64,000 bases of DNA, taken from Methanolobus tindarius DSM 2278 (GTDB lineage: Archaea > Halobacteriota > Methanosarcinia > Methanosarcinales > Methanosarcinaceae). A program made the translations under genes and the position numbers. Positions within the stretch are counted from its first letter, which is position 1. Each line of letters opens with the position of its first letter. Of this stretch, positions 1 to 64,000 are shown in pieces. The notes under the pieces were generated by a model. The model was given only the letters and a program-made list of their open reading frames with translations, was not told the DNA's origin and did no database searches. Location: assembly GCF_000504205.1 (NCBI RefSeq), contig NZ_AZAJ01000001.1, forward strand, positions 2,020,879-2,084,878. The letters are read 5' to 3'.

Positions 1-1375
1 TTTCTATCAGGTACTCCTTGCCAGATAAGTTTACAGAAGCCACCGATTTTAAAATAGGGATTTTTGTTCCTTCCTTGTCTATAAGAACTCTTTCTGAACG
101 ATTTACTGTCTCCCCCAGGTCGCTGATTGGACAGTTTCCTTTTTCAGCAGGGCAGACAAATTCATGGCATATTTTGCCGACAATCTGGGCCCTGGGGAGC
201 CCTATCATTTCTTCAGCAACCGGGTTCACATCAGTTATCAGGTGTGTTTCTCCATCAATAAGAATTACTCCACTGAGAATGTTCTCAATTATCGATTTCA
301 TCTTATTCTGGGTCTTTACTTCCTCCTCATGTATCTTGTTCTCTTTTTCTTCGAGAGTATTCAGTACATCGTTGATGTTTTCGGAAAGATCAGTAAGTTC
401 GTCATTTCCATCTGTTTTCACTCGTGAGCCAAGTGATCCACTTTTTGTGATATCAATAAGGTTCTTTCTGAGATCCGATATGCGTGCAAGTATGTATTTT
501 TCCATGGAAAACATGACAATAATGCCATAGATTATTCCCAGCAGCATAATGGCAGAGATCATGTAAATCATTGCAATCTCTCCCTGCTGGTGAATTTCCC
601 TTGTCATTTCCACTTCCAGTATGAGCGCAGGGTTTCCATTTATGTCGTAAAGAATTTTTGAGGCAATGATTGATTCCTTATTGAGGACTTCTATCCCGAT
701 TCCATCATTTTCCAGGAGTTCAGATTCCATTGCTGCAGTTTTTTCTGTTCCTATATTATTAACTGCAAGTTTCAGCTTGGTTAATTCTTCTACTCCTTCG
801 ATAAAATTCTGGTCCACATAATTTACAACAATGAGGGTTCCTGTTATCTCGTCATTCGTGCTTTCCGTAATTGGATTGGAAGCCAGGAGCAATATATCTC
901 CATCGGGTGTTTGGAGAATTCCGCTTGCCTCAATTGGGTTTTCTGGAGCTGATAGTAGCTTGCTTTGAATGTTCAGGTAGGAAAGTAGTGATTCCGGTAT
1001 CTGTATCTTTTCATTAGTTTCAGGGTCTGCACCGGTTGCGTAGTATAATTGTCCATTGATGTCATAAAATAACATCATATCTACTTGCAGGTTTATGAGT
1101 GACTCCGGTTCTAGGTTATTTGTTATGTATTCATCATCCCCCTCCAGAAAATAATATGTATCATCCCAGTAACCCCAATCAGCAGCAGTTATTTCCATCT
1201 TATTCAATTTTGATTCGATGGCAGAATCCGCACGTTCCAGATTTTTGGTTATTTCTTTTTGTTCCAGATTGTGGAAACTATTATCCAGAATTTGCCCGGT
1301 AACAACTGCAAAAAGCATTAACATTAATATGAATGTCATCCCCAGGATTGACAGCACCCTATTCCTTATTTTCAT
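1..1375 (-). CDS. CHASE4-HAMP-PAS membrane sensor, probably a histidine kinase (partial)
   Basis: An open frame starts at ATG 1375 and runs off the left edge, giving about 458 residues. There is an N-terminal membrane segment (about residues 7-30), an extracytoplasmic domain of about 200 residues with the WGYWDDTYYF signature of CHASE4, a second membrane segment (about 268-290) and a HAMP linker ending in a coiled coil. A PAS domain follows, with the cysteine-rich motif CHEFVCPAEKGNCP near residue 405, typical of Methanosarcina PAS sensors. The transmitter domain would lie outside the window, so kinase activity is inferred from family architecture. The protein probably senses an extracellular ligand and a second, possibly redox or haem-linked, signal at the PAS domain. 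Confidence 0.85.
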   Translation of the reverse strand, partial: MKIRNRVLSILGMTFILMLMLFAVVTGQILDNSFHNLEQKEITKNLERADSAIESKLNKMEITAADWGYWDDTYYFLEGDDEYITNNLEPESLINLQVDMMLFYDINGQLYYATGADPETNEKIQIPESLLSYLNIQSKLLSAPENPIEASGILQTPDGDILLLASNPITESTNDEITGTLIVVNYVDQNFIEGVEELTKLKLAVNNIGTEKTAAMESELLENDGIGIEVLNKESIIASKILYDINGNPALILEVEMTREIHQQGEIAMIYMISAIMLLGIIYGIIVMFSMEKYILARISDLRKNLIDITKSGSLGSRVKTDGNDELTDLSENINDVLNTLEEKENKIHEEEVKTQNKMKSIIENILSGVILIDGETHLITDVNPVAEEMIGLPRAQIVGKICHEFVCPAEKGNCPISDLGETVNRSERVLIDKEGTKIPILKSVASVNLSGKEYLIE

Positions 1376-1650
1376 CTGATTCCCCGAAAAGTGTAATAAT
1401 TTATTTTCTTCAACGCATATTAGTCATGCTTCAGTAACTTGTAGCTGTAATTCTATGCCGGATAATATGGCAGAATTTATATAATAATATGAAAAATCTA
1501 CATTATATTTAAAAATATTTGTTCGTTATCTGTGAACATATATCGTATATGATATCACATGAACTGATTACTACCAAAAATACTTTAAACTCATTCTGCC
1601 CATTTATATATGGGATAATCCGGTTGATCGGATATTTATGAGGTAATTCT
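1376..1650. promoter_or_regulatory. Divergent intergenic promoter region
   Basis: This AT-rich spacer separates the divergent sensor gene and RNA ligase partner gene. TATA-like elements are visible near 1478-1490 and near 1602-1610 (tttatatat). The latter is about 40 bases before the ATG at 1651, which also has a gaggt ribosome-binding site at 1639-1643. No small gene or hairpin stands out. Confidence 0.5.
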
Positions 1651-2352
1651 ATGCTAAGACAGCGTTTTGTTCTTGATACTACTGCATTGACCGATCTTCA
1701 GGTAAGAGAAAAGCTGGAGCAGGATGGTATGTGTGATGGCATACGTGAAGTTCTTGATTTAATCGCCAGCTCCAGATTAAATCTCGGTATAAGTTGCTAT
1801 GTGCCTTTTCCATCAGTCTATAAAGAGTTACAGGAATTCGCCCATAACAACGGCTGTGACAGCGATGTGATAGCAAAGATCGACACATGGCTTGTAAAAA
1901 AAGCTCCTGACAGGTATAACGTGCAGATTCCCTCAAAGGTTTTCCATGAATATGTGTCACACATGCGGGAAAGAATCAATAAAGGAATGGTGATTGCCGA
2001 GGAGACAATATGGGCTTCCTCTACCGAATGCCTCCTTACAGAGTCAAAGGCAGAGAATAAGAAAGACATAAGCCACGATATTGAAAGAAGGGTTATAGGC
2101 GGGCATATAGGAAAGTTCAGGAATAAATATCGCGCAGCTCTTCGGTACGGAATTCTTGACAGTGCTCCGGATATTGATGTGCTAATCCTTGCAAAGGAAC
2201 TGGATGCTGCAGTGGTTGCAAGTGATTTTGGAATTCAGAAATGGGCTGAGGAGCTGGGTGTAAGATTTGTGCCTGCAGGCACTTTTCCTATGATATTACA
2301 GGAATACCTGAAGCATTCTGATGTAATATGCGAAGTTACTCTGGAAGAATAA
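1651..2352 (+). CDS. RNA ligase partner protein (UPF0278, PIN-like)
   Basis: The 233-residue protein begins [16 protein letters not shown], the signature of the archaeal RNA-ligase-partner family (UPF0278/TIGR03875). It is a PIN-like fold with an N-terminal acidic DTTA motif and a C-terminal DSAPDIDVL...SDFGIQKWA segment carrying the other acidic residues. Family members occur with the archaeal homodimeric RNA ligase, but no ligase gene lies in this window. A gaggt ribosome-binding site precedes the ATG. Nuclease activity is plausible from the fold but has not, to my knowledge, been shown. The gene is convergent with the UbiA-type gene, with only an 18-base gap. Confidence 0.85.
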
Positions 2353-2370
2353 AGTCCCGGGTCTTTACTT

Positions 2371-3240
2371 TTATGCACCTGCAATGAATGAGATTAGTGC
2401 AAAGGCCATTGCCATCTTAAACATCTTAGAGGATTTTGCAGGATTGTTTTTCCCAAGTATCTCATATACAGCTACTGCAAAGAGTATGTCCGCAACTGCT
2501 ACTAATATCAGATAACGTACTGTCATAAGCGATTGTATGTATGGCAGAGGACTTGCAAGAACCGCAACGAGTCCGATAAATGCCGCCAGGTATGCTGCTT
2601 TTTTTGGGCCGATGATAATTGGTAGTGTTTGTGCCCCGTCTTCCCGGTCGCCTTCAATATCCTCTATATCTTTGACAATTTCACGGGCAATAGTAGCCAT
2701 AGTTGCCAGCACAAAGAGGACAAATACACCTTTAATTCCTCCATATTCAAAGAAAACGGCACCTCCAAAAAGGAATGTTGAACCTGTAAGATAACCTACC
2801 GCTATGTTTCCAAAAAGTGCTGTACGCTTGAGGTTGCTTGCATAATAAATGAGCAGCAAAGAATTTACAAGGGCAATTGCTCCGCATATCATGTTGATGG
2901 ATGCTGCAATTATGCTTCCTGCTGCAAAGAGTGCAAGAGAAAAATACATTGCAGCTTTCAGGCTTATTTTACCTGAAGGAATTGGTCTTTCAGGTTTGTT
3001 TATCCTGTCAATATCTATGTCAAAATAATCATTAATGGCATTCCCTGCACCAGTTACAAAAAATACTACAAGGAACACTTTTAATGAATCTAAAATAGGG
3101 AATGTGGGAAATGCAGCAGCATAAGAATCTGCTGTGGCATTGGCTGAAACGATATTATATGCTATGAAAACTCCTACAAGGGCGGCAATAGCTGCCATAA
3201 GGCAGTTGCCTGATCGCATAAGTTTCAGATATGCCTGCAT
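2371..3240 (-). CDS. UbiA-family prenyltransferase, probable digeranylgeranylglyceryl phosphate synthase
   Basis: The 289-residue polytopic membrane protein has both aspartate-rich UbiA motifs: [17 protein letters not shown] near residues 65-81 and [17 protein letters not shown] near 190-206. This pattern and length match archaeal (S)-2,3-di-O-geranylgeranylglyceryl phosphate synthase, which adds the second geranylgeranyl chain in ether-lipid synthesis. Eight to nine hydrophobic helices are visible. It starts 7 bases after the nadA stop and is probably the last gene of the aspartate dehydrogenase-nadA-ubiA operon. Other UbiA prenyltransferases, such as those for methanophenazine, are possible, but the residue pattern favours the lipid enzyme. 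Confidence 0.8.
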
Positions 3241-3247
3241 TTAGAAC

Positions 3248-4165
3248 TTACCTGTTTCTCTTAATTTCCAGCATTCTGTCAAGTGCAATTCTTGCTTTTG
3301 CGCTGACATCTTCAGGGACAGTGATAACATACTGCATCTTTTCAAGTGAAAGCAGTAAAGAATCAAGGTCAATTGCTTTCATTTCAGGACACACTGTAAA
3401 TTCAGATACGTTGTAAAACTTCTTTCCCGGATTGTCCTTCTGAAGTTTGTGGATAATACCTCTTTCAGTCGCAATGATGAATTCATCACCTGCATTTCTG
3501 GCATATTCCACCATTCCTGTAGTGCTGAACACTTTGTCTGCAAGGTCAACAACTTCTCTTCTGCATTCGGGATGTGCAAGAACTTCCGCATTTGGATAAT
3601 CTTTTTTTGCTTTTATCACGTCAGTTGTGAGTATCTGATTGTGAGTCGGACAGTATCCATTCCATGGGATTATTTTCTTACCTGTGAACCTTGATACGTA
3701 GTCTGCAAGGTTTTTGTCAGGTACAAAAAGCACCTCGTCTTCTTCAAGAGAGTTTACAACTTCAACAGCGTTTGCTGATGTACAGCAGATATCACTCTCA
3801 GCTTTCACATCTGCTGTGGAGTTCACATAACAGACTACCGCAGCATCAGGATATTTTTTCTTTTCCTCACGAAGGGCTTCAGCAGTAACCATTGAAGCCA
3901 TCGGGCATCCTGCATGGATTTCCGGTAAGAGTACAGTTTTCTCCGGGCTCAGGATTGCAGCACTTTCTGCCATGAAATGCACGCCGCAAAAAACAATTAC
4001 ATCAGCTTCCTGCTCAGTTGCCTGTATGCTCAGGCCAAGTGAGTCCCCTGTAAAGTCTGCAATATCCTGTATCTCACCCCTCTCATAATTGTGGGCAAGG
4101 ATTACAGCATTGCATTCCTCTTTTAATTTTAATATCCTTTCAATGGTTTTTTGGGTATCCTGCAT
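3248..4165 (-). CDS. nadA: Quinolinate synthase NadA
   Basis: The 305-residue enzyme condenses iminoaspartate with dihydroxyacetone phosphate to quinolinate in de novo NAD synthesis. The family features are visible: [20 protein letters not shown] near residues 24-43, the [10 protein letters not shown] motif, and three cysteines suited to one [4Fe-4S] cluster (in [16 protein letters not shown] and [11 protein letters not shown]). TSAN and HPECR substrate-site motifs are also present. The protein is the compact three-cysteine archaeal form. It sits about 80 bases downstream of the aspartate dehydrogenase gene, which would supply its substrate, and nadC is divergent beyond that gene. Confidence 0.97.
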
Positions 4166-4243
4166 GAGATCATTACCTTAAATTTGGATTTGGAAGCAGG
4201 AATTTGAAATTATCCTGCATATTATAATGGATTTATATTGAGA

Positions 4244-5059
4244 TTATGTGCCAGTCTGGATAGGATCTGACAGTTTTTTCAGAGTAGCTATAGCTGAAAG
4301 GGATGCCAGATAGCTGCTTCTGGGATTTGTTGGTGATGGGACGTTCTCCACTCTGGTTGTGAATTCACCAAAAGAACCTTCCACAGATATTTCATGTATG
4401 TTACGTGTAAGTGCCGGATTTGCCACTATCTTTACCCTGGTTTTCTCAAAACCAATGCCTGTAAGACTAATTGTGGCTGCAACGTTGACATTTGCAGGGA
4501 ATTCCTTTACGGCTTCACTGGCAGAACCCTCAAAAATAACTGTCTTTCCGGTTATTTTGTCTAGATCTATTTTATTCCTGATTATATATGGAGCACCTGC
4601 AAGTCCTACGGGTGGTTTCTGGGTTGTAAGTGTGACTGAATATATTTCCTCTGCGGAGGCAGATTTGAGACCATCAAGGCCGACAATTGCTCCGGATGGA
4701 AGGTAAACCTTGCATTTGTTCTCTTTTGCAAGTTCCCTTATGGTCTTATACAGCTTCTCATCAGAGAATGCACCAACACTCATGACCATGACATCACAAT
4801 GTGCATGTAGTGCTGTGGGTATGATTTCATAGACTGCTTCCTGTGATGCACATTCCACAAGCAGGTCTATATTTTTAATCATTTCAGCAACTTCCATAAC
4901 CTGAGGTTTTGAATTTTTCAAAGTGGACAAAAGCTTGTCCACATCATCAAGGTGTCTGTCGTAAATGGCTACAAGCTCTGCTTCAATGGTCCCATTGTCA
5001 ATAGCTTTGCATATACTGGTTCCTATTGTTCCGCAGCCGATAAGTCCTATACTGAGCAT
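4244..5059 (-). CDS. nadX: L-aspartate dehydrogenase
   Basis: The 271-residue protein starts with a Rossmann motif (IGLIGCGTIGTSI, residues 4-16) and carries the family segments LVECASQEAV, VMSVGAF and LPSGAIVGLDGL. It ends with the ANVNVAATISLTGIG and NPRSSYLASLSAIATL motifs of archaeal aspartate dehydrogenases. It oxidises L-aspartate to iminoaspartate with NAD(P), replacing the aspartate oxidase NadB, for which there is no candidate here. The neighbours nadA (downstream) and nadC (divergent) complete the pathway from aspartate to nicotinate mononucleotide. Confidence 0.95.
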   Translation of the reverse strand: MLSIGLIGCGTIGTSICKAIDNGTIEAELVAIYDRHLDDVDKLLSTLKNSKPQVMEVAEMIKNIDLLVECASQEAVYEIIPTALHAHCDVMVMSVGAFSDEKLYKTIRELAKENKCKVYLPSGAIVGLDGLKSASAEEIYSVTLTTQKPPVGLAGAPYIIRNKIDLDKITGKTVIFEGSASEAVKEFPANVNVAATISLTGIGFEKTRVKIVANPALTRNIHEISVEGSFGEFTTRVENVPSPTNPRSSYLASLSAIATLKKLSDPIQTGT

Positions 5060-5151
5060 TTTAGATCCCTGAAAATAAAGTATAATACAGTATTTTGTTG
5101 ATTACTGCTTATATTGATTGGTTAAGTAGGTTTTGCTTATATGCTGAAAGG

Positions 5152-5159
5152 ATATAAAT
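5152..5159 (+). promoter_or_regulatory. TATA box of nadC
   Basis: The sequence atataaat is preceded by the purine-rich gaaagg, a BRE-like element. Start at 5188 lies about 30 bases downstream, so the transcript should have a very short leader. No Shine-Dalgarno sequence is visible before nadC. Confidence 0.6.
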
Positions 5160-5187
5160 CACTTTACCATACATATTCGTAGATAAT

Positions 5188-6027
5188 ATGATGTACACAC
5201 ACGAAATAGAAACTTTCCTTGAAGAAGATCTTGGGTATAATGATATTTCATGCAAACTTGTTCCGGATAATGCTGTGGAAGCAATTATTTTTACAAAAGA
5301 GGATTGTACTCTTGCAGGAATTGATGTTGCAATTTCCTTCTTTGATTATTTCGGGATTGAATATTCCACAGATCATTCAAACGGGGACAGATTATCGGAA
5401 AAGGATGTGATATTTACTCTGAAAGGAAGTTCTCTTTCAATTCTCAGGACAGAGCGACTGGTCCTTAACTTCCTGGGTCATCTATGTGGAATAGCTACCA
5501 ACACCAGCAGGTGTGTGGATATAGTACGCAGGCATTCTGATACCAGGGTTGCATGTACAAGAAAAACAACCCCTGGTCTTCGCAAGTATGAAAAAATGGC
5601 TGTCATTGCAGGAGGCGGTGACTCTCACAGGTTCAACCTCACAGATTCTATAATGATAAAGGATAATCATGTGAAGATGATGGGTGTGGAAGCTGCAATT
5701 AACTCTGCAAAGGAAAAAGCAGGTTTTACCCAGAAGATAGAGGTTGAAGTGGAATCATCTGCAGATGCTCTTAAAGCTGCCATGGCAGGTGCAGATATAA
5801 TAATGCTTGATAACATGGATCCTGCTGCTATAATTAAGACCGTTGATTTTCTGAGAAACTCATTTATCCCTGAACACATTATTATTGAAGTTTCAGGTGG
5901 AATCAATATGGATAACCTTGAAGATTATGCAAAAACAGGAGTTCATGTTATTTCCATGGGTTCTCTTATCCATCAGTCACAATGGATAGATGTTAGTCTG
6001 GAAATTGTTGTAAATCAGGAAATTTAG
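5188..6027 (+). CDS. nadC: Nicotinate-nucleotide pyrophosphorylase (quinolinate phosphoribosyltransferase)
   Basis: The 279-residue protein carries the NadC hallmarks: EDLGYNDIS at the N-terminus, ERLVLNFLGHLCGIAT near residue 92, ACTRKTTPGLRKYEKMAV near 122, GGGDSHRFNLTD near 142, and the barrel motifs IEVEVES, IMLDNMDP and IEVSGGI. It makes nicotinate mononucleotide from quinolinate and PRPP. It is transcribed away from aspartate dehydrogenase and nadA, so the three-gene pathway is split across a divergent promoter region. Two adjacent ATGs (5188 and 5191) are both plausible starts. Confidence 0.97.
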   Translation: MMYTHEIETFLEEDLGYNDISCKLVPDNAVEAIIFTKEDCTLAGIDVAISFFDYFGIEYSTDHSNGDRLSEKDVIFTLKGSSLSILRTERLVLNFLGHLCGIATNTSRCVDIVRRHSDTRVACTRKTTPGLRKYEKMAVIAGGGDSHRFNLTDSIMIKDNHVKMMGVEAAINSAKEKAGFTQKIEVEVESSADALKAAMAGADIIMLDNMDPAAIIKTVDFLRNSFIPEHIIIEVSGGINMDNLEDYAKTGVHVISMGSLIHQSQWIDVSLEIVVNQEI

Positions 6028-6091
6028 TTATGTCAAATGAATTTATTGCATTTGTTTTACATAAATCTTAAAAGCAATCGTAATCATAAGG

Positions 6092-6099
6092 TTTATATT
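6092..6099 (+). promoter_or_regulatory. TATA box before the surface-protein gene
   Basis: tttatatt is preceded by ataagg. It lies about 60 bases upstream of the ATG at 6156, which has a gagg ribosome-binding site near 6147. Confidence 0.5.
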
Positions 6100-6155
6100 A
6101 ATAACTGCGTATTTTAGCTGAAAAACAAATCAAATTCTGTTTATTTGAGGAAAAC

Positions 6156-7418
6156 ATGGTTCAAGCTACTCGTTTATTGGTTATTTCTTTTTGCATGGTT
6201 TTCTTCTGTCTGGCACTGGCAGGAAATGCTGCGGCAGTAGAGATTTATAATGGTTCCATCACCACGGGCGATGGTTACCAGTTGAACAATTTTGTAATAG
6301 ATGTAACTGATGCTTTCCCCAGTGCAGATTCTGCTTCGTTCTATGTATACGAGAATGGGGACGAGGTTGACAGTTTCCTTATCAACGAAGGTGATACATA
6401 TGAATTTGATTTTGAAGATGATGCTGAAGTGACAGTTGGTCTCGTATCCGTAAGCAGTGGAACTCTTCCTGTGGTTAGAGTATCTATTGCCGTTACCAAC
6501 TATCGTGTAAGTGATCTTTTTGAAAGTGATGTAATCGATGGTGGTCATGAATATGCTGTATATTCCGGAACACCTGAACTCGAAATCATAAAATCTGTGG
6601 ATAAATCTGAAATAGATGTAGGTGAAGTCGTACGTGTAACCGTCACCGTTGAAAATACGGGTGATGATGACGCAGTGGATGTTGTTTTCTCCGACCCTCA
6701 GCAAGCCAAATTTATTTTAGTTGACAATATTCTTGGAGACCCCGGTAAGATCGATGTTGAGGATGGTGCCTCTCCTAAAAAGATATATGTCTATGATTTG
6801 AAAGCAACTGAAGCCGGTACTTTTTCATTGAATCCGGTAACGGCAAGTTTTACTAATGAAGCAGGTCTGGATTTTGCTGAAGCCTCTTCAAATTCTCCAA
6901 CTGTAATTGTAAATGCAGGTGAAGATCTTGTTAATGCGGATCTTGAGTTTACAACTACTCTTGATAAATACACCGTAAATCGTAATGAAGAGATACAGGG
7001 AACTATTACCGTAAAGAATAATGGTGATGCTCCCGCAACGGCTGTAACTGTTGATATTATAGTTCCTGATGGTCTGGAATTCCAGGGTGGCTCAGACGTT
7101 GAAGTAATATCCGGCATTCCTACTATATACCTTGAATCATTTGGTGTGCAACAGGAGAAGGAATTTACTTTTACATTAAAAGCTGCTGAAATTGGAACTT
7201 ATACTCTTTCTATGGAAAACAGTTACCTCTTTGACAATGGAGTAGACACACAACTGGAAGAGGTCACATCGGAGATTGTTACAAATAAAATCTACGTTGC
7301 TGAGGGAGAGTATGATTATCTTTTCGAGCAGCCTATATATGTCTATGTACTTCCTATATTGATTATCGGAGCTATTGCAGGATGGATTTATTACAGGCAC
7401 AAACAATATAAGTTCTGA
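6156..7418 (+). CDS. COG1361-type surface protein with DUF11/CARDB-like domains
   Basis: The 420-residue protein has a signal peptide (about residues 1-28, ending GNAAA), an N-terminal beta-rich domain starting EIYNGSITTGDGYQL, and two related beta-sandwich repeats. The repeats are recognisable by EIDVGEVVRVTVTVENTGDDDA (about 152-175) and YTVNRNEEIQGTITVKNNGDAP (about 272-293). A single C-terminal membrane helix (about 392-413) ends in a short basic tail. The layout predicts an extracytoplasmic protein anchored in the membrane, akin to S-layer-associated proteins of Methanosarcina. It is probably structural or adhesive; no enzymatic motif was seen. Unlike the other COG1361 proteins here it has no ABC gene next to it. 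Confidence 0.8.
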   Translation: MVQATRLLVISFCMVFFCLALAGNAAAVEIYNGSITTGDGYQLNNFVIDVTDAFPSADSASFYVYENGDEVDSFLINEGDTYEFDFEDDAEVTVGLVSVSSGTLPVVRVSIAVTNYRVSDLFESDVIDGGHEYAVYSGTPELEIIKSVDKSEIDVGEVVRVTVTVENTGDDDAVDVVFSDPQQAKFILVDNILGDPGKIDVEDGASPKKIYVYDLKATEAGTFSLNPVTASFTNEAGLDFAEASSNSPTVIVNAGEDLVNADLEFTTTLDKYTVNRNEEIQGTITVKNNGDAPATAVTVDIIVPDGLEFQGGSDVEVISGIPTIYLESFGVQQEKEFTFTLKAAEIGTYTLSMENSYLFDNGVDTQLEEVTSEIVTNKIYVAEGEYDYLFEQPIYVYVLPILIIGAIAGWIYYRHKQYKF

Positions 7419-7499
7419 TACGAGAGTTACAGTTAATGAAAACTGGATTTATCACAAGATTTATCTAATTATAATTATATTACAATTCGGAGGAATTAT

Positions 7500-8606
7500 T
7501 TGCTCAACATACTCATCGTTGGTAACGGCCAATGTGGAAATCGCATACTGGATGCTATTAACAGGGAAGCTTTCGGTAAAAAAAGCCGTCTGGCCAAATT
7601 CTATTCTCAACAAAAATACAAAAGCAATGTACAGACCATTGCCATCAACACTGCTGTGAATGATCTTAAAGAGATGAAATTCACAAAGGCAAAGGACAGG
7701 ATACATATTCCTCATTTACATGGTGTAGGAGCTAACAGGAATGTTGGAAAACATGTTTTTGAAGATAACAAAACCCATATTATGCGCCAGATTGAGGAAA
7801 GAGGCAATTTTGATGTGTGCTTTGTTATAACATCAGCATCTGGCGGAACCGGTTCTTCATTTACACCAATGCTTGTAAAAGAGCTGAAAGAAAGGCATGA
7901 TTATCCTGTATATGCAGTTGTTGTGCTTCCTTTCAGGGAAGAAGGGACACTCTATCTTCAAAATGCTGCATTCTGTCTGAGAGATATTCGCGAGAGTGGT
8001 GCTGACGGTATTATACTGGCTGATAACCAGTTCCTGAAACAGATGGGTGGCAATGTTGAATCTGCTTATAATGGTATCAACGATATGGTAGCACGCCGTC
8101 TTCTTTTCCTGCTTGACTCTCTTGACAGTGAAATGATGATGGTCACTGACCTTGGTGACTTTAAGACTGTCATGAATGGTGGTGCAGGACTTGCAACTAT
8201 CGGTTTCTACGAAGCTGATACTGATATGCCTGTGCGAAGTGCTATCCAGAAAGCACTTTCTCCATCAGGACTGCTGTTTTCAAGTGATGTTTACAAAGAA
8301 GCCAGCAGGGCAATGGTAATCATCAGGGGTGACAAGGAGCGCCTTAGTATAGATGAGATTTCAACGGAAGTTGAGAAGTTATCAAGTGCGGTAGGTCATG
8401 TATTCAAAGGTATCGTTGTAAGGAGCGGTGAACTCCCACAGGTGCTGGCTGTACTCACCCTTGAATCTGCATCTGAACTTGAGAGCCTTTATTCAATAGC
8501 TGTGGATGCAATTAAACAGGAACGTGATAAAAAAGAGCGTGTGGCTTCAGTCAAAGAAGTCGACCGTGCATTTTCACAGATAGACGGAATGGATCCGTCT
8601 TACTGA
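7500..8606 (+). CDS. Tubulin/FtsZ-superfamily GTPase, CetZ-like
   Basis: The 368-residue protein begins ILIVGNGQCGNRI (residues 4-16), the nucleotide-binding start of the tubulin/FtsZ superfamily. It contains SASGGTGSSFTP (about 118-129), the equivalent of the GGGTGT/S tubulin signature, and a C-terminal half with DLGDFKTVMNGGAGLATIG. The G-Q-C-G start is tubulin-like and fits archaeal CetZ, implicated in cell-shape control in haloarchaea, better than canonical FtsZ. TTG at 7500 is chosen because ggagg at 7489-7493 sits six bases before it. The gene is probably monocistronic, with a T-rich terminator after 8606. Confidence 0.85.
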   Translation: MLNILIVGNGQCGNRILDAINREAFGKKSRLAKFYSQQKYKSNVQTIAINTAVNDLKEMKFTKAKDRIHIPHLHGVGANRNVGKHVFEDNKTHIMRQIEERGNFDVCFVITSASGGTGSSFTPMLVKELKERHDYPVYAVVVLPFREEGTLYLQNAAFCLRDIRESGADGIILADNQFLKQMGGNVESAYNGINDMVARRLLFLLDSLDSEMMMVTDLGDFKTVMNGGAGLATIGFYEADTDMPVRSAIQKALSPSGLLFSSDVYKEASRAMVIIRGDKERLSIDEISTEVEKLSSAVGHVFKGIVVRSGELPQVLAVLTLESASELESLYSIAVDAIKQERDKKERVASVKEVDRAFSQIDGMDPSY

Positions 8607-8634
8607 TCTTTTTTCTCTTTTTGTTTTTCTCTCT
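8607..8634 (+). terminator. T-rich terminator after the CetZ-like gene
   Basis: Runs of T (cttttttctctttttgtttttc) directly follow the stop codon. Such pyrimidine tracts are typical archaeal intrinsic terminators. No hairpin is needed or seen. Confidence 0.5.
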
Positions 8635-8713
8635 CAGTTTCATTTTGATTTTTCTTCTGAATCAAATACATTGAAATAGTCTAAATCCAAATAAAGTTAC
8701 CAGAGGTTTTTAT

Positions 8714-9409
8714 TTGGCTGATGATAACGGTTCTTTCATTATACAGACAAGAGGTCTCTCCAAGATATATATGAATGGAGTAGAAGTACGCGCTCTTGAC
8801 AATGTAGACCTTGATATCAAGAGGGGTGAGTTCCTTTCAATAATAGGTCCATCCGGCTCAGGGAAAAGTACTCTCCTTCACATGATAGGAATTCTGGACA
8901 CTCCAAGTTCCGGGACTATTACTATTGATGGGAAAGTAGTTACCGACATGTCTGAAAAAGAGCGTTCTAAAGTGCGTAATGAAGTTTTGGGTTTTATATT
9001 CCAGTATCATCATCTTATGCCTGATTTTAACGCCCTTGAAAATGTGATGATGCCACTTCTGGTTGGAGGAGTGAAACGCAGTGAAGCTAAAAAAGTTGCT
9101 GCAAAACTTCTGGATGAGGTAGGTCTGGGTGACCGCATGGATCATCGTCCTAACCAGCTTTCGGGTGGTCAGGCACAGAGAGTTGCCATTGCAAGAGCCC
9201 TTGCCAACAATCCTGGAATAGTTATAGGTGACGAACCAACCGGTAATCTTGACACAAAATCAAGTGATAAGATATATGAGCTTCTAAGGCAGCTTAACAG
9301 GGACAGGGGACAAACCTTTATTCTTGTTACTCATGATGAGGAAATGGCCAGAAAGACTGATCGTATCATCAGAATAGTCGATGGACATATTGAATCGGAT
9401 TCTGTTTGA
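8714..9409 (+). CDS. ABC transporter ATPase, MacB/LolD type (no adjacent permease)
   Basis: The 231-residue ATPase has Walker [10 protein letters not shown] (about residues 45-53), Q-loop FQYHHLMPDFNALENV, signature LSGGQAQR (about 143-150), Walker [13 protein letters not shown] and H-loop VTHDEEMA. This is the LolD/MacB/FtsE subgroup that drives FtsX-type permeases. The start is TTG 8714; the first in-frame ATG (8770) would cut into the domain. No permease is adjacent, whereas two FtsX-type permeases at 17393 and 19254 lack an ATPase, so it may serve them (inference). Confidence 0.9.
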   Translation: MADDNGSFIIQTRGLSKIYMNGVEVRALDNVDLDIKRGEFLSIIGPSGSGKSTLLHMIGILDTPSSGTITIDGKVVTDMSEKERSKVRNEVLGFIFQYHHLMPDFNALENVMMPLLVGGVKRSEAKKVAAKLLDEVGLGDRMDHRPNQLSGGQAQRVAIARALANNPGIVIGDEPTGNLDTKSSDKIYELLRQLNRDRGQTFILVTHDEEMARKTDRIIRIVDGHIESDSV

Positions 9410-9440
9410 TGTTCGGTGAAATCTGCAAAAAGGTGATCTT

Positions 9441-9893
9441 ATGGAATATTCACAGGGTAGCATAGGAAGAGTATTTACTGTTCGTCTGGATCAGGGAGAT
9501 AACATCCTTAAGGAACTTGAAGGTCTTGCAGTTTCAGAGAATATCAGATCGGCAATGTTCACGATGCTAGGTGCTGTGAAAGAAGCTAATCTTGTTGTCG
9601 GTCCCAAAGAAAATATAGTTCCACCGGATCCTCAATGGGCTCGCATCCATGATGCACATGAGCTTATTGGTGTAGGTAATATATTTTGGGAAAGTGAAAC
9701 CGGTAAACCCAAGATTCATCTGCATTCTGCGGCAGGTCGCGGTGAATCTACTAAAACAGGTTGTCTTCGTGAAAACAGTGAAGTTTTCATGGTTGTCGAA
9801 GTATTCATTATGGAGATCTCCGGTATCTCTGCAAGTAGAGTTTTTGACACCAAAAGGGGCTTTGCTCCTGTTTGTTTCTCGGACAAAAGCTGA
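9441..9893 (+). CDS. PPC-domain (DUF296) protein, predicted DNA-binding
   Basis: This 150-residue single-domain protein has the PPC/DUF296 layout: RLDQGDNILKELEGLA near residue 14, an SAMFTMLGAVKEA strand-helix segment, and the HLHSAAGRG motif near 97, whose histidines bind metal in family structures. In plants the domain occurs in AT-hook proteins; stand-alone prokaryotic members have unclear roles. It lies 31 bases after the orphan ATPase with a strong aggtgat ribosome-binding site, so the two may be cotranscribed. Confidence 0.85.
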   Translation: MEYSQGSIGRVFTVRLDQGDNILKELEGLAVSENIRSAMFTMLGAVKEANLVVGPKENIVPPDPQWARIHDAHELIGVGNIFWESETGKPKIHLHSAAGRGESTKTGCLRENSEVFMVVEVFIMEISGISASRVFDTKRGFAPVCFSDKS

Positions 9894-9921
9894 AAAATAG
9901 TTCGTTTGACTGTTTCAGGTC

Positions 9922-10308
9922 TTACTCGCCATTACCACTGAGTTCCTTGAGTTGCTCAAGGGCTTCAACCATTTCCATGTTCTTTCTGAGAGCCTTTGAC
10001 TCAAAGGTTTTAACTATTTCCTCAAAAGGTACAATGAGTTTGTAATATTTGACAGGTCTGCCTTTGTCAGTATTCTTTTTTTCGCTTCTTTCTTCTATCC
10101 ATCCTCTTTCTCTTAAAGGACGCATAGCTATACTGACTTCCGGTTGCCTGAGGCCAGATGCCTGTTCAATGTTTTGTGAGGTTAGTTCTTTTCCACATAC
10201 AAGACATGCAATAGAGATGGCTTCGGTTCTGGGTACTTCCAGTCCCTGTAAAAGTTCAATAATTTCGTAGCCTTTTCCGCTTAAAAGATCAGTATCTCCG
10301 CTTTTCAT
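9922..10308 (-). CDS. Winged-helix transcriptional regulator
   Basis: The 128-residue protein has an HTH near residues 41-70 (LTSQNIEQASGLRQPEVSIA) and a wing segment ending GRPVKYYKL. It resembles methanogen-specific wHTH regulators with a cysteine pair (CLVC, about 35-38), but I cannot name a target. The TATA box at 10332-10340 puts the predicted transcript start almost on the ATG, so the mRNA is probably leaderless. It is divergent from enolase and convergent with the PPC gene. Confidence 0.75.
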   Translation of the reverse strand: MKSGDTDLLSGKGYEIIELLQGLEVPRTEAISIACLVCGKELTSQNIEQASGLRQPEVSIAMRPLRERGWIEERSEKKNTDKGRPVKYYKLIVPFEEIVKTFESKALRKNMEMVEALEQLKELSGNGE

Positions 10309-10331
10309 TTGGTTACTATAATACTTTTAAG

Positions 10332-10340
10332 TTTATATAA
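10332..10340 (-). promoter_or_regulatory. TATA box giving a leaderless transcript for the wHTH regulator
   Basis: The minus strand reads TTATATAAA with its proximal end 24 bases before the ATG at 10308. No Shine-Dalgarno sequence precedes the start. This spacing is typical of leaderless archaeal genes. Confidence 0.55.
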
Positions 10341-10477
10341 TTTATGTAAATATAATTTAGTTTTGGCAGATATGCCTGTAATCATAAGTTCAAGCGTAGA
10401 ATTGAAAAGAAGTGAACGGTAACAATATATACAGTAATTGCAAACTAGGTGTTAAACCAAGTCAAAGGTGGAATAGG

Positions 10478-11752
10478 ATGCCGTATATCGATGATGATAA
10501 AAGTTATAAGATAAAAAAGATTCACGCACGTGAGATTCTTGACTCCAGAGGAAACCCTACAGTTGAAGTAGATGTCTATACTTCTAATGGATTTGGCAGG
10601 GCAAGTGTTCCTTCCGGTGCTTCTACAGGAAGCAATGAAGCGCTTGAGTTGCGCGACAAGGAAGAACGCTATCTTGGAAAGGGTGTACTTGACGCAGTTG
10701 ACAATGTCAACACCGCCATAGAAGCAGAACTTCTGGGAATGGATGTCAGGAAGCAGCGCGAGATCGATGGTCTTATGCTGGCTCTGGACGGTACCGAGAA
10801 CAAGATGGAACTTGGTGCAAACGCAATCCTTGGTGTATCCATGGCAGTTGCAAGAGCAGCAGCAGATTCACTTAACATGCCACTTTACCGCTATCTTGGC
10901 GGCATAAATGCATTTACTCTTCCTGTTCCGACTATGAATGTCCTGAACGGTGGAAAACACGCAGGAAATGCGCTTTCCATTCAGGAATTCATGATCCAGC
11001 CAAAGGGCGCAGAAACTTATTCAGAAGCTCTGCGCATGGGTACTGAAACATATCATGCACTTGGTAAGATTCTCGAAGGCAAATATGGTGGCTCAGCAAC
11101 AAACGTCGGTTATGAGGGTGGATACGCACCATCCATAGAGATGACCCACGATGCACTTGATGCACTTGTAAGTGCTATTGAAGAAGCAGGATATTCAGAG
11201 ACCGAGATAAGCATTGGTCTTGATGCGGCAGCTTCAGAGTTCTTTGACGGGGAAACCTATTCAATTGACGGTAAGCTCTTAAAACCAGGGGAACTCGTTG
11301 ATTACTACCTTGAGCTTATTGAAACCTATCCAATCATTCTTATTGAAGATCCATTCCACGAGGAATCATTTGATGACTTCGCAGCACTGACTAACGATGC
11401 ATGGGACACCATCATTGTAGGTGACGACCTCTTTGTAACAAACGTAGACCGTCTTGTGAGAGGTGTAGAAATGGGCGCTGCAAATGCACTTCTGCTGAAG
11501 GTCAACCAGATTGGTTCACTCTCTGAGGCATTTGATGCAGCTAACATGGCAAACCGTAACGGTTACAGTGTTGTTGTAAGCCACCGCTCCGCAGAGACCG
11601 AAGACACAACAATTGCTGATATTTCAGTTGCAATCGGTGCTGACCTTATCAAGACAGGTGCACCGGCAAGAAGTGAGCGTACTGCAAAATACAACCAGCT
11701 CCTCAGAATTGAAGAGGATCTTGGTGAAGCAGCACGTTACATGCAGATTTGA
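10478..11752 (+). CDS. eno: Enolase
   Basis: The 424-residue enzyme interconverts 2-phosphoglycerate and phosphoenolpyruvate. It has AREILDSRGNPTVEVDV near the N-terminus, the SGASTGSNEA loop, metal-ligand regions IGLDAAASE, LIEDPFHEESFDD and VGDDLFVTN, the catalytic lysine in LLKVNQIGS, and SHRSAETEDTTIADI near the C-terminus. ATG 10478 is chosen over the upstream GTG 10412 because aggtgg (10466-10471) lies six bases before it and the resulting N-terminus matches the family. It is convergent with the LarA-like gene across a T-rich spacer. Confidence 0.97.
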   Translation: MPYIDDDKSYKIKKIHAREILDSRGNPTVEVDVYTSNGFGRASVPSGASTGSNEALELRDKEERYLGKGVLDAVDNVNTAIEAELLGMDVRKQREIDGLMLALDGTENKMELGANAILGVSMAVARAAADSLNMPLYRYLGGINAFTLPVPTMNVLNGGKHAGNALSIQEFMIQPKGAETYSEALRMGTETYHALGKILEGKYGGSATNVGYEGGYAPSIEMTHDALDALVSAIEEAGYSETEISIGLDAAASEFFDGETYSIDGKLLKPGELVDYYLELIETYPIILIEDPFHEESFDDFAALTNDAWDTIIVGDDLFVTNVDRLVRGVEMGAANALLLKVNQIGSLSEAFDAANMANRNGYSVVVSHRSAETEDTTIADISVAIGADLIKTGAPARSERTAKYNQLLRIEEDLGEAARYMQI

Positions 11753-11773
11753 ACTGAATACCATTTCAAACCT

Positions 11774-11800
11774 GATTTTTTTCTTTTTCTATTTTGATTT
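11774..11800 (+). terminator. T-rich terminator after enolase
   Basis: The pyrimidine-rich tract gatttttttctttttctatt lies 22 bases after the enolase stop, in the convergent spacer with the LarA-like gene. Confidence 0.45.
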
Positions 11801-11844
11801 TAGAATTGCTTTTTCTTAAATTTAAAAAAGTAAAAGTGTTTTAG

Positions 11845-13095
11845 TTATTCAAGCAGCGGAACGGTGAGGCTACCCTGTGGCAAAATTACAGCGTATGGCT
11901 CCTTGCCCTGTTCTTTCACTTTTTCAACAGCCCTGTTAAATGTTTCCTGAATATCCATGCATGGCTGGAGTTTTGCCATTTTGATGGTATCGTGGTGCAG
12001 GTCCGAGATTGCCCACATTTCAGCGTAAACTCCTATCTGTGCCATCTTGGCTGCTTTGTGATATCCGAGTTTGTAGCCTTCATCTATTTTGCACATAACC
12101 TCGTCGCATGTGTTTGCAGAACAAAGCAGGTTAAGGAACGTATCATCTCCAACACCATCCCTGCATTTTGATACAAGAATGATGACTCCGCCATCTTCCA
12201 GTGCAAGCTTGCCGTTTTCAAGTGCTTTCTGTGACTGGTATAGGTCGATATCCATAGGATATGGTGCTGCGGTGAGTACAATATTGCCTTTGCGGCTGCA
12301 ATTTGAACAGAATACCTCTTTTGCTCTCTCAACTGCAATATCAAATGACTTGAAAAGATCACCTGCAACGGTTGCATAAAGTCCATGATCTGCTGTGAGG
12401 ACCGTTTGAATTGAGAATACGTTCAGGTCTTTCAAGACTTTCATGGCATCTTCCATGTCCTCTGCAACAGGATTTCCTTTTATGGCAAGCGGCTGGGCAG
12501 CTTCAGAGAGTGCATGTTTGTGGTTCATCTCGATGGTCTTATAGGAAGCAACACCCGGTAAGAATGCTTTTCTTCCACCTGTATAACCTGCGAAATAATG
12601 AGGCTCAACACTTCCAATAACGATGATGTTCTTGCTTTCATTCACCATCTTGTTGAGATACATCTCAGTTCCGTTGCTGGATACTCCAAGATACTCCATA
12701 TCCTCGTCCTTGCGGGCATCGTGAACGAATATGTTCTCTTTGAACTCGTCATACATCTCACCGAAGATGTATCTGTACTCGTCCTCAGTTGGTCCTCTGT
12801 GAGCACCTGTAGCAACCATGAATCTTACGTATCCATGCTCTCTTAGCATGTCACGCATTTTCAGGAGGATTTTTGCGGTAGGAGTTGGCCTTGTGGCATC
12901 ATTTACAAGAATTAATATCCTCTCGCTGCTTTTCATGAAATCCTCAAGGGATTCCATTCCAACAGGATTGTTCAGTGCCTCGTCTATTACTTCAGATTCG
13001 GCACCAACTTCAACAAAATTAGGTGAAACAACCTCATGGGGTATTTCCACTTCAAGGTCTACGAATTCTTTTCCATAAGGTATTGGTATTTTGAT
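11845..13095 (-). CDS. LarA-like protein (lactate racemase family, DUF2088)
   Basis: The protein carries LarA family motifs: NDATRPTP (about residue 66), ATGAHRGPT, GSVEPHYFAGYTGGRKAFLPG, and HKHALSEA. LarA enzymes use a nickel pincer cofactor to racemise lactate or related hydroxyacids; no larB, larC or larE is nearby, so the reaction here is unknown. Start choice is unusual. The only standard start in frame is GTG 13050, but ggagg (minus strand, 13103-13107) points with seven-base spacing to an ATC at 13095. The 15 codons from there to the GTG encode KIPIPYGKEFVDLE, typical of family N-termini. From ATC the protein is 416 residues, a normal family length. Confidence 0.85.
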   Translation of the reverse strand: MKIPIPYGKEFVDLEVEIPHEVVSPNFVEVGAESEVIDEALNNPVGMESLEDFMKSSERILILVNDATRPTPTAKILLKMRDMLREHGYVRFMVATGAHRGPTEDEYRYIFGEMYDEFKENIFVHDARKDEDMEYLGVSSNGTEMYLNKMVNESKNIIVIGSVEPHYFAGYTGGRKAFLPGVASYKTIEMNHKHALSEAAQPLAIKGNPVAEDMEDAMKVLKDLNVFSIQTVLTADHGLYATVAGDLFKSFDIAVERAKEVFCSNCSRKGNIVLTAAPYPMDIDLYQSQKALENGKLALEDGGVIILVSKCRDGVGDDTFLNLLCSANTCDEVMCKIDEGYKLGYHKAAKMAQIGVYAEMWAISDLHHDTIKMAKLQPCMDIQETFNRAVEKVKEQGKEPYAVILPQGSLTVPLLE

Positions 13096-13282
13096 AAAAA
13101 TTCCTCCAGATAAAGTATATTATCAGTTTTGAATATTGATTGCTATTGGTATACTTCAATTTTAATCCTTTAATGTGAACTCTCAATTATAGTATTTTTG
13201 TTGAGGATTAACTAGTCGGATTAAAACCAAAAATCCTTTTTTAGATTTACAGAACAGTTTTATCAAAATAAAACAGCACTAC

Positions 13283-13292
13283 TTTTATATAT
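13283..13292 (+). promoter_or_regulatory. TATA box of the PGF-pre-PGF surface protein
   Basis: ttttatatat lies about 100 bases before the preferred ATG (13390) in the AT-rich spacer 13111-13389. That spacer otherwise shows no gene. Confidence 0.5.
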
Positions 13293-13389
13293 TGGAAATT
13301 ATACTTAATGGTATTATTATTGTTATTCGAGTGTGGTTGCCGTGTTTGCTTATTGAATGTCAAGCAAAATTAAGTTGGAATCTGGTAAT

Positions 13390-15768
13390 ATGATAAAAAA
13401 AACAACTTATATGTATAATCAATTTATTTTCTTTTTATTATTCGTATTGATAGTGTTATCACTAACACTGAACGTATCCGCTTCATCCCTTACTCCTGTT
13501 GTCACTGAATATGGTAAGATAAGTATCTCAGTGGACGGTCTTGGGACATCAGGTACAGATATTATTCAGGTAGAAAAACCGGAAGGTGCCACTGTTAGAA
13601 GTGCCTACATGACAGCAGCCAGTAATTGGGGAGGGTCTCAGATCCCAAATGGTTCGATAACAATTAATGGCGTCGATGTCAATTGGGATATTGAAGTAAA
13701 TTCCAACGGTTGGAACAATTGGGCTGATGTTACTTCGATAGTAGAATCTACAATTAACAGTGCACCTGCAGGTAGGATTAATTTCAGTATCACTGAAACA
13801 AGCCCATCTGCTGTGGAAGGGGAGGCGCTGATTGTTATTTTCAATGATCCATCTCAGGCTCGGGATAATACAGTTATACTACTTTTCGGAGGACAGGCAA
13901 CTACTGGAGATTCTTTCCAGATTGGTCTTTCAGAGCCGATAGACAAAACGAATCCAGATCTTCTGATAGATATGGGTCTTGCTATAAGTTATAGTGCTCA
14001 GACCTCTTCTATGGCAACGCAGGTAAGTAACGTTGATGTGAATGGACAACGTTTAACGTCTTCTGCAGGTGGTCAGGATGATGGTTTACTTGCAAATGGT
14101 GCCCTTGTAACTGTTGGAGGTCTTGATGATAGTAATTCTAATCCCGATGATCCAAATGGTGCACCTACAGATACAACATACGATGATGAATTGTATAATA
14201 TTCTACCTTATGTTTCAAATGGTGATACCAACATAACCGTTTTCACCCAGAATCCATCAAATGATGACAACATATTCTTCTCTTATTTCTTCATGCAGTC
14301 TACAACTGCAGTAGTCGGCGAGGGTGCTATCCTTTCTCCTTCCGACAGTTCATGTGATGTGAATGCTGCACAGACCTTAACTGCAAGACTACAGGATGAT
14401 GATGGAAATGCTTTGACAGAAAGAGAAGTGACCTTTGAAGTTGTTTCTGGTCCGCATTCTGGTGTTTCATACAGCAGTGATACCGATGTCAATGGTGAGG
14501 CTACATTCACGTACACCGGTACATCTGCCGGTACGGATGTCATAGAGGCAAGTTTCGTGGGTAGTAGCAGTGATACTGTTACCTCCAATCAGGCAACTGT
14601 GGAATGGAACACTCCAGTGGAGAGTCCGGTGTATGTTAGATCCCCCGAAGAAAGTACTTTGATCACCAAATATGATGAAGATGCAAATTTCAGTATCCAA
14701 AGTAGTGTCTTTTCAAGTTATGAGTGGTTTGTCGATGGTAGTCCGATCAATGTTACTGGAGTAACGCTGTATAACAATACAAATGATTCATCTATGCTTT
14801 CCTATTGTCTTGTGAACAGCAGTCAGTATATCGACCAGGAACATTTTTTCATGGGTATTTATAATGTATCTGTAAGTGTCAGTAATTCTTCTCTTGGGAA
14901 TTCCGATTTATTCTCATGGACATGGACAGTCACAAACTCGTCTGCCAGCGGTGGTGAGGATATAGAGTTCATGATCAACAGGACCCCGGAAATATTGGTA
15001 GTCGGGGGTAACAAAACACTGCATTTCAACACTACTGATGATGAGAATACCGATGATGATGGAGTTCCATGCAGTATCAGTATGGTCTCTTTCACTACCA
15101 GTAATGAGACCAATGGGGTACAGATAAAGGTTGAGGTATTGGATCCTTCTTCATTGGACGCTTCATCTGCAGATTTCTCTCAGGAATCTGTCTATCAATA
15201 TATTGACATTGGTTTTAACAATGAGAGCCTGGTAAATGAAGGAAGCAACAGTCGTGATATCGAGTTCAGAGTCCTTAATAATAAGGATGGAGGTACGTTA
15301 ATTGTCAATACGGTCTATTTGAGGCACTGGAATAGTCTTGTATGGGAGGCATATACTCCTGAACTTACAGGAAAGGATGATACTTATTCATACTTCATTG
15401 TGCGTGATGTCTCTGGATTCTCTCCATTTGCAGTCACATGCAACTATCAATATAGTTCATCTTCTGTTACATCCACAGATGGTGACCTTCCTGCCTATCT
15501 CAAAAAAGAGCTTCTTGATGAGGGTTCGGATGTTGATGTAGAAGCACCGGGTACGGCTGGTGGAACGGGAGATGATGACATCCTTGTAGTTGACCTTGGG
15601 ATGAGCAGTGATGTTGACATGGACAGCGATGTTGAAGTAAGCTCTGATGAGGAAATATCAGGAACCTCTGGCAGCAGTAATATCTTTCCTGTAGTCTTTG
15701 TACTTGTAGTTGCTATGATTGCTCTTTTCTTCGTTGTGAAGAAGAGGAAGGATGAAGAGGAACAATAA
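13390..15768 (+). CDS. Large anchored surface protein with Big-like and PGF-pre-PGF domains
   Basis: The protein is about 792 residues from ATG 13390 (an upstream ATG at 13357 is possible but would bury the signal peptide). It has a signal peptide (MIKKTTYMYN... to VSA), a DUF3344-like beta-rich N-terminal region, and a Big-1/invasin-like Ig domain (LTARLQDDDGNALTEREVTF ... VNGEATFTYTG). A PGF-pre-PGF domain follows, ending DVSGFSPFAVTCNY. Then come an acidic Asp/Ser/Glu-rich linker and a C-terminal membrane helix with the tail KKRKDEEEQ. Despite the pre-PGF domain it lacks a PGF-CTERM motif, so it is probably held by its helix and not cut by archaeosortase. Confidence 0.85.
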   Translation: MIKKTTYMYNQFIFFLLFVLIVLSLTLNVSASSLTPVVTEYGKISISVDGLGTSGTDIIQVEKPEGATVRSAYMTAASNWGGSQIPNGSITINGVDVNWDIEVNSNGWNNWADVTSIVESTINSAPAGRINFSITETSPSAVEGEALIVIFNDPSQARDNTVILLFGGQATTGDSFQIGLSEPIDKTNPDLLIDMGLAISYSAQTSSMATQVSNVDVNGQRLTSSAGGQDDGLLANGALVTVGGLDDSNSNPDDPNGAPTDTTYDDELYNILPYVSNGDTNITVFTQNPSNDDNIFFSYFFMQSTTAVVGEGAILSPSDSSCDVNAAQTLTARLQDDDGNALTEREVTFEVVSGPHSGVSYSSDTDVNGEATFTYTGTSAGTDVIEASFVGSSSDTVTSNQATVEWNTPVESPVYVRSPEESTLITKYDEDANFSIQSSVFSSYEWFVDGSPINVTGVTLYNNTNDSSMLSYCLVNSSQYIDQEHFFMGIYNVSVSVSNSSLGNSDLFSWTWTVTNSSASGGEDIEFMINRTPEILVVGGNKTLHFNTTDDENTDDDGVPCSISMVSFTTSNETNGVQIKVEVLDPSSLDASSADFSQESVYQYIDIGFNNESLVNEGSNSRDIEFRVLNNKDGGTLIVNTVYLRHWNSLVWEAYTPELTGKDDTYSYFIVRDVSGFSPFAVTCNYQYSSSSVTSTDGDLPAYLKKELLDEGSDVDVEAPGTAGGTGDDDILVVDLGMSSDVDMDSDVEVSSDEEISGTSGSSNIFPVVFVLVVAMIALFFVVKKRKDEEEQ

Positions 15769-15842
15769 AAGGGTAGATATTTAGTTCAAAGGGAACTGCC
15801 GGCAAGTATATTAGAGCAGTATCCCTTCTATTTTTTTAGAAT

Positions 15843-16469
15843 ATGATAGAAACCACGCAACTATTCTACTTCATCGCAGCTTCGGTAGCTCTTACGCTTC
15901 TGCCAGGCCCTGACATTCTCTTCGTTCTCACCCAGAGCATATCTCAGGGAAAGACCGCAGGTATGGCAATTGCTACTGGCCTTTGCACCGGCCTGCTGTT
16001 CCATACAACTGCGGCAGCACTTGGAGTTTCTGCGATATTGTACAGTTCTGCGGTGGCTTTCTCTCTCCTGAAATATGCAGGAGCAATCTATCTTCTCTAC
16101 CTTGCCTACAAGGCAATTCGTGAAGAAGGCAATCTCACATCACTTGAATCTGTAAAAGAAAAGAACCTGCCACTACTTTACAGGAGAGGCATTTTCATGA
16201 ATATCTTAAATCCCAAGGTTTCTCTTTTTTTCCTTGCTTTTCTGCCCCAGTTCATAAATGCAGATTCCGGCAGCATCCCTCTGCAAATGATATTTCTGGG
16301 TGCAGTGTTCTTTGCGCAGGCAATTGTAGTATTCTTCATAGTATCATTCTTTGCCGGGATGATAGGAACTAAGATTATGGAAAAACCAGTTTTGGGTAAG
16401 AAGATCAACTGGGTAAAGGCTGGTATTTATTCTGTGATTGGAATTGAGCTTGCTTTAGCACATCAATAA
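15843..16469 (+). CDS. LysE/RhtB-family amino-acid exporter
   Basis: The 208-residue membrane protein has the LysE/RhtB signature LTLLPGPDILFVLTQSISQG near residues 18-37 and LNPKVSLFFLAFLPQF near 121-136. It has about six membrane helices. The family exports amino acids such as lysine, homoserine or threonine; the substrate cannot be told here. It follows the large surface protein by 74 bases without a clear shared promoter. Confidence 0.9.
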   Translation: MIETTQLFYFIAASVALTLLPGPDILFVLTQSISQGKTAGMAIATGLCTGLLFHTTAAALGVSAILYSSAVAFSLLKYAGAIYLLYLAYKAIREEGNLTSLESVKEKNLPLLYRRGIFMNILNPKVSLFFLAFLPQFINADSGSIPLQMIFLGAVFFAQAIVVFFIVSFFAGMIGTKIMEKPVLGKKINWVKAGIYSVIGIELALAHQ

Positions 16470-16653
16470 TAGCTGTTTTTGTAATCTCTTCTTTTGATTG
16501 TGTGTTAGAGTTGATTTTTTTCTGATGTTGTTTTTTCTAGATATTGGCTACATATTATGTTATTTAATTTTTTGAGTACAAAAATTATATGTAATATTTC
16601 CTTAGTTTAGTAAGTTATAGTATTTTCAACATATGGAATGGGGATTTATGATA

Positions 16654-17298
16654 ATGAAATTTAAGCAAATAGTGAGTATATTCATAATTGGTTTACTTTT
16701 TTTCATTTTGACAGTTGCCGCATCTGCAGACTCAAACGCAAGTGTCAATTCAACCAGCTATGCTGGTGCCAGGCAGGCAGAACTTCCTGATTTTAATCCA
16801 CAGATATTTGATCTACTGGCAGAACAGGATGATAACTACATATTAGGAAAAGGGGAAGTTCTTTTAATCACAAGTGAATCCGACAAAAGAAACTGGCTTC
16901 GTGATTTAAACAATGTTAATACGGGCGTAAGAGAAGAAATAATGGCAGAATATATGAGACCAAATGGTTCCGTAATGTCATATGGCTATAATTATCAAGG
17001 TTATTTATCAGTTCAATTTCCGGAAGGTACTGAAGTTAATGAATCTCTGATTAATGAAATTTATTCAATTTTCGATCAGGAAGCTATGAAGAATAATATC
17101 AGTGGTGTTCCTGTCCTGTTTGAGTACAGCCCGGAAATAACAGTTGGTGAATCATTTAGCACAGTAGATTATGAGATTGATGATGAACCGGAAATTATCA
17201 ATGAAAGTGTCAATAATACCGAACCATCTCATGATATTCCAGGTTTCACGTTTTTTATTTCAGTATTGGCCTTCCTGATTGCCTCAGGAAAACGCTAA
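16654..17298 (+). CDS. Secreted PGF-CTERM protein of unknown function
   Basis: The mature region (about 155 residues) matches no domain I recognise. A signal peptide (MKFKQIVSIF... to ASA) starts the protein, and it ends IPGFTFFISVLAFLIASGKR: a PGF motif, one hydrophobic helix and a basic end. This is the PGF-CTERM sorting signal processed by archaeosortase A. Start 16654 is preferred because ggggat (16640-16645) lies eight bases upstream; ATGs at 16633 and 16648 are alternatives. An FtsX-type permease follows 94 bases downstream, mirroring the arrangement at 21536-19254. Confidence 0.7.
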   Translation: MKFKQIVSIFIIGLLFFILTVAASADSNASVNSTSYAGARQAELPDFNPQIFDLLAEQDDNYILGKGEVLLITSESDKRNWLRDLNNVNTGVREEIMAEYMRPNGSVMSYGYNYQGYLSVQFPEGTEVNESLINEIYSIFDQEAMKNNISGVPVLFEYSPEITVGESFSTVDYEIDDEPEIINESVNNTEPSHDIPGFTFFISVLAFLIASGKR

Positions 17299-17392
17299 TT
17301 TCTTTTTTTATTGTTATTTTGTCTTTTAATCTTATAGCTTCATAAATAGTTATATAATAACAGTCAAATCATTTCTATATTGGAAGCTGGTC

Positions 17393-18565
17393 ATGTTTGA
17401 ACTAAGAATTGCCCTGAGACACATAAGTGCAAGAAAGCGACTTACATTCTTTGCAGTATTTGCAGTAGCTTTAGCCATAGCAGTTATTGTTGTTCTCATG
17501 TCAATGATGACCGGATTTACAGAAGAACTCATCAGTTCCACAGTTGAGAACTCGCCGCATATTGTGATCACTTCCTTAGATAGCCAGGAAGATTATGTCC
17601 ACTTTTACAGTTATCACTCGCAGCAGATTGCTGCAATGGATGGTGTGGAAGCAGTCTCTCCTGTATTTGTGGGGCAGGCTGCCATTAGTCACAAGGACAA
17701 TGCCGAAGGCATCAATCTCAATGGAATTGATCCGGTTGCAGAAGATAAAGTGATGCACGTATCAGATGATATTGTATCAGGCGACCTCTTTTCCCTGAGT
17801 AGAAGCAACAACGGAATTGTAATCGGTGACAAACTTGCAGAGGATCTGGAAGTTGTCATGGGTGATAAGGTTGATATTGTGATGCCCGGTTTTGGAAGCA
17901 GAACATTTAAGATAATGGGAATATTTGATACCGGAACTTCCAGTGATGAAAGCATTGCATACGTCCGGTTTGATTCAGCCCTCGATTTCTTCCAGGAGAA
18001 TGGGGTTGCAAGTAAGATCAATGTAAGAGTTACTGATCCATTCCAGGCTGATGTTATCGCTGCATCTATTGAAGATCAGGATACAGGGCTCGATGCTGTA
18101 AGCTGGATTGAAGCCAACAGTGAGATACTGGGTCTTATCAACACACAGGTTGTAATTGTCTGGCTCTACTATGGACTTATCTATATGATAGCTGGTTTTG
18201 GAATTGCAAACACGCTTTTCACAGTTGTCATGGACAAGAAAAAAGAGGTTGGTATGCTCATGGCAATGGGTGCGTCAAAGCGTCATATAACAGTAATATT
18301 CCTGCTTGAATCCCTTATGCTCGGTACAATGGGTGTTCTTTTGGGTTGTGTGCTTGGTTATCTGGCTTCAATGGGCCTGTCATCATATCAGATAGATCTG
18401 CCGCAGGAAATGTACTTTGGCCTGACTACTCTTCCACTGAAAACCGATCCAATGAATTATGTCTATGCAATAGTTTTCTCTTTCTTCATTAACATTGTTG
18501 CAGGTGTCTATCCAGCAAGAAAGGCGGCTGCACTTGATCCGGTTGAAGCTATCGAAAGTGACTGA
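17393..18565 (+). CDS. FtsX/MacB-type ABC permease without its own ATPase
   Basis: The 390-residue permease has one N-terminal helix (about residues 20-42), an extracytoplasmic domain of about 210 residues, and a C-terminal FtsX domain of three helices. It ends VYPARKAAALDPVEAIESD, and GVYPARKAA...DPVEA is the canonical end of LolC/E and MacB permeases. LRHISARKRLT at the N-terminus is also characteristic. No ATPase gene is adjacent. The closest relative in the window is the permease at 19254-20414, which has the same start (LRHI-ARKR). Confidence 0.9.
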   Translation: MFELRIALRHISARKRLTFFAVFAVALAIAVIVVLMSMMTGFTEELISSTVENSPHIVITSLDSQEDYVHFYSYHSQQIAAMDGVEAVSPVFVGQAAISHKDNAEGINLNGIDPVAEDKVMHVSDDIVSGDLFSLSRSNNGIVIGDKLAEDLEVVMGDKVDIVMPGFGSRTFKIMGIFDTGTSSDESIAYVRFDSALDFFQENGVASKINVRVTDPFQADVIAASIEDQDTGLDAVSWIEANSEILGLINTQVVIVWLYYGLIYMIAGFGIANTLFTVVMDKKKEVGMLMAMGASKRHITVIFLLESLMLGTMGVLLGCVLGYLASMGLSSYQIDLPQEMYFGLTTLPLKTDPMNYVYAIVFSFFINIVAGVYPARKAAALDPVEAIESD

Positions 18566-18635
18566 TGCTTTTTTGAAAATACTATTATCTACTCTGGGAA
18601 TATATTCCTTCTTTCTAATTTAAGCTCGAATGTCT

Positions 18636-18691
18636 GTTCGTAATCATACGAAAGGCTTATATTCTAATAGGTCGTTTGTATGATTGCGAAC
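18636..18691. repeat. Imperfect 17-base inverted repeat around a TATA-like spacer
   Basis: gttcgtaatcatacgaa at 18636-18652 matches the reverse complement of 18675-18691 at 15 of 17 positions. The spacer contains ttatattctaatagg, which looks like a core promoter. The element lies in the 244-base gap before the pyrophosphatase-like gene at 18810 and could be a paired operator or an RNA hairpin. Confidence 0.6.
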
Positions 18692-18809
18692 GGGTCTATT
18701 ACTTAGTACCTCTCCAACCACTCCAATGTCACCATACCTGTGCATTCAACCCCCTTTGCCCGTTCGCACCCCTATGTTTTTTATTTATTAAACGTGTCAA
18801 TTAGCTGGC

Positions 18810-19211
18810 ATGAAAGTTGTTATCGAGACACCAAAATACAGTTTTTTCAAATACAACAAACAGGGTTCTGTTTTTGTCAAAGAATTCCTGTCTCCGATAC
18901 CCACAATATTCAATTATGGTTTTATCCAGGGGAGCCTTGCTGATGACGGCATGGAAAAAGATGTTGTTGTCATAGGTCCACGTGTGCCACAGGGAACGAT
19001 TCTAAATGTCGATAAATTCCATGGAGTTGTTAAATTCATGGATGATTCCCTTGAAGACAATAAAGAAATATTCTGCATGGGTGGTTTTTACTCAAAACCA
19101 GTTTTCTATTTTTATTTCCATCTTTATGCAACATTCAAGATTTTCTATTACCTTATTCTCAAAAGAAAACTTGCAAAATGCCGGTTTGAAGGGATTTCAT
19201 GGTACTATTGA
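18810..19211 (+). CDS. Small inorganic-pyrophosphatase-like protein
   Basis: The 133-residue protein begins MKVVIETPKYSFFKYN, like soluble family I pyrophosphatases. DDGMEKDVVVIGPRVPQG resembles the GDPLDVLVLG region, and DDSLEDNKEIFCMGGF resembles the DDK region. It is shorter than the usual family length (about 170) and the canonical acidic cluster is incomplete, so catalysis is doubtful. It may be a related oligomeric beta-barrel with another role. The inverted repeat at 18636-18691 lies upstream. Confidence 0.6.
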   Translation: MKVVIETPKYSFFKYNKQGSVFVKEFLSPIPTIFNYGFIQGSLADDGMEKDVVVIGPRVPQGTILNVDKFHGVVKFMDDSLEDNKEIFCMGGFYSKPVFYFYFHLYATFKIFYYLILKRKLAKCRFEGISWYY

Positions 19212-19253
19212 ACTCGCGATAATTCTAACTATATTTGCACATGTCACACCATT

Positions 19254-20414
19254 TCAATGTGTAGATATTGCTTCTACCGGGTCAAGACTTGCAGCTTTCT
19301 GTGCAGGATAGATTCCCGCAAACAGGTTCAGGAAAAATACAAGCGAGATTATCGTAACCACATCTACCACCCTGACAACTACGGGAATTGTATCGATTCC
19401 ATAAGCACCTTCCGGAAGCGGATAACTGCCAATTGAAAGTGCCAGTGCCACACCGGCAGCGGTTCCAAGAACAGCTCCACCAAAACCAAGCATTCCGCTT
19501 TCTATCAGAAAAATAGTTCTGATACTTGACTTGCTGGCACCCATGGCAAGCAATATGCCAATTTCTTTCACTTTACTCATGACAACCATGTTCAAGGTAC
19601 TGACAACTCCAAAAGATGCAATAAGAAGTATGAATCCCAGTGTCACATTATTGGAAACAGTCTCAATGGCAATGGTTCTCAGGATTTCAGGGTTATTGTC
19701 AGTCCAGCCTGCGGCATTGTAACCATAGCCCTCAATTATCTGTGCAATCTCCCTGTCCCTGTTAAAATCAGCCAGTCTCAGGTTAATTCCATTTATCACA
19801 TCATCAGTATCATAGAATTTCTGCGCAGTTTCCAGTGAAGTATATGTCAGGCTTTCGTCAAGAGCTGTTCCGGTATCATAGATGGCAATAACTTTTAGTG
19901 AGACCGGATTTGCGTTTGGGAATGAAACTTCTACATTGTCTCCTATGTCAAGCTCCATGTCCTCTGCAAATTTATCTCCAATAATTATACTCTTATCAGA
20001 ATAAGTCAGTTCATCATAGTTCCCTTTGATGATGTCATCTTTTGTGTGCGATACAGCATCTTCCCTGGAAGCTATTATTCCTTTGATAGCTGCATTTTTG
20101 GTATTGTCCTTAAATTTGAAAGACGCCTCGCCTGTAAGATAGGGCGATGATGCAACTACGCCGTCAATATTATTGATCTTATCAACAATGTTCTTGTAAA
20201 GATGAACGTAATCTTCTCCGTCTTGCGGGGAAACCACAACATGTGGAAGGTTTTCGACGGTTTTACTATAGAGTTCCTGAGTAAATCCTGCCATGAATGA
20301 CTGGGACACCATCAGGATCATCACTGCGATTCCTATGGCGGCAACTGATAGAATTGTCTGTCTTTTTCTTGCTCTTATATGGCGAAGTGCAATGAACAAT
20401 TCATAACGCATCAT
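19254..20414 (-). CDS. FtsX/MacB-type ABC permease without its own ATPase
   Basis: The 386-residue permease starts MMRYELFIALRHIRARKRQT, has one N-terminal helix, an extracytoplasmic domain (about residues 45-255) and three C-terminal helices. It ends GIYPAQKAASLDPVEAISTH. It follows the PGF-CTERM protein gene by only nine bases on the same strand, so the two form an operon with no ATPase. An aaggtgtg ribosome-binding site precedes the start. It is paralogous to the permease at 17393. Confidence 0.9.
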   Translation of the reverse strand: MMRYELFIALRHIRARKRQTILSVAAIGIAVMILMVSQSFMAGFTQELYSKTVENLPHVVVSPQDGEDYVHLYKNIVDKINNIDGVVASSPYLTGEASFKFKDNTKNAAIKGIIASREDAVSHTKDDIIKGNYDELTYSDKSIIIGDKFAEDMELDIGDNVEVSFPNANPVSLKVIAIYDTGTALDESLTYTSLETAQKFYDTDDVINGINLRLADFNRDREIAQIIEGYGYNAAGWTDNNPEILRTIAIETVSNNVTLGFILLIASFGVVSTLNMVVMSKVKEIGILLAMGASKSSIRTIFLIESGMLGFGGAVLGTAAGVALALSIGSYPLPEGAYGIDTIPVVVRVVDVVTIISLVFFLNLFAGIYPAQKAASLDPVEAISTH

Positions 20415-20423
20415 TCACACCTT

Positions 20424-21536
20424 TCAGTGTTCTTTTTGTCTGCCAATTATTGCTGCAATAGCAGTGAACATTATAGCAAAAACAAATGTAAATCCCGGAG
20501 ATTGCTGAGTGCTCTGGTCGGAGCTTGTATTTGTCTGGTTAACTACCGGTTCATAATCAGACTCGATAATCTTTTCTTCAACATCCAGAATGTTGCCATC
20601 ATTACCGATGACTTCAATGAGGAGTTCATACTCTCCGGTTGTCAGGCGTTCATCCCAGATAGTTTCCACGGTTTCATCATCTCCGTTAAGGATCACCGGG
20701 GATTTTTCAACCACGGATATGAGTTCAGTTTTATCGTTTCCATTCATCTCTGAAACGCTGAACCTGACTGAGCCTTTAAACGGAACCTGTGAGATTCCAT
20801 CTATTGTAGCACTTGCCCCAATGTCATCTTCATAAGTGTCACTGATGAACACATCATCCTGCGCGGTGAAATCCTCAGTCAATGCTAGATAGCTAACTGA
20901 TGGTGAGTATAATTTTACTTTCACTCTTGCGCTGTAATCTTTATTATTCTCAAGTAAAACATTCCAGTCTTCGGTTATTTCCAGGGGTACGGTGCTGACT
21001 GAGACCTTCTTTTCGGAACCGGAATAAATCACATCTGAACCGTCCATAAGCATGTATTCAATGTCTACGAGAACTGCATCTATTGGAGTTATCATCACAC
21101 TGAACCCCTGTGAGTTTGGTACAAGGTCATCAACTGTGATCCTTGGAATAGTCTGCCTTCCGTTTACAAAACTGTATGTATCCTCGTAGATTGTACAGCC
21201 ATCTTTAGACAGGGTGCTTGTCACTGTATATTTCCCATCGCTTTTGTCATCAGTGTCCCATTTGAATGCTTTTGTCACATCAGAATCCGATGTAATGCTG
21301 TCTATAGTAAAACTCCTGCTGTCCAGCACATTTCCTGAATGTTCCAGAACCATATCAAGTTCCATTCCGCTAACAGTTTCTGAGCTTTGCAGTGTGATAT
21401 CACAGGTTTCCAGGTCAGAGTAGACATCTGTGATAGTCACGTCATAATCACTGGATGAACAATCGAGTGCTGAACTAGGCATTACTAAAAATAGTACCAT
21501 TAGCATGGCTGCAAGTGACAAAAAAGCAGATTTCAT
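20424..21536 (-). CDS. Secreted PGF-CTERM beta-rich protein
   Basis: The protein is about 370 residues from ATG 21536, chosen because AGGAG lies seven bases upstream and a signal peptide (MKSAFLSLAAMLMVLFLVMPSSA) follows directly. Its body consists of beta-rich segments resembling CARDB/Ig-like domains; two cysteines (DCSSSDYD, ETCDIT) lie near the N-terminus. The end, SPGFTFVFAIMFTAIAAIIGRQ, is a PGF-CTERM signal for archaeosortase A. It is the first gene of an operon with the permease at 19254-20414 and may be its extracytoplasmic partner (inference). Confidence 0.8.
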   Translation of the reverse strand: MKSAFLSLAAMLMVLFLVMPSSALDCSSSDYDVTITDVYSDLETCDITLQSSETVSGMELDMVLEHSGNVLDSRSFTIDSITSDSDVTKAFKWDTDDKSDGKYTVTSTLSKDGCTIYEDTYSFVNGRQTIPRITVDDLVPNSQGFSVMITPIDAVLVDIEYMLMDGSDVIYSGSEKKVSVSTVPLEITEDWNVLLENNKDYSARVKVKLYSPSVSYLALTEDFTAQDDVFISDTYEDDIGASATIDGISQVPFKGSVRFSVSEMNGNDKTELISVVEKSPVILNGDDETVETIWDERLTTGEYELLIEVIGNDGNILDVEEKIIESDYEPVVNQTNTSSDQSTQQSPGFTFVFAIMFTAIAAIIGRQKEH

Positions 21537-21634
21537 ATCAGGGCTCCTGTATTTTATTAAGTTATTTTTGATACTATTTATAGCAATCTGTGAGTTCAAT
21601 TAATATCTTCATACTGACAATTTGTCATTTGTAG

Positions 21635-21787
21635 CAGGGATATGACATTTTCAGTTTCAGAATCATATGGTGTTTCAATAGCAGTGATGCGCATGATTCC
21701 AGAAGTGCTAAGTGGATAGCTAATGATGCTTTTTGGAAACTTAAAAATGAAAAAGTGATTGAAAAACTGGGAAAATCACGCAGGTGA
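21635..21787 (+). pseudogene. Possible gene remnant (50 codons, no start)
   Basis: An open frame without any ATG, GTG or TTG at its beginning ends at TGA 21785-21787. Its last part reads WIANDAFWKLKNEKVIEKLG, with protein-like composition. I do not recognise the family. It may be the 3' end of a decayed gene or chance. Confidence 0.2.
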
Positions 21788-21824
21788 ATGGTTGTGAGAG
21801 ATAGTAAGTAGCAGATAAGATCTC

Positions 21825-23012
21825 TCACTCATATCTCAGTGCATCCAGTGGTTTCATTCTTGAGGCCTTCCATGCCGGATACATGCCTCCCACAAGACTT
21901 GTGGCAATTCCAAAGAAGAACCCCTCAGCCACATAGAACATGCTTGAAAGTGTGAACAGGTATGATGTGTTTTTCACCAGCAGTTCCATAACCAGATAGC
22001 TGCCACCAATTGTGAGTATCGAGCCCGCGGTACTGGCAATCACTCCGAGGAACAGTGCCTCAAGCAGGAACATTTTAAGAATGTCCTTTCTTGAAGCTCC
22101 TACGGCTTTCATGATACCTATCTCCTTTGTGCGTTCCATTGTTGACATGAGCATTACATTCAGTATGCTCACACCTGCAACTAGCAGTGATATTGAGCCG
22201 ATTCCCATCAGGAACAGCGATATCGATCTAAAAACATCATCAAGACTTTCAGTTATCATATTCGTTGCAAAGACTGTTACAAGTTCATCCTTCCTGTTGA
22301 TCCTTTCCTCTATCTCATCGGAAACAGCATCTATTTCTTCGAGGTCTTTGACTATGATTATCACTTCATCATAACCTTCATCCTCATCCGGGTAGAGTTT
22401 ATCGTACATTTCCGAAGATGTAAAAACACCACTATCAGTGCTGATATCAAACCCCATTCCTCGTTCTTTCAGAATTCCCACAACTCTTAGCTTCGTATCA
22501 TCGATCTCTATCTTCTGACCGAGGGTAAGTTCCATATTGTCGGCAACACTGTACCCCACAACACAATCTGTTGATCCGGGTTTGAAAAAACGTCCATCCT
22601 CAAGTTCCACCAGTTTTTCCAGGTCTTCTTTTTCAATATCATAGACTGAAACGTATGACTGGTACGTCGTCCCTCCCTCTTTATATTCGATAACTTCTCC
22701 ACTGGCAGAAACAGGTATTATGCTTTCGATATTGCTGACTTTCCTCATCTGGTCTACCTGTTTGTCGGTGATGTAATCCTCTCCCGGAGCAGGTGAAACT
22801 ATTAGTTTGTCTCCTATATCAGCAAAAGATTCAGTTACAGAAAGTTTCAGGCTGTTGCCGAGAATTCCCATTGAGGATATTGCGATAACCCCGATGATTA
22901 TGCCGATGGCAGCAAGCACAGTACGGACAGACTGTCGTTTCAGGTTCCTTTTTGCCAGTTCTGCGTACATATTATTACTCAGCATTGCAGAGAGTTTCTT
23001 TGTGGGCTTCAT
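21825..23012 (-). CDS. MacB-type ABC permease (cassette A)
   Basis: The 395-residue permease starts with a helix containing LAAIGIIIGVIAISSMGILG (about residues 33-52). It has a MacB-type extracytoplasmic domain of about 210 residues and a C-terminal FtsX domain with SILNVMLMSTMERTKEIGIMKAVGASRKDI. It ends GMYPAWKASRMKPLDALRYE. Its start overlaps the end of the ATPase gene by four bases, so they are translationally coupled. It is the last gene of a five-gene minus-strand operon starting at 26454. Confidence 0.92.
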   Translation of the reverse strand: MKPTKKLSAMLSNNMYAELAKRNLKRQSVRTVLAAIGIIIGVIAISSMGILGNSLKLSVTESFADIGDKLIVSPAPGEDYITDKQVDQMRKVSNIESIIPVSASGEVIEYKEGGTTYQSYVSVYDIEKEDLEKLVELEDGRFFKPGSTDCVVGYSVADNMELTLGQKIEIDDTKLRVVGILKERGMGFDISTDSGVFTSSEMYDKLYPDEDEGYDEVIIIVKDLEEIDAVSDEIEERINRKDELVTVFATNMITESLDDVFRSISLFLMGIGSISLLVAGVSILNVMLMSTMERTKEIGIMKAVGASRKDILKMFLLEALFLGVIASTAGSILTIGGSYLVMELLVKNTSYLFTLSSMFYVAEGFFFGIATSLVGGMYPAWKASRMKPLDALRYE

Positions 23013-23779
23013 TCGATAACCTCTCCGTCCTGTATTCTGATGGTGGTATGTGAATACTCCTCAAGCTTTGGATCATGTGTGACCACAATAACAGTTGTCC
23101 CGGCAGCATTCAGTTCCTTTAACAGTTCCATGATATTCTGCCCGGTTTTAGTGTCAAGATTTCCGGTAGGCTCATCAGCAAGCAGTATCGGGGGATTGTT
23201 TGCCAGTGCCCTTGCAATAGCGACTCTTTGCTGCTGCCCGCCTGACATCTCATTTGGTTTATGGTCAGCATATTCAAGCGGAAGGTCGGCTTTCTGAAGC
23301 ATAGCAAGAGCTCTTTTTCTTCTTTTGGAAGGAGATTCCCCGTTGAATATCATGGGGATCTCTACATTTTCCAGTGCAGTAAGTGTCGGTATAAGGTTAA
23401 ATTGCTGGAAAATGAAACCAATATTGTTCCTGCGTATTGCAGTGAGCCCATCATCATCAAGCTTTGAAAGATCTACATTATTGACCTTAACCTTTCCAGA
23501 TGTGGGAAGGTCAAGGCAGCCTATCATGTTTAGAAGTGTGCTCTTTCCTGAACCTGATGAACCCATGATGGTTACAAAATCTCCTTTTTTAATCGCAAAG
23601 CTGACACCGTTCAGTGCATAGATCTTGTTTTCCCCAAGGGTGTAAATGCGTTTTACATTCCGTAATTGCACAATGGGATGTATCGAAGGTTTTGATTCCT
23701 TTAAGATTTTTCCGGAATCTGTAGTCGATGTTCTTTTTTTCTTCTTTACAGTATCCGTGGAAGATTTTGACTTCTGCAT
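23009..23779 (-). CDS. ABC transporter ATPase, MacB type (cassette A)
   Basis: The 256-residue ATPase has a lysine/serine-rich N-terminal extension of about 35 residues, then Walker A GSSGSGKST (about 73-81), signature MSGGQQQRVAIARAL, Walker [12 protein letters not shown] and VVTHDP. The signature and the following D-loop are those of MacB/LolD ATPases. The basic extension is absent from the other three ATPases in the window. It overlaps the downstream permease by four bases and follows the COG1361 gene by 11 bases. Confidence 0.93.
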   Translation of the reverse strand: MQKSKSSTDTVKKKKRTSTTDSGKILKESKPSIHPIVQLRNVKRIYTLGENKIYALNGVSFAIKKGDFVTIMGSSGSGKSTLLNMIGCLDLPTSGKVKVNNVDLSKLDDDGLTAIRRNNIGFIFQQFNLIPTLTALENVEIPMIFNGESPSKRRKRALAMLQKADLPLEYADHKPNEMSGGQQQRVAIARALANNPPILLADEPTGNLDTKTGQNIMELLKELNAAGTTVIVVTHDPKLEEYSHTTIRIQDGEVIE

Positions 23780-23790
23780 GTGAGCACCGG

Positions 23791-25095
23791 TTATTCTAGA
23801 GTTTCGTCCTCTTCTTCATCTGCATACATGTCATCCAAGTACTCATCCTCGTCCCCATCTTCATCATCCTGATTATCCTCGTCTTCCTCCTCATCCTGTC
23901 TTTTTTTCCAGGAATATCCAATGACCGCCACGATTGCAATTATGATTATGCCGGCACCTATCCAGAGGCCGGGTGAACTACCTTCGTCATCACTGCTGGA
24001 ATATGGTACTCTTGAAGATGTATCAAGTGATATTTCCTGGGTGATAGCAGTGTAAGCATTGTCCGGGTCTCGGAACTCAATGATTATTGGGATAGAGGTC
24101 ACGTTTCGGGATGTGACGCGTGCACTCAGCTCGAAACTGCTGAAATCATCTGCTTCCAGTGTTCCTATGAAGTAATTTGCGTAAGGCTGCAAAGGTTCAA
24201 TATCTTCTGCATCGTCAATAGACACCATTACGTTCTTCGCATCAGTGATGCCGAAATTGTTCAGGTCTCCTGAAAGTGTGTATTTATTAGCAGTATTCTC
24301 GACCTCGATTCCGGTGAATACCAGCGGGGATTGTTTGATAATTCTTACTTCCTTGGATGCAGTCTCCGAGTTATGCAGGTTGTCCCCGTTAAAGTATGAA
24401 GCAGTAAATGAAACGTCAGTGTAACCTTCTTCACTTGACATCGTGTTGAATGTGAAGCTTGCTGTTGACTTGTTTCCTTCAGGGATTCCTCCTACAAAAT
24501 AATCGGAGGGGCTGAATGTCATACCTTTTGCATGCGGGGTCACAATAACACTGGTTACATCATTTGGTCTTCTGTTAACTACATCCACGCTGATAGTTGA
24601 AACCTCGTTCATCAGTGTTGACGGGAAATTTGACATTATTACCTTTACATTCCTGTCATCCACTTTTACAGGGATACGGTAATTAAAGTCATTCATATCG
24701 CTGCCACCTACGATTGTCAGATCTGTGAAATGAATTCCATCTGTAGTATTATCCCTGGCCTTTACGGTGAAGGTGAGTTTCAGCGTATCTCCCGGACCTA
24801 ATAGTCCCACATCAGTATAGCTTTTATCTAATATCAGGAGGTCACTATTCCCTTCAAGGCTGGCACTGGCAACATATGCATTCATATCCAGTGTTTCTTC
24901 ATCTTCTGTAACAAATTTCTCACCGCTTGCCATATTAGCTAATGTAACGGTTATTGTTCCTGTGTCACCAGGCATGAAATATTCAGGTTCAATGCTGTAA
25001 TCAACGGTAAATGTAGGTCTTATTTCAGTTATTGCAGCACCGGGGAAAGATAAAGCGGCCAGAATTATCATGGCCAGGGCAATTAATTTCATCAT
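23791..25095 (-). CDS. Anchored COG1361 surface protein (cassette A)
   Basis: The 434-residue protein has a signal peptide (MMKLIALAMI... to PGAA), several NEW3/CARDB-like beta-sandwich repeats (YFMPGDTGTITVTLANMASG near residue 40; STISVDVVNRRPNDVTSV near 165), and a membrane helix (about 374-393). A strongly acidic cytoplasmic tail of about 40 residues follows, rich in DEEED and DDEDGDED. The acidic tail contrasts with the basic tails of the cassette B and C homologues. It lies between the Yip1 genes and the ATPase and probably supplies the extracytoplasmic part of the transporter (inference). Confidence 0.85.
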   Translation of the reverse strand: MMKLIALAMIILAALSFPGAAITEIRPTFTVDYSIEPEYFMPGDTGTITVTLANMASGEKFVTEDEETLDMNAYVASASLEGNSDLLILDKSYTDVGLLGPGDTLKLTFTVKARDNTTDGIHFTDLTIVGGSDMNDFNYRIPVKVDDRNVKVIMSNFPSTLMNEVSTISVDVVNRRPNDVTSVIVTPHAKGMTFSPSDYFVGGIPEGNKSTASFTFNTMSSEEGYTDVSFTASYFNGDNLHNSETASKEVRIIKQSPLVFTGIEVENTANKYTLSGDLNNFGITDAKNVMVSIDDAEDIEPLQPYANYFIGTLEADDFSSFELSARVTSRNVTSIPIIIEFRDPDNAYTAITQEISLDTSSRVPYSSSDDEGSSPGLWIGAGIIIIAIVAVIGYSWKKRQDEEEDEDNQDDEDGDEDEYLDDMYADEEEDETLE

Positions 25096-25099
25096 GGTT

Positions 25100-25765
25100 T
25101 TACCCCATTAAAAATATCCTGTATTCAAACAAAGTGTATAATATGGATAGAACCACAGGAATTGCAACCGCAATAGCCGCATTTTTGACACTTATGTTCC
25201 TTGAATAGCTCAGTCCGTACATCCATATGTATCCGCTCCATAATGTGAAAATTATCATTAACAGTGGTACAACTTTCATAACAGGGTCAGACAACATTGC
25301 ATCAGTTGTGAGTGTAGGGTCATTGATGCCGTTTTCAAGCATTAAGAGTAGTTTATTCCCGTAGAATACTTCGATAACCGATCTGAAGATATTTGGCAGG
25401 AGCCCGTAGGATACGAATTCCATCACTCTTGAGAAATCTCCTTCAGCCTTGAATATTGAAGATATGATGTAGAACAATGCACTGTAAAAGAGCCACCACA
25501 AAAGTGTGCCGATGATTGTTGTGAAAATCGAAATGACAAACCATATTATCATCATGGAGGATGCAAAGTTTTCCATCCCGTCCACTATGGGTACGTTTTC
25601 AAATAGTTCAATTGCTCCAGCAGCCACAATTAATGAACTCAGTATCTTTACTACTATCACAAGTGCAATAATAGCAATCGGTGTTTTCCACTCAATATCT
25701 TCGTGTATCTTTCTCCCAAAAAAAGAATTGGGTTTTGTCAGTGCTTCCAGCATCATTCCACCCAT
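25100..25765 (-). CDS. Yip1-domain membrane protein (cassette A, second copy)
   Basis: The 221-residue protein has about five membrane helices and the Yip1-type pattern: LTKPNSFFGRKIHEDIEWKTP at the N-terminus, FYIISSIFKAEGDFSRVMEFVSYGLLPNIF in the middle and TLWSGYIWMYGLSYSRN near the end. It is a clear paralogue of the next gene upstream (25780-26454). Prokaryotic Yip1 proteins have no settled function. The gene ends four bases before the COG1361 start, so it belongs to the ABC operon. Confidence 0.85.
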   Translation of the reverse strand: MGGMMLEALTKPNSFFGRKIHEDIEWKTPIAIIALVIVVKILSSLIVAAGAIELFENVPIVDGMENFASSMMIIWFVISIFTTIIGTLLWWLFYSALFYIISSIFKAEGDFSRVMEFVSYGLLPNIFRSVIEVFYGNKLLLMLENGINDPTLTTDAMLSDPVMKVVPLLMIIFTLWSGYIWMYGLSYSRNISVKNAAIAVAIPVVLSILYTLFEYRIFLMG

Positions 25766-25779
25766 AGCGTGCTTTTACT

Positions 25780-26454
25780 TTACCTGAGGATGAATACTGT
25801 CAGTACAGTATAAAGAACGGACAATCCGATAGGAATACCAACTGTGATCACAGCATTTTTCAGGCTGAGGTTGCGTGCGTATTTTACACCGAATATCCAG
25901 ATGTTTGCACTCCAGAGAGTGAAGATGAGTCCCAGGATAGTTGCTATCTTCATAGAAGGGTCTGCAAACATCATGTCCTGTACAGCCTGTGGGTCTGTAA
26001 TAGATGAGAAGTCTATGTTTGAGAATACCCTGTTAGCATAATAGGCGGCTATCAGTGAGCTTACAATATTTGGAATGAATCCGTAGGCCACAAATTCCAT
26101 TGACCTTTTGAAGTCTCCTTCGCCGCTGAATACTATTGAGATGATGTAAAATATGGCTGTGTACAGCAACCATGAAAAAGCGACTCCTATAATAGAGCCA
26201 ATTATCAGAAAAATTACTATAATAATTTGTCCGGCACCTTCAAGAAAATCCATACTCATAAATGATTGAAGGGTGCTCATAATTGTGGTATAGGTTGTGA
26301 TGGCTCCTACTACTACCATCAATGACATAATTATAAGCGGATTTTTCCACTCAATTTCTTCATTTATCTTTTTTTTGAAAAACCCATTTGGGTCAGTTAA
26401 TACTTGTAACATTCTTTCCACATCCAGTCTTATATCCTCGGAGTCATTTGTCAA
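25780..26454 (-). CDS. Yip1-domain membrane protein (cassette A, first copy)
   Basis: The 224-residue membrane protein shares the Yip1 layout of the following gene: LTDPNGFFKKKINEEIEWKNPL, FYIISIVFSGEGDFKRSMEFVAYGFIPNI and TLWSANIWIFGVKYARN. About five helices are predicted, after a soluble N-terminal stretch of about 30 residues. It is the first gene of the minus-strand cassette and is 14 bases upstream of its paralogue. Its promoter lies in the 251-base spacer shared with cassette B. Confidence 0.85.
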   Translation of the reverse strand: MTNDSEDIRLDVERMLQVLTDPNGFFKKKINEEIEWKNPLIIMSLMVVVGAITTYTTIMSTLQSFMSMDFLEGAGQIIIVIFLIIGSIIGVAFSWLLYTAIFYIISIVFSGEGDFKRSMEFVAYGFIPNIVSSLIAAYYANRVFSNIDFSSITDPQAVQDMMFADPSMKIATILGLIFTLWSANIWIFGVKYARNLSLKNAVITVGIPIGLSVLYTVLTVFILR

Positions 26455-26705
26455 TATTCAAATCTGACGATATTTAGTCAACAATGCATTGAATTATGAT
26501 TATTTATACTTTTTTACATCAACATTCATTTTTTTATTAATATTGTTCTATATAGCAATCAGATTGGATTGGGATTTTTCGCGTCTCTATATTTGCATGC
26601 AAAGAAGCTTTTTATAAGTTAAACCCCGAATTATTTAGAGTGCCGGATATATTCTTCATTGAATGACAATATGACTTATCATGTGCACCTTTATGGGAGA
26701 CTAAT
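26455..26705. promoter_or_regulatory. Shared divergent promoter region of cassettes A and B
   Basis: This spacer separates two divergent ABC cassettes. A TATA-like tttttataagtt at 26609-26620 is suited to the plus-strand genes, about 85 bases before the ATG, and the AT-rich stretch near 26490-26550 could serve the minus strand. tgggag at 26694-26699 is the ribosome-binding site of the ATPase at 26706. No repeat or small gene was seen. Confidence 0.45.
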
Positions 26706-27419
26706 ATGGATGGGAAAGCTGCCTACAATGAGAATAGCAGGAGCAATACACCTGTTATTGAGCTTGTAAACCTTTGCAAAAGCTACCATGTAGGGGACAT
26801 GGACGTACCTATTCTCAAAAGTATTGACCTGAGAGTCATGCCCGGGGAATTCGTTGCAATCATGGGTCCGTCCGGTTCCGGAAAAAGTACACTGATGAAC
26901 ATGATAGGTTGTCTTGACAGGCCAAACTGCGGTCAGGTTCTTTTGATGGGTAAGGACGTTGATACACTTTCGGATCCTGAACTTGCAAAGTTAAGGGGGC
27001 TGGAGATTGGATTTGTTTTTCAGAACTTCAATCTTGTTCCAAGGCTCACAACACTCCAGAATGTGGAACTTCCTACTTATGCTAATAAAAAACCAGGAGT
27101 GGACATCAGGCAAAAAGCCATGAATTTAGTTGAAATGGTTGGTCTGAAAGAGCGCATGAATTACAAACCCTCGGAAATGTCGGGTGGGCAACAACAGAGG
27201 ATTGCAATTGCGCGTGCTTTGATTAATGATCCTTCTCTTATACTGGCTGATGAACCAACAGGAAACCTTGATTCAAAAACCGGTGACGAGATTATGAAGA
27301 TATTTTCTGATCTGCATGAAAAAGGAAGAACAATAGTTATGATCACTCATGACCCGGATCTGACGGAATTTGCAGACAGGGTAGTACATCTTAAAGACGG
27401 AATTATTGATAATAACTGA
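26706..27419 (+). CDS. ABC transporter ATPase, MacB type (cassette B)
   Basis: The 237-residue ATPase has Walker [10 protein letters not shown] (about residues 56-64), Q-loop [13 protein letters not shown], signature MSGGQQQRIAIARAL, Walker [13 protein letters not shown] and MITHDPDLTEFAD. It belongs to the MacB/LolD group and is nearly collinear with the ATPase at 31388. The COG1361 gene follows within about 16 bases, so it starts a four-gene operon (ATPase, surface protein, two permeases). Confidence 0.95.
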   Translation: MDGKAAYNENSRSNTPVIELVNLCKSYHVGDMDVPILKSIDLRVMPGEFVAIMGPSGSGKSTLMNMIGCLDRPNCGQVLLMGKDVDTLSDPELAKLRGLEIGFVFQNFNLVPRLTTLQNVELPTYANKKPGVDIRQKAMNLVEMVGLKERMNYKPSEMSGGQQQRIAIARALINDPSLILADEPTGNLDSKTGDEIMKIFSDLHEKGRTIVMITHDPDLTEFADRVVHLKDGIIDNN

Positions 27420-27435
27420 AAATGAGGAAATGACC

Positions 27436-28716
27436 ATGTTGGTGTTGGGGAATAATAAAAAAGAGATAACAGTTGCTGCATCGTTTATGTTGCGAATATC
27501 ACTGATTATTGCATTATTTTTGTCTTTATCTTTCGTTGCATCTGCTGCAGACGGTGCCGACCTTGAAGTAAGCGTTCTCAGGTATGAACCGGTACCTGCA
27601 GAGATTGGCGAGTATGTTAGTGTCTGGGTCAAGGTGGAAAACCTGGGTTATGCAAAAGCCGACGATCTTTCCATAAAAATGGTTCCTGATTATCCATTTT
27701 CAGTTGACAGCAGTGAAAATGCCATTGTTAATGTTGGAATCCTGACTCCTGATAATGCTGCTGTTCATGAGTACAGGCTTTACACTGATTCTGCTGCAAA
27801 GCAGGGCACGGGAACATTTGAAGTGTGGTACCAGGAAGAATCCGACGGTACCTGGTTCAAGAAAGAATTTGAGTTAAGAGTTGGTTCTGATTCATTTGAC
27901 AGCAAAGGAACAATACAACTTGTAGGTGAGCCGGTGAAAGAGCCGGAAGTATTCATGCCCGGGGATGAAGGTACAATTTCGTTCACACTCCAGAACAGTG
28001 CTACAGATTATACCATCACAATTGATGATGAGCAGTATGATACAAACGCCAGGATACAGTCCGCTTCCCTTGAGGGAGCCGAAGGGATTAAAGTTACAAC
28101 CGGCACTTACTATGGAAATGGAGTGATAGGTGCGGGAGAATCTGTTGACCTGACTTACAATTTAGTGGTTGCAGATGACACTCCTGATGGTACTTATTAC
28201 CTTGATTTTTCAATAGTTGGAAGTTCACATTCCTATAACAGCAACTGGAGAATTCCTGTCAAGGTAGATTCATCTTCTGTCAGGGTCATACCATCAAAAC
28301 CCTTGTCACTTGAAAATGCTGAGGGAACATTGGAATTTGATGTTGCTAATATTCATCCCAACGAGCTTTCATCCGTGAGTGTAAAACTTGAAGCAGAAGG
28401 TGTTGAGTTTTCCCCCTCCGAATATTTCATTGGTTCAATGGATTCGGATGAACTGTTCACAATAGAAATTGAGGCAAAAGCAGTTTCTGAAGACATTACT
28501 TTCCCTCTTGACCTGGTGATTACAGCAGATTACAGGAATGGCCTTAACGAACATACAGAAGAGATCACCACTCGCCAGCTCCAGCATCATGTTGTGGAAA
28601 ACGGTGGTGGTTCAGGAATCTATCTGGTAGTTCTTTTGCTGGTGGTTGTCGGAGCAGGTGCTTTTTATTACTACAGGAAAAAGCAGGTAAAAGAAGGGAA
28701 ACAGGAGAAAGACTAG
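27436..28716 (+). CDS. Anchored COG1361 surface protein (cassette B)
   Basis: The protein is about 426 residues from ATG 27436; gagg at 27424-27427 sits eight bases before it. It has a signal peptide ending VASAA, then a first domain (LEVSVLRYEPVPAEIGEYVS) and NEW3/CARDB-like sandwiches (VFMPGDEGTISFTLQNSATD near residue 175; RVIPSKPLSLENAEGTLEFDV near 280). A C-terminal membrane helix with a basic YYRKKQ tail ends it. It is strongly similar throughout to the protein at 32105. It probably works outside the membrane with the two following permeases, in the position of a MacA-like adaptor, although it has no MacA sequence features. Confidence 0.88.
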   Translation: MLVLGNNKKEITVAASFMLRISLIIALFLSLSFVASAADGADLEVSVLRYEPVPAEIGEYVSVWVKVENLGYAKADDLSIKMVPDYPFSVDSSENAIVNVGILTPDNAAVHEYRLYTDSAAKQGTGTFEVWYQEESDGTWFKKEFELRVGSDSFDSKGTIQLVGEPVKEPEVFMPGDEGTISFTLQNSATDYTITIDDEQYDTNARIQSASLEGAEGIKVTTGTYYGNGVIGAGESVDLTYNLVVADDTPDGTYYLDFSIVGSSHSYNSNWRIPVKVDSSSVRVIPSKPLSLENAEGTLEFDVANIHPNELSSVSVKLEAEGVEFSPSEYFIGSMDSDELFTIEIEAKAVSEDITFPLDLVITADYRNGLNEHTEEITTRQLQHHVVENGGGSGIYLVVLLLVVVGAGAFYYYRKKQVKEGKQEKD

Positions 28717-28741
28717 ATAAGCAGTTTAGGATGAACATTTC

Positions 28742-29956
28742 ATGTTAAGTCCGGCTCAGGCTATCGAAATCTCACTGGGAAGTATTGGCAGTGCAAAGCT
28801 CAGGTCTGCCCTTACAACCCTTGGAATCATCATTGGCGTAGCGGCAGTTATCGCTAACGTATCGCTGGGTGCGAGTTTTAACCAGTATTTCAATGATGAG
28901 ATAGGGGCTGTGGGATCCAATTTCATAGTTGTTTACAGCCAGAACATAGACGTTTTCTTTGACAAGGAACTTGAAATTATCAGGAATACTCCCGGTGTGG
29001 ATGGTGTTTCCCCAATCAACCAGCAGATGGCGAAAGTCACCTACATGTCAACTTCCCGGCAGATTGACATTCAGGGAGTGACAGAAGATTACGATGAGGT
29101 TGCAAACTTCGGGCTTGACTCCGGGACTTTTCTTACAGACAAGGACCGCTATGTTGCTGTAATCGGTGCTGATGTTGCCTATGAAAAATTCGACAAGAAA
29201 ATCTCAATCAAAAATCCAATAGACATTACATTCAGACGGGAGGATGGCGGTGTTGTTACCCGGACTTTCATAGTAAAAGGTGTGATTACTGACCCTGAAA
29301 CAACTTTTGCCCAGACCGGAGTTGAACCGGAAATTCGTGTTTTTATCCCTATTGACACAATGAACGAGATTCTCGGAAAAGAGGACTATGGCGGATTTTT
29401 CATAAAGGCAGAGAGTCTCGAAGTTGTCCGTGAGACTTCGGATGAGATCGATAAAAGACTTGCACGCAGTCTGGGAGTTCCAAGCAGGGACCTTGAAAAT
29501 GATGATGCAAAGCCCTATCTTATGTTTGACCAGATAGAGATACTGGAAGAAACAAACCAGCTTTCAACGGCTTTATCCTCTTTACTGACATCTGTGGCTT
29601 TGATATCTCTTATTGTCGGTTCAATTGGGATTATGAATATCATGCTTGTAACAGTTGCTGAAAGGACACCTGAGATCGGTCTTCTCAAATCACTTGGTTA
29701 TAATGAACGTGATATTCTTTTGCTTTTCATTATCGAATCAATGATAGTAGGTTTGATAGGTGGTATAATAGGAACAATAGCAGGAATTGGCGCAGCCTCT
29801 ATAGCGAACGATCTTCTGGATGTGCCGGATGTTTTCCCGGTAAGTTTGATTTTTCTTGGATTTTTCGTATCATTGCTGGTAGGACTTGTAGCAGGAGTCT
29901 ATCCTGCAAGAAAAGCAGCACGTATGAACCCTGTTGAAGCTTTGAGGAAGGAGTGA
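28742..29956 (+). CDS. MacB-type ABC permease 1 (cassette B)
   Basis: The 404-residue permease begins SPAQAIEISLGSIGSAKLRSALTTLGI and has one helix (about residues 22-45). A MacB-like extracytoplasmic domain containing VSPINQQMAKVTYMSTSRQIDIQG follows, then three C-terminal helices with GSIGIMNIMLVTVAERTPEIGLLKSLGY. It ends GVYPARKAARMNPVEALRKE. Its stop overlaps the start region of the second permease, so both are translated from one message. It is closest to the permeases at 29959 and 33387. Confidence 0.93.
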   Translation: MLSPAQAIEISLGSIGSAKLRSALTTLGIIIGVAAVIANVSLGASFNQYFNDEIGAVGSNFIVVYSQNIDVFFDKELEIIRNTPGVDGVSPINQQMAKVTYMSTSRQIDIQGVTEDYDEVANFGLDSGTFLTDKDRYVAVIGADVAYEKFDKKISIKNPIDITFRREDGGVVTRTFIVKGVITDPETTFAQTGVEPEIRVFIPIDTMNEILGKEDYGGFFIKAESLEVVRETSDEIDKRLARSLGVPSRDLENDDAKPYLMFDQIEILEETNQLSTALSSLLTSVALISLIVGSIGIMNIMLVTVAERTPEIGLLKSLGYNERDILLLFIIESMIVGLIGGIIGTIAGIGAASIANDLLDVPDVFPVSLIFLGFFVSLLVGLVAGVYPARKAARMNPVEALRKE

Positions 29957-29958
29957 GC

Positions 29959-31173
29959 ATGATAGACCTGAGATATGCTTTTGTCCTGGCATTTGGAAGC
30001 ATACGCAGTGCAAAGCTGCGCTCAACCTTAACAGCTCTGGGTATCATAATAGGTGTTGCTGCTGTTGTTGCAAATGTATCCGTAGGTGCCAGTTTTAATC
30101 AGTATTTCACCGATGAGCTCGGTTCTCTCGGTTCAAATTTTATAATAATCTATAGTCAGGATGTCAACATATTTTATGATACCGAACTTGAACTCATCAG
30201 AAACACTCCGGGAATAGAGGGAGCTTCAGCATTCAATCAACAAACTGCGGCTGTAACGTATCTTTCGGCTACCCGGCAGATAGATGTTCAGGGCGTGTCG
30301 GAAGATGCCCAGTATATTTCCAATCTGGGAGTTGAAGAGGGCAGTTTCCTCACAGACAAGGACAAATATGTGGCTGTCATCGGAAAAGAGGTTGCAACGG
30401 AAAAATTTGATAAGAATATCTCCGTGAAAAATTATATAGATATTACTATCAAGCGGGATGATGGTACAAGTGTGATCCAAAAATTCCGTGTAAAAGGAAT
30501 TCTTTCAAGTGAGGATAATACATTTGTTACAGGTGGTCCGGATCGTGATGTAACTATCTATATTCCTGTGGCTACAATAAATGAGATGCTCAATGTTACG
30601 GATTATAGTGGTTTTTCGGCGAAGACCGGCTCTGCAGAATCTGTTCAGGATGTTTCGGATGAAGTTGATAAAAGACTTGCAAGATCACTTGGGGTTCCGA
30701 CAAGGGATCTTGATAATGATGATGCAAAACCATATCGCATTTTCAATCAGGCAGAGATAATTGAACGTCTGGATTCCCTGACAAACGCGTTTACCATACT
30801 TATTACAATGGTGGCTGTTGTTGCACTTATAGTAGGTTCTATTGGAATCATGAATATCATGCTTGTCACAGTTACCGAAAGGACAAGCGAGATCGGTCTT
30901 TTGAAATCACTGGGTTATACCAAACCGGATATTATTGCACTGTTCATAATGGAATCCATCATTGTAGGTGTAATAGGTGGTATAATGGGTACGGTTCTTG
31001 GTATGGTTGGATCCTATATTGTAGAAGTTTATCTTGGTGTAACTCCGGTATTTCCTTTCTACCTGATATTCCTGGGTTTCTTTATCTCGGTTCTTGTAGG
31101 ACTTGTAGCTGGTGTTTATCCTGCAAACAAGGCTGCAAACCTGAATCCTGTAGAAGCTCTTCGTCATGAGTGA
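29959..31173 (+). CDS. MacB-type ABC permease 2 (cassette B)
   Basis: The protein is about 404 residues with the same layout as its upstream neighbour: an N-terminal helix (LTALGIIIGVAAVVANVSVG), a MacB extracytoplasmic domain and three C-terminal helices with SIGIMNIMLVTVTERTSEIG, ending GVYPANKAANLNPVEALRHE. ATG 29959 is chosen because ggag at 29949-29952 lies six bases before it; GTG 29953 overlaps the previous stop and is an alternative. Having two permease genes per ATPase suggests a heterodimeric transporter like LolC/LolE, whereas MacB has fused, homodimeric subunits. Confidence 0.92.
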   Translation: MIDLRYAFVLAFGSIRSAKLRSTLTALGIIIGVAAVVANVSVGASFNQYFTDELGSLGSNFIIIYSQDVNIFYDTELELIRNTPGIEGASAFNQQTAAVTYLSATRQIDVQGVSEDAQYISNLGVEEGSFLTDKDKYVAVIGKEVATEKFDKNISVKNYIDITIKRDDGTSVIQKFRVKGILSSEDNTFVTGGPDRDVTIYIPVATINEMLNVTDYSGFSAKTGSAESVQDVSDEVDKRLARSLGVPTRDLDNDDAKPYRIFNQAEIIERLDSLTNAFTILITMVAVVALIVGSIGIMNIMLVTVTERTSEIGLLKSLGYTKPDIIALFIMESIIVGVIGGIMGTVLGMVGSYIVEVYLGVTPVFPFYLIFLGFFISVLVGLVAGVYPANKAANLNPVEALRHE

Positions 31174-31209
31174 GCTGTATAATGAATAAGCACTGATTAT
31201 TTTGCTGGT

Positions 31210-31231
31210 TATTTTTTCACCTTTTTTTTCT
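31210..31231 (+). terminator. T-rich terminator after cassette B
   Basis: tattttttcaccttttttttc lies about 40 bases after the second permease and before the promoter of cassette C, as expected for separate transcription of the two cassettes. Confidence 0.45.
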
Positions 31232-31387
31232 TACTTTCAGTTTACAATATGCCTTTTGCTAACCTATTTAGACCTATATATTTCTAAATGCGCAAATCTG
31301 ACTATATGTAGAAAGGTTTAAGTATTTTCTTCGCATTGACAGATTTGTCGATAAATAGTCGAGTTGGACGTACAAAGGTGAATATAA

Positions 31388-32092
31388 ATGACTGGTTGTA
31401 ATGTGCAAAACCCTGAAATTGGAAATGTAATAGATATTCAGGGTCTGAAGAAGAGTTATTTCCTTGGAAACCAGGAAGTACCAATACTTCACGGGATAGA
31501 CCTGTGTATTAAACAAGGGGAATTTGTGGCTATCATGGGTCCGTCAGGTTCCGGGAAAAGTACTCTGATGAATATGATCGGCTGTCTTGACAGGCCTACA
31601 AGCGGAAAAGTAATGCTTATGGGTAAGGACACAAATGCCATCACAGACAACGAGCTCGCAGAGCTCAGAGGTTTTGAAATCGGTTTTGTTTTCCAGAATT
31701 TCAATCTTATACCACGACTCAGTGCTTATGAGAATGTTTTGCTTCCAACTTATTCCAACACAAAAAAAGGAATGGACACGTCAGGACGGGCACGAGACCT
31801 GCTGAAGCTGGTAGGTCTCGATGACCGTATAAGTCACAAACCTGCGGAGTTGTCAGGTGGGCAAAGACAGAGAGTTGCAATTGCCAGGTCTCTGATAAAC
31901 GATCCGTCACTGATTCTCGCAGATGAACCAACTGGAAATCTTGATTCCAAAACAAGTGTTGAGATTATGGATATTTTCTCTGATTTGCATCAGAAAGGGC
32001 GTACCATCGTTATGATTACACACGATCCGGAAATGGAGCAGTATGTTGACAGAGTTGTCCGTATAATGGACGGAAATATCGGCAATAATTGA
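31388..32092 (+). CDS. ABC transporter ATPase, MacB type (cassette C)
   Basis: The 234-residue ATPase has Walker [10 protein letters not shown] (about residues 53-61), signature [15 protein letters not shown], Walker [13 protein letters not shown] and [13 protein letters not shown]. Its sequence runs parallel to the ATPase at 26706, including GCLDRP and LMGKD after Walker A, consistent with cassette duplication. The upstream spacer has gaaaggtttaag (31311-31322), which looks like a BRE/TATA element. Confidence 0.95.
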
Positions 32093-32104
32093 GGGTGGTT
32101 TTAT

Positions 32105-33364
32105 ATGAATTTCATTAATCTTTCAGATATTGAAGGAATGATCAAAAGATCATTTTACATTTTACTCTGCATAGCTTTATTAAGTACTTCTTCCATTATG
32201 CCGGTCTCAGCAGATTCGGCACCTAACATGAAGGTTGATATAATCGACTACGAGCCTTTCCCGGCTCAGATAGGTGAGTATGTTGATGTCAGAGTAAAGA
32301 TTGAGAATACGGGTTTTGGACGTGCAGATGCAGTTTCCATTAAGATGGAACCTGAATACCCATTCTCACTGGATTCCCAGAACAATGCTGTGGAATTCAT
32401 AGGTATATTATCTCCTGATGATGCGGCGGTACACGAATACCGCTTGTATGTGGACGAGAGCGCAAAGGTAGGCACAGGCACAGTTGATGTCTATTACCAG
32501 GTCTATGAGGGTGGATCATGGTATAAGTCCTCCTTTGACTTAAACGTCGGTTCCAGCACTTTTGATAGTAAAGGAACCATTGAACTAACCGATATCTCCT
32601 GTGATCCTGTGGTATTTATGCCGGGAGATATCGGTACAGTCACTTTCACTCTTACTAATACAGCAACAGAGAATTCTGTAACCATTGATGGTGAGGACTA
32701 CGATACAAATGCACGTGTCCAGTCTGCGGTTCTCCAGGGCAGTGATGGCGGCATTGGTGTTACAAGTGAAAGTTACACCGGCTCCGGTGTAATCGGTCCT
32801 GGTGACTCCATAACACTCAGCTACAATGTTGAAATTGCAGACGATGTGACAGATGGCACCTATTATCTGGACTTTTCAATGGTTGGAAATTCCCACTCAT
32901 ATAATAACAACTGGAGAATTCCTGTAAAGGTTGATTCAGCTTCTGTGAAAGTTATTCCTTCAAAGCCAATGGAGCTTACAAACGGAGAAGGAACTCTTGA
33001 GTTCGATGTTGCCAACATGCACCCAAATTCACTAAGCTCTGTAAGTGTAAAGTTAAGTGCTGATGGCATTGATTTTGCTCCGGAAGAATACTTTGTCGGA
33101 GCAATGGATTCTGATGAGCTTTTCACAATAGAAGTGGACGCAAAAACAGACCTCACAGGCGAAGTTGTTCCTGTAACCATCACTGTGGAATACAGAAACG
33201 GAATTAACGAACACATTACAGAGGTTGCTGTCCGCGAAGTGAAGCTTAATACTGAAGAGGAAGGCAGTGGTGCAAGTATTGCTGTTGGAGCAATCATGGT
33301 CCTTTTGATGCTGGGTGTACCTGCGGTAGTGTTCATGAAACGCAGAAAGCAGAACAATAACTAA
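32105..33364 (+). CDS. Anchored COG1361 surface protein (cassette C)
   Basis: The 419-residue protein has a signal peptide (about residues 14-38, ending VSA), the domain start MKVDIIDYEPFPAQIGEYVD, NEW3/CARDB-like sandwiches with VFMPGDIGTVTFTLTNTATE and KVIPSKPMELTNGEGTLEFDV, and a C-terminal helix with tail MKRRKQNNN. It aligns along its length with the cassette B protein, which argues for duplication of the whole unit. ATG 32138 (MIKRSFYILL) would give a tidier signal peptide than 32105, but gagggtgg at 32091-32098 favours 32105. Confidence 0.87.
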   Translation: MNFINLSDIEGMIKRSFYILLCIALLSTSSIMPVSADSAPNMKVDIIDYEPFPAQIGEYVDVRVKIENTGFGRADAVSIKMEPEYPFSLDSQNNAVEFIGILSPDDAAVHEYRLYVDESAKVGTGTVDVYYQVYEGGSWYKSSFDLNVGSSTFDSKGTIELTDISCDPVVFMPGDIGTVTFTLTNTATENSVTIDGEDYDTNARVQSAVLQGSDGGIGVTSESYTGSGVIGPGDSITLSYNVEIADDVTDGTYYLDFSMVGNSHSYNNNWRIPVKVDSASVKVIPSKPMELTNGEGTLEFDVANMHPNSLSSVSVKLSADGIDFAPEEYFVGAMDSDELFTIEVDAKTDLTGEVVPVTITVEYRNGINEHITEVAVREVKLNTEEEGSGASIAVGAIMVLLMLGVPAVVFMKRRKQNNN

Positions 33365-33386
33365 CTTCGGGTGAACAGGTGAGATT

Positions 33387-34601
33387 ATGCTGAGTCTGAA
33401 ACATTCATTCAGAATGGCTGTAGGAAGCATCAGCAGCTCTAAACTGAGGTCTGCACTGACAACACTTGGAATTGTCATAGGTGTGGCTGCGGTTATTGCA
33501 AATGTATCACTGGGTGCAAGTTTTAACCAGTACTTTACAGAAGAGATTGGTTCTGTAGGCAACAACTTCATAATAATAGAGGGCAAGGTTTCAAATCTCT
33601 TTCATGATTCTGAAATGGAGATCATAAAAAACACTCCTGGTATTGTTGGAGTTTCTCCACTGAGTCAGGAGGTTGCTGAAGTTACATATCTCTCAACTTC
33701 CCGACAGATAACTGTGCAGGGAGTTTCTGAGGATTATGAACAGGTTGGTAATATCCAGATGGAAAGTGGCACTTTCATAAATGACAAGGACAAGTATGTG
33801 GCCGTCATAGGTCATGATGTTGCATACGATAAGTTTGATCGTAAGATATCCAACAAAAATACCATTGAGCTTAGTTTCATAAGACCTGATGGTGAAGTTG
33901 TAACACAGAAATTCAAGGTAAAAGGTATTGTTGCCAGTCCTGAAACAACATTCATTCAAAGCGGCATAGAACCCGATGACAGGATTTTCATTCCTATAGA
34001 AACAATGAATGAGATAATGGATCAGGATTACTACTGGGGTTACTTTGCGGCTGCCACAAGTCTGGAATCTATTGACGATGTAACCGATGAGATTGACAAG
34101 AGACTTGCAAGGGATCTTGGTGTTCCATTCAGGGATCTTGACAACGAAGATGCTAAACCGTACTCACTTGCTAATCAGGGAGAAATATTAGAAGCAGTAA
34201 ATCAGTTGTCTGCCGTACTTGGCTCTTTGCTGACTTCGGTTGCACTGATATCACTGATAGTAGGTTCTATTGGTATCATGAATATCATGCTTGTCACAGT
34301 AACCGAGAGAACCGGAGAGATAGGCATTATGAAATCCCTTGGGTTCAAGAATCATGAAGTTCTGTCTCTGTTCATGGTTGAATCTATGGTCGTGGGATTG
34401 TTTGGCGGCGTGCTGGGTATCGTACTTGGTGTGGTAGGTGCATATGCTGCGGATACTGCAATGGGACTGCCATATGTGTTCCCGGTAGATATGATTCTTA
34501 TTGGAATGTTGGTCTCAGTTATAGTAGGCTTGCTTGCGGGTATTTATCCTGCCAATAAGGCCGCAAGGATGAATCCGGTAGATGCACTGCGTCATGAATA
34601 A
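33387..34601 (+). CDS. MacB-type ABC permease (cassette C)
   Basis: The 404-residue permease has LTTLGIVIGVAAVIANVSLGASF (N-terminal helix), a MacB-like extracytoplasmic domain containing VTYLSTSRQITVQGVSEDYE, and a C-terminal three-helix domain with SIGIMNIMLVTVTERTGEIGIMKSLGF. It ends GIYPANKAARMNPVDALRHE. It is more like the first permease of cassette B (28742) than the second. Only one permease is present here, so cassette C would be homodimeric or borrow a partner. Confidence 0.93.
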   Translation: MLSLKHSFRMAVGSISSSKLRSALTTLGIVIGVAAVIANVSLGASFNQYFTEEIGSVGNNFIIIEGKVSNLFHDSEMEIIKNTPGIVGVSPLSQEVAEVTYLSTSRQITVQGVSEDYEQVGNIQMESGTFINDKDKYVAVIGHDVAYDKFDRKISNKNTIELSFIRPDGEVVTQKFKVKGIVASPETTFIQSGIEPDDRIFIPIETMNEIMDQDYYWGYFAAATSLESIDDVTDEIDKRLARDLGVPFRDLDNEDAKPYSLANQGEILEAVNQLSAVLGSLLTSVALISLIVGSIGIMNIMLVTVTERTGEIGIMKSLGFKNHEVLSLFMVESMVVGLFGGVLGIVLGVVGAYAADTAMGLPYVFPVDMILIGMLVSVIVGLLAGIYPANKAARMNPVDALRHE

Positions 34602-34648
34602 CGGGTAATGAAACGAAAATTTAAAGAAAAATCAAAGGAGATATTTAG

Positions 34649-34885
34649 ATGTTCGATATGTTTGGAATGACGGTTTCATTCTTTTTGTTTATATTTTTCT
34701 TCGGATTTGGGATAATCGGGACTTTGTTCTGGTTGTGGATGCTCATTGACTGTGCTACAAAAGAGCCATCAGAAGGAAATGACAAACTTATCTGGATAAT
34801 TATTATAGTTTTCACACATGTGCTTGGTGCTCTTGTGTACTTCGTTATCAGAAGACCAAAAAGAATTCAGGATTATGGGAAATAA
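34649..34885 (+). CDS. Small PLDc_N-type membrane protein
   Basis: The 78-residue protein has two membrane helices and the PLDc_N pattern: LFWLWMLIDCATKEPSEGNDKLIWIIIIVFTH...YFVIRRPKR. In longer proteins this domain precedes phospholipase D domains or acts in regulators; alone its role is unknown. A caaaggag ribosome-binding site lies at 34633-34640. It starts 48 bases after cassette C and may be cotranscribed. Confidence 0.8.
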   Translation: MFDMFGMTVSFFLFIFFFGFGIIGTLFWLWMLIDCATKEPSEGNDKLIWIIIIVFTHVLGALVYFVIRRPKRIQDYGK

Positions 34886-34993
34886 TTTCCTCTACAGGTA
34901 ATTCTGAAAGATGGCAGTATTCAGGAATGGTTATATATTTACAAATTTCACAGGACGCACAATTAATTTAACTAAAATGAATGAGGATAAAAA

Positions 34994-35608
34994 ATGTCAG
35001 AGGTAGATGTTGCTATTCGGGAATTTTTAATGGTTGCTTTCAGGAAGCAGACCTATCTGAATATTCTCTATCTCCTGTTTTCCTTTCCTCTGGGTACTGC
35101 CTACTTTATATTTTTGGTAACAGGCTTATCCTTTGGCTTTGGCCTGCTGCTTGTATGGGTAGGGATTCCTGTTATTTTGCTAATATTCCTGGCATGGTGG
35201 GAGATTGCATCATTTGAACGACAAATGGCTATCTGGTTATTGGGAACTGAGATTCCTTCAATGTATTCACAATCTCTTTATGGAGGTAGTATTCTTCAAA
35301 GATTTATAAAGAGGGTAAAGAGTCCGGTTACCTGGAAATCTCTTATATTCCTGCTGATAAAGTTCCCTCTGGGGATATTCTCACTGGTGCTTATGATAGT
35401 ACTATTGAGCCTCACTCTTACAATGCTTTTTACTCCTGTGCTCTATTTACTTGGTGTGAGTGAGGTTAATTCGGTCTTTGAAGCATTTATTGTTTCACTT
35501 GCAGGCATGTTTGTGGGTTTTGTGTCTTTGCACGTGCTGAACTTGCTGGCTACAATATCAGGTAGTTTTGCAAGACTAATGCTGAGCAGTTCTGAAAAAC
35601 AATTATAA
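34994..35608 (+). CDS. Putative sensor-domain membrane protein (PF13796-like)
   Basis: The 204-residue protein has four membrane helices in two pairs. It contains LLFSFPLGTAYFIFLVTGLSFGFGLLLVWVGIP (about residues 27-59) and a related second half starting LIFLLIKFPLGIFSLV, separated by SFERQMAIWLLGTEIP. This repeat pattern matches the Sensor domain, which in bacteria often sits before histidine kinases; no kinase is fused here. It lies between the ABC cassette and a divergent-facing wHTH gene, which may point to a role in envelope sensing (inference). Confidence 0.75.
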   Translation: MSEVDVAIREFLMVAFRKQTYLNILYLLFSFPLGTAYFIFLVTGLSFGFGLLLVWVGIPVILLIFLAWWEIASFERQMAIWLLGTEIPSMYSQSLYGGSILQRFIKRVKSPVTWKSLIFLLIKFPLGIFSLVLMIVLLSLTLTMLFTPVLYLLGVSEVNSVFEAFIVSLAGMFVGFVSLHVLNLLATISGSFARLMLSSSEKQL

Positions 35609-35681
35609 TGATCGAGGTTGCCGGTTATTCAATCACTCTTTGAATATAATCTATAAAAGGTTATAACTTCCAGCAAATATG

Positions 35682-35957
35682 TTACATTTTGTTCAGACGG
35701 TCATAGAAATCAAGAATAAGCTTTGTTTTTTCATTTTCAAGATTAAGCCTGAAAGTCCTTATTTGCTTACCAAGTGGTTTTTCAATTACAATGTCACTTT
35801 TGATAAGTGGAGTTATGACTCTTGCAACACTGGAATGTGACAAACCGGTTTCATCTGCAATGCCGGAAAGATAAGTTGATTCTTCCTTATGTGCGATGAG
35901 GTTTTTTAATACCGTCATCTGGGCAGTTTTTCCAAATATCTCTTCCAGCGCGTCCAT
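35682..35957 (-). CDS. Small winged-helix transcriptional regulator
   Basis: The 91-residue single-domain wHTH protein has recognition helix region GLSHSSVARVITPLIKSD (about residues 38-55) and a wing near KPLGKQIRTFRL. It resembles archaeal MarR/ArsR-like or TrmB-like DNA-binding domains without a ligand domain. It is convergent with the sensor-domain gene and divergent from the response regulator; either neighbour could be its target. Confidence 0.75.
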   Translation of the reverse strand: MDALEEIFGKTAQMTVLKNLIAHKEESTYLSGIADETGLSHSSVARVITPLIKSDIVIEKPLGKQIRTFRLNLENEKTKLILDFYDRLNKM

Positions 35958-36106
35958 TGGTATCTTAATTAAATATTCCGTTATGGCTTATAAGATTTTC
36001 TTTTATCGGACAGGTTGTTTACAAAAACAGAAACCCTCTCATATTTAGAAAGGTTTTAATAATATCATCCAGCTATATTTTATGAGCTCATTCAGGTAGA
36101 ATAATC

Positions 36107-36619
36107 ATGCAAGCAGAAAACATTAGTGGAAAGATTCTTTCACTCATGGAGGAGAATCCGGAAATAACTGTAACGGCGATTTCTGAAAAGTTATCAATAT
36201 CGGAAGATAAAGTAGAGGAAATTCTTAAAAGTATGTCTGATACGAGGCAGAAGGTCCTTATTGTTGATGATGAGATGGATGCCCTGATTTCCCTGAAAGT
36301 TGCTCTGGAAGCTGAAGGCTATAATGTTGCTGAAGCAAAAGATGGTCATGAAGCTATTGATAAAGTACATTCCGAACTACCTGATGCGATACTCCTGGAC
36401 CTTATGATACCCGGTATAGATGGTTTTGAGGTTTGCAGGCAGTTAAAATCCGATGATATGTATCGTCATATTCCTGTTATCATGCTTACAGCCCGTGGTG
36501 AGATTGACGACAAGGTAGAAGGCATTGAACTTGGTGCAGATGACTACGTAACCAAGCCATTTAACCTGAAAGAACTTAAGGCACGTGTAAAGATGGTCCT
36601 GCGAAGGCAGGATGTCTGA
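36107..36619 (+). CDS. Response regulator with N-terminal HTH-like domain and C-terminal receiver
   Basis: The 170-residue protein begins with about 45 residues resembling a helix-turn-helix (NPEITVTAISEKLSISEDKVEEIL). A complete receiver domain follows: acidic pair VDDEMD (about residue 53), phospho-acceptor LLDLMIPGIDG (about 97), TARG and the KPF lysine motif. HTH before REC is the reverse of the common bacterial order. The histidine kinase gene starts 17 bases downstream, so the two form a two-component pair. Confidence 0.9.
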   Translation: MQAENISGKILSLMEENPEITVTAISEKLSISEDKVEEILKSMSDTRQKVLIVDDEMDALISLKVALEAEGYNVAEAKDGHEAIDKVHSELPDAILLDLMIPGIDGFEVCRQLKSDDMYRHIPVIMLTARGEIDDKVEGIELGADDYVTKPFNLKELKARVKMVLRRQDV

Positions 36620-36636
36620 ATATTTTTAATTTATCT

Positions 36637-38382
36637 ATGTGGAACCGTAAAAGCAAATGGAATCTCATACTTTTTGCTGCAGTAGTTTTGCTTTTGATAA
36701 GTTCCATCTTTTTTCTCTGGATGAAGACCAACATAGAGGTCAGGTCAGTTGTTGAGGAACAATATCAGAACCAGCAGTTGTTGCTTACAAGACATGTTGC
36801 CAGTAGTATAGAACAAACTCTCAATGAGAGGGTATCGCTTCTTGAAGTTATTGCCAAAAAAGATTCGGGTGTTCCTGATGACAATTTTGAATCGGACCTG
36901 AGGAGTGTTTATGATATTGCCGGCTTGTTCTATGTTGTGGAATATGTTGCGGAAAACGGTACGATTGTATCAGGTTATCCGGAAGAATCTGTTCCAATAG
37001 GTTTCAATCTTTTTGAACATGGGCAATCCCGTGCTTTTGAATATGTGAATGAGACCGGAGAGGTTTATATTACAGATCCTCTGAAACTCATGGAGGGAAA
37101 TTACGGGTCTTTTATATGGGTTCCTGTTTATGAGGAAAATGTCTTCAGGGGAGCTTTTATTGCCATTATCAAAGAGACCGATCTGAAAGATCGGTATGTT
37201 GTTGAATCTAATTCTTCAAGTTACGCATATCTTATTGATGAGCGTGGAAGGATACTTTATGAAGGCAATCAGGAATATGAGCGAGGTGCTCTTTATGCAG
37301 ATGTTTTTGGTTCCGATGCATCAGGATTACAGGAAATTATAGCAGACCAGGTTAATGGTTTTGAAGGTAATGGAAAATATTTCCTGCTTGAAAACGGAAC
37401 TATATATGAAGAAAGACTTGTTTCCTATTATCCAATCCAGTGGTACAACCAGAAGTGGTCACTTGCACTGACAAGTCCTTCATCAGAAGTTGACCGCTTG
37501 ATTGTTTCAGTTTACCTGAAGCTTTTTATTGTGGCAATGGTTTCGGTTATTTTCATTATTTTTGTAAGTTCATTCCTGGTTATCATTCTCTATAACTGGA
37601 GCAAGAGTCTTGAAAAAGAGGTGGGTGTGAAGACTCAGGAACTGAAAGAATCCAATGAATCACTGAGGTCTGCAAATACAAAGCTCAAAGAACTTGACCG
37701 CCTGAAAACAGAATTCCTCTCGGTTGTATCCCATGAACTAAAAACTCCCCTGACAGCCATGAGAACTTCCAGTGAGTTCCTGCGGGAAAGTGATGAATGT
37801 GATATTTCTATTCGAAGAAAAATGCTTGATATCATTATCAGGAATATTGACAGGCAGTCAAGAATGGTGGATGATCTACTGGACATATCAAGAATTGAAT
37901 CCAACCGGATGAAATTCCATCAGGAAACTATGGACATCAGTAAAGCTATTCGTTGTTCGCTTGAAATGCTCTCTTCAAATCTCAAAGATAAAAACATGAA
38001 CGTACTGGTTGAACTTCCTGATGATCTGTCATCAGTTTACACTGATAAAGATAAACTGGTTCAGGTTTTTGTAAATCTCCTGAACAATGCTGTAAAATTC
38101 AGTAAAAATAATGGTAATATCAGGATATATGCACAGGAAGATGGTGACTTTGTCAGGATAAGTGTTAGTGACGATGGAATTGGTATGAGTTCTGATGAGC
38201 TGGATAAAATATTTGACAAATTCTATCAGATAGACAGCACTTCTACCCGCAAAGTAGGTGGAAGCGGTCTTGGTCTTTCCATTGTAAAAGGTATAATTGA
38301 AGGTCAGGGTGGCACTATATCTGCTACAAGTGAACCTGGTAATGGCAGCACTTTTGTATTTACATTAAAAAAATCAATGTGA
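36637..38382 (+). CDS. Membrane histidine kinase with extracytoplasmic Cache-like sensor
   Basis: The 581-residue kinase has a first helix (about residues 9-30), an extracytoplasmic domain of about 255 residues of Cache type, a second helix (about 290-318) and a coiled coil. HisKA follows with phospho-acceptor His366 in SVVSHELKTPL, then an HATPase domain with NLLNNAVKFSK, DDGIGM and GGSGLGLSIVKG. There is no fused receiver. The partner is almost certainly the HTH-REC protein just upstream. The extracytoplasmic ligand is unknown. Confidence 0.92.
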   Translation: MWNRKSKWNLILFAAVVLLLISSIFFLWMKTNIEVRSVVEEQYQNQQLLLTRHVASSIEQTLNERVSLLEVIAKKDSGVPDDNFESDLRSVYDIAGLFYVVEYVAENGTIVSGYPEESVPIGFNLFEHGQSRAFEYVNETGEVYITDPLKLMEGNYGSFIWVPVYEENVFRGAFIAIIKETDLKDRYVVESNSSSYAYLIDERGRILYEGNQEYERGALYADVFGSDASGLQEIIADQVNGFEGNGKYFLLENGTIYEERLVSYYPIQWYNQKWSLALTSPSSEVDRLIVSVYLKLFIVAMVSVIFIIFVSSFLVIILYNWSKSLEKEVGVKTQELKESNESLRSANTKLKELDRLKTEFLSVVSHELKTPLTAMRTSSEFLRESDECDISIRRKMLDIIIRNIDRQSRMVDDLLDISRIESNRMKFHQETMDISKAIRCSLEMLSSNLKDKNMNVLVELPDDLSSVYTDKDKLVQVFVNLLNNAVKFSKNNGNIRIYAQEDGDFVRISVSDDGIGMSSDELDKIFDKFYQIDSTSTRKVGGSGLGLSIVKGIIEGQGGTISATSEPGNGSTFVFTLKKSM

Positions 38383-38464
38383 CGAATTGATTAATAATAG
38401 TTTATAGTTTCATAGATTAAAACTGATGCTAGGTGTATTTTTCTACAATATTCTGCCCAATCAT

Positions 38465-40099
38465 TCAGTCTAATATTTGATCACTGTTAATTGGAATAGT
38501 AAAACTGAAATTACTTCCCTTATTGATCTCGGTTTCCACTTTCACTTTTCCGCCATTCATTTCTACGAATTCTTTTACAATACTGAGGCCAAGCCCTGCT
38601 CCTTCGAATTTGCGATTAAGCGACGAGTCAATTTGTGAAAATGGCTGGAACAACTTTTCGATATTTTCTTCTTCAATCCCAATACCATCATCTTTAACAG
38701 AAACGTTAAGATTCTGGCCTTCTTTGGCTACGTTTACTTCAATGTTTCCACATTCATCAGTAAATTTAATGGCATTATTTATCAGGTTGTAGAGAACAGT
38801 CTTGAACTTGTTCTTATCGGCCTTTATTGTCTTTATGTCTTCATCTATGCAAAACTGCAGATCTATATGCTTTTTCTTTGCCATTGGAAGTGTGGAATTC
38901 TTTATGTCTTTGATTATAACAGGTACTGAAAACTCTTTAATATCCAGTTCGATTTTTCCTTCTTCGATTGCTGACAGCTCTATCATTGAATTGAGAAGAA
39001 GAAGTAACCTGTTTCCACTTCTTTTGACAACTTCCAGATACTCTTTTTGCTCTTTGCTTGTTGTCCCGACATAGTCTTCATGTAAAAGATCAGAGTATCC
39101 AATTATGAGATTAAGGGGTGTTCGTAGTTCATGACTTATATTTGAAAGGAACTGTCTTTTGGTACGGCTTGCATTTTCAGATATCAGCTTGGCAAAAACA
39201 AGTGCCTGTTCGGCTTTCTTCCTTTCAGTGATGTCATTGCCTGACGATAATACTCCTGTTACATTTCCGTATTCATCTTTCATGGCAATGTTATGCCATG
39301 CAAATATTCTCTCCCCTTCTTTTGTCATAATACGTGCTTCAAAATAGGGTTTGAATGGATCTTTACCCAGAATAAATTTATTATAATCTTTTTTCCACCG
39401 TTCTTTTAATTCATCAGGATATGCGAGCTCAAACCAGTTGTTTGAGATGATTTTACATTCTTCACATCCGAATATTTCGCATCCTCTCTTATTTATCAGT
39501 TTGATATTACCTTCAGTATCAATGGCTACTATAATCACGCCTACAATGTCAAGATAATTCTGTGCCCGGTCTCTTTCTTCTTTCAGTCTGACTTCAACCT
39601 GTTTGAGCCGTGCGATATCAACCATCAGGCCATTAATCCCTTTGAATTCCCCATCCTTTATTATTGGCCTGGATGTGGTGTGGACATAGCTGATATTTCC
39701 ATCTTTTTTGACTATCCTGAACATATATGGCTTATGTTCACCGGAGACTGTTTTCTCAATATCCTCAAGCAGACCGCAGATATCATCGGGATGTACGTGT
39801 TTTGTAAAATGTGTACCCAGAACTTCTTCTATAGTATAACCTGTTATGTTTTCGATAGCTGGGTTAATGTATGTGAATAATCCTTCAGTATCGACTGAAA
39901 AAAGTACATCGTTGAGGTTGTTTAGTCTTTCACTATAGAACTCTTCTGTTTCTTTGAGTTTTGATTCGGTAAATTCCAGTTGTTTAGTAAGATTCACAAT
40001 TTTTTTATTAAGCTCTTTTACTAAATTGTGATCATCTTGCTCACTCTTTTCTTCATTCCATGTATCTTTTTTTGCTATCATTTGCCTGGAAACCGCCAT
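38465..40099 (-). CDS. Soluble PAS-PAS histidine kinase
   Basis: The 544-residue protein has no membrane helix. A coiled-coil N-terminus is followed by two PAS domains (about 60-170, with VLFSVDTEGLFTYINPAIENITGY; and about 185-295, with PAC segment YGNVTGVLSSGNDITERK). HisKA has His323 in SNISHELRTPL, and HATPase has NLINNAIKFTD, DDGIGIEEEN and GAGLGLSIVKEF. The second PAS has CEIFGCEECK, a cysteine cluster that may be redox-sensitive. It is convergent with the kinase at 36637. The predicted TATA is tight against the ATG, so it may be leaderless; ATG 40081 is an alternative start. Confidence 0.92.
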   Translation of the reverse strand: MAVSRQMIAKKDTWNEEKSEQDDHNLVKELNKKIVNLTKQLEFTESKLKETEEFYSERLNNLNDVLFSVDTEGLFTYINPAIENITGYTIEEVLGTHFTKHVHPDDICGLLEDIEKTVSGEHKPYMFRIVKKDGNISYVHTTSRPIIKDGEFKGINGLMVDIARLKQVEVRLKEERDRAQNYLDIVGVIIVAIDTEGNIKLINKRGCEIFGCEECKIISNNWFELAYPDELKERWKKDYNKFILGKDPFKPYFEARIMTKEGERIFAWHNIAMKDEYGNVTGVLSSGNDITERKKAEQALVFAKLISENASRTKRQFLSNISHELRTPLNLIIGYSDLLHEDYVGTTSKEQKEYLEVVKRSGNRLLLLLNSMIELSAIEEGKIELDIKEFSVPVIIKDIKNSTLPMAKKKHIDLQFCIDEDIKTIKADKNKFKTVLYNLINNAIKFTDECGNIEVNVAKEGQNLNVSVKDDGIGIEEENIEKLFQPFSQIDSSLNRKFEGAGLGLSIVKEFVEMNGGKVKVETEINKGSNFSFTIPINSDQILD

Positions 40100-40455
40100 A
40101 TAAGTAGTGTATTTTGTAATGGGATTCTTTTCTCACCATTGTTTCCTATGTCGAGTCAAAGTTTACTGCAATTGGCATTAACTCCACTATTAAGTCTGTT
40201 GACTTTTAGCCATACTACTTCCTGCACAGAAAATGGCAAATGAACTATATTATATTGTACCCGTATTCCCAGCTAATTTTAATGCCTGTAATGTTCTCTG
40301 ATGCGCTTCGATTTAGGAAATCCCTCCGCAGGTATTATCTTAATAATTTCTGAATATTATATATAAATATTTATCCACTGGTATATGTTATCATATTTAT
40401 GTAATAAAAAAAGATAGGTATTCAGTAAAAGCTCTGCAAAAAATGAAGCTTTAGT
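40100..40455. other. 356-base intergenic region
   Basis: This spacer lies between the start of the PAS kinase and the end of the PH/SHOCT gene. It is AT-rich, with tatatataaat near 40360. I see no convincing gene, hairpin or repeat; short frames such as one around 40208 are too short to support. Confidence 0.4.
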
Positions 40456-40974
40456 TCATATTCCAAGAAGTTGTTTTTTCTTTGCAGTGAATTCTTCGTT
40501 TGTTATAATTCCTTGTTTGTTCAGATTGGATAACTTCTTGATATGTTCTATTGTGTCATGACTACCTGTGACCTGACACGTTTTGTTGCGGATTATTTCA
40601 CTTATGTATAATTTTGTCTTCCTGACAAATTCTTCGGCATTTTCATTTAAGGGAATAAGTGTGACTTTGAGGCTACTAATACTGTTCTGCATTTGTATGT
40701 TTGCTCCCAGAATTCCTTTTTCAAAAGCGATGTTGCTGATTTCTTCCAGCGGATACATTTTAGATCTGTAATATCCACTTTTTCGTTTGTAGTGGAACAA
40801 TACTCTCTTAGGTGTAAGCACGAGTACTCCTTTAAGTTGATCTGATTTTTCCCCGAAAAGCATTCCATTTACAGTGCCGGTTACTGCATCAATGATCTCT
40901 TCATTTTCTCCCAGTACCTTTTCAATTTCTCTCATTCTCTCTTTTGTACATTTACTTATCATTATGAATCCCAC
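40456..40974 (-). CDS. PH-like and SHOCT domain protein
   Basis: The 172-residue soluble protein has an N-terminal bacterial PH-like domain (about residues 20-125; VLVLTPKRVLFHYKRK, YPLEEISNIAFEKG). A C-terminal SHOCT helix pair follows: IKKLSNLNKQGIITNEEFTAKKKQLLGI. The combination is common in prokaryotic proteins of unknown function, often near membranes. ATG 40962 (MISKCTKE) is an alternative start. It is probably a single-gene unit. Confidence 0.8.
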   Translation of the reverse strand: MGFIMISKCTKERMREIEKVLGENEEIIDAVTGTVNGMLFGEKSDQLKGVLVLTPKRVLFHYKRKSGYYRSKMYPLEEISNIAFEKGILGANIQMQNSISSLKVTLIPLNENAEEFVRKTKLYISEIIRNKTCQVTGSHDTIEHIKKLSNLNKQGIITNEEFTAKKKQLLGI

Positions 40975-41290
40975 ACATTATGATGTATTTCAGGTACAAT
41001 TCTTACCCTTGTAAAGATGATCTGCTTGTAATTTGTTTCAGTTCATCAGTTGAGAATTTACTCCGTTTATATCTTCTGTTAGATATAATCTCACTAATAT
41101 AAAAAAATACTCTATCAAATTTTTATGCACATTTTCAACATGACTACATGATATGTTCATGTTTTTTATAATCGTTTTTTCACACTGATTTCTAAAAAAG
41201 TAATCATCTATGATATTTTTAATTATCAAAAAAGTAAAATTTCATTTGTAATATTCAATAAAGAGCAACTGATTTTACAATCGTAAATGA
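40975..41290. other. 316-base AT-rich intergenic region
   Basis: This is the spacer between the PH/SHOCT gene and the tRNA. It is very AT-rich. A 63-codon frame on the minus strand (41038-41229) has AT-driven composition and no ribosome-binding site, so I do not call it. No hairpin or repeat stands out. Confidence 0.4.
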
Positions 41291-41407
41291 CGCCGAGGTT
41301 GGGATTCGAACCCAAGCACTCCTTCCGGAGAAACCGGTCTCGAGCCAGTCGCGTTTGGACTCCGGGGCTGTTAAGCCAAACGGATTAGTCCGCTCTGCCA
41401 CCTCGGC
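41291..41407 (-). tRNA. tRNA-Ser(CGA) with a 31-base insertion in the D-arm
   Basis: On the minus strand the acceptor stem GCCGAGG pairs with CCTCGGC, followed by discriminator G. The anticodon arm ACTGG-CTCGAGA-CCGGT has anticodon CGA (41342-41340). A serine-type long variable arm (CTCC-GGAA-GGAG) and a T-arm TTGGG-TTCGAAT-CCCAA complete it. No CCA is encoded. The segment 41353-41383 is extra. Deleting exactly these 31 bases gives D-arm GCA-GAGCGGACTAA-TGC and an 86-base tRNA. The insert forms a hairpin (CGTTTGG with CCAAACG). It looks like an intron, but I could not draw a clean bulge-helix-bulge. Confidence 0.85.
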
Positions 41408-41455
41408 ACAGTGAATTTGAAGGTCTTAATGTCTTAAAAATGTATCGAACGAATA

Positions 41456-42676
41456 TTAAAAGTCAAAAAGGGAACTCTGGCTTTTTTTCGGAGCAATTTC
41501 TTCTTTAGTATCAGTTTCTTCCGGTATCGCGATATGACCGTATTGACCGCCGCCACCTGGGTGGACTATAAGTTTCTTTTCCCGAAAGGCAAGTATTGCA
41601 TTTGAAATGCGTTTGTCAAGGAATGCCATGTCATCAATTTCTGCATTCAGGAGGACATTGAGTTCATTGCCATATAGTTCCATCAGGCCGTTCCATGCAG
41701 TCTGTACTCCTTTAGTATTAATGCTGGCATGCCCCAGTGCAGTCATTATTATTTCAGAAAGAGGCATCAAGTGTATGTAAGGAGGCCTATACTGCGGATG
41801 TTTCGGAGTGTCAAAATCGGCCAGCTCATTTACTCTGTCCTTTACACCTTTCTTAATAAGGCCGCCGCAGTTGTTGCATTTCCATTTAAGTTCCTGGCAT
41901 TGTTCCAGAGTATAATGTGTATAGCATTTAATACAGGCAGATTCATTGTATTTTCCTTCCTGCGGATAGAAACCTGCATTGTATGTTACTCCATATCCTT
42001 CTTCCCTGAGTATAGCTTTCCGCAGTCCTTCAAAAGATGGTTCCGGGACATTTATCTGGTTGAACTCTCTTGCCAGTTTGTTAGACCAGGGCGAATGTGC
42101 ATCCGAATTTGAGAGAAAAGTAAGTCTGTGCAGTTCCTCGATTCTGTCAGCATAGTCGCTGTCAGCACTGAGCCCAAGTTCAAGGAATGAAATGTAGTCT
42201 GTCATATCTCCGTAACAGCTTTTCAATGAATCGTGATATGCATAAAGTGCTGTCCATGGAGTAAATGCATGGCATGGGCCAATGAGCGCTTCAATGTCTT
42301 TTGCAATCTCGGCTATCTCACATCCGTTGAGTCTTACAGTCGGGCGGCCGTCTGCTGCAAGGTTACAGTACTTGCTGATATTCTCTGCAAGCTCTTCAGC
42401 TTTAGATATTGAGGGCAGCAATAACAGGTGGTGAACGCGGCTGCTATCCTCTATTTCAGTAGTGATTATAAAATTAGTTTTTCCAATGGCTATCGCTTCA
42501 TCATCAATTGATGCTTTCTTGATTTCCTTAAGCCAAAGGGGATGGGTGCAATCTCCCGTTGCAACCAAGTCTATGCCTTTTTTCGCTGCTTCTTCTGCCA
42601 TTACTGGCAGTTCCATTTTATTCGAACAAGCCATCGAATATCTGGAATGCAGGTGAAGGTCGGCATTGATTAACAT
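41456..42676 (-). CDS. endoQ: Endonuclease Q (PHP-type DNA repair nuclease)
   Basis: The 406-residue protein has a PHP domain start DLHLHSRYSMACSNKM (residues 6-21), TGDCTHPLWLKEI near 40, HAFTPW near 136 and SNSDAHSPWSNKLARE near 212. A four-cysteine zinc motif (CIKC ... CNNC, about 268-293) and a C-terminal helical region follow. This is the archaeal EndoQ family, which nicks 5' of deaminated bases such as hypoxanthine and uracil. The C-terminus QSSLFDF fits a PCNA-interacting (PIP) motif. It is followed upstream by PAC2, Nop10 and translation genes on the same strand. Confidence 0.88.
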   Translation of the reverse strand: MLINADLHLHSRYSMACSNKMELPVMAEEAAKKGIDLVATGDCTHPLWLKEIKKASIDDEAIAIGKTNFIITTEIEDSSRVHHLLLLPSISKAEELAENISKYCNLAADGRPTVRLNGCEIAEIAKDIEALIGPCHAFTPWTALYAYHDSLKSCYGDMTDYISFLELGLSADSDYADRIEELHRLTFLSNSDAHSPWSNKLAREFNQINVPEPSFEGLRKAILREEGYGVTYNAGFYPQEGKYNESACIKCYTHYTLEQCQELKWKCNNCGGLIKKGVKDRVNELADFDTPKHPQYRPPYIHLMPLSEIIMTALGHASINTKGVQTAWNGLMELYGNELNVLLNAEIDDMAFLDKRISNAILAFREKKLIVHPGGGGQYGHIAIPEETDTKEEIAPKKSQSSLFDF

Positions 42677-42681
42677 CGTAA

Positions 42682-43458
42682 TTAGCCAATGTATCTCAGG
42701 TCTTCATCTTTGGCAGTGCTCATTTCGGGCATGCCTTTTTGTTGCTGCTCCACTTCCTTAAGTCTCGCAACTATTTTTTCCATTTCCTTGGCACGCTCTT
42801 CAAGTGGACCAACGTCAATGTCAATGTCAAATACCTTGCATATGACTTTGAGGAGTGACTGTGCACTCTTTGGGTCTACAAGATAACCTGAAGTAAGTCC
42901 CATGAGACAGGCCGCATCTATTTTCTTGAACTTGCAAAGTCCAAGAAGAAGACCGGATGCCCCAACGATTCCTCCTCCGGGTTCGTTTTCTTTGAAGTTG
43001 ACTCCGTACTCTTTAAGTTCATCAATAAGCTCGATGTTATTGACCGCTCCAAGTACTTCATCAGTATGAGTAAGTTGTCCTGTTGGGAATCCTCCAAGAG
43101 TGTATATTCTCTTAACGCCGAATTCCATTGCAAGATCAAGGTAAAGTGTACAAAGTTTGTAATGACCTTCTGTTGAAGAACTTTGATGGTCACCAATTAG
43201 TGCAATAATATCGTGTTTTTCCGTGTGGCAAACAAACATCTCGTTGTTAACAAGCTGTATTTCGCTGTTTTCATCAACAAGAACCTGAGGTGGGAAATGG
43301 TGTGAATATATCTCCAGAAGTTTCTCTGCTTCAAGCTCTTCCACCAGATGTTCGGCAACAAGTTTTCCTACGTGCCCTACTCCTGGCAGACCAACAATGA
43401 GCACTGGATTGTTAAGCTCCACATCTTCTTTTATGTGTATTACCTCTATTTCTTTCAC
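42682..43458 (-). CDS. PAC2-family proteasome-assembly-chaperone-like protein
   Basis: The 258-residue protein has the PAC2/COG2047 signature NPVLIVGLPGVGHVGKLVAEHL near residues 17-36, IYTLGGFPTGQL near 118 and GLLLGLCKFKKIDAACLMGLTSGY near 170. It ends with a short coiled coil. Archaeal PAC2 proteins resemble proteasome assembly chaperones, but their function in archaea is only inferred. The GTG start (43458) overlaps the nop10 stop by two bases, and the gene ends six bases before the EndoQ start. Confidence 0.9.
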   Translation of the reverse strand: MKEIEVIHIKEDVELNNPVLIVGLPGVGHVGKLVAEHLVEELEAEKLLEIYSHHFPPQVLVDENSEIQLVNNEMFVCHTEKHDIIALIGDHQSSSTEGHYKLCTLYLDLAMEFGVKRIYTLGGFPTGQLTHTDEVLGAVNNIELIDELKEYGVNFKENEPGGGIVGASGLLLGLCKFKKIDAACLMGLTSGYLVDPKSAQSLLKVICKVFDIDIDVGPLEERAKEMEKIVARLKEVEQQQKGMPEMSTAKDEDLRYIG

Positions 43459-43619
43459 AGGTTACCCTCCCTTCTTGCTATCCTGCGGTATTTGCCATAT
43501 GGATCCTGTGGGGAAAATCTTGCAGGTTGTGGCCTGAATGTATCTGAGCCACATTTCGAACAGATAGCCTCCAACGTATATCTGCCACAATTCCTGCATT
43601 TGTAGATCTTCTGTCCCAA
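43455..43619 (-). CDS. nop10: H/ACA RNA-protein complex protein Nop10
   Basis: This 54-residue protein starts at TTG 43619, two codons after the aIF2-alpha stop. It has the Nop10 sequence GQKIYKCRNCGRYTLE, a zinc ribbon of four cysteines (8, 11, 20, 23), and the conserved tail RPQPARFSPQDPYGKYRR. Nop10 works with Cbf5, L7Ae and Gar1 in RNA-guided pseudouridylation. It lies in the order aIF2-alpha, nop10, PAC2 common in euryarchaea. Its stop overlaps the GTG of the PAC2 gene, so translation is coupled. Confidence 0.95.
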   Translation of the reverse strand: MGQKIYKCRNCGRYTLEAICSKCGSDTFRPQPARFSPQDPYGKYRRIARREGNL

Positions 43620-43625
43620 AGGGTC

Positions 43626-44423
43626 TCACGCCTTAACGGTGTCGTTATGCCTGTGGAATTCGCCTTTTCCACCAAGCTTTTCAATAGTATCAATAGCTGC
43701 TTTTGAAGACTTTTTCAGCACGGATTCAGCTTTCTTGTAGTCAGGGGCAATAACCTTGATTCTGTATCTTGGTGCACCAGTATAACTGATGTCTATCTTT
43801 ACTCCTTCCTCCTCAATTTTATTTCCTGCTTCAAGAGCCATTTTAATGATCTCTATTCCATCAGGCAGGTAACAATTGAGGTCGATGTATCCGGCGATGT
43901 CTACAAATGGCAGTTTAATATTGCTCTGAGCAACCTTTACAATGCTAGTGACAATCTTTTTCTTCATTTTGACATCGTTAAAAGCATCTTCGCCACTAAT
44001 GGCTGCTTCTTCGAATGCAGAATAAAGACTGCCAAAACTTTCCAGCAATTTCGGTTTGATTTTATCCATCTCATCCTTGCTGGTTCCTGTTTCCTCTGAA
44101 ACGAACTGAAGCCATTTGAAAGCCTTCTGCTCGTTCTTCCAGTCCTGAATCTTTGCACGTTTCTGGTGCTCGTTGACATCTTTAAGGGACAGGTCTATGT
44201 GGCGACGTGAGGAGTCTACATTAAGAACTTTGCAGACTACCTTTTGTCCTTCGCGCACATGGTCTCTTACGTATTTGACCCATCCGGCCTTAATCTCGGA
44301 TATGTGGATAAAACCTTCTTTTCCACCGAATTCTTCAAGGGTTGTGTATGCACCGAAATCAGTAACATTCTTTACAGTACAGACAACAAAATCCCCGCTT
44401 TCAGGCCAGTTGTTATCATCCAT
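43626..44423 (-). CDS. eif2a: Translation initiation factor aIF2 subunit alpha
   Basis: The 265-residue protein has an N-terminal S1 domain (residues about 10-80: GDFVVCTVKNVTDFGAYTTLEEF, EGFIHISEIKAGWVKYVRDHV, KVVCKVLNVDSSRRHIDLSLKDV). A helical middle domain and the C-terminal alpha-beta domain that binds the gamma subunit follow (about 175-260). It is part of the heterotrimer that delivers initiator tRNA. It sits between S27e (upstream) and nop10 (downstream), the usual euryarchaeal order. Confidence 0.96.
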   Translation of the reverse strand: MDDNNWPESGDFVVCTVKNVTDFGAYTTLEEFGGKEGFIHISEIKAGWVKYVRDHVREGQKVVCKVLNVDSSRRHIDLSLKDVNEHQKRAKIQDWKNEQKAFKWLQFVSEETGTSKDEMDKIKPKLLESFGSLYSAFEEAAISGEDAFNDVKMKKKIVTSIVKVAQSNIKLPFVDIAGYIDLNCYLPDGIEIIKMALEAGNKIEEEGVKIDISYTGAPRYRIKVIAPDYKKAESVLKKSSKAAIDTIEKLGGKGEFHRHNDTVKA

Positions 44424-44439
44424 TATAAATCACTTTGAT

Positions 44440-44903
<464 letters not shown>

Positions 44904-44931
44904 TATCTTCACCTAAGGTATGTTATTAATT

Positions 44932-45630
44932 TTATAGAATCATTTGTGCCACGTTACGTTTAATCAGTCCTTTTGCATTCAGGGCCGGTAAAACGATAAC
45001 ATCTTCGGCATGTAATGTGTAATTGCGATTATCCATAGCCTTGAAAGTAGGCAGGTCCTCCAGTATTCGCACAACAACGAATTCTTTATTTATATTACTT
45101 TTGCCTATTTCACCTTTATTGCTGGTGTCAGATGGCATGTCTGTATCCATATTTTCTGGATTTCCAGTATGGTCTGAAGCCATTGCTTCTTCAGTATCAT
45201 CAACTTTATTATTTGCTGGTGCTTCCTTTTTAACCTTGCTTCCGGCTGCTTGGGGATCAAGGATGGGTACCAGCAATTCGGAACGAGCTGAATTTATTGC
45301 GGTAAGAACTGCATCGTACACTTTTTTTTCTTCCGGCAGTAGTTTGCTCATATCCTGGGAAGGCGGCATACTGGAAAATGCATTATTTGTTGCATAACTT
45401 ATTATCTTGCGGATGCGGCGTATAAAAATTACTTCTATATCGGTAATAGCACTCTGTAATTCGTTGTCAAGCATTTTAGACTCAACTGAGCGTGGATTGT
45501 CTATTTTGAATATCTCTTCTTCCAGTTCCTTGAGATATTTCTCAACATCCCTGTAAAAACCAGGATGTAGTGATTTGAGTGTAGAACTTCCTTCATCCCT
45601 CAGCACGTTCTTTAGCTCATTACCGTCCAT
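44932..45630 (-). CDS. GINS complex subunit, Gins51-type
   Basis: The 232-residue protein has a helical A domain (about residues 1-125, with RDVEKYLKELEEEIFKI and VIFIRRIRKIISYA), an acidic disordered linker, and a C-terminal small beta domain (VVVRILEDLPTFKAMDNRNYTLHAEDVIVLP). The order A-then-B domain marks Gins51, the subunit that links MCM helicase and Cdc45/RecJ-like protein in the archaeal CMG-like complex. It overlaps the end of priS by 11 bases, as in many euryarchaea. Confidence 0.88.
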   Translation of the reverse strand: MDGNELKNVLRDEGSSTLKSLHPGFYRDVEKYLKELEEEIFKIDNPRSVESKMLDNELQSAITDIEVIFIRRIRKIISYATNNAFSSMPPSQDMSKLLPEEKKVYDAVLTAINSARSELLVPILDPQAAGSKVKKEAPANNKVDDTEEAMASDHTGNPENMDTDMPSDTSNKGEIGKSNINKEFVVVRILEDLPTFKAMDNRNYTLHAEDVIVLPALNAKGLIKRNVAQMIL

Positions 45631-46792
45631 ATTCTGCTACACCTCTGCACATAAGGTATATTGCGGCATATTCAGGAACTTCCTGTACGCCTTCCTCAAC
45701 CATGAGGTCTTTACCTTTCATCTGCACTGCAAAAGGTTTAATCACTTTTATTTTTACCGACTTGTCGCTAAATACTACTGCATCATTTAGCGGTTCAAAG
45801 GATTCAAGTTCATCAATTGAGAGTGCAGTTACTTTCATCCCTGATTTTCCATGTAGTGAGCCCGGAAGCCTGATAAGTCTCTTTATATCTGCGGTGACAG
45901 GCTCATCGACACAGGCTGCCATCTGTTCAACACCCTGATTGACAATTGTCATTAGTATGTCTTTTTTAAATCCACCAAGTGCATCCATTTTCCCATTTTT
46001 TAATGCAGCAATCCTTGATTCATCCTGAAAAGCATCCACAAGCTTTTCCGCTGTAGTCTTCCCAACTCCTTTGAAACCACTTAGTATCTTGACTGCATCT
46101 TCATCTTTTGCGATAGAACTCAGGTATGTGATAAGATATCGGTTAATTCGTCCACCCCAACCTCCATCATCTTCGGAGGGGAAAACAGACATCTTGGCAG
46201 ATTCTGCACCAGCATCACCGGAAATATCTTTCTTGGAAAATATCTTTTCAAGATTCAGTCCCTTTGAACTGACGTAATCCACAATTTCCCTTCTCTCCGC
46301 ACTTCCAAGTGAAAGTACAGACTCTTCACTGATATGGAAATGATAACCTCTACCTCCGGAAAATACTGCATGCACCTGTTCTTCCCTGAATCCGAAATCA
46401 TCCATCAGGAACTCAAGGAGTTTCAGCGTTTCTCTTTTTCCTTTCTCAAGCATGTCAGCGTAGGAATTTATTCCTCCGGGCAGGTGGTCAGAATCAATAT
46501 CAAAAATAAGATCGGCTTTGAGCCAGTTCTTCTCTTTCATTTTAGGAGCGCCCGGGTATTCGTAGTATGCAACAGAATAGTATGCATGTGCAGGCCCGAT
46601 TCCGCGCAGGTAATCATGGAGTTCTCCCTCAGAACCAAAAGCACGGTGTCTTTTCATGAAAGTATCCTGACCGCTGGTAAACTCAATGAAACCCCATTCT
46701 CTTGAAGTGAAATCAGGTGGTAACTTTATATCTGCTGTAGAATAGTAGTTCTGGAATGCAGATACTACAAACTGTCTAGTCCTTTCATCCAT
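45620..46792 (-). CDS. priS: DNA primase small subunit PriS
   Basis: The 390-residue catalytic subunit of archaeal primase has the metal-binding DIDSDH motif near residue 96, SGGRGYHFHI near 144, and the later acidic and histidine site RLIRLPGSLHGKSGMKV near 307. The N-terminus YYSTADIKLPPDFTSREWGF is also conserved. It overlaps the GINS gene at its 3' end. The 98-base gap to the divergent rqcH gene carries both promoters. Confidence 0.96.
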   Translation of the reverse strand: MDERTRQFVVSAFQNYYSTADIKLPPDFTSREWGFIEFTSGQDTFMKRHRAFGSEGELHDYLRGIGPAHAYYSVAYYEYPGAPKMKEKNWLKADLIFDIDSDHLPGGINSYADMLEKGKRETLKLLEFLMDDFGFREEQVHAVFSGGRGYHFHISEESVLSLGSAERREIVDYVSSKGLNLEKIFSKKDISGDAGAESAKMSVFPSEDDGGWGGRINRYLITYLSSIAKDEDAVKILSGFKGVGKTTAEKLVDAFQDESRIAALKNGKMDALGGFKKDILMTIVNQGVEQMAACVDEPVTADIKRLIRLPGSLHGKSGMKVTALSIDELESFEPLNDAVVFSDKSVKIKVIKPFAVQMKGKDLMVEEGVQEVPEYAAIYLMCRGVAEYGR

Positions 46793-46890
46793 CTTATGCC
46801 TGTAGCTCCTATTTTACAATCGTGCTTTGATATTAAATCTGCTTTATGCGTCATAAACCTTATAGTCACCGTCTACATTATAGTCCTCGC

Positions 46891-48882
46891 ATGAAGAAGG
46901 AAATGACGAGTGCTGATGTAGCTGCCCTTGCCCTTGAGCTAGGCTCAGGTGACACATCTATTATAGATGCAAAGATAGCTAAGATTTACCAGCCTGCACC
47001 TGATGAGATAAGGATAAATCTCTTTGTCTATGAAAAAGGCAGGGATAACCTTGTGATAGAGGCAGGAAAACGTGCTCATATGAGCCAGCACATTCGTCCA
47101 AGTCCCAAAATACCGCAATCATTCCCCATGATGTTAAGAAAACACATCATGGCAGGGCGCATCACATTTGTTAAACAGTATGACTTTGACAGGATACTTG
47201 AGATTGGTGTTGTGCGTGGCGGAATAGTTACTGTTCTTGTTGTGGAACTCTTTTCCCCGGGAAACATTGTTCTTCTTGATTCAGAAAGAAAAATCATCCT
47301 TCCAATGAAACCGGTAACTTTCAAAGGAAGAAGAATACGTAGTGGTGAAGTATATCAGTACCCTGAAGCCCAGATAAGTCCTGTTGATGCCACAGCAAAC
47401 GATCTTGAAAATGTATTTGCAACATCGGACGCTGATGTTGTAAGAACCATTGCTACAAGGTTTAATCTTGGTGGAGTTCTCGCTGAAGAAGTATGCGCAA
47501 GGTCAGGAGTTAATAAGTCAGAACCTGCAAAGGAAATGGGTTTCGATGGAATTGAGGCTATAATTTTTGCTCTTAAGGAATTATTCAAACCACTGTTATC
47601 AGGCGACCTCAAACCATGTCTTGTGAAAAAAGAAGAAAAAGGTGAAGTAAAACCGTTTGATGTACTCCCTCTCGAACTATCTATATACAAGGACCATGCG
47701 AAAGAATCATTCCCTACATTTAATGCCGCTCTGGATGAGTTCTTTGGAAAAGCTGCAGCGGAGTCTGTGCAGGAAGAGGTCATAGCAGTCAAGAAAGAAA
47801 AAGTTGATGTGTTTGCCCGCCGTCTGCAAAAACAGGAAGCTGCAATTGAAAAATTTGGAAAGGATGCAGATAAGCAAACCCGTATTGCCGAAGTCATTTA
47901 TGCTAATTATGTTGAGATAGAACAGATTATTAATATCCTTAAACAGGCACGTGATAAGGGTTATTCGTGGGATGAAATAAAGTCCATCGTGAAAAAGGCA
48001 AAAGATACCGTTCCTGCTGCAAAATGGATAGAGAATATCAACTCAGCAGAAGGGACTATTGTTCTGAACCTTGATGGTACAAGAGCCACAGTAGATATTA
48101 AACTTACAATTCCTCAGAATGCTCAGGTCTATTATGATAAGGCTAAGAAGCTCACCAAAAAGAAGGATGGTGCTCTTAAGGCCATAGAAGATACTAAACT
48201 TGCCATGCAGAAACGTGAAAAGAAAGTTTCCAGCAGACGCAAGGTCAGTAATAAGAAGTACTGGTATGAGCGTTTCAGATGGTTCATGTCTTCTGATGGA
48301 TTCCTTGTGGTTGCAGGCAGGGATGCCGACACCAATGAGGAAATCGTCAAAAAATACATGGAAAAGCGTGATATTGTATTCCACACTCAGGATCCAGGAG
48401 CTCCTATTACAGTAATCAAGACAATGGGCAACGAAGTGCCTGAAACAACGTTGCAGGAAACTGCCCAATTTGTTGTTTCCTATTCAAGTGTATGGAAATC
48501 AGGCCAGTTCAGTGGTGATTGTTACTGGATTAAACCTGAACAGGTTTCCAAAACACCGGAAACCGGAGAATACCTTAAGAAAGGTTCCTTTGTAATACGT
48601 GGTGAAAGGAATTATTTCAGGGATGTTCAGGTTGCTGCAGCTATCGGGCTTGAACTTGAGGGAAGCACAAGGGTTATTGGTGGCCCGACATCTGCTGTGC
48701 GCAAACATGGTCAGAATGTGGTGGAAGTTGTTCCTGGTAAATATAACCAGAACGATGTTGCCAAAAAGATATACAAACTATATGTGGAGAAGTTAAAAGA
48801 GCCAAATTTTGTAAAGCAGATTGCGTCACCTGATAAGATTGCAATGATGCTTCCACCAGGTGAATCTGATATTAAAGTGTGA
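46891..48882 (+). CDS. rqcH: Ribosome quality-control protein RqcH (NEMF/Tae2 family)
   Basis: The protein is about 663 residues from ATG 46891 (MKKEMTSADVAALALEL, the usual family N-terminus); ATG 46846 would add 15 atypical residues. It has the NFACT-N domain with GRITFVKQYDFDRIL and VLLDSERKIILPM, helix-hairpin-helix and coiled-coil middle parts, and the NFACT-R domain with WYERFRWFMSSDGFLVVAGRDADTNE. RqcH binds stalled large subunits and recruits alanyl-tRNA for C-terminal tailing. Pelota follows 15 bases downstream, so two rescue functions share an operon. Confidence 0.93.
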   Translation: MKKEMTSADVAALALELGSGDTSIIDAKIAKIYQPAPDEIRINLFVYEKGRDNLVIEAGKRAHMSQHIRPSPKIPQSFPMMLRKHIMAGRITFVKQYDFDRILEIGVVRGGIVTVLVVELFSPGNIVLLDSERKIILPMKPVTFKGRRIRSGEVYQYPEAQISPVDATANDLENVFATSDADVVRTIATRFNLGGVLAEEVCARSGVNKSEPAKEMGFDGIEAIIFALKELFKPLLSGDLKPCLVKKEEKGEVKPFDVLPLELSIYKDHAKESFPTFNAALDEFFGKAAAESVQEEVIAVKKEKVDVFARRLQKQEAAIEKFGKDADKQTRIAEVIYANYVEIEQIINILKQARDKGYSWDEIKSIVKKAKDTVPAAKWIENINSAEGTIVLNLDGTRATVDIKLTIPQNAQVYYDKAKKLTKKKDGALKAIEDTKLAMQKREKKVSSRRKVSNKKYWYERFRWFMSSDGFLVVAGRDADTNEEIVKKYMEKRDIVFHTQDPGAPITVIKTMGNEVPETTLQETAQFVVSYSSVWKSGQFSGDCYWIKPEQVSKTPETGEYLKKGSFVIRGERNYFRDVQVAAAIGLELEGSTRVIGGPTSAVRKHGQNVVEVVPGKYNQNDVAKKIYKLYVEKLKEPNFVKQIASPDKIAMMLPPGESDIKV

Positions 48883-48897
48883 AATTAAGGTGTGAAC

Positions 48898-49941
48898 ATG
48901 AGAGTCGTAAAGAGAAATCTGAAAGGCAGAGATGGTGAGATTACTATAGTACCTGAGACTCTGGATGATCTCTGGCACCTGAAGTATATTATAGAGAAAG
49001 GTGACCTCATATTTGCTCTTACTAAAAGGAAAGCAGACTCTTCTTCTGATAAGATAAGACCTGAGAAGGTTGAGAAAAAAACAGTACGTTTGGGTATTCG
49101 TGTGGAAGAGCTGGAGTTCCATAAATTTTCAAACCGCCTGAGAATCCATGGTCTTATTGAACAGGGAATGGATGCAGGCCATTATCACACTTTTAATGTT
49201 GAGGAAGGAGTTGACCTTTCAATAATCAAAAACTGGAAAAAAGATCAGATGGAACGCATCAACGAAGCAGAAGCTTCTTCCAAGCGTCCTAAAGTTGTTA
49301 TCCTTGCCATTGAGGAAGGAGATGCAGATATTGGTCTTGTGCGCCATTATGGTATTGAATTATATTCACACATAAGCCAGTCTTCCGGAAAAAGAAGCGA
49401 AGGTACTCTAAGGGAGGTATTTTTCCAGGAGATCATCGATCAATTGCTGCATGCAGCATCAGAATCAGAGGCTGTTGTTGTTGCGGGTCCGGGATTTATT
49501 AAAGATGATTTCATGAAATACCTGAGATCAAAAGAAGCTGAGTTTTCTTCCCGTGTAGTAACAGAAGATACTTCTTCAATCGGTATGTCCGGTTTCCAGG
49601 AGGTACTGAAGCGTGGGGCCGTAGACCGGATTATGGAGGAGTCCCGCATTGCCCGTGAGTCCTGCTTAATGGATGATCTGCTAAAAGAGATTTCTCTTGA
49701 CGGTAAGGTTGCCTACGGTCTGGATGAAGTAAAAACTGCTCTGGATTATGGTTCGATTGATACTCTTCTGGTTGCAGATGAAATGTTGAGAATGGAACGT
49801 GAAAAAGGGGATATCGATTCATTTTTGCAAGCAGTAGAGCACAACCAGGGTAAAATTGTTGTTTTCAGTACAATATTTGAACCCGGTCAGAAGTTGCTTG
49901 CCCTTGGTGGAATAGCTGCCTTGCTGCGTTTTAAAATTTAA
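48898..49941 (+). CDS. pelA: mRNA surveillance protein Pelota
   Basis: The protein is 347 residues from ATG 48898 (MRVVKRNLKGRDGEI), chosen because aaggtg lies five bases upstream; GTG 48892 is an alternative. It has an SmN-like N-terminal domain with SDKIRPEKVEKKTVRLGIRVEE, and two eRF1-like domains with VVVAGPGFIKDDF and YGLDEVKTALDYGSIDTLLVAD. Pelota with aEF1A dissociates stalled ribosomes in no-go and non-stop decay. It is cotranscribed with rqcH. Confidence 0.96.
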   Translation: MRVVKRNLKGRDGEITIVPETLDDLWHLKYIIEKGDLIFALTKRKADSSSDKIRPEKVEKKTVRLGIRVEELEFHKFSNRLRIHGLIEQGMDAGHYHTFNVEEGVDLSIIKNWKKDQMERINEAEASSKRPKVVILAIEEGDADIGLVRHYGIELYSHISQSSGKRSEGTLREVFFQEIIDQLLHAASESEAVVVAGPGFIKDDFMKYLRSKEAEFSSRVVTEDTSSIGMSGFQEVLKRGAVDRIMEESRIARESCLMDDLLKEISLDGKVAYGLDEVKTALDYGSIDTLLVADEMLRMEREKGDIDSFLQAVEHNQGKIVVFSTIFEPGQKLLALGGIAALLRFKI

Positions 49942-50465
49942 TAAAAACGTTTCTGTTATTGTTTTGCTTGTAAAGCAAGTAACAAATTCTGGTATCTTAG
50001 TATATATAGTTTACGCGGTGCTTTTGTATGTTATGTGCAAAAGCAACAAACAGGACACTCTCTTTATTTTTATTTTTTGTTTTTTATAACGTATATTAGT
50101 CTAATAGGTTATTTTTAGTGTATTATTACTAAAAAACGCATATTTTACTTTTATATTCATTTTTACGTTGTCAAAATGCCTTATTTATCAAAAAAAACTA
50201 TATTAGTCAATATTCTATTTTGTCATAATCAAAAATGATATATACTTCTATTTTAAAGTCCTTATCTGGAGGTGAAATAGGTAACACTTGAAGGAGGTAG
50301 CAAGCAGTTACAGGTAACACTTGATGGAGGTAACAAGTAGTTACATACTACAAGAATTGATTTGAAGATATTTCTGATGTTTATATTTTGCATCAGCATA
50401 AATTATTATAAAATTTAAATATTGTATGATATTTATCCAATTTTATCTTAGGGAAGTGATAAACT
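49942..50465 (+). promoter_or_regulatory. 524-base region with promoter and repeat-bearing leader of the SatP gene
   Basis: The stretch after pelA is AT-rich with T-tracts suited to termination. A TATA element atatata lies at 50238-50244, so transcription should start near 50268 and leave a leader of about 200 bases. The leader holds the tandem repeats at 50280-50345 and several ggagg motifs. A second TATA-like tatgatattta (50424-50434) lies closer to the gene. Confidence 0.5.
50280..50345 (+). repeat. Two tandem 33-base direct repeats
   Basis: Copy 1 is 50280-50312 and copy 2 is 50313-50345; they differ at three positions. Each contains ggtaacactt, ggaggta and agttaca. A partial earlier ggaggt lies at 50268-50273. 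Each repeat carries an internal ribosome-binding-like ggagg. The short frames following are under 15 codons. Confidence 0.85.
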
Positions 50466-51038
50466 ATGGAAGGAGAAGTAACAATTAAAGATTCATCAGC
50501 AGCAAGCCCAGCAGCAGTAGGCTTCTTTGGTCTTGGATTTGCAGCTACGTTCGCAGGACTTTTAAATATGGGTGTCATCCCAGACGGCCTAATGGTTATT
50601 GCAATGGCTATAACCCTTGGTGGTGTCGCTGAAGTAATAGCCGGCTGGCAACTCTGGAAAAAGGGTGACACATTCGGTGCATCAGCATTCACAATATTTG
50701 GTCTCTGGTGGTTTGCATTCTCATACATCAACCTTGCTCCAGTAGGAATATTCAATGCACCTATGGAGGCAGCAAGCGCTATATCAATGGGACTCTTCAC
50801 TCTTGTATGGGGTCTCATAGCAACTGCACTCACAGTTGCAACACTTAAGATCGGTCTGAAGATGCTTACAGTCGTCTTCGTAGTGCTTGACCTTACATTC
50901 TTTAGTCTGGCATTGGTATTCCTTATAGGATTCTCTCTTACAATTTCAGGACTTATTACCCTGATCACAGGTATTGTAGCACTCTACATTGGTGTTGCAC
51001 TTGTCTATGGTGAAGTAGGCATTAAGCTTCCACTTTAA
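50466..51038 (+). CDS. GPR1/FUN34/YaaH (SatP) family acetate/succinate transporter
   Basis: The 190-residue protein has six membrane helices and the family pattern SPAAVGFFGLGFAATFAGLLNMG at the N-terminus. GLMVIAMAITLGGVAEVIAGWQLWKKGDTFGASAF follows at about residues 38-72, and then GLWWFAF. The canonical NPAPLGL motif is altered to SPAAVGF. In acetate-using Methanosarcina this family is linked to acetate uptake; here the substrate is uncertain. The gene has its own promoter, a long repeat-bearing leader and a hairpin terminator. Confidence 0.88.
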   Translation: MEGEVTIKDSSAASPAAVGFFGLGFAATFAGLLNMGVIPDGLMVIAMAITLGGVAEVIAGWQLWKKGDTFGASAFTIFGLWWFAFSYINLAPVGIFNAPMEAASAISMGLFTLVWGLIATALTVATLKIGLKMLTVVFVVLDLTFFSLALVFLIGFSLTISGLITLITGIVALYIGVALVYGEVGIKLPL

Positions 51039-51075
51039 AGTTGTAAGTTAAAAGTAAGAATTAAAGACGATTCAA

Positions 51076-51113
51076 GATCGGTAAGTTTCTACCGGTCTTT
51101 TATTTTTTTTATT
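51076..51113 (+). terminator. Hairpin and T-run terminator of the SatP gene
   Basis: gatcggta (51076-51083) pairs with taccggtc (51090-51097), with one G-T pair and a six-base loop, followed by a T-rich run to about 51113. This is the clearest hairpin terminator in the window. Confidence 0.8.
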
Positions 51114-51227
51114 TTTGTTTAGCAATATTTTCATTCACTCAAGTTTGTAGTTGTTATTAAAAATCCCAAAAAGACTATGAACGGAAGTTTCTGCTCTTTA
51201 TGTTTAAACAGCAATCTCTTGTGTATA

Positions 51228-52100
51228 TCAACCAAGACGTACAGCTCTTTCAGTTGATTCGATATACATAAGCTCTTTTCCATCCATATAAATGTGGATG
51301 ACTCCACCTGACTGTGAGACTGTTACTGCAATTGCTACTGTATCCCTGGTAATTGCTGCTGCAGAAACATGACGTCCACCAAGGCCTTTTTCAACGTCAA
51401 TTTCCCTGGCATCCACATCCAGATATCTTCCGGCAGCCTCAACCATACCTTCTTCCGATATGACAAAAACACCATCTAGCTGTGCAAATTCTTTCACTGA
51501 CTCCCAGTTTTTCCTGTCTGTCAGGTCCCGGTCTGAGTCTTCCTGGCCAGCGTAGGGATTTAAGATCATCTGATGAGAGCGCATCATGACCTCTTCCACA
51601 TCACCTAAAATAAAAGCGGTTCCTATCTGCTTACCTTCGCGACCCGTGTTGGAAATATCAAAAGCAATTTTCAGAATGGCACGCAGAACATCAGGGATAA
51701 CCCTCTCCTCACATACCTTCATTTTCTTCACAATATCATTATCTTCAAGGTTGTGGACTACAATAGCATACGAATCCTTGCTTTCGATGATGCCTATTAT
51801 ATTTCCTTCGCTGATCTCTTCCAGAATGAATTCGATTGCAGAGGTACTTTCAATATGTTCTATTTTTCCGGCAGCCTGCTGGCCAATTTTATCCAGGATC
51901 TCTTTTGTTTTTTCTTCCTTGGTTTTGCTGCTTGCCACCAGGTGATCTATTATATTCTTTTGTTTGCTGCTTGCAAAATATACAGGTATGCTTGTCTTTG
52001 GCTTCTCAAAATCAGCTTCTCCTGATATGATTATCGCCGTTGACTTAAGCTCTTCTGCAAGCCTTACAGCAGTGTTGACAACTACCTGTGCACTGTCCAA
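51228..52100 (-). CDS. dacZ: Diadenylate cyclase DacZ (c-di-AMP synthase)
   Basis: The 290-residue protein has an N-terminal region resembling pyruvate kinase C-terminal-like domains and a C-terminal DAC domain. The catalytic motifs LDGVFVI (about residue 212) and GLGGRHVSAAAITRDT (about 242) are present. DacZ makes c-di-AMP from two ATP, an essential osmotic second messenger in Haloferax. The start is TTG 52100 after GAGGGGAT. It is a single-gene unit divergent from thpR. Confidence 0.93.
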   Translation of the reverse strand: MDSAQVVVNTAVRLAEELKSTAIIISGEADFEKPKTSIPVYFASSKQKNIIDHLVASSKTKEEKTKEILDKIGQQAAGKIEHIESTSAIEFILEEISEGNIIGIIESKDSYAIVVHNLEDNDIVKKMKVCEERVIPDVLRAILKIAFDISNTGREGKQIGTAFILGDVEEVMMRSHQMILNPYAGQEDSDRDLTDRKNWESVKEFAQLDGVFVISEEGMVEAAGRYLDVDAREIDVEKGLGGRHVSAAAITRDTVAIAVTVSQSGGVIHIYMDGKELMYIESTERAVRLG

Positions 52101-52239
52101 ATTATCCCCTCTGTTTTTGTATCAACAATAAAACTACTGAAACATAAGATATTATATTAGCTCATTTTATAAATAACACATGTTTAGCAGCGATATTAAT
52201 TTATGTCCTCAGTATAAATGATAATTGGTGATATGTGTG

Positions 52240-52782
52240 GTGAGAGCTTTTGTTGCGGTAGATCTCCCTGTGGAGTTGCATGAAAAGATTACCGAAATTC
52301 AATTGAAGTTCAATGAATTCAAATTCAAGTTTGTCGATCCTGAACTGGTACATATAACTATGAAATTCCTTGGTGAAGTGCCGGATAATAAACTTTCTGA
52401 TATATCAAAGGCTCTTGACAATGTAAAATGCGATACATTCAGTTCCCATGTAAAAGGAATCGGTGTATTCCCAAAGCCTAAATTTGCCAAAGTAATCTGG
52501 CTGGGATGTGACGGGAACTTTGATGCTCTCTATGAGCAAATTGAAAAATCTCTGTCCTCTTTTGAACTGGAACCAACCCTTCACCGATTTAGTGCTCACG
52601 CTACCCTGGCCAGGGTGAAATATCTCCCTAAAAAGAAAAAAACAGAATTTCTGGAATTGCTTGATGAGCTGAAGGATTTTGAAATTGGCAATATGGATGT
52701 AAAATCCATTAAATTAAAAAAGAGTATATTGACCCCCAAAGGGCCAATTTATGAAACACTTCATGAGGTCAGCCTGCAATAA
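52240..52782 (+). CDS. thpR: RNA 2',3'-cyclic phosphodiesterase ThpR (2H family)
   Basis: The protein is 180 residues from GTG 52240 (MRAFVAVDLP), chosen because ggtgat at 52228-52233 lies six bases before it; the TTG at 52225 overlaps that site. The two 2H motifs are HITMKFLGEV (about residue 38) and FSAHATLARVK (about 122). The enzyme opens 2',3'-cyclic phosphates in RNA; ligase activity on 2'-5' bonds is known in vitro for the family. Its neighbours suggest no specific pathway. Confidence 0.95.
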   Translation: MRAFVAVDLPVELHEKITEIQLKFNEFKFKFVDPELVHITMKFLGEVPDNKLSDISKALDNVKCDTFSSHVKGIGVFPKPKFAKVIWLGCDGNFDALYEQIEKSLSSFELEPTLHRFSAHATLARVKYLPKKKKTEFLELLDELKDFEIGNMDVKSIKLKKSILTPKGPIYETLHEVSLQ

Positions 52783-52865
52783 TAGCAGGCAGATAAGTAA
52801 GTAATAATGGTTGAATACGGGCAGCTATAAGCAATTATTCAAGGAATTTCACTTACACTTTTTAT

Positions 52866-53885
52866 CTAACTATTTTCGTAAGATGAAAATCCTGAAGATT
52901 TTATTATTTCCTTATCATTTGTTATGATAAGACATTCTACGTCTTCCAGTTCCTCAATCATTGCCAGTCCGTCTTCCTGACCGAGAATGAACACTGAAGT
53001 TGCCAGCGCATCTGCATCCATAGCTGTTTTTGCAATAACAGTACTGCTTATCAGGTTACTTGAAGGATATCCTGTTCTGGGGTCTGCAATGTGTGATACT
53101 TTTGCCTCGTCACTGAAATATCGTTCATAATTTCCGCTGGTTGCCACAGCTACATCCTGAATATCCATGATGGTCAGTGCATCCCCATTTTTATCAGGGT
53201 TCTGAAGTCCTACTCTCCACTGTGTGCCGTCAGGCTTTGTACCTATGTATCTGCCATCGCCGCCTGCATTTACAAATCCTGAAGTGATTCCATCACTTCT
53301 TAGTGATTCTATAGCAGCATCAACTGCGTATCCTTTTGCAACGCCACCCAGTGTAATTTTCATTCCTTTTTTCATGGAAATATTGTTTCCATCTATCATT
53401 ATTGCTGAATAATTTACAAGTTTCAAGGTTTCGTTAATTTCATCGGATGTGGGAGGCTGGTTTGTTCCGCCGGGAGCATACTTGCTGGCCCAGAGATCCA
53501 GTATTGGCTGTATTGAAATGTCAAAGGCACCATTACTTTTTTCAGAATAATATGTGGAACGGCTTATTACACTGACAAGTTCAGGATCCGCGTTAGTTAC
53601 TTCGCCTTCACTATTGAGAATGCTTATTTCACTACTATTGTCGTAGTTATTCATCAATTCGTCAACATAGCTTATTTTTTCAAAAGCACGGTCAATTATT
53701 TCAATAGCAGATGTTTCGTTGGAATTCACCACTGAGATAGTCACAGTAGTGTCCATCAGGCTTCTGGTTTGTGAGTATATCTCTTGTTCTTCAAGGGTCT
53801 GTGGACCCGTGTCCAAAACATAATTTATCATTAATAATCCTGTGAAAATCGCTATCAGTACAATGGCAACAGTTTTATACCTCAT
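52866..53885 (-). CDS. apbE: FAD:protein FMN transferase ApbE
   Basis: The 339-residue protein has an N-terminal membrane anchor (about residues 6-25). The ApbE core is recognisable by RSLMDTTVTISV, MNNYDNSSEISILN, GAFDISIQPILDLW, LGGVAKGYAVDAA (about 186), GFVNAGGDGRYIG and VSHIADPRTGYP. It attaches FMN through a phosphoester to threonine in flavoprotein subunits. It is divergent from the Rnf operon, whose RnfG carries the acceptor motif TGAT, so it is very likely the maturase for Rnf. Confidence 0.95.
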   Translation of the reverse strand: MRYKTVAIVLIAIFTGLLMINYVLDTGPQTLEEQEIYSQTRSLMDTTVTISVVNSNETSAIEIIDRAFEKISYVDELMNNYDNSSEISILNSEGEVTNADPELVSVISRSTYYSEKSNGAFDISIQPILDLWASKYAPGGTNQPPTSDEINETLKLVNYSAIMIDGNNISMKKGMKITLGGVAKGYAVDAAIESLRSDGITSGFVNAGGDGRYIGTKPDGTQWRVGLQNPDKNGDALTIMDIQDVAVATSGNYERYFSDEAKVSHIADPRTGYPSSNLISSTVIAKTAMDADALATSVFILGQEDGLAMIEELEDVECLIITNDKEIIKSSGFSSYENS

Positions 53886-53992
53886 GTAGTATGAAAAGAT
53901 ATAACTAAATATTAAACCTATGTACCGCGGATAGGAAGGAAGTCAATTTCCTTCAATTATAATTATTATATTCATCCAAAGGAAGTAATAGA
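53886..53992. promoter_or_regulatory. Divergent promoter region between apbE and the Rnf operon
   Basis: The 107-base spacer is AT-rich, with tataact/aaatatt near 53900-53912 (possible TATA for either strand) and attataattattatatt at 53956-53972. aaaggaag at 53978-53985 is the ribosome-binding site of the first operon gene. Shared control of apbE and rnf would make sense functionally. Confidence 0.5.
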
Positions 53993-54397
53993 ATGAGCAA
54001 TCCCAGCACAGGATCAGGTACGGGAACAAGTTCAAGCAAGGATAAGTACCTTGTTGTCGCTCTTCATCAATTAATGGAAGAATACGGCTGGAGAGGTATA
54101 GAGAAGCATTTTGGCTTTGTAAAACATCATATTATTTACATAAAACCAGGCTCTCCTCTAGATAAAATTGAACTTAAAGCCAATGTACTTGGCAATCACA
54201 TGGATGTGGACTTTTTAGGAGTATCTCCTCAAAAAGGTCTTCTTGACAAGGTTTTTGACTTTAATGTCAGAGTAGTGCGAAAGTCATTCGAGATTAGTAA
54301 ATACGTTTCTAATGACTTGAAAATAACGAATGAGCAGGATTTGAGAAACAACATAATTGTTGTAATCAAACAGCTTGAAGAAGTTGCAGAGGAATGA
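53993..54397 (+). CDS. Conserved-looking protein of unknown function at the head of the Rnf operon
   Basis: The 134-residue soluble protein has a Ser/Thr/Gly-rich N-terminus (about 17 residues) followed by a compact alpha/beta region: LVVALHQLMEEYGWRGIEKH, IIYIKPGSPLDKIELKANVLG and DVDFLGVSPQKGL. There are no cysteines, membrane helices or cofactor motifs, and I do not recognise a family. The mmcA start is 13 bases beyond its stop, so it is probably the first gene of the Rnf transcript. A role in assembly or regulation is only a guess. Confidence 0.7.
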   Translation: MSNPSTGSGTGTSSSKDKYLVVALHQLMEEYGWRGIEKHFGFVKHHIIYIKPGSPLDKIELKANVLGNHMDVDFLGVSPQKGLLDKVFDFNVRVVRKSFEISKYVSNDLKITNEQDLRNNIIVVIKQLEEVAEE

Positions 54398-54410
54398 CAC
54401 GAGGCAAATT

Positions 54411-55967
54411 ATGGCTAAATTAAATGTAATTCTTATAGGTATCCTCGTTGTGATGTTCGCTGCAGCTGGTGTGTATGCATATGTAGGCAGCATCGGAAAT
54501 GAAGCTATGTCTGTTCATTACATGACCGAGCAGACATGGTCTGATAGTTCATGCAGTGGCTGTCACGCAGGTGTATACGAGGAAGTATCAGGCTCATATC
54601 ACGTTGAGCAGGACATGAAAAAATGGACCTCCATCATGGATTATGGTGTTGACATTGACAGCATTGATGAAGACATGATGGCTGTAACATACGGACAGGT
54701 TCATCCTGGTGGTGGATACATGTCGGATTATGGTGTTGACGTTGACTGTATGGTCTGCCATAATCAGGTCGGTTATGACTTTGAGGCACGTGCAGAAAGC
54801 ATAGCTTCAGGTGACTTTGAAAATGCAAACGAAGCAGCAATCGAAGAGTCCCGCAAAGAAATGCAGAGTGAAACACTTTACATGGCAAGCTACATGCTTG
54901 ATGTCTTAGCACCACTTCCACTTGTAACCGAAGTTCACGATGAAGTAAACGGTGCACCAAGCAAGGCACTTTGTGGCAGCAACTGTCACTCAGGTGACAT
55001 TGCAACAACTGCTGTTACATGGAACCTTGAAGATTCAGCTTCTTATGATGTACACGATTCAGTAGACTGTCAGGACTGTCATGAAACTGAAGAACATGAG
55101 ATCGGAAGCCGCGAATACCTGTTCGCATCCGAATCAGCACACATGGAATCTGAAGTAGGTGTAGTGGATTGTGATTCATCAGGATGCCACGAAGGTATAT
55201 CACACGGTGGAATGGTTGATGCGCACCTTGAATTCATAAGCTGTGAATCATGTCACATACCTGCACTTCCAGGCAGTGATGTAACAGACACTCCGGTAAT
55301 CAAGGAATTTAGCTGGGCAAACGGTGTCCGTGAAGACGTTATTTATGATTCAGAGTTTACACCTACACTTTCATGGTCAGATGGTGTCTATTATGATCAA
55401 CTCCCAACAGCACAGGAAAGAGAAAATGATTCAGTACTCAAACCATACAATATAATCACAGGTACATGGTGGGATGCAGGTATCGATGAAGCTGTCCTTG
55501 CAGATCCTGACAACAGTTCAGCAATTGGAGACCCAATTGATCCGGCTGATGTACTAAGTGCAGATGGTGATGGTGATGGTGTTGTAACTGATGAGGAGAT
55601 TCGTTCATATGATGGTGACATGGACGGAGCTGCAGATTATCCAAATGCAGTTCTGAGGACAGTTGATCTGTATTATCAGATAAGTCACAATATTGCCAGT
55701 TCAGATGTAGGTCTTGCAGATCCTCTGGTATGTGCGGACTGTCATGGAGTTTCTGCTTCAGACACTCTCCAGAATGTCCACTTTGGAAATGTAACCCAGA
55801 ATTGTTCTGATTGCCACACAGTTATACCATCTATTAACTGGAAGCTGATTGGCTACACAACAGATCCTGCAGAAACAGTTCCACCTACCAATTTCTCTTC
55901 AAAGACTATTGAAGTAACAGTTGAAGGTGCAAAACCAACTGAAGTCGAAAGGGAGCCTGCATTCTAA
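54411..55967 (+). CDS. mmcA: Multihaem cytochrome c MmcA of the Rnf complex
   Basis: The protein is 518 residues from ATG 54411 (gagg six bases upstream; the ATG at 54375 lies within the preceding gene). A signal anchor (about residues 3-26) starts it. Eight candidate haem motifs follow: CSGCH (48), CMVCH (113), CGSNCH (188, CX3CH), CQDCH, CDSSGCH (CX4CH), CESCH, CADCH and CSDCH. Between the sixth and seventh lies an EF-hand-like loop DGDGDGVVTDEE (about 385-396). MmcA carries electrons between Rnf and methanophenazine or extracellular acceptors in Methanosarcina, where it is described as a seven-haem protein. Confidence 0.93.
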   Translation: MAKLNVILIGILVVMFAAAGVYAYVGSIGNEAMSVHYMTEQTWSDSSCSGCHAGVYEEVSGSYHVEQDMKKWTSIMDYGVDIDSIDEDMMAVTYGQVHPGGGYMSDYGVDVDCMVCHNQVGYDFEARAESIASGDFENANEAAIEESRKEMQSETLYMASYMLDVLAPLPLVTEVHDEVNGAPSKALCGSNCHSGDIATTAVTWNLEDSASYDVHDSVDCQDCHETEEHEIGSREYLFASESAHMESEVGVVDCDSSGCHEGISHGGMVDAHLEFISCESCHIPALPGSDVTDTPVIKEFSWANGVREDVIYDSEFTPTLSWSDGVYYDQLPTAQERENDSVLKPYNIITGTWWDAGIDEAVLADPDNSSAIGDPIDPADVLSADGDGDGVVTDEEIRSYDGDMDGAADYPNAVLRTVDLYYQISHNIASSDVGLADPLVCADCHGVSASDTLQNVHFGNVTQNCSDCHTVIPSINWKLIGYTTDPAETVPPTNFSSKTIEVTVEGAKPTEVEREPAF

Positions 55968-55979
55968 GGAGTTGATAAT

Positions 55980-57329
55980 GTGGATATCAAGAAATTAGAT
56001 ACATTACCGGAAAAGATCATTATTCCGCTCAGGCAGCACAGGGGTGCTGTCTGTGAACCCCTTGTGAAGAAAGGCGACAGGGTTCTTATTGGACAAAAAA
56101 TAGGCGAAAGTGCAGAATACCAGTCATCAGCAGTTCACTCAAGTGTCTGTGGTGAGGTAATTGCAATCGAAGAGACAGCGCATCCGGACGGCAACAAAGT
56201 GATGAGTGTTATCATCCAGCCAGAAGACAGCAATGAAAGTGTTGCATTCTCCGCATGTAAGGATGTAAAAGCCGATAAACTTGCCCAGTTCATAAAGGAA
56301 TCAGGTATAGTAGAACACTATGGAATGCCGACTCATACAGTCCTTAAACCAAAGGGTAAGAAGATTGACACTGTACTTATCAATGCTACATCATCCGAAT
56401 GGATCGGTGGTTCATTTAAGACTCCCGGAGATTATGCATCCCAGATGATCGATGCATTAAAGCTTCTTATGAAGGCTGCTGGTGCTAAAAAGGGTGCAAT
56501 TGTCCTGAGGACTGATGATCAGGAATCCATCAATGCATTTGAAGGTATTGAAGTTAATAAGAAAAAGCTAAAGGTAGCTCCTCTAATCGGAAGCCGCAAT
56601 GTTGGTTACTATTTCAATGAACAGAATTCTGACATTGTTATTGTATCACAGGAACGCATCTTCGGTAAGAAGATCCTTAACTTCTTCACTTACAGGGTAA
56701 CAGGAAGAAAGGTTAAGATCGGCTGTGACCCAACAGATGTAGGAGTTGCTGTTTGTGGAATCAAATCTGCAAAGGCACTTTATGATGCTGTTCATGAAGG
56801 CGTTCCTTTCTATGATACAGTTGTTTCTGTTGAAGGTGTTTCCAATAAGATGGAATACATACTTGTGAGAATCGGTACTCCATTTAAGGATGTTATTGAT
56901 TCATACGGTTACACTGGTGCTATTGGTAAGATAATTGCCAATGGTGTAAGGACTGGTGTGGCACAATATACTGATCAGGTCCCTGTAACAAAAGGAACTA
57001 CAAGGATAACCATTCAGAAACCTGAAGAGGTTATCAGGGATGAAGCAATAGAATGTATCCACTGTGCACGCTGTGTGGATGTTTGTCCTGTAGAACTTAT
57101 ACCAAGTCGCCTTGCTGTGATGGCAGACCAAGGCCGCTTTGACGAATGCCGACAGATACACATTGAGAACTGCATTGAATGTGGTGATTGTGCAGCAGTC
57201 TGTCCTTCCAAGATACCCATATTACAGCTAATCAGGTATGCAAAGGATGCAATCGAGATGGCATACGAAGACATGCCAGCAAAAGAGTCATCCAATCTGA
57301 AACTTGGCTGTGGATGCGGAGGTGAGTAA
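55980..57329 (+). CDS. rnfC: Rnf complex subunit RnfC
   Basis: The 449-residue protein has the RnfC N-terminal barrel-sandwich (IIPLRQHRGAVCEPLVKKGDRVLIGQKIG), a central Complex1_51K-like domain, the SLBB-like region, and two [4Fe-4S] ferredoxin motifs near residues 359 (CIHCARCVDVCP) and 398 (CIECGDCAAVCP). It is the peripheral electron-input subunit, taking electrons from ferredoxin in methanogens. The start is GTG 55980, with aaggag upstream. RnfD follows after two bases. Confidence 0.96.
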   Translation: MDIKKLDTLPEKIIIPLRQHRGAVCEPLVKKGDRVLIGQKIGESAEYQSSAVHSSVCGEVIAIEETAHPDGNKVMSVIIQPEDSNESVAFSACKDVKADKLAQFIKESGIVEHYGMPTHTVLKPKGKKIDTVLINATSSEWIGGSFKTPGDYASQMIDALKLLMKAAGAKKGAIVLRTDDQESINAFEGIEVNKKKLKVAPLIGSRNVGYYFNEQNSDIVIVSQERIFGKKILNFFTYRVTGRKVKIGCDPTDVGVAVCGIKSAKALYDAVHEGVPFYDTVVSVEGVSNKMEYILVRIGTPFKDVIDSYGYTGAIGKIIANGVRTGVAQYTDQVPVTKGTTRITIQKPEEVIRDEAIECIHCARCVDVCPVELIPSRLAVMADQGRFDECRQIHIENCIECGDCAAVCPSKIPILQLIRYAKDAIEMAYEDMPAKESSNLKLGCGCGGE

Positions 57330-57331
57330 AA

Positions 57332-58348
57332 ATGACATATACAATTTCAGCTCCTCCTCATAAGAAAACAAGATTAGATTTCAAGACATTAAATTATAGT
57401 AAAATAATTGCTCTGCTTCCACTCTGTCTTGCAGCAATATACTTCTTTGGCATTCCTGCCCTAGGTATTATTGTTACATCAGTGGTAACTGCTGTGGTGA
57501 CCGAGTTTGCCATACAGACACTTACAAAGCAGAAAGTAAGAATTGCAGACGGTCATGCTGCTATGATGGGACTTATGCTGGCATTACTCATTCCACCGGA
57601 AGCTCCATTGTGGATTGCTGCATTTGCAGCTTTCTTTGCAATAACTGTTGGTAAACATGTGTTTGGTGGAATCGGTTCTTACATTTTCAATCCTGTTCTT
57701 GTAGGCTGGGTATTTACCAGAAGTGCATGGTCAGGATTTATGACTCCTGCATCCATTCCTCATATCGGCCAGTTCTCTGACCTTATACTTGAGCACGGTG
57801 CAGGTATGATGGTAGGCGTTTCTCCAATACTGCTCATTGGCGGTGTGTATCTTATCTACAAAAGATACATTGACTGGAGAGTTCCGGTTGCATTCTTTGC
57901 AACAATGGTAATCCTGCCACAAACACTGCTTTTCCTATCAGGTGTGATGGCTCTTGTCCATGAAGGAAGTCTCAACCCATTGATGTATATGTCACAGATG
58001 TTTGCATTCCTAAGTCCAAGTCCTGAACTGTCATATTCAATGATAGGGGTTGTATTCTTTGGAATACTCTTCCTGGCAACGGACACAGCAACATCTCCTG
58101 TGACGAAAAATGGACGTATTGTTTACGGAATTACATGTGGTGTACTTGTATTTATCTACGGTTACTTCGCTAACTATGTTGATGGATTGCTGTACGGTAT
58201 ATTCCTTGCAAACTGTGTTGCATCATTTATTGAGATTAACACAATGCCTGCATCATTCGGCACAATGTCATTTGCAGAAAAAGCATACAGGCGTATAATG
58301 GATAAAATTCCCTCATCATTAAAATTCGAGGTGATTAACAATGAGTGA
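57332..58348 (+). CDS. rnfD: Rnf complex subunit RnfD
   Basis: The 338-residue membrane subunit has about nine to ten helices. Typical RnfD segments are HAAMMGLMLALLIPPEAPLW, VFGGIGSYIFNPVLVGWVF near residue 110 and FFGILFLATDTATSPVTKNGR near 240. The last is the region corresponding to the flavin-linked threonine motif of the RnfD/NqrB family. It overlaps rnfG by eight bases. Confidence 0.95.
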   Translation: MTYTISAPPHKKTRLDFKTLNYSKIIALLPLCLAAIYFFGIPALGIIVTSVVTAVVTEFAIQTLTKQKVRIADGHAAMMGLMLALLIPPEAPLWIAAFAAFFAITVGKHVFGGIGSYIFNPVLVGWVFTRSAWSGFMTPASIPHIGQFSDLILEHGAGMMVGVSPILLIGGVYLIYKRYIDWRVPVAFFATMVILPQTLLFLSGVMALVHEGSLNPLMYMSQMFAFLSPSPELSYSMIGVVFFGILFLATDTATSPVTKNGRIVYGITCGVLVFIYGYFANYVDGLLYGIFLANCVASFIEINTMPASFGTMSFAEKAYRRIMDKIPSSLKFEVINNE

Positions 58349-58913
58349 ATCCAATAGGGATACAGCCATAGTGATTGGAAAAATCGTCCTCATATCCGTT
58401 GTGGCAGCTCTTTTGTTAGGTATTACTTATGTCCCTACAAGTGCCCAGCTTAAGATTAACGAGGAAAACTCTAAAAAAGAGATATTAGGCGGACTTATTC
58501 CTGAAGCCAATAACAACTTTGAAGCAGTCTATGGCGACACTCTTGATGAAGATGGCAATCCTGTAGTACTTTATTACCGTGCGCAGGATTCTTCAGGTAA
58601 CATTATTGGTTATGCATTCTTCCAGCAGCAGGCAGGTGCACAGGGACCACTTGTTGTTGCAGGTGGAATAGACTCTGCATTCAGTATTTTCCGTGGGATG
58701 GATGTCCTGAGTCATGAAGAAACTCCGGGACTTGGTGCGAAGATCGTTGAAGATAGTTTCCAGAGTCAGTTTATTGATATTCCAATCGAATCACTTGCCC
58801 TATCAAGTGCAGGTGGCTCAATTGATGCTATTACAGGTGCAACTATCTCCTCACAGGCTGTCGTAGATGCGCTGAATACTAAAATAAGTGAAATTGAAGA
58901 GGCAGAGGAGTGA
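58341..58913 (+). CDS. rnfG: Rnf complex subunit RnfG (covalent flavin)
   Basis: The 190-residue protein has one N-terminal membrane helix (about residues 12-32) and an extracytoplasmic FMN-binding domain. The motif DAITGATISSQAV places the flavinylation threonine at about residue 168, the substrate of ApbE. GYAFFQQQAG and GMDVLSHEETPGLGAKI are family features. In Methanosarcina RnfG has been shown to carry covalent flavin. It is translationally coupled to rnfD. Confidence 0.96.
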   Translation: MSESNRDTAIVIGKIVLISVVAALLLGITYVPTSAQLKINEENSKKEILGGLIPEANNNFEAVYGDTLDEDGNPVVLYYRAQDSSGNIIGYAFFQQQAGAQGPLVVAGGIDSAFSIFRGMDVLSHEETPGLGAKIVEDSFQSQFIDIPIESLALSSAGGSIDAITGATISSQAVVDALNTKISEIEEAEE

Positions 58914-58917
58914 TATT

Positions 58918-59532
58918 ATGGACCCGTTAAGTGAATATATTCGTGGTATTACAAGAGACAACCCGATCTTCGGACTTGTTCTGGGCCTCTGTCCTACACT
59001 GGCAGTGACCACATCAGTCGAGAACGCAATCGGTATGTCCGCAGGTACGGCATTCGTACTTGTATGTTCAAACATTTTCGTATCAGCTTTAAGGAAACAA
59101 ATTCCTTCAACTGTAAGACTTCCGATATTCATCATCATTATAGCGACATTCGTGTCGATTGTAAAAATGATAATGCAGGCGTATTTCCCGCCCATGTATG
59201 CGGCGTTAGGTGTGTTCATTCCGCTAATTGTGGTGAACTGTATCATTATCGGCCGTGCAGAAGCGTACGCAAATAAAAATAATGTTTTCTATTCGTTCAT
59301 AGATGGTCTAGGTATCTCCACAGGTTTCTTACTTGTACTGATGCTCATTGGTGGAATCAGGGAACTCCTTGGAACAGGACAGATAGTAGTATTCGATTAC
59401 ACAATCATCAACCTGTCACTCAGTTACCCAATAACCACAATGATATTGCCTGCAGGTGCTTTCCTGACAATAGGAGGACTCATGGCAATCGTGAACTATC
59501 AGAGAGCAAGGAAACTGGCAAGAGGTGGATAA
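58918..59532 (+). CDS. rnfE: Rnf complex subunit RnfE
   Basis: The protein is 204 residues from ATG 58918, which has gaggag upstream; the frame open to 58888 overlaps rnfG. It has six helices and the conserved pattern NPIFGLVLGLCPTLAVTTSVENAIGM and VNCIIIGRAEAY. The cysteines are positioned like those binding the intramembrane Fe-S centre between the RnfA and RnfE (NqrE and NqrD) subunits. It overlaps the upstream ribosome-binding site of rnfA. Confidence 0.95.
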   Translation: MDPLSEYIRGITRDNPIFGLVLGLCPTLAVTTSVENAIGMSAGTAFVLVCSNIFVSALRKQIPSTVRLPIFIIIIATFVSIVKMIMQAYFPPMYAALGVFIPLIVVNCIIIGRAEAYANKNNVFYSFIDGLGISTGFLLVLMLIGGIRELLGTGQIVVFDYTIINLSLSYPITTMILPAGAFLTIGGLMAIVNYQRARKLARGG

Positions 59533-59533
59533 A

Positions 59534-60121
59534 ATGGCAGAAGATGCATTATTCTCAATCTTTATGGATGGTATATTCATCAAGAACTTCCTGCTGATCC
59601 AGTTCCTTGGACTGTGTTCCTTTGTGGGCGTAACCAAGGACGTAAAAAGTGCCGCGGGAATGTCCGGAGCTGTGGTGTTTGTCATGGCAATGGCTTCTAC
59701 GGTATCATACCTGATTTACACCTACATTCTGGTGCCTGCAAATATGCAATTCCTTGATCTTATCAGCTTTATTGTTGTAATTGCAGCACTTGTGCAGCTG
59801 GTAGAGTTCGTAGTAAGGAAGAATATTCCTTCACTTTACCGTTCACTGGGTATTTACCTGCCACTTATCACAACTAACTGTGCTGTACTTGGTGCGGTAC
59901 TTCTCAATGAAAGTTCAGGCTATAACTTTGTACAGAGTGTCGTTTTCGGTATTGCAGCAGGTCTTGGATACACCGTAGTAATGCTCATGATGTCCGGTAT
60001 AAGGGAAAGATCAACATTTGTAAACATCCCATCATCAATAAGGGGTCTGCCACAGGCATTCTTCATTGCAACAATGCTTTCTCTGGCTTTTGTTAACTAC
60101 TTCTGGGTGATTCCAATATGA
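59534..60121 (+). CDS. rnfA: Rnf complex subunit RnfA
   Basis: The protein is 195 residues from ATG 59534 (gaggtgg at 59522-59528 precedes it). Six helices are present, with IKNFLLIQFLGLCSFVGVTKDVKSAAGM near the N-terminus and ITTNCAVLGAVLLNE in the middle. It is homologous to RnfE in inverted topology, and the two cysteine motifs (GLC, NC) would share one Fe-S centre. It overlaps rnfB by four bases. Confidence 0.95.
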   Translation: MAEDALFSIFMDGIFIKNFLLIQFLGLCSFVGVTKDVKSAAGMSGAVVFVMAMASTVSYLIYTYILVPANMQFLDLISFIVVIAALVQLVEFVVRKNIPSLYRSLGIYLPLITTNCAVLGAVLLNESSGYNFVQSVVFGIAAGLGYTVVMLMMSGIRERSTFVNIPSSIRGLPQAFFIATMLSLAFVNYFWVIPI

Positions 60122-60918
60122 GCGAACTGGTAACTTTACTTGTACAGGCAGGGGCAATCCTCGGAGGTCTCGGACTGGCTGTCGGTGTCATGCTTGTAGT
60201 GGCATCAAAGAAGTTCAAGGTAGAGACAAATCCTCTGGTTGATGAGATAGTCGAAGTTCTTCCTGGAGCCAACTGTGGTGCTTGTGGTTATGCAGGTTGT
60301 GCAGATTTTGCAGAACGTGTTGTTAACGAAGGTGCACCAATTAACGGTTGTCCTGTTGGAGGTTTTGATGTTGCCAAGGAAATTGGTGGCATTCTTGGGC
60401 AGGAAGTTGCAGAAGGTGAGGAGCAGTATCCGTTTGTCAGATGTAACGGCGGACTTAATTGTGTTGACCGTTTCGAGTATGTTGGTTTTGAAGACTGTAA
60501 GGCAGTTATGATGCTGTCAGACGGTGAGAAAGGCTGTAATTACGGATGTATGGGCAGAGGTACTTGTGTACGCGCATGTCCTTTTGATGCTCTTTCCATT
60601 GGTGAGGATCGCCTGCCACATGTGAACAAAAACCTGTGTACCAGTTGTGGGCTTTGTATTGCATCATGTCCTAATGACATACTTGTGTTTGCAAAGGAAT
60701 CTGAAAAGGTACATGTACTCTGTATGTCACACGACAAAGGTAAGGCTGTAAAGGAATCATGTACTGTTGGTTGTATCGGATGTAAGATCTGTGAGAAGAA
60801 CTGTCCTGAAGAAGCTATTACAGTGACCAAGTTCCTTGCAGAGATCGATCAGGATAAATGTACTGCATGTGGAATATGCGTGGAAAAATGTCCACAGAAC
60901 ACAATTGCTATCAGGTGA
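60118..60918 (+). CDS. rnfB: Rnf complex subunit RnfB (polyferredoxin)
   Basis: The 266-residue protein has an N-terminal helix and a [4Fe-4S] domain of the RnfB type (NCGACGYAGCADF ... GCPVGG). Several ferredoxin motifs follow: CNYGCMGRGTCVRACP, CTSCGLCIASCP, CTVGCIGCKICEKNCP and CTACGICVEKCP. The cysteine count allows about six [4Fe-4S] clusters. RnfB is thought to pass ferredoxin electrons into the membrane part. It is the last of the canonical rnfCDGEAB genes. Confidence 0.96.
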   Translation: MSELVTLLVQAGAILGGLGLAVGVMLVVASKKFKVETNPLVDEIVEVLPGANCGACGYAGCADFAERVVNEGAPINGCPVGGFDVAKEIGGILGQEVAEGEEQYPFVRCNGGLNCVDRFEYVGFEDCKAVMMLSDGEKGCNYGCMGRGTCVRACPFDALSIGEDRLPHVNKNLCTSCGLCIASCPNDILVFAKESEKVHVLCMSHDKGKAVKESCTVGCIGCKICEKNCPEEAITVTKFLAEIDQDKCTACGICVEKCPQNTIAIR

Positions 60919-60922
60919 TCAT

Positions 60923-61255
60923 ATGACATATAAGACAAAGATTGGTCTGAACGAAAATATCGTTGCAGCCCTCAGTTATGTAGGATTCTGGATCACAGGA
61001 ATAATCTTCCTGCTCATTGAGCCGGATAACAAGTTTGTCAGGTTCCATGCAATGCAGTCACTGCTGATATTCCTTCCACTTTCACTGATTATCTTCATCG
61101 TGGGATGGATACCATACGTTGGCTGGATAATAGCTGATTTCCTTGGATTCGGCGCATTATTCTTCATACTTGTGCTTGTCATAATGGCATACAAGGGTTT
61201 AATGCTCAAGATTCCTGTTGTAGGCAGTTACGCTTACAAGCTGATCTATCAGTAA
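60923..61255 (+). CDS. DUF4870-like membrane protein ending the Rnf operon
   Basis: The protein is 110 residues from ATG 60923 (aggtgat five bases before). Three hydrophobic segments and the pattern ENIVAALSYVGFWITGIIFLLIEPDNKFVRFHAMQS fit the DUF4870/Tic20-like group. Methanosarcina acetivorans also has a small membrane protein at the end of its rnf operon, so it may be an accessory subunit. It lies four bases after rnfB. No cofactor motif is seen. Confidence 0.8.
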   Translation: MTYKTKIGLNENIVAALSYVGFWITGIIFLLIEPDNKFVRFHAMQSLLIFLPLSLIIFIVGWIPYVGWIIADFLGFGALFFILVLVIMAYKGLMLKIPVVGSYAYKLIYQ

Positions 61256-61397
61256 AATCAAAAATATACAGAAATACAAAATCAGCAGGATGCCATCCGG
61301 CATAATCCTGCTCATCTTTTTTTTAATCTACGAAAACTTAAAAAACTACATCTTCCTATTAATGCAGGTATGCATACTTCTATGCGGAGGGTTTGAA

Positions 61398-62360
61398 ATT
61401 AAAGAAGAGATATGGATTGAAAAGTATAGGCCCTTTAAGCTCGACGATGTGGTTGGCCAGACAGAAACTGTTGAAAGGCTGAAATCTTACATTAAAACAA
61501 GAAATCTTCCACATCTCCTGTTCTCAGGTCCTCCCGGAGTTGGAAAAACTGCAACTTCCGTGTCAATTGCACGTGAGCTTTTTGGAGATTCATGGCGTGA
61601 GAATTTCACAGAGCTTAATGCTTCTGATGAACGTGGAATTGATGTTGTCAGGACAAAGATCAAGAACTTTGCGAAAACAACTCCAATTGGCGGTGCGGAT
61701 TTCAAGATAATCTTCCTTGATGAAGCAGATGCGCTCACATCTGATGCGCAGTCAGCACTCAGGCGTACCATGGAACGCTACACCAATAACTGTCGTTTTA
61801 TTCTTTCATGTAACTACTCATCCAAGATAATTGAGCCTATCCAGTCAAGATGCGCAGTCTACAGGTTCCGTCCGTTGTCTGATGAAGCTGTGGCAGAACG
61901 TGTAAGATTTGTAGCAAATAATGAGAATCTGGATATTGCAGATGATGGTGTGGATGCCATAAAATATGTTGCGCAGGGCGATATGAGAAAAGCTATTAAT
62001 GCTCTTCAGGCAGCAGCTCTTATTGCTGACACAATCCACAAGGATGCAATCTACAAGATTACTGCAACTGCACGTCCTGAGCAGGTAAAAGAACTTATCA
62101 TGACTGCTCTGGAGGGGAGTTTCAGTGCATCCAGAAAACATCTGGACAGCCTTTTGCTGGAGCAGGGACTTTCCGGAGAGGATGTTGTAGGTCAGATATA
62201 CAGGGCCATGTTTGAGGTAGATATTCCTGAGAAGAAGATGGTCGAACTAATCGATGTCATCGGTGAGATTGATTTCAGGCTTACAGAAGGTGCCAATGAA
62301 AGAATTCAGCTTGAATGTCTGCTGGCACACTTTGCATTGTCGGGTAAGGAATGTAATTGA
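61398..62360 (+). CDS. rfcS: Replication factor C small subunit
   Basis: The clamp-loader AAA+ ATPase has EIWIEKYRPFKLDDVVGQ at the N-terminus, Walker A FSGPPGVGKTATS (about residue 42), Walker B IIFLDEADALT (about 106), sensor 1 FILSCNYSSKI and the SRC motif (SRCAVYRF). A standard start is lacking at the expected place: ggagg (61386-61390) lies seven bases before an ATT at 61398, which gives a 320-residue protein with a family-like N-terminus. The in-frame ATG at 61362 would add 12 atypical residues and has no ribosome-binding site. Confidence 0.93.
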   Translation: MKEEIWIEKYRPFKLDDVVGQTETVERLKSYIKTRNLPHLLFSGPPGVGKTATSVSIARELFGDSWRENFTELNASDERGIDVVRTKIKNFAKTTPIGGADFKIIFLDEADALTSDAQSALRRTMERYTNNCRFILSCNYSSKIIEPIQSRCAVYRFRPLSDEAVAERVRFVANNENLDIADDGVDAIKYVAQGDMRKAINALQAAALIADTIHKDAIYKITATARPEQVKELIMTALEGSFSASRKHLDSLLLEQGLSGEDVVGQIYRAMFEVDIPEKKMVELIDVIGEIDFRLTEGANERIQLECLLAHFALSGKECN

Positions 62361-62863
62361 GTCTTGAAGCAACAGTACTGGACTTACTTTCCTCTTTTCC
62401 TCACTGGCTTGCAACCATGGTGATTGGTGCAATGCCAATATTTGAGTTAAGGGGTGCCATTCCCATTGCACTTGGAATATATGATATGAGTCCTGTTTCC
62501 GCATTTATTTTTGCAGTACTGGGCAACATGATTCCCGTTGTACCTTTACTCCTGTTTCTGGATCCCGTTTCCACTTATCTTCGCCGTTTTGCTATATTCG
62601 ATAAATTCTTTTCATGGCTTTTCGGAAGAACACACCGTAACCATTCGGAAAGATTTGAGAAATACGGTACGCTTGCACTGACACTTTTTGTTGCAGTACC
62701 ACTGCCTGTAACTGGTGCATGGACTGGGTGTGCAGCAGCGTTTGTTTTTGGTATTAAGTTCCGACATGCATTTCCGGCAATACTTGCAGGAGTGCTGATT
62801 GCAGGAATAATAGTAAGCAGTGTTACATTAGGTGGAATAGGTCTGGTAGATCTTTTCAGCTGA
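62357..62863 (+). CDS. COG2426 small membrane protein (Sm_multidrug_ex family)
   Basis: The 168-residue protein has four to five helices with the family pattern MVIGAMPIFELRGAIPIALG near residue 20 and FVAVPLPVTGAWTGCAAAF near 115. The family name comes from a proposed multidrug role that is weakly supported. The TTG start overlaps the rfcS stop, so the genes are coupled, probably without functional relation. Confidence 0.85.
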   Translation: MSLEATVLDLLSSFPHWLATMVIGAMPIFELRGAIPIALGIYDMSPVSAFIFAVLGNMIPVVPLLLFLDPVSTYLRRFAIFDKFFSWLFGRTHRNHSERFEKYGTLALTLFVAVPLPVTGAWTGCAAAFVFGIKFRHAFPAILAGVLIAGIIVSSVTLGGIGLVDLFS

Positions 62864-62936
62864 AAATACAGGCAATGCTGATAGTTACAAAATAGAATTA
62901 ATAGAACAGTGAAACTAAAAAAGTAGGATTTTGGGA

Positions 62937-63149
62937 TTATTTTCCCAGCATCTCTTTTGCAAGGGTGATATCTTCAGCCTTAACTGTTTTTCTTCCTGCA
63001 TGTTCTGCAAGTTTAATGGCTTCCCTTGAAATTTCAAGTCCGTATTCTTCCAGTATGGCTGTGAGTTCCATTCCTGCAGACTCGCTTACTCTTTGTGCTC
63101 CGGCGTTTCTTATAACTCTCTCAATAGGTGCAAATGGAATTATTGTCAT
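62937..63149 (-). CDS. Archaeal histone
   Basis: This 70-residue single histone fold has IPFAPIERVIRNAGAQRVSESA (alpha-1 and loop), a long central helix (MELTAILEEYGLEISREAIKLAEHAG) and RKTVKAEDITLA. It matches HMf-type histones that wrap DNA as dimers and longer polymers. The N-terminal proline-rich start and RKT motif for DNA contacts are present. A TATA element lies about 70 bases upstream on the minus strand. Confidence 0.97.
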   Translation of the reverse strand: MTIIPFAPIERVIRNAGAQRVSESAGMELTAILEEYGLEISREAIKLAEHAGRKTVKAEDITLAKEMLGK

Positions 63150-63217
63150 AAATATCCTCTTATATGTCTTCTATAATCAATTTGGTTGAATTTCCAGTAA
63201 CAAATATCAAAATAACC

Positions 63218-63225
63218 TATATATA
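63218..63225 (-). promoter_or_regulatory. TATA box of the histone gene
   Basis: tatatata, preceded on the minus strand by an A-rich segment ending cttta, gives a predicted leader of about 45 bases before the ATG at 63149. Confidence 0.55.
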
Positions 63226-63311
63226 GTTTTTTAAAGAAAAATCCAAATTAAATCAAGCTTATTTGTATTTTCAGGGTAATTTGGATATTTTTTATTTTTT
63301 GACTCGATGAA

Positions 63312-63749
63312 TTACTCTTTCTTTTTCATTTTCTTAGCCATGTCTTTTCCAAGTCTGATGCATTCGGCCAGATCTTTTTCATTTGGGACATACTGTATTC
63401 TCAATACCGGGTCAATTACTTCTACTCCTGCTTTTCTGAGCTTCTCAGCGATTAGCACTGGTGCTTCTCCGCTCCATCCGTAAGATCCGAAAGCTGCACC
63501 CAGTTTACCTTCAATTCCTATCTCTATTAATTTGTCCAGGAATTTAGCTATGGGTTCCAGCATTGTGTAATAGAAGGTGGATGAACCTATGCATATGGCA
63601 TCATATTTTGCAACTTCTGCCGGGTCCCATTCATAAAAGTTGTCAATGTCAACATCTACATGTTTTTCACGTGCACCCTCGGCAATGGCTTCTGCCATCA
63701 TTTTCGTACTTCCCTGGGTACTAAGGTATACTATAGCTAGTTTTGGCAT
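63312..63749 (-). CDS. Flavodoxin-domain protein
   Basis: The protein is 145 residues from ATG 63749 (GGGGGTC lies seven bases upstream; the ATG at 63764 is an alternative). It has the flavodoxin phosphate loop YLSTQGSTKMMAEAI (about residues 7-21), ICIGSSTFYYTMLEP and AAFGSYGWSGEAPVLI. The sequence is like the flavodoxin domain of F420H2 oxidase (FprA) without the metallo-beta-lactamase part. It is likely an FMN electron carrier. It is divergent from the RPA gene. Confidence 0.9.
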   Translation of the reverse strand: MPKLAIVYLSTQGSTKMMAEAIAEGAREKHVDVDIDNFYEWDPAEVAKYDAICIGSSTFYYTMLEPIAKFLDKLIEIGIEGKLGAAFGSYGWSGEAPVLIAEKLRKAGVEVIDPVLRIQYVPNEKDLAECIRLGKDMAKKMKKKE

Positions 63750-63908
63750 TTTTTTGACCCCCATAATTTACGGCAGTTTCCACTGCTATTTTAAAATATG
63801 TAGTCTCCACGTTCATAAACATTCCTGATAATGTAATTGTACATTTGGTTATCTTTATTGCTAATCAGGAAATACAATTATGGAGACTTCAATTAAAGGA
63901 GAATCCCT

Positions 63909-64000
63909 ATGGACGAGAAAATCGCGCCACATATAGATGAATTAACCATGGCGCTTGGAAACATTAGCAGGGAAGAGATTAGCAGAGAGCTTGATAAACT
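63909..64000 (+). CDS. Replication protein A / single-stranded DNA-binding protein (partial, N-terminus)
   Basis: The first 30 codons are in the window. MDEKIAPHIDEL and ISREEISRELDKL match the conserved N-terminus of Methanosarcinaceae RPA proteins, which then continue into OB folds. aaaggag at 63897-63903 precedes the ATG. The rest lies beyond the right edge. Confidence 0.75.
   Translation, partial: MDEKIAPHIDELTMALGNISREEISRELDK

Follow-up and report, generated by a model that had tools for sequence, protein, structure and literature searches.

The window, a 64,000-nucleotide stretch of Methanolobus tindarius DNA, carries on its minus strand a class II tRNA-Ser(CGA) gene with the acceptor stem GCCGAGG/CCTCGGC, the variable stem CTCC/GGAG and the T-arm TTGGG TTCGAAT CCCAA. 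All stems are intact and the anticodon loop CTCGAGA is uninterrupted, but the D-arm is longer by 31 bases. An insert of this size, in an otherwise canonical euryarchaeal tRNA, had been read from the sequence in an earlier note; it is confirmed by the stems and by 86 orthologues. Position p of the tRNA gene corresponds to window position 41408 - p. The features of the locus are:

41456..42676, minus strand: gene of the TIGR00375 family, synteny anchor upstream of the tRNA (family match)
41433..41440, minus strand: putative TATA-like box TTTTTAAG, 26-33 nt upstream of the tRNA (22 relatives share a conserved A+T-rich block that follows CGATA/CGACA)
41292..41407, minus strand: intron-bearing tRNA-Ser(CGA) gene of 116 nt (sequence and stems; match to covariance model R1, 132 bits)
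41386..41407, minus strand: predicted 5' exon, gene positions 1-22 (bulge-helix-bulge, BHB, cut rule and intronless orthologues)
41355..41385, minus strand: intron, 31 nt, best-estimate boundaries (41354-41384 or 41356-41386 would give the identical product)
41340..41342, minus strand: anticodon CGA (sequence)
41292..41354, minus strand: predicted 3' exon

The closest relatives of the TIGR00375 gene in the genome collection are from Methanolobus, and the neighbourhood is conserved. Neither ARAGORN with default settings nor Rfam at gathering thresholds gives a tRNA anywhere in the window, and with introns enabled ARAGORN miscalls the gene as tRNA-Leu(taa). The earlier note had proposed looking for another tRNA-Ser(CGA) in the genome; a similarity search across its one 3.15 Mb contig returned a single match to the tRNA and no second Ser(CGA) gene. 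The genome has 46 tRNA matches, and among those whose anticodons were read there are further Ser tRNAs with GGA, UGA and GCU. UCG accounts for 75 of the 1420 Ser codons in the long reading frames of the window. The sole gene detected for an anticodon can thus escape a routine tRNA finder. Elsewhere in the genome (L109, G000:C1:1751827-1751914) there is a tRNA of class II size whose anticodon is UAU, tRNA-Ile(tat) according to ARAGORN; this is unusual in an archaeon.

Distribution of the D-arm insert

When 112 genomes of the family were searched at the DNA level, an insert-bearing gene turned up across the whole host genus and in the majority of the other genera; genera g4, g5, g6, g8 and g13 gave no full-length match. 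A covariance model built on 53 distinct sequences widened the search beyond the family. Altogether, 86 distinct intron-bearing orthologues from six archaeal families have the insert at one fixed site, and it is therefore neither a chance occurrence nor a sequencing error. The earlier note had considered that relatives might share a functional D-arm variant of the same length; instead, their inserts range from 16 to 47 nt or are precisely absent.

Within the order, families f2 (genes of 102-108 nt) and f3 (117-122 nt) have the insert, and f4 and f5 have the same tRNA body without it (84-85 nt). In the rest of the class the D-arm insert is carried by family f7, and in the rest of the phylum by f8 and f33, several other families of the phylum being intronless. 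The intron spans the Methanosarcinaceae and two more families of their order; a different order of the class contributes one family, and the wider phylum another two. Family f7 (L208-L224) has, beside the D-arm intron, a further insert that lies in the T-loop (GGGTTCAAA...GGAAAATCCC), and this extra intron, together with the precise absence in sister families, makes the gene a useful case for the study of intron gain and loss.

In family f8 (L227-L230) tRNA-Ser(CGA) has, besides an intron of some 17 nt in the D-arm, another insert in the variable arm, and a further tRNA-Ser(CGA) (L231, G251:C3:134743-134865) has no D-arm intron and carries an insert just 3' of the anticodon. Methanosarcina and related genomes (L045, L048, L049, L050, L053, L054, L057, L058, L061, L062 and L065) have an intronless Ser(CGA) gene of different sequence. 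It sits downstream of the same TIGR00375 gene, which suggests replacement in place. Despite this shared neighbour it was rejected as an intronless reference, its body and D-arm (GTCTAGTGGTAAGGC) being different; as a gene that has been replaced or has diverged strongly, it says nothing about the junction.

Structure of the predicted precursor

The insert lies between tRNA positions 21 and 22, and a canonical tRNA intron, which would be found at 37/38, is ruled out. A group I intron is likewise ruled out by size (31 nt, as compared with a catalytic core of a few hundred nucleotides) and by the lack of an Rfam match. The elements of the exon-intron fold are:

41388..41391, minus strand: central helix, 5' strand GGAC, in the exon (G18 G19 A20 C20a), paired in 86/86
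41357..41360, minus strand: central helix, 3' strand GUCC, in the intron (GUCC, GUCU or GUUC among orthologues), paired in 86/86
41385..41387, minus strand: 5' bulge UAA, predicted to be cut between 41386 and 41385 (5' splice site)
41353..41356, minus strand: 3' bulge AAA(C), predicted to be cut between 41355 and 41354 (3' splice site)
41381..41384, minus strand: inner helix, 5' strand UCCG (compensatory changes)
41361..41364, minus strand: inner helix, 3' strand CGGA (compensatory changes)

In every one of the 86 distinct intron-bearing genes, GGAC of the 5' exon pairs with the 3' part of the insert and leaves a 3-nt 5' bulge. An inner helix of at least 3 bp is also present in all 86, with compensatory forms UCC/GGA, UCU/AGA, UCG/CGA, CUC/GAG and UUC/GAA. 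When the 3' strands were shuffled among sequences, pairing fell to a mean of 73.1 of 86 and reached 86 in 0 of 10000 trials, a frequency that is not a probability because related sequences are not independent. Over the whole structure, in an alignment of 53 sequences, 98.1% of cells are paired and 12 pairs show double changes, as compared with 94.0% and 6.1 in shuffles; pairing and covariation together exceed all 500 shuffles, and sliding the partners by 1-3 columns reduces pairing to about half or below. The hairpin that the earlier note had seen in the insert is thus real and conserved.

The 3' bulge reads AAA, AUA, CAA, UAA or ACA (mostly AWA), followed by C or U and then by GC. This GC is able to pair with G15-C16; the two resulting outer G-C pairs are invariant and in competition with the D-stem, and if both form, the 3' bulge is of 4 nt. 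Compared with the symmetric hBHBh' (3-4-3) motif, which has both flanking helices, the 5' side fits, and the 3' side mostly has AWA plus C/U before the competing outer pairs. The motif can be drawn as a BHB-type element with a canonical 5' side and a relaxed 3' side (a 3-4-nt bulge or loop). The earlier note had been unable to draw a clean BHB, which holds for the 3' side, but the GGAC/GUCC helix, the UAA bulge and the UCCG/CGGA inner helix can all be drawn. A thermodynamic fold of the precursor from the window recovers the exon-intron helix and bulge element, and in the lowest-energy fold of the full precursor the cloverleaf is absent.

We suggest, with a probability of about 0.9, that the insert is an archaeal tRNA intron at a noncanonical position in an active tRNA-Ser(CGA) gene, and that it is removed by BHB splicing through the endonuclease EndA. 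In the precursor, GGAC of the exon would pair with GUCC of the intron as a 4-bp helix, flanked by the 3-nt 5' bulge UAA and the 3-4-nt 3' bulge or loop AAAC, i.e. a relaxed BHB or a bulge-helix-loop. An alpha'2-type EndA would cut each bulge between its second and third bases, the sites being those predicted above, and a ligase would presumably join the exons, yielding a mature D-arm GGCAGAGCGGACUAACGCG.

Predicted splice sites and mature D-arm

In BHB splicing, each bulge is cut after its second base. Applied to the conserved bulges, this rule places the intron at 41355-41385, and excision of 41354-41384, 41355-41385 or 41356-41386 gives the same product, GGACTAACGCG. The intronless orthologues of sister families f4 and f5 read GGACTAACGCG exactly, and their D-arm, GGACUAACGCG, is the one that the BHB rule would produce. 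The earlier note had instead placed the excision at exactly 41353-41383, as restoring a perfect D-stem. Such a cut gives GGACTAATGCG and does restore the GCA...TGC stem stated there, but the BHB rule and f4/f5 favour 41355-41385.

Removal of exactly 41353-41383, two bases downstream of the predicted sites, seems quite improbable. It would provide a paired A12-U23 in nearly all intron-bearing genes, and 78 of the 86 products would match the D-arm of some intronless gene; the GGACTAATGCG form itself is present in some of the more distant ones (L237, L239). No BHB fits these cuts, however: by inspection and in a cut-shift test, the required 4-bp helix two bases upstream of both cuts is unpaired. 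The nearest intronless orthologues (f4, f5) have C23, and in 8 of the 86 genes a cut of this type would leave GGACAATTGCG, GGACTATTGCG or GGACAAGCGCG, none of which occurs in any intronless gene. In the GGACAAGCGCG case the base in question is a C that pairs with G in CUCUG/CAGAG and has changed along with its intron partner. Three points, namely the BHB rule, the nearer relatives and the unmatched products in 8 of 86 genes, make 41355-41385 the probable intron as far as the sequences indicate, two bases off 41353-41383.

With the intron at 41355-41385, the mature D-stem would probably contain A12-C23 and not A12-U23. The predicted pair 12-23 is A-C in 71 of the 86 genes and A-U in 15; the intronless genes have both, C and U alternating at position 23 among relatives. 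The tRNA may tolerate the mismatch, or editing may act on C23. Repair of the mismatch in the mature tRNA, either by C23 to U editing or by a shifted cut giving U23, appears unlikely; if it occurs, it would amount to a new site of tRNA editing or to a break with the EndA cut rule.

Retention of the insert, giving a mature tRNA with an enlarged D-arm, is highly improbable: the insert does form a stable and conserved hairpin, but its length varies widely among orthologues, the conserved parts are the exon-intron helix and bulge, and the intronless orthologues equal the excised form. The earlier note had also allowed that the gene may be inactive, which is very unlikely, and a pseudogene disrupted by insertion is hardly conceivable: standard finders miss the gene, but all its stems are whole and show double compensatory changes, the promoter-like upstream block is conserved, the insert is common to six families, and the genome search gave no further Ser(CGA) gene. 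That the gene is under selection is indicated by double compensatory changes in its anticodon and variable stems, by the conserved TATA-like block and by the conserved neighbourhood; from this sequence evidence the tRNA-Ser(CGA) gene is very probably working and not broken.

The splicing endonuclease and known tRNA introns

The genome has one EndA gene (G000:C1:2535559-2536368), whose product joins two tandem PF01974 domains in one chain. Its best match is the curated model NF006795, above cut-off, and residues 23-341 align with the Archaeoglobus fulgidus enzyme (PDB 1r0v/2gjw). Two PF01974 domains in one reading frame were found in all 9 genomes sampled. This two-domain, alpha'2-like EndA is likely to be the enzyme that removes the D-arm intron. 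The same enzyme presumably processes the canonical 37/38 intron of tRNA-Met in this genome (L113, 37 nt by ARAGORN), which lies in the anticodon loop and not, as that of Ser(CGA), in the D-arm. A splicing endonuclease of Methanolobus psychrophilus has been reported, in work cited in PMC7714728, to process pre-rRNA, and according to that citation an active splicing endonuclease thus exists in the genus.

The literature conflicts on whether alpha'2-type enzymes cut relaxed motifs. The alpha'2 enzyme of Haloferax (PMC7714728) and the A. fulgidus endonuclease (PMC12397907) have been described as strict. By contrast, homodimeric endonucleases can cleave a motif of 3-nt bulge, 4-bp helix and loop (PMC8707768), and the A. 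fulgidus enzyme cuts a bulge-helix-loop at 37/38 on full-length pre-tRNA (PMC6379350). The bulge-helix-loop substrates of these homodimeric enzymes (PMC8707768, PMC6379350) have the same 3-nt bulge, 4-bp helix and internal loop as the Ser(CGA) precursor, although the A. fulgidus example is at position 37/38 and not in the D-arm.

Archaeal tRNA introns at noncanonical positions are already known as a kind. Those with a noncanonical BHB in Crenarchaeota, Thaumarchaeota and Nanoarchaeota (PMC3218864, PMC4090602) are likewise small, with a 4-bp exon-intron helix and bulges; they too are precisely absent in relatives, and D-arm locations are among those known. These groups, however, have heterotetrameric (in ARMAN, epsilon2) endonucleases of broad specificity, whereas the EndA found here looks like an alpha'2 enzyme. 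In reviews, euryarchaeal alpha4 and alpha2 endonucleases are said to act on introns at canonical positions only (PMC4090602) and on canonical BHB motifs only (PMC4033280), and noncanonical euryarchaeal introns are given for only three thermophilic methanogens (PMC3218864). A D-arm intron in a lineage whose sampled EndA is alpha'2-like would be a broad exception to the canonical-only rule, and would provide natural test substrates. Methanolobus species are not thermophiles.

The papers searched contain no report of the Ser(CGA) D-arm intron. The tRNAscan-SE 2.0 paper gives 673 noncanonical introns (PMC8450103), among which it may be included, and a tRNA database may already have an entry for it. 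Elsewhere in the same order, two tRNA-Leu(UAA) genes (L185, G118:C51:12958-13072; L186, G129:C439:62-176) also have a D-arm insert, and that of L185 forms a symmetric BHB with a GGCC/GGCC helix and AAA bulges on both sides.
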